A DNA stretch of 29,464 bases from a virus. Under the pieces are notes generated by a model. The model was not told the origin of the DNA, made no database searches, and saw nothing but the letters and a program-made list of their open reading frames with translations. The stretch spans positions 1 to 29,464 of the IMG/VR virus record IMGVR_UViG_3300020442_001787, one strand, 5' to 3'. Of the stretch, positions 1-29,464 are shown one piece after another; the first letter of the stretch is position 1, and each line of letters begins with the position of its first letter. The position numbers and the translations under genes were made by a program.

Positions 1-17
1 AAGGACGATCACAATTA

Positions 18-1025
18 ATGTTAATATTGTACACACAGCCTAGGTGCCATTTTTGTGAGATCATGAAACGGATGTTGAGCAAAATGGACGAAGCCGAAGG
101 CTTTCAGACTATAGACATTACCAAAGACGCAGAAGCTAAAAACTTTATGCGAAAGAAAGGTCATAGGACTGTTCCTATGCTTTATTGGAGAGTGCCTGGT
201 CATGATGTGTGGATAAACAAAGACATTGACACTAGAAAATTAACTGGTGAAAATCTAGGTAAAAGAATTACAGATGCTATATCTTCAACAAAAAAGAATA
301 ATTGTTTAGTCTTTGATGTTGACGGAACTATAACACCTAGTCGTCAATCTATTGATCCTGCTCATAAAGAAAAACTTATGGCATTAGCAGAGACAGTTGA
401 CATTTATATTGTCACAGGATCTGACTTTCCAAAAACAAAAGAACAACTTGGAGATCTTACTAAGGTAGTCAAAGGCTGCTATCAATGCGCAGGCAATGAA
501 TTATGGGTAAATGATAAATTAGTACAGTCTGCTCCTGAATTTAAAATGCCGAAGATGATGTTTGCTTGGTGTAAACAAAAAATGGATGAAAGCAAGTTTC
601 CTCATAGAACAGGTTCTAAACATATAGATCTTCGTCCGGGTATGATGAATTTCTCTATTATTGGTAGAGGTTGTACTGATGAACAAAGACAAGAATATAT
701 TGAATTTGATAATAAAAACGATGAAAGAGAAGAACTAGCTAATGAGTTTAATGATATGTTTCATACATACTCGGCTCAAATAGCTGGCGAAACTGGTATT
801 GACATATGTGAAAATGGAAAAGATAAAGGACAGGTGTACAAACCGCTAGAAGAGATGTATAATAGTATTATCTTTTTTGGTGATGATACTCAAGAAGGTG
901 GAAATGATTATCCATTTGCATCTCAGATACAATCGTTTCCACATCGATGCTTTCATGTAACTGGACCAGAAGATACATTTGAAACTTTAGAAGCAATTGA
1001 GAAACTATTTAATGAATCCCTTTGA
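18..1025 (+). CDS. Glutaredoxin-phosphomannomutase-like (HAD) fusion protein
   Basis: Two domains in one 335-residue chain. Residues 1-88 are glutaredoxin-like, with the redox pair CHFC (Cys10, Cys13) and a TVP cis-proline motif at 51-53. Residues about 95-335 match the eukaryotic-type alpha-phosphomannomutase branch of the HAD superfamily: DVDGT at 100-104 (nucleophile Asp100, acid Asp102), VTGSD at 132-136, the sugar-phosphate motif RPGMMN followed by IIGR (206-217), and the acidic loop FFGDDTQEGGND (287-296). The second part is about the length of a complete PMM (roughly 245 residues). Expected role of that part is interconversion of mannose-6-P and mannose-1-P, or a related sugar phosphatase or mutase; the glutaredoxin part would reduce disulfides. 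Start ATG 18 overlaps the stop of an upstream frame (codons 1-18 end in TAA). The last 14 bases overlap gp62. The fusion is visible; substrate is inferred. Confidence 0.85.
   Translation: MLILYTQPRCHFCEIMKRMLSKMDEAEGFQTIDITKDAEAKNFMRKKGHRTVPMLYWRVPGHDVWINKDIDTRKLTGENLGKRITDAISSTKKNNCLVFDVDGTITPSRQSIDPAHKEKLMALAETVDIYIVTGSDFPKTKEQLGDLTKVVKGCYQCAGNELWVNDKLVQSAPEFKMPKMMFAWCKQKMDESKFPHRTGSKHIDLRPGMMNFSIIGRGCTDEQRQEYIEFDNKNDEREELANEFNDMFHTYSAQIAGETGIDICENGKDKGQVYKPLEEMYNSIIFFGDDTQEGGNDYPFASQIQSFPHRCFHVTGPEDTFETLEAIEKLFNESL
835..863 (+). promoter_or_regulatory. Early-type promoter TGTACA-N17-TATAAT inside the first gene
   Basis: TGTACA at 835-840 and TATAAT at 858-863 are separated by exactly 17 bases, as at six other sites in this window. 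A TG stands directly before the -10, but not in the exact TGN position. It lies inside the upstream reading frame and would start a transcript about 140 bases before gp62 and regA. Confidence 0.6.
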
Positions 1026-1398
1026 ATTTTTAAATGCTATTAATACAACTAAAAAAGATGTTATAACAGATGATATAACCGAAAAGGCATATAATAGCTT
1101 TATGGTTAATCGTTCACTTTCTTACTTTAATGACACGGTTGTACTAGCTAACGAGATGAATCGTTATCACCACCTTGATAATAAACTACAATTTGACTTT
1201 CTTATAAATATGGTTAGAAAGCGCAAACGCTTTTCTAAATGGATAAAGCCTCAGATTGAGAGTGACGTCGAAGTGGTAAAAGAATATTATGGCTATAGCA
1301 ATGAGAAAGCTCGTCAAATATTGCCACTTCTGTCACCCGAACAAATAAATGGGTTAAAGAAGAAGGTGAATAAAGGTGGAAGAACAAACAATAGTTGA
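1012..1398 (+). CDS. 62: Sliding-clamp loader small subunit (T4 gp62-like)
   Basis: A 128-residue protein starting MNPFEFLNAINTTKKD and containing NRSLSYFNDTV, a KKRFSKW-like block and YSNEKARQILPLLSPEQ. This is the pattern I know from gp62 of marine T4-type phages, which are shorter than T4's own 187-residue gp62. gp62 joins gp44 to load the gp45 clamp for the DNA polymerase. ATG 1012 is chosen because it begins the conserved MNPF sequence; a TTG at 997 only adds residues encoded over the upstream gene. It overlaps the preceding gene by 14 bases and regA by 23, the classical 62-regA order. Confidence 0.9.
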   Translation: MNPFEFLNAINTTKKDVITDDITEKAYNSFMVNRSLSYFNDTVVLANEMNRYHHLDNKLQFDFLINMVRKRKRFSKWIKPQIESDVEVVKEYYGYSNEKARQILPLLSPEQINGLKKKVNKGGRTNNS

Positions 1399-1786
1399 GT
1401 GGTCTCCAGCTACAATGCTGGAAGTAACTCTAAATGAACCAGATGATTTTCTAAAGGTTCGTGAAACATTGACACGAATAGGTGTCGCATCCCGAAAAGA
1501 TAAAAAATTATTTCAGTCTTGTCATATATTGCATAAACAAGGCAGATATTTTATTGTACATTTTAAAGAATTATTTTTACTTGATGGTAAAAAAGCTAAT
1601 CTAGAAGAAAACGATGTAGCTCGTAGAAATACTATTACAACGTTAATGTCTGATTGGGGTTTAGTTGAAATTCAAAATAGTGAAGAAGCTAAACCATTAG
1701 CGCCATTGAGACAAATAAAAATTATTCCGTTTAAGGAAAAAGACCAATGGGAACTTTGTCCTAAATATAATATCGGAAATAAGTAG
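1376..1786 (+). CDS. regA: Translational repressor RegA
   Basis: A 136-residue protein with the RegA signature blocks FLKVRETLTRIG, QSCHILHKQGRYFIVHFKEL and LDGKK, followed by a basic ARRNTI segment. RegA binds early phage mRNAs around the initiation codon and blocks their translation. The frame opens with GTG 1376. An internal ATG at 1415 would begin at MLEVTL, where T4 RegA begins, but marine T4-type RegA proteins often carry a similar N-terminal extension, so I keep the GTG. It overlaps gp62 by 23 bases and its TAG shares a base with the next gene's GTG. Confidence 0.92.
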   Translation: MEEQTIVEWSPATMLEVTLNEPDDFLKVRETLTRIGVASRKDKKLFQSCHILHKQGRYFIVHFKELFLLDGKKANLEENDVARRNTITTLMSDWGLVEIQNSEEAKPLAPLRQIKIIPFKEKDQWELCPKYNIGNK

Positions 1787-2382
1787 TGTATGTAAAGGTT
1801 ATCGATAACTTTTTACCAGAACATACTATATTAAAAATAGATAGAGAACTAAAAAATATAGTATGGCCTAAACATTTTACTAGAGCCGGCTCTGACATGT
1901 ATGAAAGTACAGAGCTAGAGACTTTACCTGTCCTTAGACAACTATACTTGCAATTTTCAAGTAGGCATTGGTTAAGTTATCTGGAACATGAGATAGGTGT
2001 AGAAGGAATATTGCCTGATCCTCACCTCATTGGAGCTGGTTATAGTGAAATAAGAAACGGCGGTGATCTCAAACCACATATAGATTTTAATTGGAACGAT
2101 TCTATAAAACTTTATAGGGTTGCTTCATTAATAATATATCTTACTGATAATCATAAAGGTGGCGAGTTTAAGTTTGAGGATAGAGATCCTATTGAGACAA
2201 AACGAAATAGGGCTCTTGTATTTGAACATAGTGAAACCATTCGACATATGGTAATGCCTGTAACAGGAATACGTAGAAGCGTTAGATTTTTTTATTATGC
2301 TTCAAAGTTAACGGCACCAGAAGGTTATCATAGAAGCCTTTATGGACTAGATAATGGAAAACCTGTAGATGTCAGAGAATAA
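1786..2382 (+). CDS. 2-oxoglutarate/Fe(II)-dependent oxygenase (prolyl-4-hydroxylase-like)
   Basis: A 198-residue single-domain protein. The double-stranded beta-helix iron site is visible as KPHIDFNW (His-x-Asp), followed by YLTDNHKGGEF typical of the P4H fold, and a distal His with a basic 2-oxoglutarate anchor in HMVMPVTGIRRSVRFFYYAS. Such enzymes hydroxylate protein side chains, sugars or nucleobases and are frequent in marine T4-type phages; the substrate is unknown here. Start is GTG 1786, sharing a base with the regA stop; no ATG is available nearby in frame. The 3' end overlaps the next gene by 14 bases. Confidence 0.85.
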   Translation: MYVKVIDNFLPEHTILKIDRELKNIVWPKHFTRAGSDMYESTELETLPVLRQLYLQFSSRHWLSYLEHEIGVEGILPDPHLIGAGYSEIRNGGDLKPHIDFNWNDSIKLYRVASLIIYLTDNHKGGEFKFEDRDPIETKRNRALVFEHSETIRHMVMPVTGIRRSVRFFYYASKLTAPEGYHRSLYGLDNGKPVDVRE

Positions 2383-3502
2383 ATTTTATATTCCTAGAAA
2401 ATGTCCCTTTGATGGTAAAAGAGGTTATCTACAAAATAAAGATATACAATGGATTTTAAAGAGTATCGGCGTAAAAAGATTAAAGCCAGACACAGTCATT
2501 GATCCTAAGTGTAATAATTTTTTAATTTGTAATTATTTAGATATACAAGATTTTAAATTTGGAAAAGACATACCTTTAAACAAAGACATTAAAAATTTCT
2601 GTATAAAAAATAATATAAAAATTATAGTATGTTTTTCTAGAGAGCATATTCATATTAGAAGAAGATTTGATTCTAAAGATTATTACTATATGTTTAATGT
2701 AGATATGTCTTCAGAAAAAGCTATTGGATTTAGTTTTTTTGATCATGCATATGCACTGGGTAGATTTGATCATCATGGTAAAATAATCAATAACAATGTA
2801 GAAAAAACTAAAAAGTTTTCTATAGTGTTAGGAACACTTAATAAAATTAGTAGAATATGGTGGTGTGTAAAACTTATTCATGATAACTTACATAATCATC
2901 CAGATATACTTTTTGGTAAAATAAGTAGTCCACTACAAAAAGATAAGTATACTCTTGGTTTTATTGATGTTGAACCTGACCGTATGTTTAAATACGACAA
3001 ATATCTTATAGAAACGTTAATAGAAAATAAAGATTATATAGAACAAGATACCTTTATAGAAAATGATGTAAGTATTGAACGTTTATATGTAAAAGGAAGA
3101 GAATGGTGTATCCCAGATGAATTTTCTAGTACATTAATTAATATTGTATTCGAAACTCGTCCATATGATTGGGGTTATGGTTCTTTAACAGAAAAAATAT
3201 GGAAACCTATAATAGCAGAAATGCCTTTCATATGGGTATCATTTGAAAATACTAAACCATACTTAGAAAATATGGGATATAAATTTCACGATTTTATAGA
3301 TTATAGTTTTGATTCAATTGAAGACTATAAACTTAGATTTAGAGCAGTTTATAAAGAATTTGAAAGATTAAATGCTTTTTCATTTGATGAATTAAAAGCT
3401 ATGGTTGATAATGAAAAACATATTACAGAACATAATAAAAAAGTATTTTATAATACAGATTATGATAAAAGGTTGATGAATGTCTTTTCAAGCATTAAAT
3501 GA
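2369..3502 (+). CDS. Glycosyltransferase-like protein
   Basis: A 377-residue protein without signal peptide or obvious membrane segment. The useful region is the C-terminal third: NIVFETRPYD, GSLTEKIWKPIIAEMPFIWVS and LENMGYKFHDF. This resembles the nucleotide-sugar binding half of a phage and marine bacterial glycosyltransferase group with the TEKxxKPI signature (exostosin or fucosyltransferase-like GT-B folds). The N-terminal half is lysine- and asparagine-rich and I do not recognise it. Neighbouring oxygenase and aminotransferase genes suggest a sugar-decoration role, possibly on virion proteins, host surface or DNA. Start ATG 2369 overlaps the oxygenase gene; the 3' end overlaps the aminotransferase gene by 23 bases. 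Confidence 0.6.
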   Translation: MSENKFYIPRKCPFDGKRGYLQNKDIQWILKSIGVKRLKPDTVIDPKCNNFLICNYLDIQDFKFGKDIPLNKDIKNFCIKNNIKIIVCFSREHIHIRRRFDSKDYYYMFNVDMSSEKAIGFSFFDHAYALGRFDHHGKIINNNVEKTKKFSIVLGTLNKISRIWWCVKLIHDNLHNHPDILFGKISSPLQKDKYTLGFIDVEPDRMFKYDKYLIETLIENKDYIEQDTFIENDVSIERLYVKGREWCIPDEFSSTLINIVFETRPYDWGYGSLTEKIWKPIIAEMPFIWVSFENTKPYLENMGYKFHDFIDYSFDSIEDYKLRFRAVYKEFERLNAFSFDELKAMVDNEKHITEHNKKVFYNTDYDKRLMNVFSSIK

Positions 3503-4103
3503 TTTTGAAAACGAAGTAGCTGAATTTTTTAGAGCTCCATATGCAGTAGCAACCGATTGTTGTACACATGCTATTGAAATGTGTCTTCAACTTAAGTTTT
3601 ATGTACATCTTGACATACCGGCAAAAACGTATGTCTCTCTTCCTTTTATGCTTGAAAAAATTAGAATGCCATATAGGCTTGTAGATAAAAATTGGCGAGA
3701 CTATTATTATGTGGCTGATGATATAATTGATGCTGCTTTGCATTGGGAAAAGAATGGATATATTCCTAAAACAAAAATGTGTTTATCTTTTCATTTTAAA
3801 AAACATATTAATATTGGTAGAGGCGGTATGATTCTTCTTGATAATAAAGAAGAAAGAGATAGATTAGTACGCATGAGACATGACGGTAGATCTATATACG
3901 AGAATAAAACATATAATGAAGAAGATATTACAGACATAGGTTATCATTACTATATGACACCTGAAACTGCTGCAATAGGTTCTGAGATATTTAAAAAGAA
4001 AAAAGATTTAAAACCAGAAAGTAAAGGTAGTGCTGACTATCGTGATTTAAGAAAATACACTTTTTTTAAAAAAATGAATAGCAGCTATGTACTTTCAGAA
4101 TAA
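3480..4103 (+). CDS. Miniature DegT/DnrJ/EryC1/StrS-type aminotransferase
   Basis: A 207-residue protein with the order of motifs seen in sugar aminotransferases of the DegT family. NDFENEVAEFFRAPYAVATDCCTHAIEMCL is the N-terminal phosphate-binding segment region, VADDIIDAAL corresponds to the PLP-ring Asp segment, and SFHFKKHINIGRGG carries the Schiff-base Lys block. Normal family members are about 370 residues; this one stops soon after the PLP lysine region and lacks the usual C-terminal small domain, yet the motifs look intact. It would aminate a keto-sugar nucleotide if active. ATG 3480 follows an AAAGG and overlaps the upstream gene. It is the last gene before the late promoter at 4112. 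Confidence 0.75.
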   Translation: MSFQALNDFENEVAEFFRAPYAVATDCCTHAIEMCLQLKFYVHLDIPAKTYVSLPFMLEKIRMPYRLVDKNWRDYYYVADDIIDAALHWEKNGYIPKTKMCLSFHFKKHINIGRGGMILLDNKEERDRLVRMRHDGRSIYENKTYNEEDITDIGYHYYMTPETAAIGSEIFKKKKDLKPESKGSADYRDLRKYTFFKKMNSSYVLSE

Positions 4104-4111
4104 AAACACTA

Positions 4112-4119
4112 TATAAATA
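4112..4119 (+). promoter_or_regulatory. T4-type late promoter TATAAATA upstream of hsp20
   Basis: Exact match to the T4 late -10 element recognised by the gp55 sigma factor with gp33 and the clamp. It lies in a 72-base non-coding gap. A start six bases downstream would fall on the GGG at 4124-4126, the base of the leader hairpin. The 8-mer is expected by chance a few times in DNA this AT-rich, but three of four copies in the window fall in the small intergenic fraction. Confidence 0.7.
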
Positions 4120-4170
4120 ATATGGGTGCCGAATGATCGGGCCCAATATAACCTTGCTAGTCATAGGAGG
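4120..4170 (+). promoter_or_regulatory. hsp20 leader with two hairpins; ROSE-like RNA thermometer candidate
   Basis: Hairpin I: ATAT-GGGT-(bulged G)-CCG at 4120-4131 pairs with CGG-GCCC-(bulged A)-ATAT at 4138-4149 around the loop AATGAT. Hairpin II: CTTGCT (4153-4158) pairs with AGGAGG (4165-4170), the Shine-Dalgarno of hsp20, around the loop AGTCAT. The pairs are C-G, U-G, U-A, an opposed G-G, C-G and U-A. A UUGCU strand facing AGGA with an internal G-G is the hallmark of ROSE elements, which melt on warming to free translation of small heat-shock genes in alpha- and gammaproteobacteria. The structure was drawn by hand. Confidence 0.6.
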
Positions 4171-4175
4171 AAAAA

Positions 4176-4640
4176 ATGACAGGTAATTTCGTATATCCCC
4201 GAAACGCATTCTTAGGTTTCGATCACATCTTCGATCAGCTGGAGTCTATTCACAGCCACGCGAAGGATACTTATCCCCCACATAACGTAATTAAACACGA
4301 CAATATGAAATATGAAATTGAACTTGCTGTTGCAGGTTTTAATAAAGATCATATCGATATTGAAGTCAAAGACCACGTGCTCACTATCACAGGTGATAGA
4401 CCGCAGAGGCGTGATCAAAATAGTTATGTTCACAAAGGGATTAGTGCTCGAAGGTTTAAGAAGTCGTATCGATTAAGCGAATACACAGAAGTCACTGGAG
4501 CAGACATGATGGATGGGATTTTGACGGTCAATTTAGAAGTCGTCCTACCAGAAGAGAAGCGTCCTCGTAAAATCAATATTGGTCAAAACGAGGTAATCAA
4601 TGACAACTCTACTAAAGAACTTCTTACAGAAACTACGTAA
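4176..4640 (+). CDS. hsp20: Small heat-shock protein Hsp20 (IbpA-like)
   Basis: A 154-residue alpha-crystallin-domain chaperone. Recognisable blocks are YPPHNV at the domain start, YEIELAVAGFNKDHIDIEV, LTITGDR, the HKGISARRFKKSYRL segment typical of class A IbpA-type proteins, GILTVNLEV, and the C-terminal PRKINI (I-x-I type anchor). It holds unfolding proteins in a refoldable state; Hsp20 genes are a regular feature of marine T4-type phages and may help capsid assembly. ATG 4176 lies five bases after a perfect AGGAGG, which is itself paired in the leader hairpin. It overlaps the next gene by 41 bases. It is probably expressed late from the TATAAATA at 4112. Confidence 0.95.
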   Translation: MTGNFVYPRNAFLGFDHIFDQLESIHSHAKDTYPPHNVIKHDNMKYEIELAVAGFNKDHIDIEVKDHVLTITGDRPQRRDQNSYVHKGISARRFKKSYRLSEYTEVTGADMMDGILTVNLEVVLPEEKRPRKINIGQNEVINDNSTKELLTETT

Positions 4641-4791
4641 CTACGGACAATACAGACGATCACTGAAGGAATTAAACCAACTCACCGATCGTGAACTAAA
4701 TGATATCGGCATCGGCCGAGGTGATATTCATCGTGTAGCAAAAGGTGATACATCCTATAGAATTAATGATAATTTAAAAGGATGGGTTTAA
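4600..4791 (+). CDS. DUF1127 (YjiS-like) small protein
   Basis: A 63-residue basic protein with the DUF1127 signature RRSLKELNQLTDRELNDIGIGRGDI, normally found in small alpha- and gammaproteobacterial proteins. In alphaproteobacteria DUF1127 proteins are linked with RNA binding and with phosphate, carbon or stress responses, but no single function is settled. ATG 4600 is preceded by GAGG and lies inside the hsp20 3' end, in another frame, so the pair is probably translationally coupled. A DUF1127 protein in a phage points to an alphaproteobacterial host. Confidence 0.85.
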   Translation: MTTLLKNFLQKLRNYGQYRRSLKELNQLTDRELNDIGIGRGDIHRVAKGDTSYRINDNLKGWV

Positions 4792-4955
4792 TGACAACAG
4801 TAATGTCTTGTATCTTCTCGTGCTTATCGGGATTGTGGTCTTCATTAGATCGGACTACAATGTTGATAGGTTACTCACGGGCAGCGGCAGAACTAACGCG
4901 GCTTGGGTATCACGAGGAGTCTAAACGTTGCTTGATGGAAATTAAGAAGTTATAA
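4791..4955 (+). CDS. Small hypothetical protein (54 aa)
   Basis: A 54-codon frame opening with ATG 4791, which shares a base with the DUF1127 stop. The N-terminal half is mildly hydrophobic (MTTVMSCIFSCLSGLWSSL). The C-terminal half, SRAAAELTRLGYHEESKRCL plus MEIKKL, looks like the helical tail found in or next to many alphaproteobacterial DUF1127 proteins. It may be a DUF1127 partner. The stop codon TAA overlaps the TATAAATA element at 4951. Real-gene status rests on the coupled start and sensible composition. Confidence 0.55.
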   Translation: MTTVMSCIFSCLSGLWSSLDRTTMLIGYSRAAAELTRLGYHEESKRCLMEIKKL

Positions 4956-4958
4956 ATA
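4951..4958 (+). promoter_or_regulatory. T4-type late promoter TATAAATA upstream of doxX
   Basis: Exact TATAAATA 22 bases before the ATG at 4981. The predicted transcript would start near 4964 and carry a short leader of CA repeats followed by AGAGG as ribosome site. A similar ACACACAGGAG leader precedes the gene at 5624. Confidence 0.65.
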
Positions 4959-4980
4959 AGGTAACACACACAGAGGTAAT

Positions 4981-5388
4981 ATGTTAAAAAAGATAGTTGA
5001 AAAAATTCCAGAATTTTGTATGAGTCATTGGCTTTTTCGTATTCCTCTGGCTATTGTGTTTCTACAACAAGGCCTAAGTAAACTGCCTTTCTCTATTGAA
5101 GATGCAGAAGCATTTGAATTACCAGCTTTAGTTTGGTGGTTTGTAATCTATGGAGAGATAGGGGCAGGCTTAGGCCTTCTAGTAGGCGGCGCCGTAATAT
5201 GGCAAAAGTTTAAAGAAATTAATGATATTATAACTCGGTTTAGTGGAATTACAATTTGTAGTATTATGACTGGAGTTATATGGGTGGGTCAACCTGATAG
5301 TTTTATGGATGTATTATTATATGATAATCTTCATGTACTACTTTGGGTTGGCGGATTATATTTTGCATTAAGAGGAAACAGAACATGA
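4981..5388 (+). CDS. DoxX-like integral membrane protein
   Basis: A 135-residue hydrophobic protein with about four membrane segments. The first contains FRIPLAIVFLQQGLSKLPF, matching the R-x-x-L...F...G..K(L) start of DoxX/SURF4-type proteins; the second holds WWFVIYGEIGAGLGLLVGG with the family's conserved E-x-x-x-G-x-x-L; the last is NLHVLLWVGGLYFAL. DoxX proteins are linked to quinone or thiosulfate redox reactions and to oxidative-stress membrane complexes. Placement in a late block with the pseudoazurin fits a respiratory or redox role, which is inference. Overlaps the next gene by 4 bases. Confidence 0.7.
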   Translation: MLKKIVEKIPEFCMSHWLFRIPLAIVFLQQGLSKLPFSIEDAEAFELPALVWWFVIYGEIGAGLGLLVGGAVIWQKFKEINDIITRFSGITICSIMTGVIWVGQPDSFMDVLLYDNLHVLLWVGGLYFALRGNRT

Positions 5389-5588
5389 GAGAGCAACTAA
5401 TTAAGGCAGCTAGAATGCATGCTGAAGGTGAATTAGAAAGAGCAAAAACTAATATTATGGTTTACATGACTAATTCAACCGGAATAGGTGAACATAGTGA
5501 TATTGTTGAAGCAATTCAAAAAGAACTTAGCACTATGGGGGCCGCACACGAACGCTTAGAAATGCTAGACAAGTATTTCAGTGACTAA
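5385..5588 (+). CDS. Conserved marine T4-type phage protein, unknown function
   Basis: A 67-residue helical, acidic protein (MREQLIKAARMHAEGELERA..., GIGEHSDIVEAIQKELS..., ERLEMLDKYF). I recognise the pattern AARxHAEGE...GxGEHxDIxExIxxEL...MLxKYF from uncharacterised small proteins of cyanophages and relatives. ATG 5385 shares ATGA with the doxX stop. A longer frame from 5343 only adds residues encoded over doxX. No enzymatic motif is visible. Confidence 0.8.
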   Translation: MREQLIKAARMHAEGELERAKTNIMVYMTNSTGIGEHSDIVEAIQKELSTMGAAHERLEMLDKYFSD

Positions 5589-5623
5589 TTAATTCTTTCA
5601 ATTAACACACAGGAGACACACAC

Positions 5624-5857
5624 GTGGCAAATCCATATCAAATCCGCTATGATGTTTTAAACATGGCAAAAGAAATGCTAGACAAACAGTACGATATGCA
5701 GACTGAACTAGCATACAAAGCAATGGCAATGTATAAAGACAATGCCGAAGAAGCTATGGAAGCTTATCAAAAGTATATTCCAAAAGCAATCACACCAGAA
5801 GAAATCAAGGCTCAGGCCGATAAACTTTACGAATTTGTGACCGATAAAAAAGAATGA
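5624..5857 (+). CDS. Conserved marine T4-type phage protein, unknown function
   Basis: A 77-residue alpha-helical protein starting MANPYQIRYDVLNMAKEML and ending in a KYIPKAITPEEIKAQADKLYEFV helix pair. The NPYxIRxDVLNMAKEMxDKQYD opening is familiar from cyanophage hypothetical proteins. Start is GTG 5624, eight bases after AGGAG; no ATG gives a better start. The 5589-5605 leader contains a short AT hairpin (TTAATT-ctttc-AATTAA). It is linked to the next gene by an ATGA overlap. Confidence 0.8.
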   Translation: MANPYQIRYDVLNMAKEMLDKQYDMQTELAYKAMAMYKDNAEEAMEAYQKYIPKAITPEEIKAQADKLYEFVTDKKE

Positions 5858-6009
5858 GCGAAAATTATTGTACAACAAAAGGACTTGGATGGGCATTCTT
5901 AGTCTGTGCTTTCTTTATCTTTGGAGTTCCTTTATTATTAGTCGATAATGCAAAGTATTGCAAACAGTCTATCCTCGTTCCATGTTATCCATGGACGGAG
6001 CCAGAATAA
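5854..6009 (+). CDS. Small membrane protein (51 aa)
   Basis: A 51-codon frame opening with ATG 5854 (ATGA overlap with the preceding stop). It has one clear transmembrane segment (GWAFLVCAFFIFGVPLLLV, about residues 12-30) and a cysteine-containing C-terminal tail (YCKQSILVPCYPWTEPE). Its stop TAA overlaps the ATG of the next gene. Short, but the tight coupling on both sides supports it. Function unknown. Confidence 0.65.
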   Translation: MSENYCTTKGLGWAFLVCAFFIFGVPLLLVDNAKYCKQSILVPCYPWTEPE

Positions 6010-6200
6010 TGCATTTTACAATTATTAACAATACAACTGGTGAAACTTTTGACATGCAATTTGAATCGCATGAGCAAAAAAGGAAGTGGTTGGATTTAGC
6101 CAAAGGCTTTGAGTGCCTTGGAGAAATGAAAGTTGATTATCTTCCAACTCGTCATGTAAGAATGAAAAACAAAGAGGAGTTTGCAGGATGGGGAAGTTAA
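6009..6200 (+). CDS. Small conserved phage protein (63 aa)
   Basis: A 63-residue soluble protein, MHFTIINNTTGETFDMQFESH then EQKRKWLDLAKGFECLGEMKV. Predicted beta strands are followed by a helix. ATG 6009 shares bases with the upstream TAA and is preferred over an upstream TTG at 5958 that overlaps the membrane-protein gene. No motif identifies a function. Confidence 0.65.
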   Translation: MHFTIINNTTGETFDMQFESHEQKRKWLDLAKGFECLGEMKVDYLPTRHVRMKNKEEFAGWGS

Positions 6201-6274
6201 ATCCAATTTTAGATTATAAAACTTTAAATCCAAAACTTGATTATAAAAAATGTAAGGTGAAATATGACTCCTAG
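6188..6274 (+). CDS. Possible 28-aa peptide ORF
   Basis: ATG 6188 follows GAGGAG at a reasonable distance and opens a 28-codon frame with an internal repeat, LNPILDYKT then LNPKLDYKK. It overlaps both neighbours slightly (13 and 11 bases) and otherwise fills the gap between them. The repeat and fit suggest a real small gene or a decayed one; evidence is thin. Confidence 0.35.
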   Translation: MGKLNPILDYKTLNPKLDYKKCKVKYDS

Positions 6275-6470
6275 AGAAGAAGCTGAAAAAGAAGCAAAAG
6301 AAACTTATGCACGATTTTTAGATTGGTGCAAGAAGGGGACATTTATTATATTCGGATGTCTACTTATTGTTGCTAGTTGTAACTTTGGTGTTGAAGAAGG
6401 TAATAGTAAAACTGGATCTCAATATAATGGGGAACAGTATGACCCATATAATTTAAATAAGGACGAGTAA
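6264..6470 (+). CDS. Single-span membrane protein, possibly aa3 cytochrome oxidase subunit IV-like
   Basis: A 68-residue protein: an acidic and basic N-terminal helix, then TYARFLDWCKKGTFIIFGCL continuing into one membrane span (about residues 16-40), then a polar tail. The layout, a short N-terminus with TY..F..W.K.G before a single helix, resembles the small bacterial aa3-type cytochrome c oxidase subunit IV of alphaproteobacteria, but the match is short. An alternative is a lipoprotein-like spanin or another phage membrane protein. It sits two genes before pseudoazurin, another respiratory-chain protein. ATG 6264 follows AAGG; the stop overlaps the next ATG. Confidence 0.4.
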   Translation: MTPREEAEKEAKETYARFLDWCKKGTFIIFGCLLIVASCNFGVEEGNSKTGSQYNGEQYDPYNLNKDE

Positions 6471-6805
6471 TGAAAGAAAGTATAAAAGCATTTCCCCCTT
6501 TAGCTATGTGGATTGTAGTTAAAGATTGGTGGAAGAGCGTAATGACAATACAGAATTCGCCATTAAGAAAATTACCGCCTCAACTTGGCCTTATGGTATT
6601 TTCGATATTATCATTGATGTGGAGTGGAATATTTGCATCAATTATAAACAATCCACATATTTTTGGATGGACCGCGGGAGCACACATATTAATAGTATGT
6701 GGTATCTTTATAACCGCAATAGTATATGAACAAGCCGAAAAAAATGCTACTTCATCACATATGACTAAATATAGTGGTCGAGCGGCTAACGGCGAACATG
6801 AGTAG
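6470..6805 (+). CDS. Small integral membrane protein, unknown function
   Basis: A 111-residue protein: an amphipathic start (ESIKAFPPLAMWIVVKDWWK), then about two strongly hydrophobic spans (LGLMVFSILSLMWSGIFASI and AGAHILIVCGIFITAIVY) and a polar C-terminus. No enzymatic motif. It is coupled to the preceding single-span protein (TAATG) and lies nine bases before pseudoazurin, so the three are probably one late transcription unit. I have no family name to offer. Confidence 0.65.
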   Translation: MKESIKAFPPLAMWIVVKDWWKSVMTIQNSPLRKLPPQLGLMVFSILSLMWSGIFASIINNPHIFGWTAGAHILIVCGIFITAIVYEQAEKNATSSHMTKYSGRAANGEHE

Positions 6806-6813
6806 GATAAAAT

Positions 6814-7245
6814 ATGAATAAATCTATAATAACTGTTATGATAGTAACATTCTTTGCTACTATATTTTTACAGGCTGCTAACGCAGCTGATATGACTATT
6901 GAAATGCTAAATAAACGTGATGACGGTGCCAAAATGGTTTATGGTACAGATATTGCAAGAGTAGAAGTTGGTACTACGGTCACGTGGATACCGGCACAAA
7001 AAGGTCATAATGTAGAATTCATCGCTGGACCAGATGGATGGAAAGCACCTAAGAAATCAAAAATTAATGAAGAAGTGACTATAACTTTTGATACTCCAGG
7101 TGTTTATTTGTATCAATGTACACCACACGCAACAATGGGTATGATTGCTCTAGTTGTAGTTGGCGATGGTGGTAATGACGTATCTAAAGCTAAGGTACGA
7201 GGAAAGTCTAAAAGAAAACTCAAAGAGCTTTTGGAGGCATTATAG
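6814..7245 (+). CDS. Pseudoazurin-type blue copper protein
   Basis: A 143-residue cupredoxin with a Sec signal peptide (MNKSIITVMIVTFFATIFLQ, cleavage after ANA near residue 24). The four type I copper ligands are in place: His65 in KGHNVEF, and Cys102, His105, Met110 in CTPHATMGM, the exact C-x2-H-x4-M spacing of pseudoazurin. GHNVE also matches pseudoazurin better than plastocyanin. It would carry electrons in the host periplasm between the bc1 complex and a terminal oxidase or N-oxide reductase. The C-terminal tail is lysine-rich. Phage-borne plastocyanin is known from cyanophages; this looks like the counterpart for a heterotrophic host. A terminator follows 8 bases after the stop. Confidence 0.9.
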   Translation: MNKSIITVMIVTFFATIFLQAANAADMTIEMLNKRDDGAKMVYGTDIARVEVGTTVTWIPAQKGHNVEFIAGPDGWKAPKKSKINEEVTITFDTPGVYLYQCTPHATMGMIALVVVGDGGNDVSKAKVRGKSKRKLKELLEAL

Positions 7246-7253
7246 AAAAAAAT

Positions 7254-7273
7254 GGCGCTTCGGCGCCTTTTTT
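7254..7273 (+). terminator. Rho-independent terminator after pseudoazurin
   Basis: Stem GGCGC (7254-7258), loop TTCG, stem GCGCC (7263-7267), then six T (7268-7273), preceded by a run of A. A textbook intrinsic terminator that separates the late auxiliary block from the DNA polymerase transcript. Confidence 0.95.
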
Positions 7274-7274
7274 G

Positions 7275-7303
7275 TTTACATTCCCCTCAAAATGTGATAG
7301 AAT
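7275..7303 (+). promoter_or_regulatory. Early-type promoter TTTACA-N17-TAGAAT ahead of gp43
   Basis: -35 TTTACA at 7275-7280, spacer of 17 bases ending in TGA (extended -10), and -10 TAGAAT at 7298-7303. It begins directly after the terminator, in a non-coding gap. The gene's ribosome site GGAGG (7316-7320) would be included in the leader. Confidence 0.85.
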
Positions 7304-7327
7304 ACTTATATTGTTGGAGGTTTTTAT

Positions 7328-9838
7328 TTGTCATTCTATACATCAGTAAATCGCTATGGGAATCAAATCCTATATTGCGGCTATAACGACAATGGCGTAC
7401 GTGTCGAAAAGAAAATAAAGTTTGCGCCCACTCTTTTTATCCCAAGTAAAAATAAAAATACCGAATGGCTTTCCTTAGATGGCGCGCCAGTTGAACCATT
7501 GGGATTTCCCTCAATGAGGGATGCCAAGAATTTTGTAGATCAATATAAAGATGTTGATGGTATGAAAGTCTATGGTAATACTAATTATATTCATCAATGC
7601 ATTACGGATATGTTTCCGGAAGAAATTAAGTTTCGACCTAGTCAAGTTAATGTTGTAAACTTTGATATCGAAGTTGCATCTGATGACGGCTTTCCAAAGC
7701 CAGAAGAAGCAATTCAACCAATTATTTCTATTGCTTTAAAATCAAGCCAGTCTTCAATCTATCATGTTTGGGGTCTAGGAGAATATGATCATGAAAAAAC
7801 TAATATTGACATGCGTGGCGATCTTATACAATATCGTAAATTCGATACTGAAGAAGCTTTATTGGCTAGCTTCCATAAGTTTTGGTGTGCTAACAGGCCG
7901 GACATCATCACTGGCTGGAACAGTCGCTTTTTCGATATTCCTTATCTTATTAATCGCATCGCACGTATTGGAACTTTTGAAGCTGTAAAACGTTTATCTC
8001 CATGGAATATGGTAAACGAACGTAATACAGAAATTACTGGCCGTACTCAATATGGTTATGAGATTGTTGGCATACAACAAGCCGATTATCTCGAACTATT
8101 TAAGAAATTTGGATATTCATATGGCGCACAAGAATCATATAAGCTTGATCACATTGCTCACGTCGTTCTCGGTGAAAAGAAGTTATCTTACGAAGAACAT
8201 GGTAATCTATATACCCTGTATAAGGAAGATCATCAAAGGTTTATAGACTATAATATCAAAGATGTTCAACTTGTAAATCGCATCGAAGAAAAGATGGGTC
8301 TTATTCAGTTGGCACAAACTATGGCTTATCGTGGTGGCGTTAATCTTCAAGATACGTTTGGTACTACGGCCATATGGGATTCTATTATCTATCGTGAGCT
8401 TAATAAGAAAAAGATTGCTATTCCGCCTAACTATGAAAAGATTAAGAATCCATATCCAGGCGGTTATGTGAAAGAACCACAAGTAGGTCTACATGATTGG
8501 GTCGTATCTTTCGATCTTAATTCTCTGTATCCAAATCTAATCGTACAATACAACATGTCACCAGAGACTCTTGTGGCTCAGACAGAGCGGTCTGGTGTGG
8601 ATTTTTACTTAGAATCAGATAATAAAGTAACTTCACAATATTCTGTTGCAGCCAATGGTTCAACTTATCGTAAAGACTTTCAAGGCATTTTGCCAAAGAT
8701 TATTGAAGCGTATTATGCCGAACGTTCGCAAATTAAAAAAGAAATGTTAAGCGTTGAGCAAGAATATCAGAAGAATAAATCTGTTGAGCTTGAACGAGAA
8801 ATCAATCGATACAACAATCGACAAATGGCCATTAAGATTTTGCTTAACTCTCTTTATGGTGCGTTAGGTAATAAATATTTTCGATATTTTGATATGCGTA
8901 TGGCCGAAGGTATTACTTTATCCGGTCAACTTTCTGTATTATGGGCTGAAAAGGCCGTCAATAAGGAGATGAATAATGTCCTCAAAACTAAAGACGTGGA
9001 CTACGTTATTGCGATTGATACTGATTCTCTGTATATTAATATGGGTGGTCTTGTAGATCAGTTTAAACCAAAAGATCCTGTTAAGTTTCTTGATCAGATC
9101 TGTTCCGATCATTTTGAAAAAGTATTAAGTAAAGCATATGCTGAACTGTTTGACAAAATGAATGCATACAAACCACGTATGGAAATGGGCCGAGAAGTTA
9201 TTGCCGATCGTGGTATTTGGACTGCAAAGAAACGTTATATTCTAAATGTCCATAATTCTGAAGGCGTACAATATGCTGAGCCTAAACTTAAGATTATGGG
9301 TATTGAAGCCATTAAGTCATCGACCCCAGAAGTAGTTCGTGATAAATTCAAGCAAGCGTTTAAAATTATTATCAGCGGATCTGAAAATAAAACGCAAGAG
9401 TTTATCACGAACTTCTATAATGAGTTTCGTTCATTACCACCTGAAAATATATCCTTTCCGCGTGGTGCCCGTGAGGTGACCAAATGGGCTACAAAAAAAG
9501 GTGAAAAAATTGCATATAAAAAGGGAACGCCTATTCACATTCGTGGCAGTTTGTTGTATAATACTCTTATCGATAAATATAATTTACATAAGAAATATAC
9601 CAAGATCCAGAATGGCGAGAAGGTAAAGTTTTGTTATCTTAGAACTCCTAATCCGATTCACGAAAATGTGATTGCCTTTCCTGATTACTTGCCAAAAGAA
9701 TTTGGTCTAGAAAAGTTTGTTGATTATGATAAACAGTTTGAGAAAACATTTACTGAACCACTCAAACCTATTCTAGATCCAACCGGATGGTTTATTAATT
9801 ATGATAACTCAAACACGTTGGAGGCTTTCTTCGTATGA
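7328..9838 (+). CDS. 43: Family B DNA polymerase (T4 gp43-like)
   Basis: An 836-residue replicative polymerase. Exo I motif NFDIEV has catalytic Asp113 and Glu115, as T4 Asp112 and Glu114; motif A is DLNSLYPN near residue 397, motif B KILLNSLYGALGNKYFRYFD near 505-522, and motif C DTDSLYIN near 565. KKRYI and a C-terminal region ending LEAFFV complete it. It lacks any intein or split, and is slightly shorter than T4 gp43 (898), as in other marine T4-type phages. Start is TTG 7328, seven bases after GGAGG; the first conserved residues follow immediately. Transcribed from the promoter at 7275. It overlaps the next gene by 4 bases. Confidence 0.97.
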   Translation: MSFYTSVNRYGNQILYCGYNDNGVRVEKKIKFAPTLFIPSKNKNTEWLSLDGAPVEPLGFPSMRDAKNFVDQYKDVDGMKVYGNTNYIHQCITDMFPEEIKFRPSQVNVVNFDIEVASDDGFPKPEEAIQPIISIALKSSQSSIYHVWGLGEYDHEKTNIDMRGDLIQYRKFDTEEALLASFHKFWCANRPDIITGWNSRFFDIPYLINRIARIGTFEAVKRLSPWNMVNERNTEITGRTQYGYEIVGIQQADYLELFKKFGYSYGAQESYKLDHIAHVVLGEKKLSYEEHGNLYTLYKEDHQRFIDYNIKDVQLVNRIEEKMGLIQLAQTMAYRGGVNLQDTFGTTAIWDSIIYRELNKKKIAIPPNYEKIKNPYPGGYVKEPQVGLHDWVVSFDLNSLYPNLIVQYNMSPETLVAQTERSGVDFYLESDNKVTSQYSVAANGSTYRKDFQGILPKIIEAYYAERSQIKKEMLSVEQEYQKNKSVELEREINRYNNRQMAIKILLNSLYGALGNKYFRYFDMRMAEGITLSGQLSVLWAEKAVNKEMNNVLKTKDVDYVIAIDTDSLYINMGGLVDQFKPKDPVKFLDQICSDHFEKVLSKAYAELFDKMNAYKPRMEMGREVIADRGIWTAKKRYILNVHNSEGVQYAEPKLKIMGIEAIKSSTPEVVRDKFKQAFKIIISGSENKTQEFITNFYNEFRSLPPENISFPRGAREVTKWATKKGEKIAYKKGTPIHIRGSLLYNTLIDKYNLHKKYTKIQNGEKVKFCYLRTPNPIHENVIAFPDYLPKEFGLEKFVDYDKQFEKTFTEPLKPILDPTGWFINYDNSNTLEAFFV

Positions 9839-10044
9839 CAAATTGGCTAAAAAGACTTTTATACGATAAGTATGAAGTCACAATATGGTTTACAGAAGGT
9901 GACAAGAAAACAAAAAGTTTCTTTGAATTATCTGAACTAAATAAGATTGACCAAACATCTTTGCGCGGTAGAGATATGGATGGTCGTAAAATTAATATCA
10001 AGACTACCGAAAAATTTGATTATCAAGTGAGGAAAATATACTAA
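9835..10044 (+). CDS. Conserved small protein downstream of gp43
   Basis: A 69-residue protein, MTNWLKRLLYDKYEVTIWF then a polar middle and KINIKTTEKFDYQVRKIY. A NWLK(R/K)L.YD.Y...(V/I)W start and F.YQV.K end are familiar from small uncharacterised proteins next to DNA polymerase in marine T4-type phages. It is coupled by ATGA to gp43 and by TAATG to the MazG-like gene. Function unknown. Confidence 0.75.
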   Translation: MTNWLKRLLYDKYEVTIWFTEGDKKTKSFFELSELNKIDQTSLRGRDMDGRKINIKTTEKFDYQVRKIY

Positions 10045-10454
10045 TGAGTGACTGGGCTAATGACATTTATATGATGCATAATAAATTTGGCGTCAAAGAA
10101 TGGTTCGAACAAAATAAAGATAATAAAGATCTTATGCGAACATATCTTAAATTTCGGTTAAATATGGTTCGTGAAGAATTAGATGAAACATGTGATGCTT
10201 TTGAATCAAAAGATTCTGAAGAAATCGTAGATGGTCTTATTGACCTTTGCGTATTTGCTATCGGCACACTTGACGTATTTGGAGTCGATGCTAATAAAGC
10301 TTGGGATAAAATTTATGAAGCGAATATGGCAAAAGAACCTGGAGTAAAGCCAGGTCGACCAAATCCTTTTGGACTTCCAGATCTAATAAAACCTGAAGGA
10401 TGGCAAGGCCCTAATCATGAGGACAACCATGGCAATCTCGCTAACGCTCTTTAA
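10044..10454 (+). CDS. MazG-like nucleotide pyrophosphohydrolase
   Basis: A 136-residue all-helical protein of the MazG / all-alpha NTP pyrophosphatase type. The metal-binding signature is split as usual: VREELDET (E-E-x-x-E) and then EEIVDGLIDLCVFAIGTL (E-x-x-D), with WDKIYEANMAKEPG as the closing helix. These enzymes hydrolyse (d)NTPs to monophosphates and are common in marine phages, where they probably condition the dNTP pool; a dCTP or dUTP substrate is possible given dCMP hydroxymethylase later in the window. The 3' end overlaps the next gene by 26 bases. Confidence 0.85.
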   Translation: MSDWANDIYMMHNKFGVKEWFEQNKDNKDLMRTYLKFRLNMVREELDETCDAFESKDSEEIVDGLIDLCVFAIGTLDVFGVDANKAWDKIYEANMAKEPGVKPGRPNPFGLPDLIKPEGWQGPNHEDNHGNLANAL

Positions 10455-11358
10455 GAGCGTCTTTGATAATAAAACACATCGTAGAATGGACTTCGAGAAC
10501 TGGCAACAGTTTTCGGAGCTTTTGCACGATTTGTCTAAACAACCACTAAAGGGAAAGAAGGATGCGCAACTTATATCACCAGCTGTATATGTTCCTGATA
10601 CAACTAGGGCCAACAAGAATGTTGATAATTGGGCAGGTTGGGCTGCTATTGATGTTGATGATCACGCATTTAAGGGGAATCTAGAGGATGAACTTAATGA
10701 GCGCTTTGGTAATTACACATATGTGTGTTATAGTACCGCTAGTAGCACTCATGAATTTCCGAAGTTTCGTGTGGTTTTCCCGCTTAAAACTCCAGTTGAA
10801 CAAGATAAAATCAAGCACTTCTGGTATGCGCTCAACTCGGAGTTGGGTAATATGGCAGACAAACAGACTAAAGACTTATCTCGTATGTATTATATTCCTG
10901 CAACTTACGATAACGCTAATAACTTCATCTTCTCTAATGATAATGGCGAATATGTTGACCCCATCAAACTCATGGCAAAATATGAGTACGCACAAAAATC
11001 AAGCAAAAACTTTATCGACCGACTCCCTGAAGCTTTACAAAAACAGGTTCTTGAACACAGAAAATCAAAACTAGATAATACTAATATTGTATGGACAAGT
11101 TATCGTGATTGTCCGTTCTGGCCACAGAAATTAGCCAGCGAATATCAGATTATATCTAATACAGGTTGGTATCATAAAATGTATCAGATCATGGTGGCTA
11201 TTGCTGCTAGAGCTGTTGAGCGTCAATATCCAATAAACTCAAATGAGATAACTAATCTGTGTCGTGAGTTTGATATGGAAACTGGCAATTGGTATGAAAA
11301 TCGTCCTATGGACGTAGAAGCAGATAGGGCACTAGAATATGTTTACAAAAATGTCTAA
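10429..11358 (+). CDS. Archaeo-eukaryotic primase (PrimPol)-like protein
   Basis: A 309-residue protein. It carries the three AEP-type signatures in order: DVDD (Asp75-x-Asp77, metal motif I), STH at 106-108 with nearby Arg114 in KFRVVFPL (motif II), and KDLSRMYYIP with Asp149 and Arg152 (motif III). The C-terminal third is helical, like the primase-associated domains in phage AEP proteins. Start: ATG 10429 is five bases after GAGGA and is preferred over ATG 10417. No DnaG-type primase (gp61) is in the window, so this could serve as or supplement the primase; it could also be a translesion or repair polymerase. Family placement is by motif only. Confidence 0.5.
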   Translation: MAISLTLFKSVFDNKTHRRMDFENWQQFSELLHDLSKQPLKGKKDAQLISPAVYVPDTTRANKNVDNWAGWAAIDVDDHAFKGNLEDELNERFGNYTYVCYSTASSTHEFPKFRVVFPLKTPVEQDKIKHFWYALNSELGNMADKQTKDLSRMYYIPATYDNANNFIFSNDNGEYVDPIKLMAKYEYAQKSSKNFIDRLPEALQKQVLEHRKSKLDNTNIVWTSYRDCPFWPQKLASEYQIISNTGWYHKMYQIMVAIAARAVERQYPINSNEITNLCREFDMETGNWYENRPMDVEADRALEYVYKNV

Positions 11359-11809
11359 TCTTATTAATAGAGATTTAGTTGTTACACAAGATTTTATTGA
11401 TTATAGAAATTATCACTGGAATCAAGGTAGCTACAAAAGTGAAAAAAATTGTGATTATCTTTTTCTCGAGTGGTGGTTAATTAAAAATAAACTAGCTAGT
11501 CCTCCTAGTCATAGATGGAGACACGATCTACGTTTTAATTTTAATCCGCCACATCTAACAGATTGTAAAAGAATTGAAACTGATAATTTTAATATTACAG
11601 ATCCTAAAACTTATTATAACTTAAAGCAATCTATTTTTGAAAAGAATATGTTAACACATTTTTTATTTTATACTACTGAAGACAGTGGTGAATTATTTCA
11701 AGTTGGCGATATTGTTCCGCATAGATTTATAAAATATGAAAAAGCAGAAAATGTAATTAGCAGATTAATAGATAGTCAATTTACAGGATGGTATTGCAAA
11801 GTTGCCTGA
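11351..11809 (+). CDS. Hypothetical protein
   Basis: A 152-residue protein rich in aromatic and basic residues (YRNYHWNQGSYKSEKNCDYL, SHRWRHDLRFNFNPPH, NMLTHFLFYTTED). Aromatic-basic composition and a mixed alpha/beta pattern fit a nucleic-acid enzyme, but I cannot name a family; no complete nuclease motif is convincing. ATG 11351 is chosen over ATG 11339, which lies over the upstream coding end. It is overlapped at the 3' end by the nucleotidyltransferase. Confidence 0.7.
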   Translation: MSNLINRDLVVTQDFIDYRNYHWNQGSYKSEKNCDYLFLEWWLIKNKLASPPSHRWRHDLRFNFNPPHLTDCKRIETDNFNITDPKTYYNLKQSIFEKNMLTHFLFYTTEDSGELFQVGDIVPHRFIKYEKAENVISRLIDSQFTGWYCKVA

Positions 11810-12251
11810 TAACATAGTATTAGTTACTGGAGGATTTGATCCTATACATTCTGGTCATATATCCTATTTAAAAGAAGCTAGTAAGCTTGGATCTAAACTA
11901 ATAGTTGGTTTAAATTCAGATGAATGGTTAGTAAGAAAAAAAGGTAATTACTTTTTGCCATTTAAAGAAAGAGCAACTATTCTAAAATCAATTAAGTATG
12001 TTAATAAAGTAATTAGTTTTGATGATACGGATGATACAGCAAACAAACTTATTGGATTAGCTCGTACGTTTGGAAAAGGTAAGGTAATATTTGCTAATGG
12101 TGGAGATAGAGAGAGAAACAACGTACCTGAAATAGATACATGGGGATCAAATCCTCAGGTTGAATTTGTGTTTGGTGTTGGTGGAAATAAGACAAACTCA
12201 TCAAGCGATATACTAAATAATTATGTACAAAATATTAATGATATGTTATAA
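11802..12251 (+). CDS. HIGH-family nucleotidyltransferase (cytidylyl/adenylyltransferase)
   Basis: A 149-residue single-domain protein with VTGGFDPIHSGHISYLKEA: the GGFD and HSGH (HxGH) nucleotide-binding motifs at residues 9-19. LIVGLNSDEWL and KERATILKSI follow, then the loop SSSDIL in the position of the ISS(T/S)xI motif. It resembles the RfaE/HldE C-terminal ADP-heptose synthase and glycerol-3-phosphate cytidylyltransferase group, which attach AMP or CMP to a sugar or polyol phosphate. Start TTG 11802 overlaps the preceding stop. Two more members of this fold occur at 15797 and 23664. Confidence 0.85.
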   Translation: MPDNIVLVTGGFDPIHSGHISYLKEASKLGSKLIVGLNSDEWLVRKKGNYFLPFKERATILKSIKYVNKVISFDDTDDTANKLIGLARTFGKGKVIFANGGDRERNNVPEIDTWGSNPQVEFVFGVGGNKTNSSSDILNNYVQNINDML

Positions 12252-12252
12252 T
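12224..12252 (+). promoter_or_regulatory. Early-type promoter TGTACA-N17-TATAAT
   Basis: TGTACA 12224-12229, 17-base spacer ending TGT (extended -10), TATAAT 12247-12252. It overlaps the end of the nucleotidyltransferase gene and lies about 20 bases before the next ATG at 12273, so it would start the transcript for the 12273-15800 genes. Confidence 0.8.
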
Positions 12253-12272
12253 AGTGCCAGAAAGGATATATT

Positions 12273-12617
12273 ATGAAAGAATCACTCAAAGTCCTGCAAG
12301 AATGTGCAGAAATTCAAGCAAAAAAATCTAATGATTATCAGAACGAAAACTCACGTATTCGTCAAGCTGATTATTATCCACGCGGTGTTATGTCAATCAT
12401 GGAATTGATTAATACAAAGACTATTCGTCTATGGTCTGTACTCGAAGCTATGGAGAATGATCCTAACTATGAGCCTAACTTTGAAGGTGTCGAAGATTCG
12501 CTCAAAGATCTAATTAATTATTCTTCCTTTGCAGTTGCGTATGCTCGTGGTAAAATCGATGGCCAAGATCCTAATCGCGATTTCTTAAATAGGGTAAAGA
12601 AAAATGACGAAGGATAA
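12273..12617 (+). CDS. DUF1599 / nucleotide-modification-associated (Nmad1)-like protein
   Basis: A 114-residue helical protein. The opening CAEIQAKKSNDYQNENSRI, the central YYPRGVMSIMELINTKTIRL and the closing VEDSLKDLINYSSFAVAYAR match a family that I associate with DUF1599 or nucleotide-modification-associated domain 1, an all-alpha fold related to MazG and dUTPase. Close relatives are common in marine T4-type phages. The likely role is on a (modified) nucleotide, in line with the dCMP hydroxymethylase in this window; the reaction is unproven. SD GAAAGGA is upstream of ATG 12273. Confidence 0.65.
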   Translation: MKESLKVLQECAEIQAKKSNDYQNENSRIRQADYYPRGVMSIMELINTKTIRLWSVLEAMENDPNYEPNFEGVEDSLKDLINYSSFAVAYARGKIDGQDPNRDFLNRVKKNDEG

Positions 12618-12873
12618 AGATCAAAAAATAGAATTATTAGAAGAAAATGTTAGGCAGCTTCAACAACAGTTGACAGCGGCCTATATTCGTATTAAACAAT
12701 TGACAGATAAAGAAACAACTCCAGTCGATCGTCATTATAAAATGGTTCCTGATGGAACAGGTCATGGTCCGGCAATGGTAGATATAGATGATGAATGGGC
12801 AGAACCTGACCAGGGATGGTCAGATGAGACTGATATTCAAATAATGTCTACTAGTAGAGGTCACAATCAATAA
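12604..12873 (+). CDS. Hypothetical coiled-coil protein (89 aa)
   Basis: Residues 7-42 form a strong heptad coiled coil (IELLEENVRQLQQQLTAAYI), followed by an acidic, probably disordered tail (DIDDEWAEPDQGWSDETD). It overlaps the preceding gene by 14 bases and its stop overlaps the kdsA start (TAATG). No catalytic motif. It may be a small scaffold or regulator; unknown. Confidence 0.65.
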   Translation: MTKDKDQKIELLEENVRQLQQQLTAAYIRIKQLTDKETTPVDRHYKMVPDGTGHGPAMVDIDDEWAEPDQGWSDETDIQIMSTSRGHNQ

Positions 12874-13652
12874 TGGTTACAATTATTGCTGGTCCATGCC
12901 AGCACGAAACTTTATTTAAATCTCTTGACATAGCAGAACATTGTCAAGAGATTTGCGATAAGTATGGAGTTGAATATATATTTAAAGCAAGTTATGATAA
13001 AGCTAATCGTACATCTCTTGAAGGAGAACGAGGTCTAGGTTTACATAAAACTGTTAGTGATTTTTTACAAATGAAAGATTCACTAGACGTAAAGATTCTA
13101 ACAGACGTACATACTGTTGAGGAGATTCATTTTATTCATGACATAGTAGATGTGCTACAAATACCAGCATTCCTATGTCGGCAAACAGATCTTATAACAA
13201 AAGCTTGTGAAACAGATTGTATTGTAAATATTAAAAAAGGCCAGTTTCTGGCACCGTGGGACGTAGAAGGAATTTTGTCTAAGACTGAACAAGCCAAAGA
13301 AGTCTGGATAACTGAAAGAGGAACTAGTTTTGGTTACGGACGTCTTGTTAATGATTTCACTGGGATGCAGTATTTACTCGATCGTCTTGGCGAGAGATTT
13401 GTTTATGATGTTACGCACTCAGTCCAATTACCGGGTGGTAAAGGAAGCTCCTCTGATGGTAATCGTGAGTATGTTCCTGGTCTGTGCAGGGCTGGGTCCG
13501 CTCTTGGCATTTCTTCTTTTTTTATAGAGGTACATCAAGAACCGGATAACGCACCATCCGATGGACCTAACATGTTGAAACTCGAAGACTTCGATGAAGT
13601 TGTAGAAAATATAATGGAATATAATTATGCCAAACATAGAGATAACGACTAA
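12873..13652 (+). CDS. kdsA: KDO-8-phosphate synthase (KdsA), metal-dependent type
   Basis: A 259-residue (beta/alpha)8 enzyme that condenses phosphoenolpyruvate with arabinose-5-phosphate to KDO-8-phosphate. Signature blocks: IAGPC (4-9), FKASYDKANRTS (37-48), FLCRQTDL (100-107), NIKKGQFLAPWD (119-130), ITERGTSFGYGRLV (146-159), THSVQLPGG (181-189) and APSDGPN (227-233). Cys9, His182, Glu219 and Asp230 fall at the four metal ligands of metal-dependent KdsA; the Cys in place of Asn marks this class. Length is near the usual 270-285. Coupled to the next gene, PEP carboxykinase, which makes its substrate PEP. KDO normally enters LPS core; a phage copy could feed surface or virion glycans. Confidence 0.9.
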   Translation: MVTIIAGPCQHETLFKSLDIAEHCQEICDKYGVEYIFKASYDKANRTSLEGERGLGLHKTVSDFLQMKDSLDVKILTDVHTVEEIHFIHDIVDVLQIPAFLCRQTDLITKACETDCIVNIKKGQFLAPWDVEGILSKTEQAKEVWITERGTSFGYGRLVNDFTGMQYLLDRLGERFVYDVTHSVQLPGGKGSSSDGNREYVPGLCRAGSALGISSFFIEVHQEPDNAPSDGPNMLKLEDFDEVVENIMEYNYAKHRDND

Positions 13653-14811
13653 ACCCACTGGACGTTCTCCTGAAAATAAAGTTCACTTTGGAAATAGATC
13701 TAATCTTTTAGATATGACTAGACCTAAATATAATAAGGTCGGTGAAGAAAAATATTTTTGGGAATTCTATGAAGATCTAAACGAATATGATTTTAAACAC
13801 AATCTTGTTTTTCATACATCAGGATTTTGTTTTAGAGTAGAAACTAATGATGATCGTCATGCTCAGTTTGTGCGTAATATGTTTACAGTTGTAGATAATC
13901 CGTATGAACATACTGCCGATTGGACTATACTCCATAATACAGAAATTAAATGTCCTCCAACTATCGCCGTGCATTTAGACGAACATACTATGTTAATTGG
14001 CGGAACGACCTTTCTCGGAGAAATTAAGAAAGGTGTGTTTAGTATTCTAGGTTTTGAATTACCAGATCAAAATATTCTTCCGATGCATTGCGCAGCATTT
14101 ACATGGGAAAATACAACTAATCTTATGTTTGGTTTGAGCGGTACAGGTAAAACAACTCTTAGTAGTGATCCTGAGTTTGGTCTTATATCTGATGATGAAG
14201 TTTCTTGGAATGATAAAGGCATTCGTATTATAGAAACGGGTTGCTATGCTAAGTCAGAAGGACTAACTCCTGAAACGCATCCAACAATTTTTAACGCAGT
14301 AGAAGAAGCAAGAAATCGTGATACTCTTGTAGTAGAAAATCCTGGAGCTGCCAATGCTAGATTAAGTTATCCTATTGATTGTGTTAGTGTTGCTCATATA
14401 GAACAAGATCAATTTCAACATCCAAAAAATATATTCTTTCTAACTATGGATGCGACTGGTAGTTTTCCTCCTGTAAGTAAAATATCAGGTGATACTGTCA
14501 AACGTTTCTTTGAGACAGGATATACAAGTCAAATGCCTGGTACTGAAGCAGGTAGCGATGAGATAAAGAAAACATTTTCGCCTTGTTATGGTTCTCCATT
14601 TATGCCACGAAAGATAGAGCTATATACTAACATGCTAATGGAAAAGATAGAAGACACTGATGCGAATGTATATCTAATTAATACAGGTATGGATAAAGAT
14701 GGTAAAAGGTTTCCATTAGAATTTACTCGTGATTGTGTAAAGAGTGCAATGCGTGGAGGAGCAGAAGATAATAGCAAAGTGGTATCAGATATTTTAGAGG
14801 ATTTACTATGA
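13627..14811 (+). CDS. pckA: ATP-type phosphoenolpyruvate carboxykinase, shortened
   Basis: A 394-residue protein with the PckA order of motifs. GRSPENK (12-18) is the family's RSPKDK; GEIKKGVF (131-138) carries the metal/PEP lysines; LPMHC (151-155) gives the active-site His154; P-loop GLSGTGKT (169-176), kinase-2 motif SDDE (188-191), ARLSYPI (244-250) with Arg245, and YLINTG (349-354) follow. The enzyme converts oxaloacetate and ATP to PEP, CO2 and ADP. Usual length is about 530; here the N-terminal 50-60 residues before RSP and several loops are missing, while catalytic residues remain. It overlaps kdsA by 26 bases, which argues that its PEP feeds KdsA. PckA in a phage is unusual. Confidence 0.85.
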   Translation: MPNIEITTKPTGRSPENKVHFGNRSNLLDMTRPKYNKVGEEKYFWEFYEDLNEYDFKHNLVFHTSGFCFRVETNDDRHAQFVRNMFTVVDNPYEHTADWTILHNTEIKCPPTIAVHLDEHTMLIGGTTFLGEIKKGVFSILGFELPDQNILPMHCAAFTWENTTNLMFGLSGTGKTTLSSDPEFGLISDDEVSWNDKGIRIIETGCYAKSEGLTPETHPTIFNAVEEARNRDTLVVENPGAANARLSYPIDCVSVAHIEQDQFQHPKNIFFLTMDATGSFPPVSKISGDTVKRFFETGYTSQMPGTEAGSDEIKKTFSPCYGSPFMPRKIELYTNMLMEKIEDTDANVYLINTGMDKDGKRFPLEFTRDCVKSAMRGGAEDNSKVVSDILEDLL

Positions 14812-15176
14812 AAGCTGGAAAAGTATGGGGACTTACAGAACAAATAGAAATGAATGGTGTTCTTGAGTTTCACAGAATTGAAATGAATAAACATGGTACT
14901 TGTTCAAAACATTTACATGAATTTAAATGGAATGGGTTTTATGTTGAGTCGGGTCGTATGCTTATTCGCGTATGGCAAAACGATTATAATTTAGTAGATG
15001 AGACTATATTAGAACCAGGAGAATATACAAAAGTTAAACCAGGTGTCTATCATCAGTTTGAATGTTTAGAAGATGGTGTTGCATTTGAATTGTATTGGGC
15101 TGAATTTAATCATAATGATATTAAAAGAAAGACAGTTGGTTATGCCCAACATCCTAATCTAGATGTCTCGTTTTAA
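14808..15176 (+). CDS. Cupin-domain protein
   Basis: A 122-residue single cupin. Motif 1 is seen as CSKHLHEFKWNGFYVESG (H-x-H and E, then G), motif 2 as PGVYHQFECLEDG. The opening MKAGKVWGLTEQI and the FKWNGFYV segment are familiar from cupins of marine T4-type phages, where they are often annotated as mannose-6-phosphate isomerase-like. A sugar-phosphate isomerase or sugar-nucleotide epimerase role fits the neighbours but is not shown. ATG 14808 overlaps the pckA stop. Confidence 0.8.
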   Translation: MKAGKVWGLTEQIEMNGVLEFHRIEMNKHGTCSKHLHEFKWNGFYVESGRMLIRVWQNDYNLVDETILEPGEYTKVKPGVYHQFECLEDGVAFELYWAEFNHNDIKRKTVGYAQHPNLDVSF

Positions 15177-15315
15177 AAACTTTATTGCATGGATAAAATT
15201 TTTAAATAAACAAGGTGGTAGTTGGTCATATTTTTCTATGTTACGAGATGCATGGTCTAATAGTAAAACTTGGAAGCCAACAGGAACTTGGCCGTATGAT
15301 ATGGATAAAAGATGA
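15163..15315 (+). CDS. Small basic protein (50 aa)
   Basis: A 50-codon frame from ATG 15163, inside the cupin 3' end, to TGA 15313-15315, which overlaps the ATG of the next gene. The product is basic and tryptophan-rich (FIAWIKFLNKQGGSWSYFSM, SKTWKPTGTWPYDMDKR). It exactly fills the space between two genes with coupled junctions, which supports it. Function unknown. Confidence 0.6.
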   Translation: MSRFKNFIAWIKFLNKQGGSWSYFSMLRDAWSNSKTWKPTGTWPYDMDKR

Positions 15316-15800
15316 AAGTAAGTGATGCTATAACTCACGAAAAATATTATGCAAATCATCAAATGATAATTACAAAATTACAAACTTTTAATGATCCAAT
15401 ATACACTAAAGGAACAGAAAAAAGTTTAAGAATATTAAAATCAACTATGGAAAGCCGTAATTGGTTTTTTAATGAAATTAAAATACCTAGATTTAATTAT
15501 GATGTAGATTTGGATAAAAACCAGATAGTTACTTATTCTGAATTTATGTTTGGTACTCAAGTAAACTGGAATTCAGGATGGAGACTTAAAGATTTTATTT
15601 ACGATAGTATGGTAGATACTGATGAAGATTATGGATTCAAAGATTTTTCATTAGAAAATTTTATTGAAAGAGGAACTAAACCATTAGGAAAAGATGAACC
15701 GCCTTGGAATCTTGCATATGTTGATTTAGAAGCCTTTTGTGAATGTACAAAAAAAGATCGTGAAAAAGCATTTAAAACTTATGAAGAGTTACTAGCATGA
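15312..15800 (+). CDS. Hypothetical protein
   Basis: A 162-residue soluble protein with mixed charge (RNWFFNEIKIPRFNYDVDLD, YSEFMFGTQVNWNSGWRLKD, EPPWNLAYVDLEAFCECTKK). It contains no motif I can assign. It is coupled to a 50-aa ORF upstream and a nucleotidyltransferase downstream (4-base overlap), so it may act in the same sugar-phosphate pathway. Confidence 0.7.
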   Translation: MKVSDAITHEKYYANHQMIITKLQTFNDPIYTKGTEKSLRILKSTMESRNWFFNEIKIPRFNYDVDLDKNQIVTYSEFMFGTQVNWNSGWRLKDFIYDSMVDTDEDYGFKDFSLENFIERGTKPLGKDEPPWNLAYVDLEAFCECTKKDREKAFKTYEELLA

Positions 15801-16219
15801 AAATAGGATTTACAGCATCAACTTTTGATTTACTTCATGCAGGACACGTAGCAATGTTACGTGAAGCAAAATCGGTCTGTGACTATTTGATTTGTGGTTT
15901 ACAAGTAGATCCTACCTTAGATAGACCTAAAAAGAATAAACCTGTACAATCTATCGTAGAAAGACAAGCACAATTAGCCGCAATAAAATATGTCGATGAA
16001 GTAATTATTTATTGTACAGAAGCCGATTTATGTGATATAATCAACATGTATGATATTGATGTACGGATATTAGGTGAAGAATATAGAGATAAAGATTTTA
16101 CTGGCAAAGATGAATGCCGTAAAAGAGGAATACAGCTTTACTTTAATAAACGAGATCATAGATTTTCGACGTCCGATTTGAGAAAGAGAGTACAATATGC
16201 AAATGACAGCAGTCCGTGA
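15797..16219 (+). CDS. Glycerol-3-phosphate cytidylyltransferase-like nucleotidyltransferase
   Basis: A 140-residue protein with GFTASTFDLLHAGHVAMLREA: the HAGH (HxGH) motif at 15-18. LICGLQVDPTLDRPKKNKP, SIVERQAQLAAIKYVDEVI and DIDVRILGEEYRDKDFTGKD follow, and FSTSDLRKRV near the end corresponds to the ISTTxIxxRI signature. This is the TagD-like subgroup very common in marine T4-type phages. It should form a CDP- or ADP-linked polyol or sugar from its phosphate; substrate unknown. A promoter for the next gene lies inside it. Confidence 0.88.
   Translation: MKIGFTASTFDLLHAGHVAMLREAKSVCDYLICGLQVDPTLDRPKKNKPVQSIVERQAQLAAIKYVDEVIIYCTEADLCDIINMYDIDVRILGEEYRDKDFTGKDECRKRGIQLYFNKRDHRFSTSDLRKRVQYANDSSP
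16013..16041 (+). promoter_or_regulatory. Early-type promoter TGTACA-N17-TATAAT
   Basis: TGTACA 16013-16018, 17-base spacer ending TGA (extended -10), TATAAT 16036-16041. It lies inside the nucleotidyltransferase gene, about 155 bases before the dCMP hydroxymethylase start, and would drive the nucleotide/hypermodification block. Confidence 0.7.
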
Positions 16220-16880
16220 CATTCGACAATTTTTTATTGATGAATTAAAAGACGAAGCATTTACAATCGATAAGACTGGCGCCAAGACAATAGAGTTGAT
16301 TGGCGCATCTTTCATTGCAGATGAACCTGCAATATTTGGTCAACCAAGTTACGATTATATTCAAGAAGAATTAGATTGGTATGAAAGTCAATCTACAAAT
16401 ATTAATGATATTCGTGAAGATCCTCCTGAAGCATGGAAGTATGCAGCAAATAAGCATGGCGAGATAAATTCTAATTATGGTCATCTAATTTGGTCTGACA
16501 AATATCATAATCAATATGGTCACGTACTGGACGAACTACTAGAAAATCCTGACGGTCGACGTGCTTCCATGATTTATAACAGACCGTCTATTTGGATGGA
16601 GTATAATGAAAATGGAAAATCGGATTTTATTTGTACTAACAGTGTCACTTACTATATTCGTGATGGCATATTGCATTCTGTAGTTCAAATGCGATCTAAC
16701 GATGTGGTCTTCGGTTATAAAAACGATTATGCTTGGCAACGGCATCTCATGCAACGTCTTGTTAAAGATTATAATGATTTAAATTTATATGATAAAGGCG
16801 ATCTGATTGAAGAAGGCCATATTACTTGGCAAGTACAAAACTTACATGTTTATGAAAGGCATTTTCATCTTGTCAAATAA
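16197..16880 (+). CDS. 42: dCMP hydroxymethylase (T4 gp42-like, thymidylate synthase fold)
   Basis: A 227-residue protein of the ThyA superfamily. NSNYGHLIW (91-99), RRASMIYNRPSIW (121-133), FICTNSVTYYIRDG (145-157) with catalytic Cys147, VQMRSNDVVFGYKNDYAW (163-180) and HVYERHF (217-223). ThyA has Asn at the dUMP-reading position (GxPFNxA); here the aligned residue is Asp177, as Asp179 in T4 gp42, which selects dCMP. The reaction is dCMP plus methylene-THF to 5-hydroxymethyl-dCMP. A separate ThyX in the window leaves this enzyme free for that role. ATG 16197 lies six bases after GAGAG; ATG 16203 is an alternative. Confidence 0.8.
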   Translation: MQMTAVRDIRQFFIDELKDEAFTIDKTGAKTIELIGASFIADEPAIFGQPSYDYIQEELDWYESQSTNINDIREDPPEAWKYAANKHGEINSNYGHLIWSDKYHNQYGHVLDELLENPDGRRASMIYNRPSIWMEYNENGKSDFICTNSVTYYIRDGILHSVVQMRSNDVVFGYKNDYAWQRHLMQRLVKDYNDLNLYDKGDLIEEGHITWQVQNLHVYERHFHLVK

Positions 16881-17307
16881 ATGGGACTTACGATATTTGG
16901 AGATAGCAAAGGCTGTCGGCGAATGGTCAAAAGATCCTTCAACTAAAATCGGTGCGGTTGCTGTAGGATCTAAAGGACAAATCTTAGCACAAGGATATAA
17001 TGGATTTGCTAGAGGAATATTAGATACCGAAGAAAGATATAACGATAGACCGACTAAATATAAGTACATCGTTCATGCTGAACAGAATCTAATTTATAAT
17101 GCCACATACAACGGAGTATCTCTTGATGGATCTACATTGTATGTGACTGGTTTACCGGTGTGCTCTGAATGCGCTAAGGGAGTTATCCAGGTTGGTATAA
17201 AGAGAGTTTATATGCCAAAAGATTTTGATATCAAAGGTTGGTCAGAATCGTGGGAGTTATCTGCTTCAATGTTTAAAGAAGCAGGTGTTTATTATGAGTT
17301 TATATGA
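16870..17307 (+). CDS. cd: dCMP deaminase
   Basis: A zinc-dependent deoxycytidylate deaminase of about 145 residues. SKDPSTKIGAVAV, QGYNGFARG, the zinc and proton-transfer motif HAEQN and the second zinc motif CSECAK are all present. It converts dCMP to dUMP, which ThyX then methylates. The start is uncertain: TTG 16870 (after AAAGG, just before LSNKWDLRYLE) best fits the family N-terminus; ATG 16852 and 16846 are alternatives that overlap more of the upstream gene. Its stop shares bases with the next ATG (ATGA). Confidence 0.9.
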   Translation: MSNKWDLRYLEIAKAVGEWSKDPSTKIGAVAVGSKGQILAQGYNGFARGILDTEERYNDRPTKYKYIVHAEQNLIYNATYNGVSLDGSTLYVTGLPVCSECAKGVIQVGIKRVYMPKDFDIKGWSESWELSASMFKEAGVYYEFI

Positions 17308-18263
17308 TGAATGTAATTACAAATCCTATATCAAATATTCCAAAGGATAAGAAGTCACATGTTCATGGCTGGTCACAATTATGGCGTGATCAACTTAGTG
17401 CCTATATTGATCACAAATGTACTCCACAGATAACAAAAGCAGATGTGGTTTATATAGATCATGGTGCTAATTTTGGCGGTAGCTTAAATTTATTTGGCGG
17501 AGCTAACAAAGAAGTTTATGACAGAATTAATCTTGTAATGTCATGTTCTAATATTGTTTCTCTTGATTGGGATATGCCTGACTATGGAGCAATGCTAAAG
17601 AAAAGACTTTCAGCTGCAACAACATATAAAGGTATTACAGAAAAATGGTGTGATGCTGTTTCTAAACGAATCAAAAGTATTACATCGCTTAAACAAAAGG
17701 ATCTTAAAACAGATGGCGTCACTTTTGGAGACTCACATACTATCGCTTATAGTGGTACAGGGGATCGTGTTTACCGGACTGATGGCAAGACTCTTTTTGG
17801 TAGTGTACGGAAGGGACTTCGAGAAGAATTCCAAGATTCCGTTGGTAGACTTACTATATGCCTCGGTTCTATTGACATTAGGCATCATATTCTTCGGCAC
17901 GCTGATTTTTCTCTTAGATATACACTTAAAGAGTATGTAAGACAAGGAAATGAATTAGCTGATGATGTATGGTTTACAGCACCAGTTCCTGTAGAGTTTG
18001 AAGGAAGACGTATACCTAAATCAGGATTCTATAAAAAGACTCCGTTCTTTGGTTCATGGAAAGAACGTTGGGATCTTACAAATGAATTTATAGACATCTT
18101 AAATGAAGAATCAAAAGGTAAAGTTATAATGCCGCCAAAAGAATGGTATACTATGGATCCTGAAAAATATGCAAGCACTTATATGGAACATGGTTCTAGT
18201 TTTCATATAGCACCACCATATTACAGACGTAACGATTGGGGAGTATCACCTCTTGGCACATAA
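17304..18263 (+). CDS. Putative SGNH-type hydrolase
   Basis: A 319-residue soluble protein. The VTFGDSHTIAYSG segment near residues 138-150 resembles block I of SGNH hydrolases (GDSx with nucleophilic Ser); ICLGSIDIRHHIL near 190-203 resembles block III (G-x-N/D); SSFHIAPP near the C-terminus could hold the distal His. SGNH enzymes are esterases or acyl hydrolases acting on sugars or lipids; in phage modification clusters they could also act on modified bases. The N-terminal 130 residues are unfamiliar. It starts a run of three coupled genes (17304-20143) of unusual type. Confidence 0.5.
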   Translation: MMNVITNPISNIPKDKKSHVHGWSQLWRDQLSAYIDHKCTPQITKADVVYIDHGANFGGSLNLFGGANKEVYDRINLVMSCSNIVSLDWDMPDYGAMLKKRLSAATTYKGITEKWCDAVSKRIKSITSLKQKDLKTDGVTFGDSHTIAYSGTGDRVYRTDGKTLFGSVRKGLREEFQDSVGRLTICLGSIDIRHHILRHADFSLRYTLKEYVRQGNELADDVWFTAPVPVEFEGRRIPKSGFYKKTPFFGSWKERWDLTNEFIDILNEESKGKVIMPPKEWYTMDPEKYASTYMEHGSSFHIAPPYYRRNDWGVSPLGT

Positions 18264-19137
18264 CAATCACGTTATAGATGGAATCAATAAAGATATTAAT
18301 CCATTTTATGGAGATCCAAAAGAATATTATTTAGAACTGGCAAAAGATTGGGAGGATCCTTATGGAATACCAGATGTTAGAGTACATGATACTATTCGTG
18401 TTGTTCGCGACGATAGCTTGGTTGGCTCTAAAGTTCGTGGTGGCGATTGCCTCATCAGTAGTCTCCCTGATCATATCGATACTATCGTTTATGTTCAACC
18501 CCGTACTGGTCTTGCTGGTGTTAGCATTCTTGATGTGGCTAAGCGTCACGGAAAAGAAGTTATGCTCTTCATGCCCTCAAGTAAACGAATCAGTGAGCAC
18601 CAAGCCTGCTGTATTGAACGGGGAGCACGTACTAGTTTCCATAGAATAGCAGCTATGCCTAATCTTAATCTTATTGCAAAGAAATGGGCAGATGAAAGAA
18701 AAAATGCTTTCTTTGTACCACTAGGACTTAAACATGAAATGGTAACAGCAGGTATTGTAAAGACTGCTTCTAAGATAAGAGAACCTGAAGAAGTATACAC
18801 GGCCACGTCCACGGGCGTACTCACACGGGGTCTGCAGATCGCTTGGCCTAATGCTAAGTTTACTTCTGTTTGCGTATCTCGTAATATGAAAGCTGGTGAA
18901 CTTGGTATTGCAGAAGCTATATCTGAACCATTAGCATTTACGGCTGCTGAGAAAAAAGAGAACATGCCACCATTTCCGACTATAGATACCTACGATGGAA
19001 AGGTATGGAAATATATTCCAAAAAATACAAGTCGAGATATTCTATTTTGGAATGTCGGAAAAGAACCTGTATTACAAAATAAAGATTTAGCAGATACAAT
19101 AGATTCATATAGAGATTGGGAAAAGAATGTGGCTTAA
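18253..19137 (+). CDS. PLP fold-type II-like enzyme (tryptophan synthase beta / ACC deaminase superfamily)
   Basis: A 294-residue protein. RDDSLVGSKVRGGD looks like the Schiff-base lysine segment of fold-type II PLP enzymes (for example K in GNK.R of ACC deaminase). TIVYVQPRTGLAGVSILDVA then KRHGKEVMLFMPSSKR fits the following Rossmann-like half, with glycine-rich loops, and TATSTGVLTRGL may be the phosphate-cradle loop. The substrate-binding SxxN motif is not obvious, so it may be inactive on amino acids or a distant homologue. Start TTG 18253 overlaps the upstream stop. Placed beside a dCMP hydroxymethylase and two odd proteins, it could supply an amino or acyl group for base modification; that is inference. 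Confidence 0.45.
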   Translation: MAHNNHVIDGINKDINPFYGDPKEYYLELAKDWEDPYGIPDVRVHDTIRVVRDDSLVGSKVRGGDCLISSLPDHIDTIVYVQPRTGLAGVSILDVAKRHGKEVMLFMPSSKRISEHQACCIERGARTSFHRIAAMPNLNLIAKKWADERKNAFFVPLGLKHEMVTAGIVKTASKIREPEEVYTATSTGVLTRGLQIAWPNAKFTSVCVSRNMKAGELGIAEAISEPLAFTAAEKKENMPPFPTIDTYDGKVWKYIPKNTSRDILFWNVGKEPVLQNKDLADTIDSYRDWEKNVA

Positions 19138-20143
19138 TGAAGAAGCAATTGATGTTCTCGTAAATTATTATTATCCTAGAGCTGGATGGTTACAAGACAA
19201 TGTAAACTGGGGTCAATTAGATTATGAAGGTCCAGAAGCAAATAAAATTATTAACGATCCATTGATGCAGAAGATTGACATCTACGATTGTAAAACAAGA
19301 AACGCAGCAGGCTTTTCAAATGTATTACAAGATTTAAGATTTGGATCTAAGACTCCAAAGTGGAGATGGCAAAAAGAAGAGAGACGTAAGATCTCAGCAT
19401 CAAATGACGAAATTAGTTGGCCTATTGTAACATGGTTATATGTCATGATATGTCATCGTATTACTGGATCTGGCGCGTCATTTGAAAACGATCATGGTTA
19501 TCGTAATAATATAATTCAATATTGGGGTAAGCATAGAGATATAAAAGATATGGCAGAAGATTTAGTTGAGACAAAAGCTTCTGGTAAACCATTGTTTACT
19601 TCTATTGGTAACCAGCCACCTGCTCCAAAAAAGGGTACGAGTAACGTTGATTTTATGGTAAAAGAATTACCAGATCTTATGAATAGATTGACTGATTTTA
19701 TTCTACTAAAAAGACGTGGTCATAAAGAAATTGTAGATTTCTTAAATGCATATAATAAAAAAGTAGGTCATCGTAAATTTAATTTTCAGTATGCAGCATT
19801 CTCTATGGATTGTTCTGACTATTTTCCTGAACATGTAGATGTTGATTCTCATACATACTTAGGTAGCAATGCTGTAAGATGCATGAAGAAACTTTCTACT
19901 GGATGGAAAGATGATAACTTTATGGATCTTTTAAGAGAACGAACTGGCGGTAAACCAAAAGATCTTGAAGATGTTATGTGCGATTTTGTTCGGTTTGGAC
20001 AAAACTATGTACCTCGAGGTAATGGAACATTTGATCATATACCATCTACTCTTGCTAATAATTCTGGATGGGAATCTGGTTGGGAACAAAGACAAGGTCA
20101 TCCGCCTGTCAAAGGTGTACAACTAGATGAATTTATGGTATAA
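19127..20143 (+). CDS. Unknown phage protein; possibly DNA-glycosylase-fold base-modification enzyme
   Basis: A 338-residue helical protein. Distinct blocks are YDCKTRNAAGFSNVLQDLRFG, WLYVMICHRITGSGASFEND followed by HGYRNN, and YAAFSMDCSDYFPEHVDVDS. The R-x-TGSGASFE..HGYRNN segment faintly recalls the alpha-glutamyl/putrescinyl-thymine pyrophosphorylase and amino-acid:DNA transferase relatives (DNA glycosylase fold) of hypermodifying phages, but this is from memory and unproved. No membrane segment or signal. It is coupled to the PLP-like gene (11-base overlap) and followed by a promoter that overlaps its end. Confidence 0.35.
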   Translation: MWLNEEAIDVLVNYYYPRAGWLQDNVNWGQLDYEGPEANKIINDPLMQKIDIYDCKTRNAAGFSNVLQDLRFGSKTPKWRWQKEERRKISASNDEISWPIVTWLYVMICHRITGSGASFENDHGYRNNIIQYWGKHRDIKDMAEDLVETKASGKPLFTSIGNQPPAPKKGTSNVDFMVKELPDLMNRLTDFILLKRRGHKEIVDFLNAYNKKVGHRKFNFQYAAFSMDCSDYFPEHVDVDSHTYLGSNAVRCMKKLSTGWKDDNFMDLLRERTGGKPKDLEDVMCDFVRFGQNYVPRGNGTFDHIPSTLANNSGWESGWEQRQGHPPVKGVQLDEFMV

Positions 20144-20144
20144 T
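20116..20144 (+). promoter_or_regulatory. Early-type promoter TGTACA-N17-TATAAT ahead of ugd
   Basis: TGTACA 20116-20121, 17-base spacer ending TGG (extended -10), TATAAT 20139-20144. It overlaps the end of the upstream gene. The next ATG is at 20150, so the mRNA would be almost leaderless, and no ribosome site is seen before that ATG; the next gene may depend on readthrough translation or leaderless initiation. Confidence 0.75.
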
Positions 20145-20149
20145 AATAT

Positions 20150-20968
20150 ATGTTAAAAATTACAATTATAGGCCATGGCTTTGTTGGCCAAGCAATCGAC
20201 TATGCATTTCAAGATGACGTGCAAAAACAAATCATTGATCCTAAATATGGAGTTGAATTAAAAGACGTAAGATTAGCAGCTGATATTACATTTGTATGTG
20301 TGCCAACACCAATGCATGAACATGGACAATGTGACGTAACTATTCTTCGAGATGTCATAAAACAAATATCTCAACGAAGAAGTGGACTTATAGTTGTTAA
20401 ATCTACGGTACCACCTGATCAAATAGAAAATTTATTTCGTGGTTCTGCTAAACATAGAATGGTTTATAATCCAGAATTCTTGACAGAGAAGAATGCTAAT
20501 GAAGATATTATAAATCCATTTGTACATATTTTTGGTGGTAATACAGAACAAACAGAAAAGTTAGAAAGCTATTATAGAGATTACAGTATATGTAAACCTT
20601 GTCCAGCATATCACATGTCACCAACAGATGCAAGCTTTGTAAAATATGGAATCAATACTTTCTTAGCAACTAAGCTAACATTCTTTAATGAACTTTATGA
20701 TACAATAAAAGACTTTGGAGGTAATTATGGTCGTATCGCAAACGCAATTGGAACTGATCCGAGAATTGGGCAGTCCCATACTCGTGTCCCTGGTTTTGAC
20801 GGCAAGCGTGGTTTTGGCGGTGCTTGTTTTCCAAAAGATATTTCCGCCTTCGTAAACTTTACAACTCATATGCCAATACTCGAGTATGTTATGGATCGTA
20901 ATAATCAATATCGATCTGAATATGTAGAAGATGATAGAGAAAAAGAACAAAACATAAGGTACAAATGA
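20150..20968 (+). CDS. ugd: UDP-glucose/GDP-mannose 6-dehydrogenase family, short form
   Basis: A 272-residue NAD-dependent sugar-nucleotide dehydrogenase. GHGFVGQA is the NAD-binding loop, then VCVPTPM, VKSTVPP, YNPEFLTE, KYGINTFLATKLTFFNEL and the catalytic GFGGACFPKD (Cys near residue 226). It oxidises a sugar-nucleotide C6 alcohol to the acid, most likely UDP-glucose to UDP-glucuronate. Typical enzymes have 390-450 residues; the C-terminal UDP-binding domain is missing, as in other marine phage versions I know. It overlaps the epimerase gene by 4 bases, which suggests two consecutive steps. Confidence 0.88.
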   Translation: MLKITIIGHGFVGQAIDYAFQDDVQKQIIDPKYGVELKDVRLAADITFVCVPTPMHEHGQCDVTILRDVIKQISQRRSGLIVVKSTVPPDQIENLFRGSAKHRMVYNPEFLTEKNANEDIINPFVHIFGGNTEQTEKLESYYRDYSICKPCPAYHMSPTDASFVKYGINTFLATKLTFFNELYDTIKDFGGNYGRIANAIGTDPRIGQSHTRVPGFDGKRGFGGACFPKDISAFVNFTTHMPILEYVMDRNNQYRSEYVEDDREKEQNIRYK

Positions 20969-21897
20969 AAATATTCATTACAGGAATAGCAGGATTTATT
21001 GGGTTTCATTTAGCCAGAGAACTCAAAGCGTATGGTCATGACGTTCTAGGTTGTGATAATTACAATGGAATGTATAGTCCACATCTAAAAATGGATCGAT
21101 GTAAAGTTTTAGAGATGGCAGAGATTCCTGTTAAAAATGTTGATATAGGTTTTTTAAATGAAGCAGCAGTTGAAGATAGTGATATTATTGTACACTTAGC
21201 AGCTTGGGCTGGAGTCAGACATTCATTAGAACAACCAAACATTTATACAAAAAATAACATATTAGGTACGCAAGGCGTTATAGATATTGCTGAGAAGATG
21301 AACATTCCGGTTGTTTATGCTTCTTCTTCAAGTGTGTATGCTGGTCAGACTCCACCATTCACCGAACAAATGAATTTTAAACATCATTTAAATCCTTATG
21401 CTTGGACTAAATACGTAAATGAATGTCAATTTAAACATAGTAAAGTACCTTCATCAATCGGTTTTAGATTTTTTACTGTGTATGGTCCTTATGGACGACC
21501 TGACATGGCACTCCATGGATTTACGGACAAGATTATAAGAGACGAACCAATAGAAGTTTTTGGTCACGGAAAGATGTCTCGTGATTTTACATATGTACAA
21601 GACATCGTAAATGGTGTACAATTGTTAATAGATAAAGTTAAAAGAATAGACAGCCATGACATTTATAATATTGGAAGTGGTGAGTCAGTTTCTCTTATGA
21701 GCTTTATAAGATTAATAGAAGAAAACTTAGAACGTAAAGCAAAGATTAATTATGTCGATATGCATCCAGCAGATATTCGACATACTTTGGCTGACATAAC
21801 AGAAATTAAAAGTCTTGGCTATAGGCCAATGACTAGTATTGAAACTGGTATTCGTAGTTTTATCAGTTGGTATAAAGATTATTATCAAAAAAATTAG
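20965..21897 (+). CDS. NAD-dependent epimerase, UDP-glucuronate 4-epimerase-like
   Basis: A 310-residue short-chain dehydrogenase-type epimerase. TGIAGFIGFH is the NAD loop; HLAAWAGVRHSLEQP, ASSSSVYAG, the catalytic Y-x-x-x-K in NPYAWTKYVNE, and VYGPYGRPDMA are typical of the UDP-glucuronate 4-epimerase (CapI/LpsL) group. With the upstream dehydrogenase it would turn UDP-glucose into UDP-galacturonate. Full length for the family. Start ATG 20965 shares ATGA with ugd. A weaker promoter-like pair (TGTACA-N17-TACAAT at 21594-21622) lies inside it. Confidence 0.9.
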   Translation: MKIFITGIAGFIGFHLARELKAYGHDVLGCDNYNGMYSPHLKMDRCKVLEMAEIPVKNVDIGFLNEAAVEDSDIIVHLAAWAGVRHSLEQPNIYTKNNILGTQGVIDIAEKMNIPVVYASSSSVYAGQTPPFTEQMNFKHHLNPYAWTKYVNECQFKHSKVPSSIGFRFFTVYGPYGRPDMALHGFTDKIIRDEPIEVFGHGKMSRDFTYVQDIVNGVQLLIDKVKRIDSHDIYNIGSGESVSLMSFIRLIEENLERKAKINYVDMHPADIRHTLADITEIKSLGYRPMTSIETGIRSFISWYKDYYQKN

Positions 21898-21906
21898 GAG
21901 ACGCGT

Positions 21907-22953
21907 ATGTCAATAATGGACAAACTCAAAAAGAATTCTAAGTTAAAAAATACTGAAGTTCTTTCTGAGTCAAAATTCTTTAATGAAAAGGATATGACTC
22001 CAACAGACGTGCCAATGGTAAATGTGGCATTATCTGGATCTGTTGATGGTGGTTTGGCTCCAGGCCTCACTGTTCTTGCAGGTCCATCAAAACATTTTAA
22101 AACGTCATTTGCATTGCTTATGGCTTCAGCATATCTTAAACAACATAAAGATGCTGTTATATTATTTTATGATTCAGAGTTTGGTTCACCTCAAGCTTAT
22201 TTTAAGCAGTTTGAAATTGATACATCTCGGGTTCTTCATACACCTATTACAAATGTAGAAGAACTTAAATTTGATATGATGTCACAATTAGAACAGCTTG
22301 ATCGTAATGATAAAGTTATTGTTGTTATTGATTCTATTGGCAACTTAGCATCTAAAAAAGAAATGGAAGATGCTTTGAATGAAAAATCAGTTGCCGATAT
22401 GTCAAGAGCAAAAGCACTCAAAGGTTTATTTAGAATGGCAACACCGTATCTTGCTATGAAAAATATTCCTATGCTTGCAGTTAATCACACTTATATGGAA
22501 ATCGGTTTATTTCCAAAAGCTATTGTTGGTGGTGGTACAGGTATCTACTATTCAGCAGATAACATATGGATCATAGGTCGTCAGCAAGATAAAAAAGGTA
22601 CTGAGATCCAAGGATATCATTTCGTAATCAACGTGGAGAAATCAAGATATGTCAAAGAAAAATCCAAGATTCCTATTACTGTTAGTTGGGACGGCGGCGT
22701 TCGTAGCTATAGCGGTCTCCTTGATGTCGCTCTCGCAGGCTCTTATATCACTAAACCATCGAACGGCTGGTATGCACGAGTCGATCAAACAACTGGAGAG
22801 TATGGTCCAAAAGTTAGATATGAACAAACCTTAGAAAAAGATTTTTGGGATCCTATCTTTGCTGAGACAGACTTTAAAGAGTTTATTAAAAAGCAATATA
22901 CGATAGGTCATAAAGAACAAGTATCGATGGACGAAATTGTAGAAGAAGCATGA
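21907..22953 (+). CDS. uvsX: UvsX RecA-like recombinase
   Basis: A 348-residue strand-exchange ATPase. Walker A is GPSKHFKTS near residues 59-67, the T4-type variant; Walker B is VIVVIDSIGNLAS near 136-148. LAVNHTYMEIG and GGGTGIYYSADNIWIIGRQ match L1/L2-region blocks of UvsX. It acts in recombination-dependent replication with gp41, gp32 and UvsY. ATG 21907 follows AGGAGA. It stands next to the gp41 gene region as in T4 (uvsX-40-41), with three extra genes between. Overlaps the next gene by 4 bases. Confidence 0.95.
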   Translation: MSIMDKLKKNSKLKNTEVLSESKFFNEKDMTPTDVPMVNVALSGSVDGGLAPGLTVLAGPSKHFKTSFALLMASAYLKQHKDAVILFYDSEFGSPQAYFKQFEIDTSRVLHTPITNVEELKFDMMSQLEQLDRNDKVIVVIDSIGNLASKKEMEDALNEKSVADMSRAKALKGLFRMATPYLAMKNIPMLAVNHTYMEIGLFPKAIVGGGTGIYYSADNIWIIGRQQDKKGTEIQGYHFVINVEKSRYVKEKSKIPITVSWDGGVRSYSGLLDVALAGSYITKPSNGWYARVDQTTGEYGPKVRYEQTLEKDFWDPIFAETDFKEFIKKQYTIGHKEQVSMDEIVEEA

Positions 22954-23255
22954 TTAATATAGATAAACTTTCTGAAGGTGTTGACTACGAATTAATACCT
23001 GCTCCAGATAATGAACAAGCTTGGAACATAAGGGTCTTAACAGGTCCTTATGTTGAAACGGTTGTACAGTTTGGAGCCATCTCTATCAATGGACCAGAAG
23101 AAGCAATTAATTTTAATTTTACTATTATTGAATCTCCTGACGATTCACTAACACCTGAAGATGAGCAGTTTCAAACATTTTGTGGATTAGTCTTACATGA
23201 TGTAATTGAAATGGCAATAAGTAAAGATGAATTAATTATGAAGGATCGACAATGA
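22950..23255 (+). CDS. Conserved marine phage protein, unknown function
   Basis: A 101-residue acidic protein (GVDYELIPAPDNEQAWNIRV, TVVQFGAISINGPEEAINFN, EMAISKDELIMKDRQ). Predicted beta-rich with a C-terminal helix. A similar DYE(L/I)(I/V)P...W(N/D)(I/V)R...G.(F/Y)(V/I)ET(V/I) pattern occurs in uncharacterised proteins near uvsX in marine T4-type phages. Four-base overlaps on both sides place it in the uvsX-41 operon. Confidence 0.7.
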   Translation: MINIDKLSEGVDYELIPAPDNEQAWNIRVLTGPYVETVVQFGAISINGPEEAINFNFTIIESPDDSLTPEDEQFQTFCGLVLHDVIEMAISKDELIMKDRQ

Positions 23256-23674
23256 GAATATTAATCATGGGTTTGCCAGGTTCAGGTAAAACTCATTTAT
23301 CAGTACGACTACAAGCACATTTAAAAGATTGCGCATGGTATAACGCAGATGCTATTCGTAAGATGGCAGACGATTGGGATTTCAGTCCATCCGGAAGATT
23401 TAGACAAGCTGAACGAATGAATATGTTAGCTACCTTTGAAGGTACTAGAGGTCGTACAGTCATATGCGATTTTGTTTGCCCAACAATTGAAACAAGAAAA
23501 TTGTTTGATCATGATATTATGATTTGGATGAATACTATAGAAGAATCCAGATATAAAGATACAAACCAAATGTTTGAAAATCCTGACAATGCTACGTATA
23601 TTGTTAAAGGATTTCAATCAGACGAAGAAATAACAAAATTTGCACAACAACTAGAGAGGGCATATGGCATTTGA
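23252..23674 (+). CDS. P-loop kinase of the adenylylsulfate kinase type
   Basis: A 140-residue kinase. GLPGSGKTH (7-15) is the P-loop. YNADAIRKMADDWDFSPSGR followed by RQAERM corresponds to the APS kinase substrate region (NAD..R....DW.FS..GR.RQ..R). ICDFVCPTIETR and WMNTIEESRYKDTNQMFENP match the later family blocks. It would phosphorylate APS or, more likely in phages, a related nucleotide or sugar-nucleotide. It is coupled to the nucleotidyltransferase at 23664, a gene pair known in marine phages. Confidence 0.75.
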   Translation: MRILIMGLPGSGKTHLSVRLQAHLKDCAWYNADAIRKMADDWDFSPSGRFRQAERMNMLATFEGTRGRTVICDFVCPTIETRKLFDHDIMIWMNTIEESRYKDTNQMFENPDNATYIVKGFQSDEEITKFAQQLERAYGI

Positions 23675-24077
23675 TTGGAAAAAACCTACAGCACAAATGT
23701 TGGGGCGTTGGCAGCCTTGGCATAAAGGACATACAGAATTATTCAAAAAGGCTTTGGGTGAAACCGGTCAAGTAGTTATTATGGTTCGAGATGTTGGCGG
23801 CATCATTGGTGAAGATGCTGGAGCTGGAAGAACAGCAACACAAGATGATAATCCGTTTGGATTTGAATTTGTTTCTTCACAAATTATTGAAGGATTATCT
23901 CGAGAGGGGTTTACAGTTAATGAAGAATATGTTATAATGGAAGTACCAAACATCGTAGACATAAGCTATGGTCGCGGTGTTGGATATACATTTACACAAC
24001 ATGATCTAGGCGAAGATATTCATAATATCAGCGCTACAAAAATTCGTAAATCTATGCGAGAAAGTGGAATGCTTTGA
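23664..24077 (+). CDS. NMNAT-like HIGH-family nucleotidyltransferase
   Basis: A 137-residue protein with LGRWQPWHKGHTELFKKAL: the GRxQPxHxGH motif of NMN adenylyltransferase and ATP-sulfurylase relatives, and NISATKIRKSM as the C-terminal ISxTxIR signature. VIMVRDVGG and a long charged loop are specific to the phage subgroup. It may transfer AMP or CMP to a nucleotide or sugar phosphate, working with the kinase upstream. ATG 23664 follows AGAGAGG and overlaps that gene. A promoter for gp41 lies inside it. Confidence 0.8.
   Translation: MAFDWKKPTAQMLGRWQPWHKGHTELFKKALGETGQVVIMVRDVGGIIGEDAGAGRTATQDDNPFGFEFVSSQIIEGLSREGFTVNEEYVIMEVPNIVDISYGRGVGYTFTQHDLGEDIHNISATKIRKSMRESGML
23910..23938 (+). 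promoter_or_regulatory. Early-type promoter TTTACA-N17-TATAAT ahead of gp41
   Basis: TTTACA 23910-23915, 17-base spacer ending TGT (extended -10), TATAAT 23933-23938. It lies inside the nucleotidyltransferase gene about 135 bases before gp41, and would drive helicase and thyX. Confidence 0.7.
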
Positions 24078-25441
24078 ATACAAACATTGAACAAACTATA
24101 TTACGAAACCTTCTGGTGGATGATAAATTCATGCGGAAGGTTTTGCCTTTTATAAAGAATGAATATTTTGAAGGCGTATATCGGCAATTGTTTAAACAAG
24201 TTGGTATGTACGTTTCTAAGTATAATAAACTTCCTACTCAAGAATCTTTTAAAGTTGAGCTAGACGATTCAGATATTTTTAATGATGAACAATATCGTCA
24301 CGCAGTAGAAATACTTCCAGACATATTTAAAGTTGAAGAAATAGATAATGAATGGCTAATTGATAAGACTGAGAAATGGTGTCAAGACCGAGCATTACAC
24401 AATGCTGTAATGGAATCTATCAGTATTATAGATGGTAAACACCAAACACTTTCAAAGAATGCGTTACCAGAGATCCTCTCTGATGCTCTATCGGTTAACT
24501 TTGACGCAAATATCGGCCATGACTATCTTAATAACTTTAGTGATCGATATGACTTTTATCATAAAGAAGAAGAGAGAGTACAATTTGATTTAGAGTATTT
24601 TAATAAAATTACAAAAGGTGGTTTGCCAAACAAGACTTTGAATATTTGTCTTGCTGGTACTGGTGTGGGTAAATCATTATTCATGTGCCATCAGGCTTCA
24701 GCTGCTCTTACTGATCAGAAGAATGTTCTCTATATTACAATGGAAATGGCAGAAGAACGTATTGCTGAGCGCATCGATGCAAACTTACTTAATATACCAA
24801 TTGATCAACTTGATAAACTTTCACGAGATATGTTTTCTCAAAAAGTATCGCAGCTTGCTAAACAAACAAATGGTCGATTGATTGTAAAAGAATATCCTAC
24901 AGGCTCTGCTCATGCCGGACATTTCAGAGCTTTATTAAATGAATTAAAACTTAAGAAGAAGTTTGTACCAGATATTATCTTTATTGATTATCTTAATATT
25001 TGTGCTTCTTCAAGAATGAAAGCAATGGGAGGATCAATAAATTCCTACACTTACATTAAAGCAATTGCTGAAGAATTACGTGGCCTTGCAGTCGAGTTTG
25101 ACGTACCGGTCGTCTCTGCAACGCAAACGACTCGTAGTGGTTTTTCTAACTCGGATATTGGGCTTGAAGATACGTCCGAATCTTTTGGATTACCCGCAAC
25201 GGCCGATCTAATGTTTGCTCTTATCTCTTCTGAAGAACTTGAGAAAGAAGGTAAGATAATGGTCAAACAATTAAAGAATAGATATAATGATCCAACATAT
25301 AAAAAGAAATTTGTAGTTGGAGTTGATCGATCTAAAATGAGACTATATGATGTTGACGAAAGCAGTCAAACATTAAGTGATGATACTCCGGTATTTGATC
25401 GTGCAGAAATGAATAAAAGATTTGAGGACTTTAAACTTTGA
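24074..25441 (+). CDS. 41: Replicative DNA helicase (T4 gp41-like, DnaB family)
   Basis: A 455-residue hexameric 5'-3' helicase. The N-terminal helical domain (1-150) is followed by a RecA-type domain: LAGTGVGKS (about 193-201, Walker A), YITMEMAEERIAERID (catalytic Glu block), IIFIDYLNICASS (Walker B) and SATQTTRSGF (motif H4). The KNRYNDP and VDRSKMRLYDVDE regions complete it. Start is TTG 24074, whose bases overlap the TGA stop of the upstream gene (TTGA). It unwinds the lagging strand template at the phage fork with gp43, clamp loader and UvsX, all in this window. Confidence 0.95.
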   Translation: MNTNIEQTILRNLLVDDKFMRKVLPFIKNEYFEGVYRQLFKQVGMYVSKYNKLPTQESFKVELDDSDIFNDEQYRHAVEILPDIFKVEEIDNEWLIDKTEKWCQDRALHNAVMESISIIDGKHQTLSKNALPEILSDALSVNFDANIGHDYLNNFSDRYDFYHKEEERVQFDLEYFNKITKGGLPNKTLNICLAGTGVGKSLFMCHQASAALTDQKNVLYITMEMAEERIAERIDANLLNIPIDQLDKLSRDMFSQKVSQLAKQTNGRLIVKEYPTGSAHAGHFRALLNELKLKKKFVPDIIFIDYLNICASSRMKAMGGSINSYTYIKAIAEELRGLAVEFDVPVVSATQTTRSGFSNSDIGLEDTSESFGLPATADLMFALISSEELEKEGKIMVKQLKNRYNDPTYKKKFVVGVDRSKMRLYDVDESSQTLSDDTPVFDRAEMNKRFEDFKL

Positions 25442-26091
25442 AGGTAAGATTAATTGGTTACACTCAACCACCAGAAGATATCATCGGTCTCGACGACCTA
25501 CAAGACATCGTCGCGTATTGTGCCCGTGTCTCGAACCCATCCAACCAAATCAACTCCGAAACGGCGCCAAAACTCCTTGACTACCTCATCAAACACAAAC
25601 ACTGGTCGCCGTTCGAAATGTGCTCGGCCACACTCGAAGTCGAAACAACAAGAGACATTGCAAGACAATTCCTCAGGCATCGTTCATTTTCCTTTCAAGA
25701 GTTTAGCCAGCGCTACGCTGATATTAATTCTTTTGATAGTTCTTTTGTAATACGAGAAGCTAGATTACAGGATCAGAAGAATCGTCAAAATAGTATAGAA
25801 AATAATGATAAAAAGCTTTCTCTGGAATGGGAAGCTAAACAAACTAAAGTAATAAAGGAAGCCAAAGCGGCTTATGATTGGGCAATAAAAAATGGAATCG
25901 CAAAAGAACAAGCAAGAGCAGTCTTGCCAGAAGGCAACACAATTAGCAAGCTTTATGTTAATGGCACCCTTCGTAGCTGGATACATTATATCGAACTCCG
26001 TTCTGCAAATGGGACACAACTTGAACATATGGAACTGGCCAGAGAAATCGGACAAGTAATAACAAAGATATTTCCATATTTTACAAAGTGA
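25438..26091 (+). CDS. thyX: Flavin-dependent thymidylate synthase ThyX
   Basis: A 217-residue ThyX. The signature RHRSFSFQEFSQRY (R-H-R-x7-S) lies at about residues 80-93; HKHWSPFEM and RAVLPEGN are further family blocks, and RSWIHYIELR is the C-terminal block with substrate residues. It makes dTMP from dUMP using FAD and NADPH. Start TTG 25438 overlaps the gp41 stop (TTGA). Odd: codons 15-69 (25480-25644) end in G or C in 37 of 55 cases by my count, far above the surrounding A/T-ending usage, so this stretch may have a separate history. Confidence 0.95.
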   Translation: MKVRLIGYTQPPEDIIGLDDLQDIVAYCARVSNPSNQINSETAPKLLDYLIKHKHWSPFEMCSATLEVETTRDIARQFLRHRSFSFQEFSQRYADINSFDSSFVIREARLQDQKNRQNSIENNDKKLSLEWEAKQTKVIKEAKAAYDWAIKNGIAKEQARAVLPEGNTISKLYVNGTLRSWIHYIELRSANGTQLEHMELAREIGQVITKIFPYFTK

Positions 26092-26106
26092 TAATTATGT
26101 CACACA
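26088..26106 (+). repeat. Palindromic repeat copy 1 (GTGATAATTATGTCACACA)
   Basis: A 19-base element, identical but for one base to 27089-27107; the match extends to 22 bases with the preceding AAA. Arms GTGATA and TGTCAC pair with one G-U. It overlaps the thyX stop and lies 22 bases upstream of the promoter at 26129. It could be an operator or an RNA hairpin. Confidence 0.6.
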
Positions 26107-26128
26107 TAACTATTACGCAAAATAACTG

Positions 26129-26157
26129 TGTACATTTGTTTTTATCTGTGTTATGAT
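26129..26157 (+). promoter_or_regulatory. Early-type promoter TGTACA-N17-TATGAT ahead of the lysin-tmRNA block
   Basis: TGTACA 26129-26134, 17-base spacer ending TGT (extended -10), TATGAT 26152-26157. It sits in a 91-base non-coding gap, 25 bases before the lysin ATG. No later promoter is obvious before the tmRNA, so the tmRNA may be transcribed from here. Confidence 0.8.
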
Positions 26158-26182
26158 AGTCTCATAAAAACGAGGCAGTGAA

Positions 26183-26686
26183 ATGAAAAAATTATTATCA
26201 GCAGCATTAATCAATACTATTATTGTGTCAACAGTTGCATATGCAGGTGTGGATAGAATTCAAAAGTTACATCATGAACAAGAATTAGAATGTTTGGCTC
26301 TTAACATATATTTTGAAACAAGCGCATCTTCATTAGCAGATGCAATGGCTGTGTCAGATGTAGTTTTAAACAGAGTCAATAGTACTAAATTTCCAGATAC
26401 TGTTTGTAAAGTCGTAAAGCAAGGAAAGCAAGATAGTAATGGTAATATGAAACGTCATAAATGTCAGTTTAGCTGGTATTGTGATGGCAAAGCTGATACA
26501 CCAAAAAATTCAGACGCATGGGATACTTCACGTAAATATGCAAGAGATATTTACGTTCACGGTGAGTACATAGGAATTACAGAAGGTGCTACTCACTATC
26601 ACGCAACTTATGTTAAACCGTTTTGGGCTCCAACTCTAGATCGTATAACTAGAATTGGTTCTCACATATTTTATAGGAAGAAATAA
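26183..26686 (+). CDS. SleB/CwlJ-type cell wall hydrolase (endolysin candidate)
   Basis: A 167-residue protein. Residues 1-21 form a signal peptide (MKKLLSAALINTIIVSTVAYA). Then comes the hydrolase-2 domain: ECLALNIYFETS with the probable catalytic Glu, AMAVSDVVLNRVNS, FPDTVCKVVKQG, KCQFSWYCDG and GATHYHATYVKPFWA with FYRK at the end. Such enzymes cleave peptidoglycan glycan strands. In a phage this is probably the lysin, exported through Sec rather than a holin, or a signal-anchor-release type. ATG 26183 follows GAGGCAG; the stop overlaps the next gene. Confidence 0.88.
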   Translation: MKKLLSAALINTIIVSTVAYAGVDRIQKLHHEQELECLALNIYFETSASSLADAMAVSDVVLNRVNSTKFPDTVCKVVKQGKQDSNGNMKRHKCQFSWYCDGKADTPKNSDAWDTSRKYARDIYVHGEYIGITEGATHYHATYVKPFWAPTLDRITRIGSHIFYRKK

Positions 26687-27060
26687 TGAAAGATACGACT
26701 ATGGCAACTGATACACTCACTATGAGCACTGAACCTATTATCACTATAGATGATATTACATTTGGTGAGACAACATTAAATTATGTTGATTATAAATTTG
26801 GTGAAGATAAATATTTACAAGAGTTAAGAGAGTATATTGACTCGACTTATCAAGGGCATTACTCGACAAATAAATTTCAATCGACTGAAGTTATTATTGC
26901 TAGAGGACACGGTACAGGTTTCTGTATGGGTAATGTTGATAAGTACGCTAATCGTTATGGTAAAAAAGGAACTAGGGAGGATGCGCGTAAGGATCTTCTA
27001 AAAGTTATCCATTACGCATTACTACAATTACATGTACACGATAGTGAGGAACAAGAATAA
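26686..27060 (+). CDS. DUF3310-like phage protein
   Basis: A 124-residue protein. The C-terminal part, STEVIIARGHGTGFCMGNVD then KYANRYGKKGTREDARKDLL and KVIHYALLQLH, matches the DUF3310 layout (G-F..GN..KY..R.GKK....DL.K..HY). DUF3310 proteins are widespread in phages and one subgroup has been linked with nucleotide metabolism; the role is not settled. The N-terminal 50 residues are polar and acidic. It is coupled to the lysin gene by TAATG and is followed by the tmRNA. Confidence 0.7.
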   Translation: MKDTTMATDTLTMSTEPIITIDDITFGETTLNYVDYKFGEDKYLQELREYIDSTYQGHYSTNKFQSTEVIIARGHGTGFCMGNVDKYANRYGKKGTREDARKDLLKVIHYALLQLHVHDSEEQE

Positions 27061-27088
27061 ATACGTCGCATATGACGAAAATAATAAA

Positions 27089-27107
27089 GTGATAATTATA
27101 TCACACA
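27089..27107 (+). repeat. Palindromic repeat copy 2 (GTGATAATTATATCACACA)
   Basis: Second copy of the element at 26088. Here the arms GTGATA and TATCAC are perfectly complementary around ATTA. It lies between the DUF3310-like gene and the tmRNA. Confidence 0.6.
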
Positions 27108-27214
27108 ATCCCCGAATAGTCAGGCAAGTTGCTCTGGAAACCTTAAAAAAGGTAAATAAACCCATAGATGATTGAGGATATACAGGACCTGGGGGCAGAA
27201 CCCAGCGCCTCCAC

Positions 27215-27267
27215 CAAATTTACTCTGTAGAGTAAAAATTAATAATTTACTTTGTAGAGTAAATTTG
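27215..27267 (+). repeat. Intervening hairpin of the permuted tmRNA (22-bp stem)
   Basis: 27215-27236 pairs with 27246-27267 over 22 continuous pairs, three of them G-U, around the loop AATTAATAA. The stem contains two tandem near-identical short palindromes (TTTACTCTGTAGAGTAAA and a close copy). It starts at the CCA end and finishes two bases before the first G of the coding piece, so it is stacked on the acceptor stem. It should be excised during maturation. Confidence 0.85.
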
Positions 27268-27316
27268 ATGGGGGCGAGTTAGGATCGACTGGTATTTGAG
27301 TCTATAAATCACAAAT

Positions 27317-27361
27317 GCAAACAATAACTTTGCACCATCTGGATTTGCACTAGCTGCATAA
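27317..27361 (+). other. tmRNA proteolysis-tag reading frame
   Basis: Resume codon GCA at 27317 and stop TAA at 27359-27361 encode ANNNFAPSGFALAA. The ALAA end is the canonical ClpXP/protease-recognition end of ssrA tags, and the N-rich start resembles alphaproteobacterial tags such as that of Caulobacter (AANDNFAEEFAVAA). Confidence 0.92.
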
Positions 27362-27424
27362 TCACAGGGGGCGGCCACTGCCTAGCAACAGAAATGTGGC
27401 GTTTAACAAACTAAGGGGACTATT

Positions 27425-27655
27425 ATGGAAATCTTGAACAAAGTAAAAGCTTGGGCTGGTGGATTAGCAGAAGTAGGACTAAGTGTCGCTGCTCTGATGA
27501 TCGTTCTAGAAGTATTAGGACTAGGAAGCATCCCATTCTTGCCAACTACAAGCGTTATCGAAAACGTAAGTGGTTTGATTAATATGTTGGGATCACAAGG
27601 CCTTGTTGGCTTGATCGCTGTTTGGGTTCTATATGAAATCTGGAATCGTAAATAA
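27425..27655 (+). CDS. Small membrane protein, unknown function
   Basis: A 76-residue protein: an N-terminal amphipathic segment (MEILNKVKAWAGGLAEVGLS), a hydrophobic span (about 18-35), a short loop with IPFLPTTSVI and a second span (about 57-72) ending IWNRK. The 2-span layout with basic ends would fit a holin-like or virion membrane protein, but I recognise only a family of small marine phage proteins with KAWAG..(V/E)EVG and GLVGL(I/V)AVWVLY. ATG 27425 follows AGGGGA, which begins directly after the tmRNA. The next gene is 12 bases downstream. Confidence 0.75.
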   Translation: MEILNKVKAWAGGLAEVGLSVAALMIVLEVLGLGSIPFLPTTSVIENVSGLINMLGSQGLVGLIAVWVLYEIWNRK

Positions 27656-27667
27656 AGGAACAGACTT

Positions 27668-28033
27668 ATGAAATATGCTGCTTTAACAGCTGCTGCTCTA
27701 CTGACAGCAACATCTATCCAAGCTGCCGAGATTGGTGCCACTGGCATTTCAATCGGTGCTTCCGCAACAACAGAATATAATGTTGATGCAGAAAACATGA
27801 CACTAGAAGTTACTCCATCAATGGGATATGATCTCTGGGGAACAGAATTAAGTGTATCTACTGATCTAATGGTATGGGACGATGAGTACGTACTATTTGA
27901 TGAAAATCCAACAATTGATTTCAAAGTTGGATACGGCATCTGGGATAATGCAGAAGTCTATGTAGAGACTGGTTATGATTTAGAATTAGAAGATATGTCA
28001 GACGTAGTTCTTGGCGCAACCTTTTCATTCTAA
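27668..28033 (+). CDS. Secreted/outer-membrane beta-strand protein
   Basis: A 121-residue protein with a signal peptide (MKYAALTAAALLTATSIQAA, cleavage near residue 20). The mature part alternates polar and hydrophobic residues in repeated short strands (ISIGASATTEYNVD, MTLEVTPSMGYDL, VEVYV-like segments) and ends in ATFSF with a terminal aromatic, the mark of an outer-membrane barrel. Too short for a full 8-strand barrel of usual size, so perhaps a small barrel or a fragment that oligomerises. Sits with the small membrane protein at 27425. ATG 27668 follows AAAGGA. Confidence 0.7.
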   Translation: MKYAALTAAALLTATSIQAAEIGATGISIGASATTEYNVDAENMTLEVTPSMGYDLWGTELSVSTDLMVWDDEYVLFDENPTIDFKVGYGIWDNAEVYVETGYDLELEDMSDVVLGATFSF

Positions 28034-28041
28034 TATAAATA
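28034..28041 (+). promoter_or_regulatory. T4-type late promoter TATAAATA upstream of the desaturase
   Basis: Exact TATAAATA just after the stop at 28031-28033 and 33 bases before the desaturase ATG. The leader would include GGGAGGG as ribosome site. Confidence 0.7.
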
Positions 28042-28074
28042 ATAGCGTCACGGCTTAAATAGTGCGGGAGGGCC

Positions 28075-28803
28075 ATGGTTAGCCCTCATTATTATTGGTG
28101 GAATATGGCTTACGGAATTTTTGTTTTACAAATTTTATCTTATCTAAGTGTTATTCCGATGCTAATGTATGCAAGTTGGCATCATTACATTATTGCATAC
28201 TTTTTATATTTTTTATTTGGCGGTCTTGGTATGATCGTCGGCTATCATAGATTGCATAGCCATAGAAGTTTTCATGTACCATTATGGTTTGAAAAACTTA
28301 TTACGATCTTTGCAACAATGAGTCTTACCGGTCCAGCTATAGATTGGGTTGCTATTCATAGAGCTCATCATAAATGGCATGATACTCCAAAAGATCCACA
28401 TAGTCCAGAACATAAAGGCAGACTTAAGGTACACTTTTTAACTATGTTTGCAAAAGTAAGTCCTAAATTTGCTATGGACTTAATTAGAACACCATTCTAT
28501 ATGTGGCAAAGAAAATATTATTTTTATATCATTGCGGCATACGCTGCTATACTATATCTTATAGATCCACTCGCAGTAGTTTATGCTTGGTTATTTCCAG
28601 CATTCTTAACTGTATTTTTAGGCACACTTATTCTAAGTACTTCTCATAGAGAAGGTAAAGCACACGATGATTTTCTACTTGGAATATTAACGTGGGGCGA
28701 TGCATTTCATCATACTCACCACGAAAAACCCATGCAAAATAGGCTACATAAATATGACATATCCGGTTGGATTATTGAAACTTTTTTTAAGGTAAAAGCA
28801 TGA
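28075..28803 (+). CDS. Fatty acid desaturase (delta-9 acyl desaturase type)
   Basis: A 242-residue membrane di-iron desaturase. The three histidine boxes are HRLHSH (58-63), HRAHH (95-99) and HHTHH (212-216), the last in the context WGDAFHHTHH. Hydrophobic segments at about 15-55, 75-90 and 148-190 frame them. It introduces a double bond in membrane fatty acids, using a host electron donor. It is shorter than most acyl-CoA or acyl-lipid desaturases (about 300) but has all iron ligands. Late expression from 28034 suggests membrane fluidity changes late in infection. It overlaps the next gene by 4 bases. Confidence 0.92.
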   Translation: MVSPHYYWWNMAYGIFVLQILSYLSVIPMLMYASWHHYIIAYFLYFLFGGLGMIVGYHRLHSHRSFHVPLWFEKLITIFATMSLTGPAIDWVAIHRAHHKWHDTPKDPHSPEHKGRLKVHFLTMFAKVSPKFAMDLIRTPFYMWQRKYYFYIIAAYAAILYLIDPLAVVYAWLFPAFLTVFLGTLILSTSHREGKAHDDFLLGILTWGDAFHHTHHEKPMQNRLHKYDISGWIIETFFKVKA

Positions 28804-29464
28804 CATGGAAAAAAAGAACACAGCTTCCTGTATATAAACAACTAACGCAATTTAAATTTGATCCTGAGAAATTAGTACAAGCTTATGAAGAATATACTTC
28901 TAATAAAGTTTGGGATGGTTTAGGAAACGAATATTCTAATATGTGTGAAACATATACTAAATTGCCTAGTATGTTTTTCAAGGAAGAAGAATTAGAAGAT
29001 GTTGAATGTATCAAAGATTTAGATTTTACTAAGACAAGTTATAAACAAATTAGTTTAGTAGACTTTGATGAAAATTTTGAATTAGATCAACGTACCGAAA
29101 AAAGCGGAACTCGTTGGGATACAACTATTGCAAAAGGCAATAAGCATGCTGACGAAAGATTTTTTAGAAAACGTCATGCCGATGTACCGGAATACTTTCA
29201 ATACGTTTTAGATACAATAGGAAAAGATATTGTACACAGAACCCGTTTTGCAAACTTAGCACCTAAATCTCAGGTAAAACCACATATTGATTATAATACT
29301 GAATATGGAGTAAGATTACATATTCCTATTGTTACTAATGATGGATGCACATTCGGAGGAATAGATGCTATAACAGGCGAAGCACAGGAAAGACATTTTC
29401 CTGCAGATGGTAGTGTATGGTTTATAAATCCAGGAGTAAAACACTGGGCTAAAAATGATGGTGA
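28800..29464 (+). CDS. Aspartyl/asparaginyl beta-hydroxylase-like 2OG oxygenase (3' end outside window)
   Basis: A frame from ATG 28800 (ATGA overlap with the desaturase) stays open to the window end, 221 codons. The N-terminal 130 residues are unassigned. Then FANLAPKSQVKPHIDYN, RLHIPIV and WFINPGVKHWAKN give His-x-Asp and distal His of a cupin-like iron site, with the PHxD...R.HIPI...W.(I/F)N....H layout of the aspartyl/asparaginyl hydroxylase family. Second 2OG oxygenase in the window (see 1786). Substrate unknown; the C-terminus is missing here. Confidence 0.75.
   Translation, partial: MTWKKRTQLPVYKQLTQFKFDPEKLVQAYEEYTSNKVWDGLGNEYSNMCETYTKLPSMFFKEEELEDVECIKDLDFTKTSYKQISLVDFDENFELDQRTEKSGTRWDTTIAKGNKHADERFFRKRHADVPEYFQYVLDTIGKDIVHRTRFANLAPKSQVKPHIDYNTEYGVRLHIPIVTNDGCTFGGIDAITGEAQERHFPADGSVWFINPGVKHWAKNDG

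Follow-up and report, generated by a model that had tools for sequence, protein, structure and literature searches.

Does a virus place a host-type temperature switch in front of its own chaperone gene? The question was raised by positions 4120-4175 of a 29,464-base IMG/VR virus record that carries genes for a phage DNA polymerase and for other replication functions; the whole of this stretch is here called the window. The initial annotation had read these positions, from the letters, as a ROSE-like RNA thermometer. We reached the same assignment. The leader is very probably a short two-hairpin ROSE-like thermometer with the architecture of the Pseudomonas ibpA element, homologous to bacterial ROSE and used by a T4-like phage.

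The sequence read, in order, TATAAATA, a bulged-G hairpin, a UUGCU/AGGAGG hairpin over the Shine-Dalgarno (SD) sequence, and then hsp20 (Table 1). ROSE elements lie directly 5' of a small heat-shock gene, and here the hsp20 ATG followed at 4176; the small heat-shock gene claimed earlier was a solid call by both PF00011 and phrog_432. They also have at least one stable hairpin before the sensor hairpin. The strong 5' hairpin described earlier was found again as hairpin I, with G4128 bulged and a predicted energy of -12.0 kcal/mol.

The third feature of ROSE is a U(U/C)GCU strand imperfectly paired with the SD sequence, and this was present (4154-4158 against 4165-4170). RNAfold of the leader gave (((.(((....))).))), in which C4153-U4158 paired with A4165-G4170 around a G4156/G4167 mismatch. 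This reproduced the proposed pairing of CUUGCU with AGGAGG and its internal G-G. In an alternative and equivalent register G4156 was bulged instead of mismatched. Judged from the sequence and the predicted fold, G4156 would be the extra G of ROSE, bulged or in a G-G pair.

Table 1. Features of the hsp20 leader and neighboring genes in the window, and loci of an orphan protein family with ROSE-like leaders in other contigs
Source	Feature	Position	Strand	Basis
Window	TATAAATA, T4-type late promoter -10 element	4112..4119	+	Motif conserved in relatives; T4 late promoter sequence per PMC3037559
Window	Hairpin I, 5' stabilizing, bulged G4128: UGGGU-G-CCGA / UCGG-GCCCA	4123..4145	+	Single-sequence folds; compensatory changes
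Window	Hairpin II, ROSE sensor hairpin: CCUUGCUA paired with UAGGAGG (SD)	4152..4170	+	RNAfold of leader; covariance models R1 and RF02523
Window	UUGCU anti-SD motif, G4156 mismatched or bulged	4154..4158	+	U[U/C]GCU with SD enriched before hsp20
Window	Predicted competing start-codon hairpin: UUGCU-A-GUCAU (4154-4164) with AUGAC-A-GGUAA (4176-4186)	4154..4186	+	RNAfold
Window	Shine-Dalgarno AGGAGG	4165..4170	+	Sequence
Window	hsp20, alpha-crystallin small heat-shock protein, 154 aa	4176..4640	+	PF00011, 68.5 bits, 6e-19; phrog_432, 130 bits, 1e-37
Window	DUF1127 small protein, start codon 41 nt inside hsp20 end	4600..4791	+	PF06568, 5e-14
L368	Orphan-family locus	2531-2803		
L412	Orphan-family locus	10544-10768		
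L517	Orphan-family locus	741-968		
L535	Orphan-family locus	2084-2299		
L537	Orphan-family locus	6319-6531		
L564	Orphan-family locus	10512-10721		
L583	Orphan-family locus	1071-1364		
L493	Orphan-family locus	1385-1600		

The Rfam family ROSE_3 (RF02523) matched the window leader over its full length, with hairpin I, the bulged G, the UNGCU strand, the SD sequence and the AUG in register, and was the only plausible Rfam family at this site. A search with ROSE families had been proposed as a check; the family that matched was RF02523 and not the RF00435 or RF01832 named there. A search of 54 records with RF00435 gave no match and was uninformative, since the controls were equally silent.

The window scored 21.4 bits (E 0.04 over 501 bases, rising to 2.4 when the whole window is searched with all of Rfam) and most other phage leaders scored 19-40, below the RF02523 gathering score of 43, which is a detection cut-off and not a biological feature. 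Being under this cut-off, the window leader is missed by standard annotation. ROSE_3 was also the best of all Rfam families at the phage hsp20 leaders tested. In about 20 phage records, that of Agrobacterium phage Atu_ph07 among them, it matched the hsp20 leader at E values of 1e-8 to 1e-3 per record, and in one phage contig with regA just upstream (L250) it reached 44.1 bits, above the gathering score. Taken alone, the window is weak, only suggestive, evidence for ROSE, and it is the comparison with other leaders that decides.

For this comparison, 80 viral loci encoding Hsp20 proteins 74-99% identical to that of the window were fetched. Hairpin I and UUGC with the SD sequence were kept in all 78 readable leaders, with the letters varying much; no close relative that keeps hsp20 had lost the UUGC strand, in line with the original assignment. 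U[U/C]GCU followed by an SD sequence occurred in 125 of 130 unique hsp20 leaders, against 9 of 269 leaders of other ORFs in the same viral contigs, the nine including several copies of one gene.

When each region was folded singly, free of any alignment, an upstream hairpin of at least 6 bp was present in 130 of 133 unique leaders. A single-base bulge on the 5' side of hairpin I was found in 121 of the 133, and the bulged base was G in every one of the 121. In shuffled regions such a bulge, of any base, appeared in 15.6%.

A covariance model (R1), built from 15 near phage relatives only, was run over 70 sources (299 kb, both strands). It returned 53 matches, in 53 of the sources; all of them lay at hsp20 leaders and stopped at the start codon, and the rest of this material gave no match. 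In the alignment fitted to the model, 98.6% of the cells were paired and double changes were seen in 9 of 14 pairs; structures slid along the alignment paired only 33-53%. Double-change cells numbered 150, against 41 after shuffling, in this same model-fitted alignment. An unfitted MAFFT alignment of the 15 leaders gave 97.1% pairing with two double-change pairs. A MAFFT alignment of 40 leaders was left out of the counts, its arms being misaligned; the clean subset, the model-guided alignment and the alignment-free folding were used instead.

In hairpin I, 8 of the 9 pairs showed compensatory changes. The SD helix was nearly invariant, with mainly a U.G to C-G change (UUGCU versus UCGCU) and an outer pair with double changes. 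Because the SD helix hardly varies, the covariation supports mostly hairpin I. The preservation of structure by compensatory change that characterizes ROSE was therefore strong in hairpin I, with little variation to judge by in the SD helix, and the covariation suggested as a check in phage hsp20 leaders was borne out chiefly in that hairpin. At the level of sequence, the comparative evidence for a ROSE-like leader is decisive.

The promoter region was considered next to the RNA. TATAWATA stood before hairpin I in 44 of 51 unique leaders of the window family (1.7 expected) and in all 35 of the C48C1 family (0.5 expected). A sigma32-like -35 element was found in none of these 51 and 35 leaders. 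The late motif was absent from the HTVC115P-like family. In the window, where TATAAATA has four copies, the copy at 4112-4119 lies a few bases before the presumed transcript start, as in T4-type late promoters. The T4 convention would put this start at about 4124-4126, the base of hairpin I, which is where the initial annotation had placed it.

In T4, a hairpin lock on some late genes (e and soc, for example) silences read-through early transcripts, while late transcripts start inside the hairpin and escape. The late promoter and this precedent invite the same explanation here. Such a lock misfits the layout, however: with the late promoter upstream of hairpins I and II, late transcripts would carry the SD hairpin just as early ones do. 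We consider this explanation very improbable.

Nearly all of 80 bacterial relatives fetched carried the motif; these were mostly alphaproteobacterial, with some beta- and gammaproteobacteria. The phage-built R1 model found hsp20 leaders of Pelagibacteraceae, Woeseiaceae and other bacteria with E values of 1e-5 to 1e-3. Since bacterial relatives share the leader and R1 finds it there, the phage and bacterial ROSE elements are, most simply, homologous as judged from these matches, and we take this homology to be nearly certain. The leaders of Pelagibacteraceae and other alphaproteobacteria had the same two-hairpin layout. They differed in the promoter: among 72 bacterial hsp20 leaders, a sigma32-like -35 (by a loose pattern) lay upstream in 14 and a late-type motif in two. 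From these motifs, the phages appear to keep the thermometer RNA but with a viral late promoter replacing the heat-shock promoter.

In an Hsp20 tree the phage and bacterial groups were intermixed with weak deep support, and the group of the window formed a supported phage clade. The mixing suggests transfers. It also raises the question of whether hsp20 was simply taken from a host together with a ROSE leader that now sits idle in the phage, as the sharing of the leader with bacterial relatives would allow. Several observations speak against such passive carriage. Compensatory changes occurred inside phage families, the promoter was swapped while the RNA was kept, the leader was conserved across distant phage groups, and ROSE-like leaders were found before other viral genes. 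Neutral drift of hairpin II was not seen in the phages. An idle leader is therefore scarcely credible.

The thermometer reading was also approached by folding at different temperatures. The energy for opening the ribosome-binding site of the window leader fell from 6.7 to 4.7 kcal/mol between 25 and 42 C, and other genes of the window behaved alike. The RNAfold check proposed at the outset gave a drop in this opening energy with warming; it did not discriminate the leader from other genes. Thermodynamic folding being non-decisive, the temperature response of the phage leader is one that we infer.

When coding sequence was added, RNAfold favored UUGCUAGUCAU paired with the start region AUGACAGGUAA, leaving the SD sequence open. 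In the model, this start-codon hairpin would block initiation too. In the leaders of the family, AGUCA was present in the loop of the sensor hairpin in 25 of 43, GUCA or GUUA after the SD sequence in 9, and neither in 9. In 34 of the 43, one of these sequences could thus pair with UGACU of the start region, which may lock the start codon a second time.

The indistinguishable temperature slope and the predicted start-codon hairpin are both compatible with dampening independent of temperature, in which the imperfect hairpin, helped by the start-codon hairpin, sets a low and constant rate of translation. A plain hairpin would have no need of the conserved signature, in which U[U/C]GCU carries an extra G and alternates between U.G and C-G, and which confers heat response elsewhere (PMC3669281, PMC11342760). 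We regard simple dampening as unlikely.

As a thermometer, the leader may work as follows. Late in infection, the phage-modified polymerase would start at hairpin I, which would shield and insulate the 5' end. Hairpin II, imperfectly paired, would keep the SD sequence closed at moderate temperature, and warming would melt it, so that Hsp20 is made. The double control of the host, by heat-shock sigma factor and RNA thermometer, would have become viral late transcription plus RNA thermometer. With heat-shock sigma control so replaced, the RNA would be the only remaining heat sensor. The loss of the heat-shock promoter makes the phage leader a clean natural test of the effect of the RNA alone.

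The main rival of the thermometer reading, or its partner, is autorepression of the kind exerted by IbpA. Free phage Hsp20 would bind the leader and block its own translation, and titration by unfolded or assembling virion proteins would release it; the ROSE fold would then act chiefly as an operator, or as operator and thermometer at once. At the presumed equivalent of R93 of IbpA, the window protein has Arg (KGISA-R-RF), as do 105 of the 148 unique phage proteins in which the motif was found. Self-repressing small heat-shock proteins of the IbpA type combine this Arg with basic residues at 97/98; by the same presumed matching, the window protein carries Lys at 97 and Ser at 98.

In Escherichia coli, IbpA uses R93 to repress the mRNA from which it is translated, which bears a ROSE element, and this repression is lifted without heat when aggregation-prone proteins are overexpressed (PMC10474464). 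Late transcription also coincides with capsid synthesis, and a scaffolding role has been suggested for cyanophage Hsp20 (PMC3037559). On the other hand, Lys takes the place of R93 in 43 of these 148 proteins, a substitution (R93K) that in E. coli does away with repression. Most phage proteins also have Ser or Gln instead of the second basic residue, K98. The C48C1 family is among those with Lys and still keeps the ROSE leader, so autorepression alone does not explain the conservation. We hold autorepression to be possible, at well under even chances.

Among known systems, the thermometer that most resembles the phage leader is the short ROSE-like element of Pseudomonas ibpA (PMC3669281), a validated two-hairpin element. 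It has the same two hairpins with a GC-rich hairpin I, an adjacent start codon, a leader of about 60 nt and a small heat-shock gene downstream. In it the second hairpin alone melts and hairpin I stays closed (PMC3669281). The Pseudomonas element is bacterial and transcribed by sigma32. In the phage, a T4-type late promoter stands before the leader, the sensor hairpin is shorter and, in the subfamily of the window, part of the sequence is able to pair with the start codon. Deletion of the motif G weakens the heat response of the ROSE elements tested (PMC3669281, PMC11342760). ROSE1 of Bradyrhizobium hspA (RF00435) and the E. coli ibpA ROSE share the UUGCU/SD core, with a G-G contact or a bulged G, but have three to four hairpins.

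The phage RNA thermometers known to the Robo-Therm authors are those of lambda cIII, SPbeta blyA (fourU) and a gut Caudoviricetes sigma70 (fourU) (PMC11182007). These are likewise temperature-dependent leaders of phage genes, but they precede other genes and are three isolated cases, none of them ROSE, whereas the leaders described here would form one conserved class in many phages. No earlier report of a viral ROSE element was found in the open-licence literature on ROSE and thermometers in phages, cyanophages and pelagiphages. A thermometer class conserved among some of the sea's most abundant viruses would give a direct route to asking how infection responds to warming. In cyanophages hsp20 counts as a core gene, and a role in scaffolding has been guessed at (PMC3037559); the leader is a candidate answer to how this chaperone, which has no clear role, is controlled.

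A host-type ROSE leader on a viral chaperone, first noted in this one phage, was found far beyond it. By inspection, 13 of 16 named phages checked, cyanophages and jumbo phages included, had a ROSE-like leader before hsp20. Motif and hairpin were present in C48C1, Atu_ph07, Phosso, HTVC115P, HTVC103P, AG-345-P14 and Mosig, and also in Melnitz-3, S-PM2, S-CAM3, P-TIM68, S-CREM1 and S-H38. The leader of PA5oct had the variant UUGCG. The motif was absent from the inspected hsp20 leaders of S-TIM5, S-B68 and the contig L229. Contigs resembling freshwater cyanophages had both motif and hairpin. Two pattern scans that used DNA only, blind to the protein, had hsp20 immediately downstream at 85 of the 120 loci listed by one and at 104 of the 120 listed by the other.

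In the hsp20 leaders of eight further contigs (L217, L221-L226 and L246), ACGCU replaced U[U/C]GCU next to a similar hairpin I, as a candidate variant of the anti-SD strand. The unverified record of 'Pseudomonas phage Y7' (L087, OQ572409.1) held what appeared to be the host Pseudomonas ibpA with its ROSE element (ROSE_3, 69.2 bits). It was set aside as a viral case, being probably bacterial DNA in a phage record.

The same pattern scans also placed ROSE-like leaders before other viral genes. One contig (L404:1325-3294), which also holds phage endonuclease and exonuclease genes, had a viral groES-groEL operon with a full ROSE-like leader (R1, 35.7 bits) and an ATAAATA motif. A search for relatives of this viral GroES gave back the same contig and one further relative at 33% identity. 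A family of orphan proteins of 69-97 residues, probably helical and matching no Pfam family, also had such leaders (Table 1). In L535, hsp20 adjoined the orphan-family gene. A viral dnaK (L562:1-1213, minus strand), on a contig with a phage ribonucleotide reductase, had a weak ROSE-like leader (R1, 16.1 bits). These groES-groEL, orphan-family and dnaK leaders, recognized by sequence, are leads and not proofs.

Somewhat better than even, in our judgment, are the chances that ROSE is an old and general viral element. It would serve hsp20 in jumbo phages and in T4-like phages, among them some that infect cyanobacteria, SAR11 and methylotrophs, and also groES-groEL, the orphan family and perhaps dnaK. 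Together these would make up a phage heat regulon in which the host heat-shock promoter has been swapped for the viral late promoter.

Some other features of the window were recorded. The DUF1127 gene that overlaps the end of hsp20 is probably translationally coupled to it; as a general partner of hsp20 it was rejected, the overlap being present in only 10 of 79 relatives. A permuted tmRNA of alphaproteobacterial type (79.6 bits) at 27164-27361 suggests that the host, or the source of the gene, is alphaproteobacterial or SAR11-like. Positions 13627-14811 encode an ATP-type phosphoenolpyruvate carboxykinase (PF01293, 306 bits), a metabolic gene unusual for a phage. At 4951-5388 and 28034-28803, TATAAATA precedes the genes for a DoxX-like membrane protein and a fatty acid desaturase, respectively.
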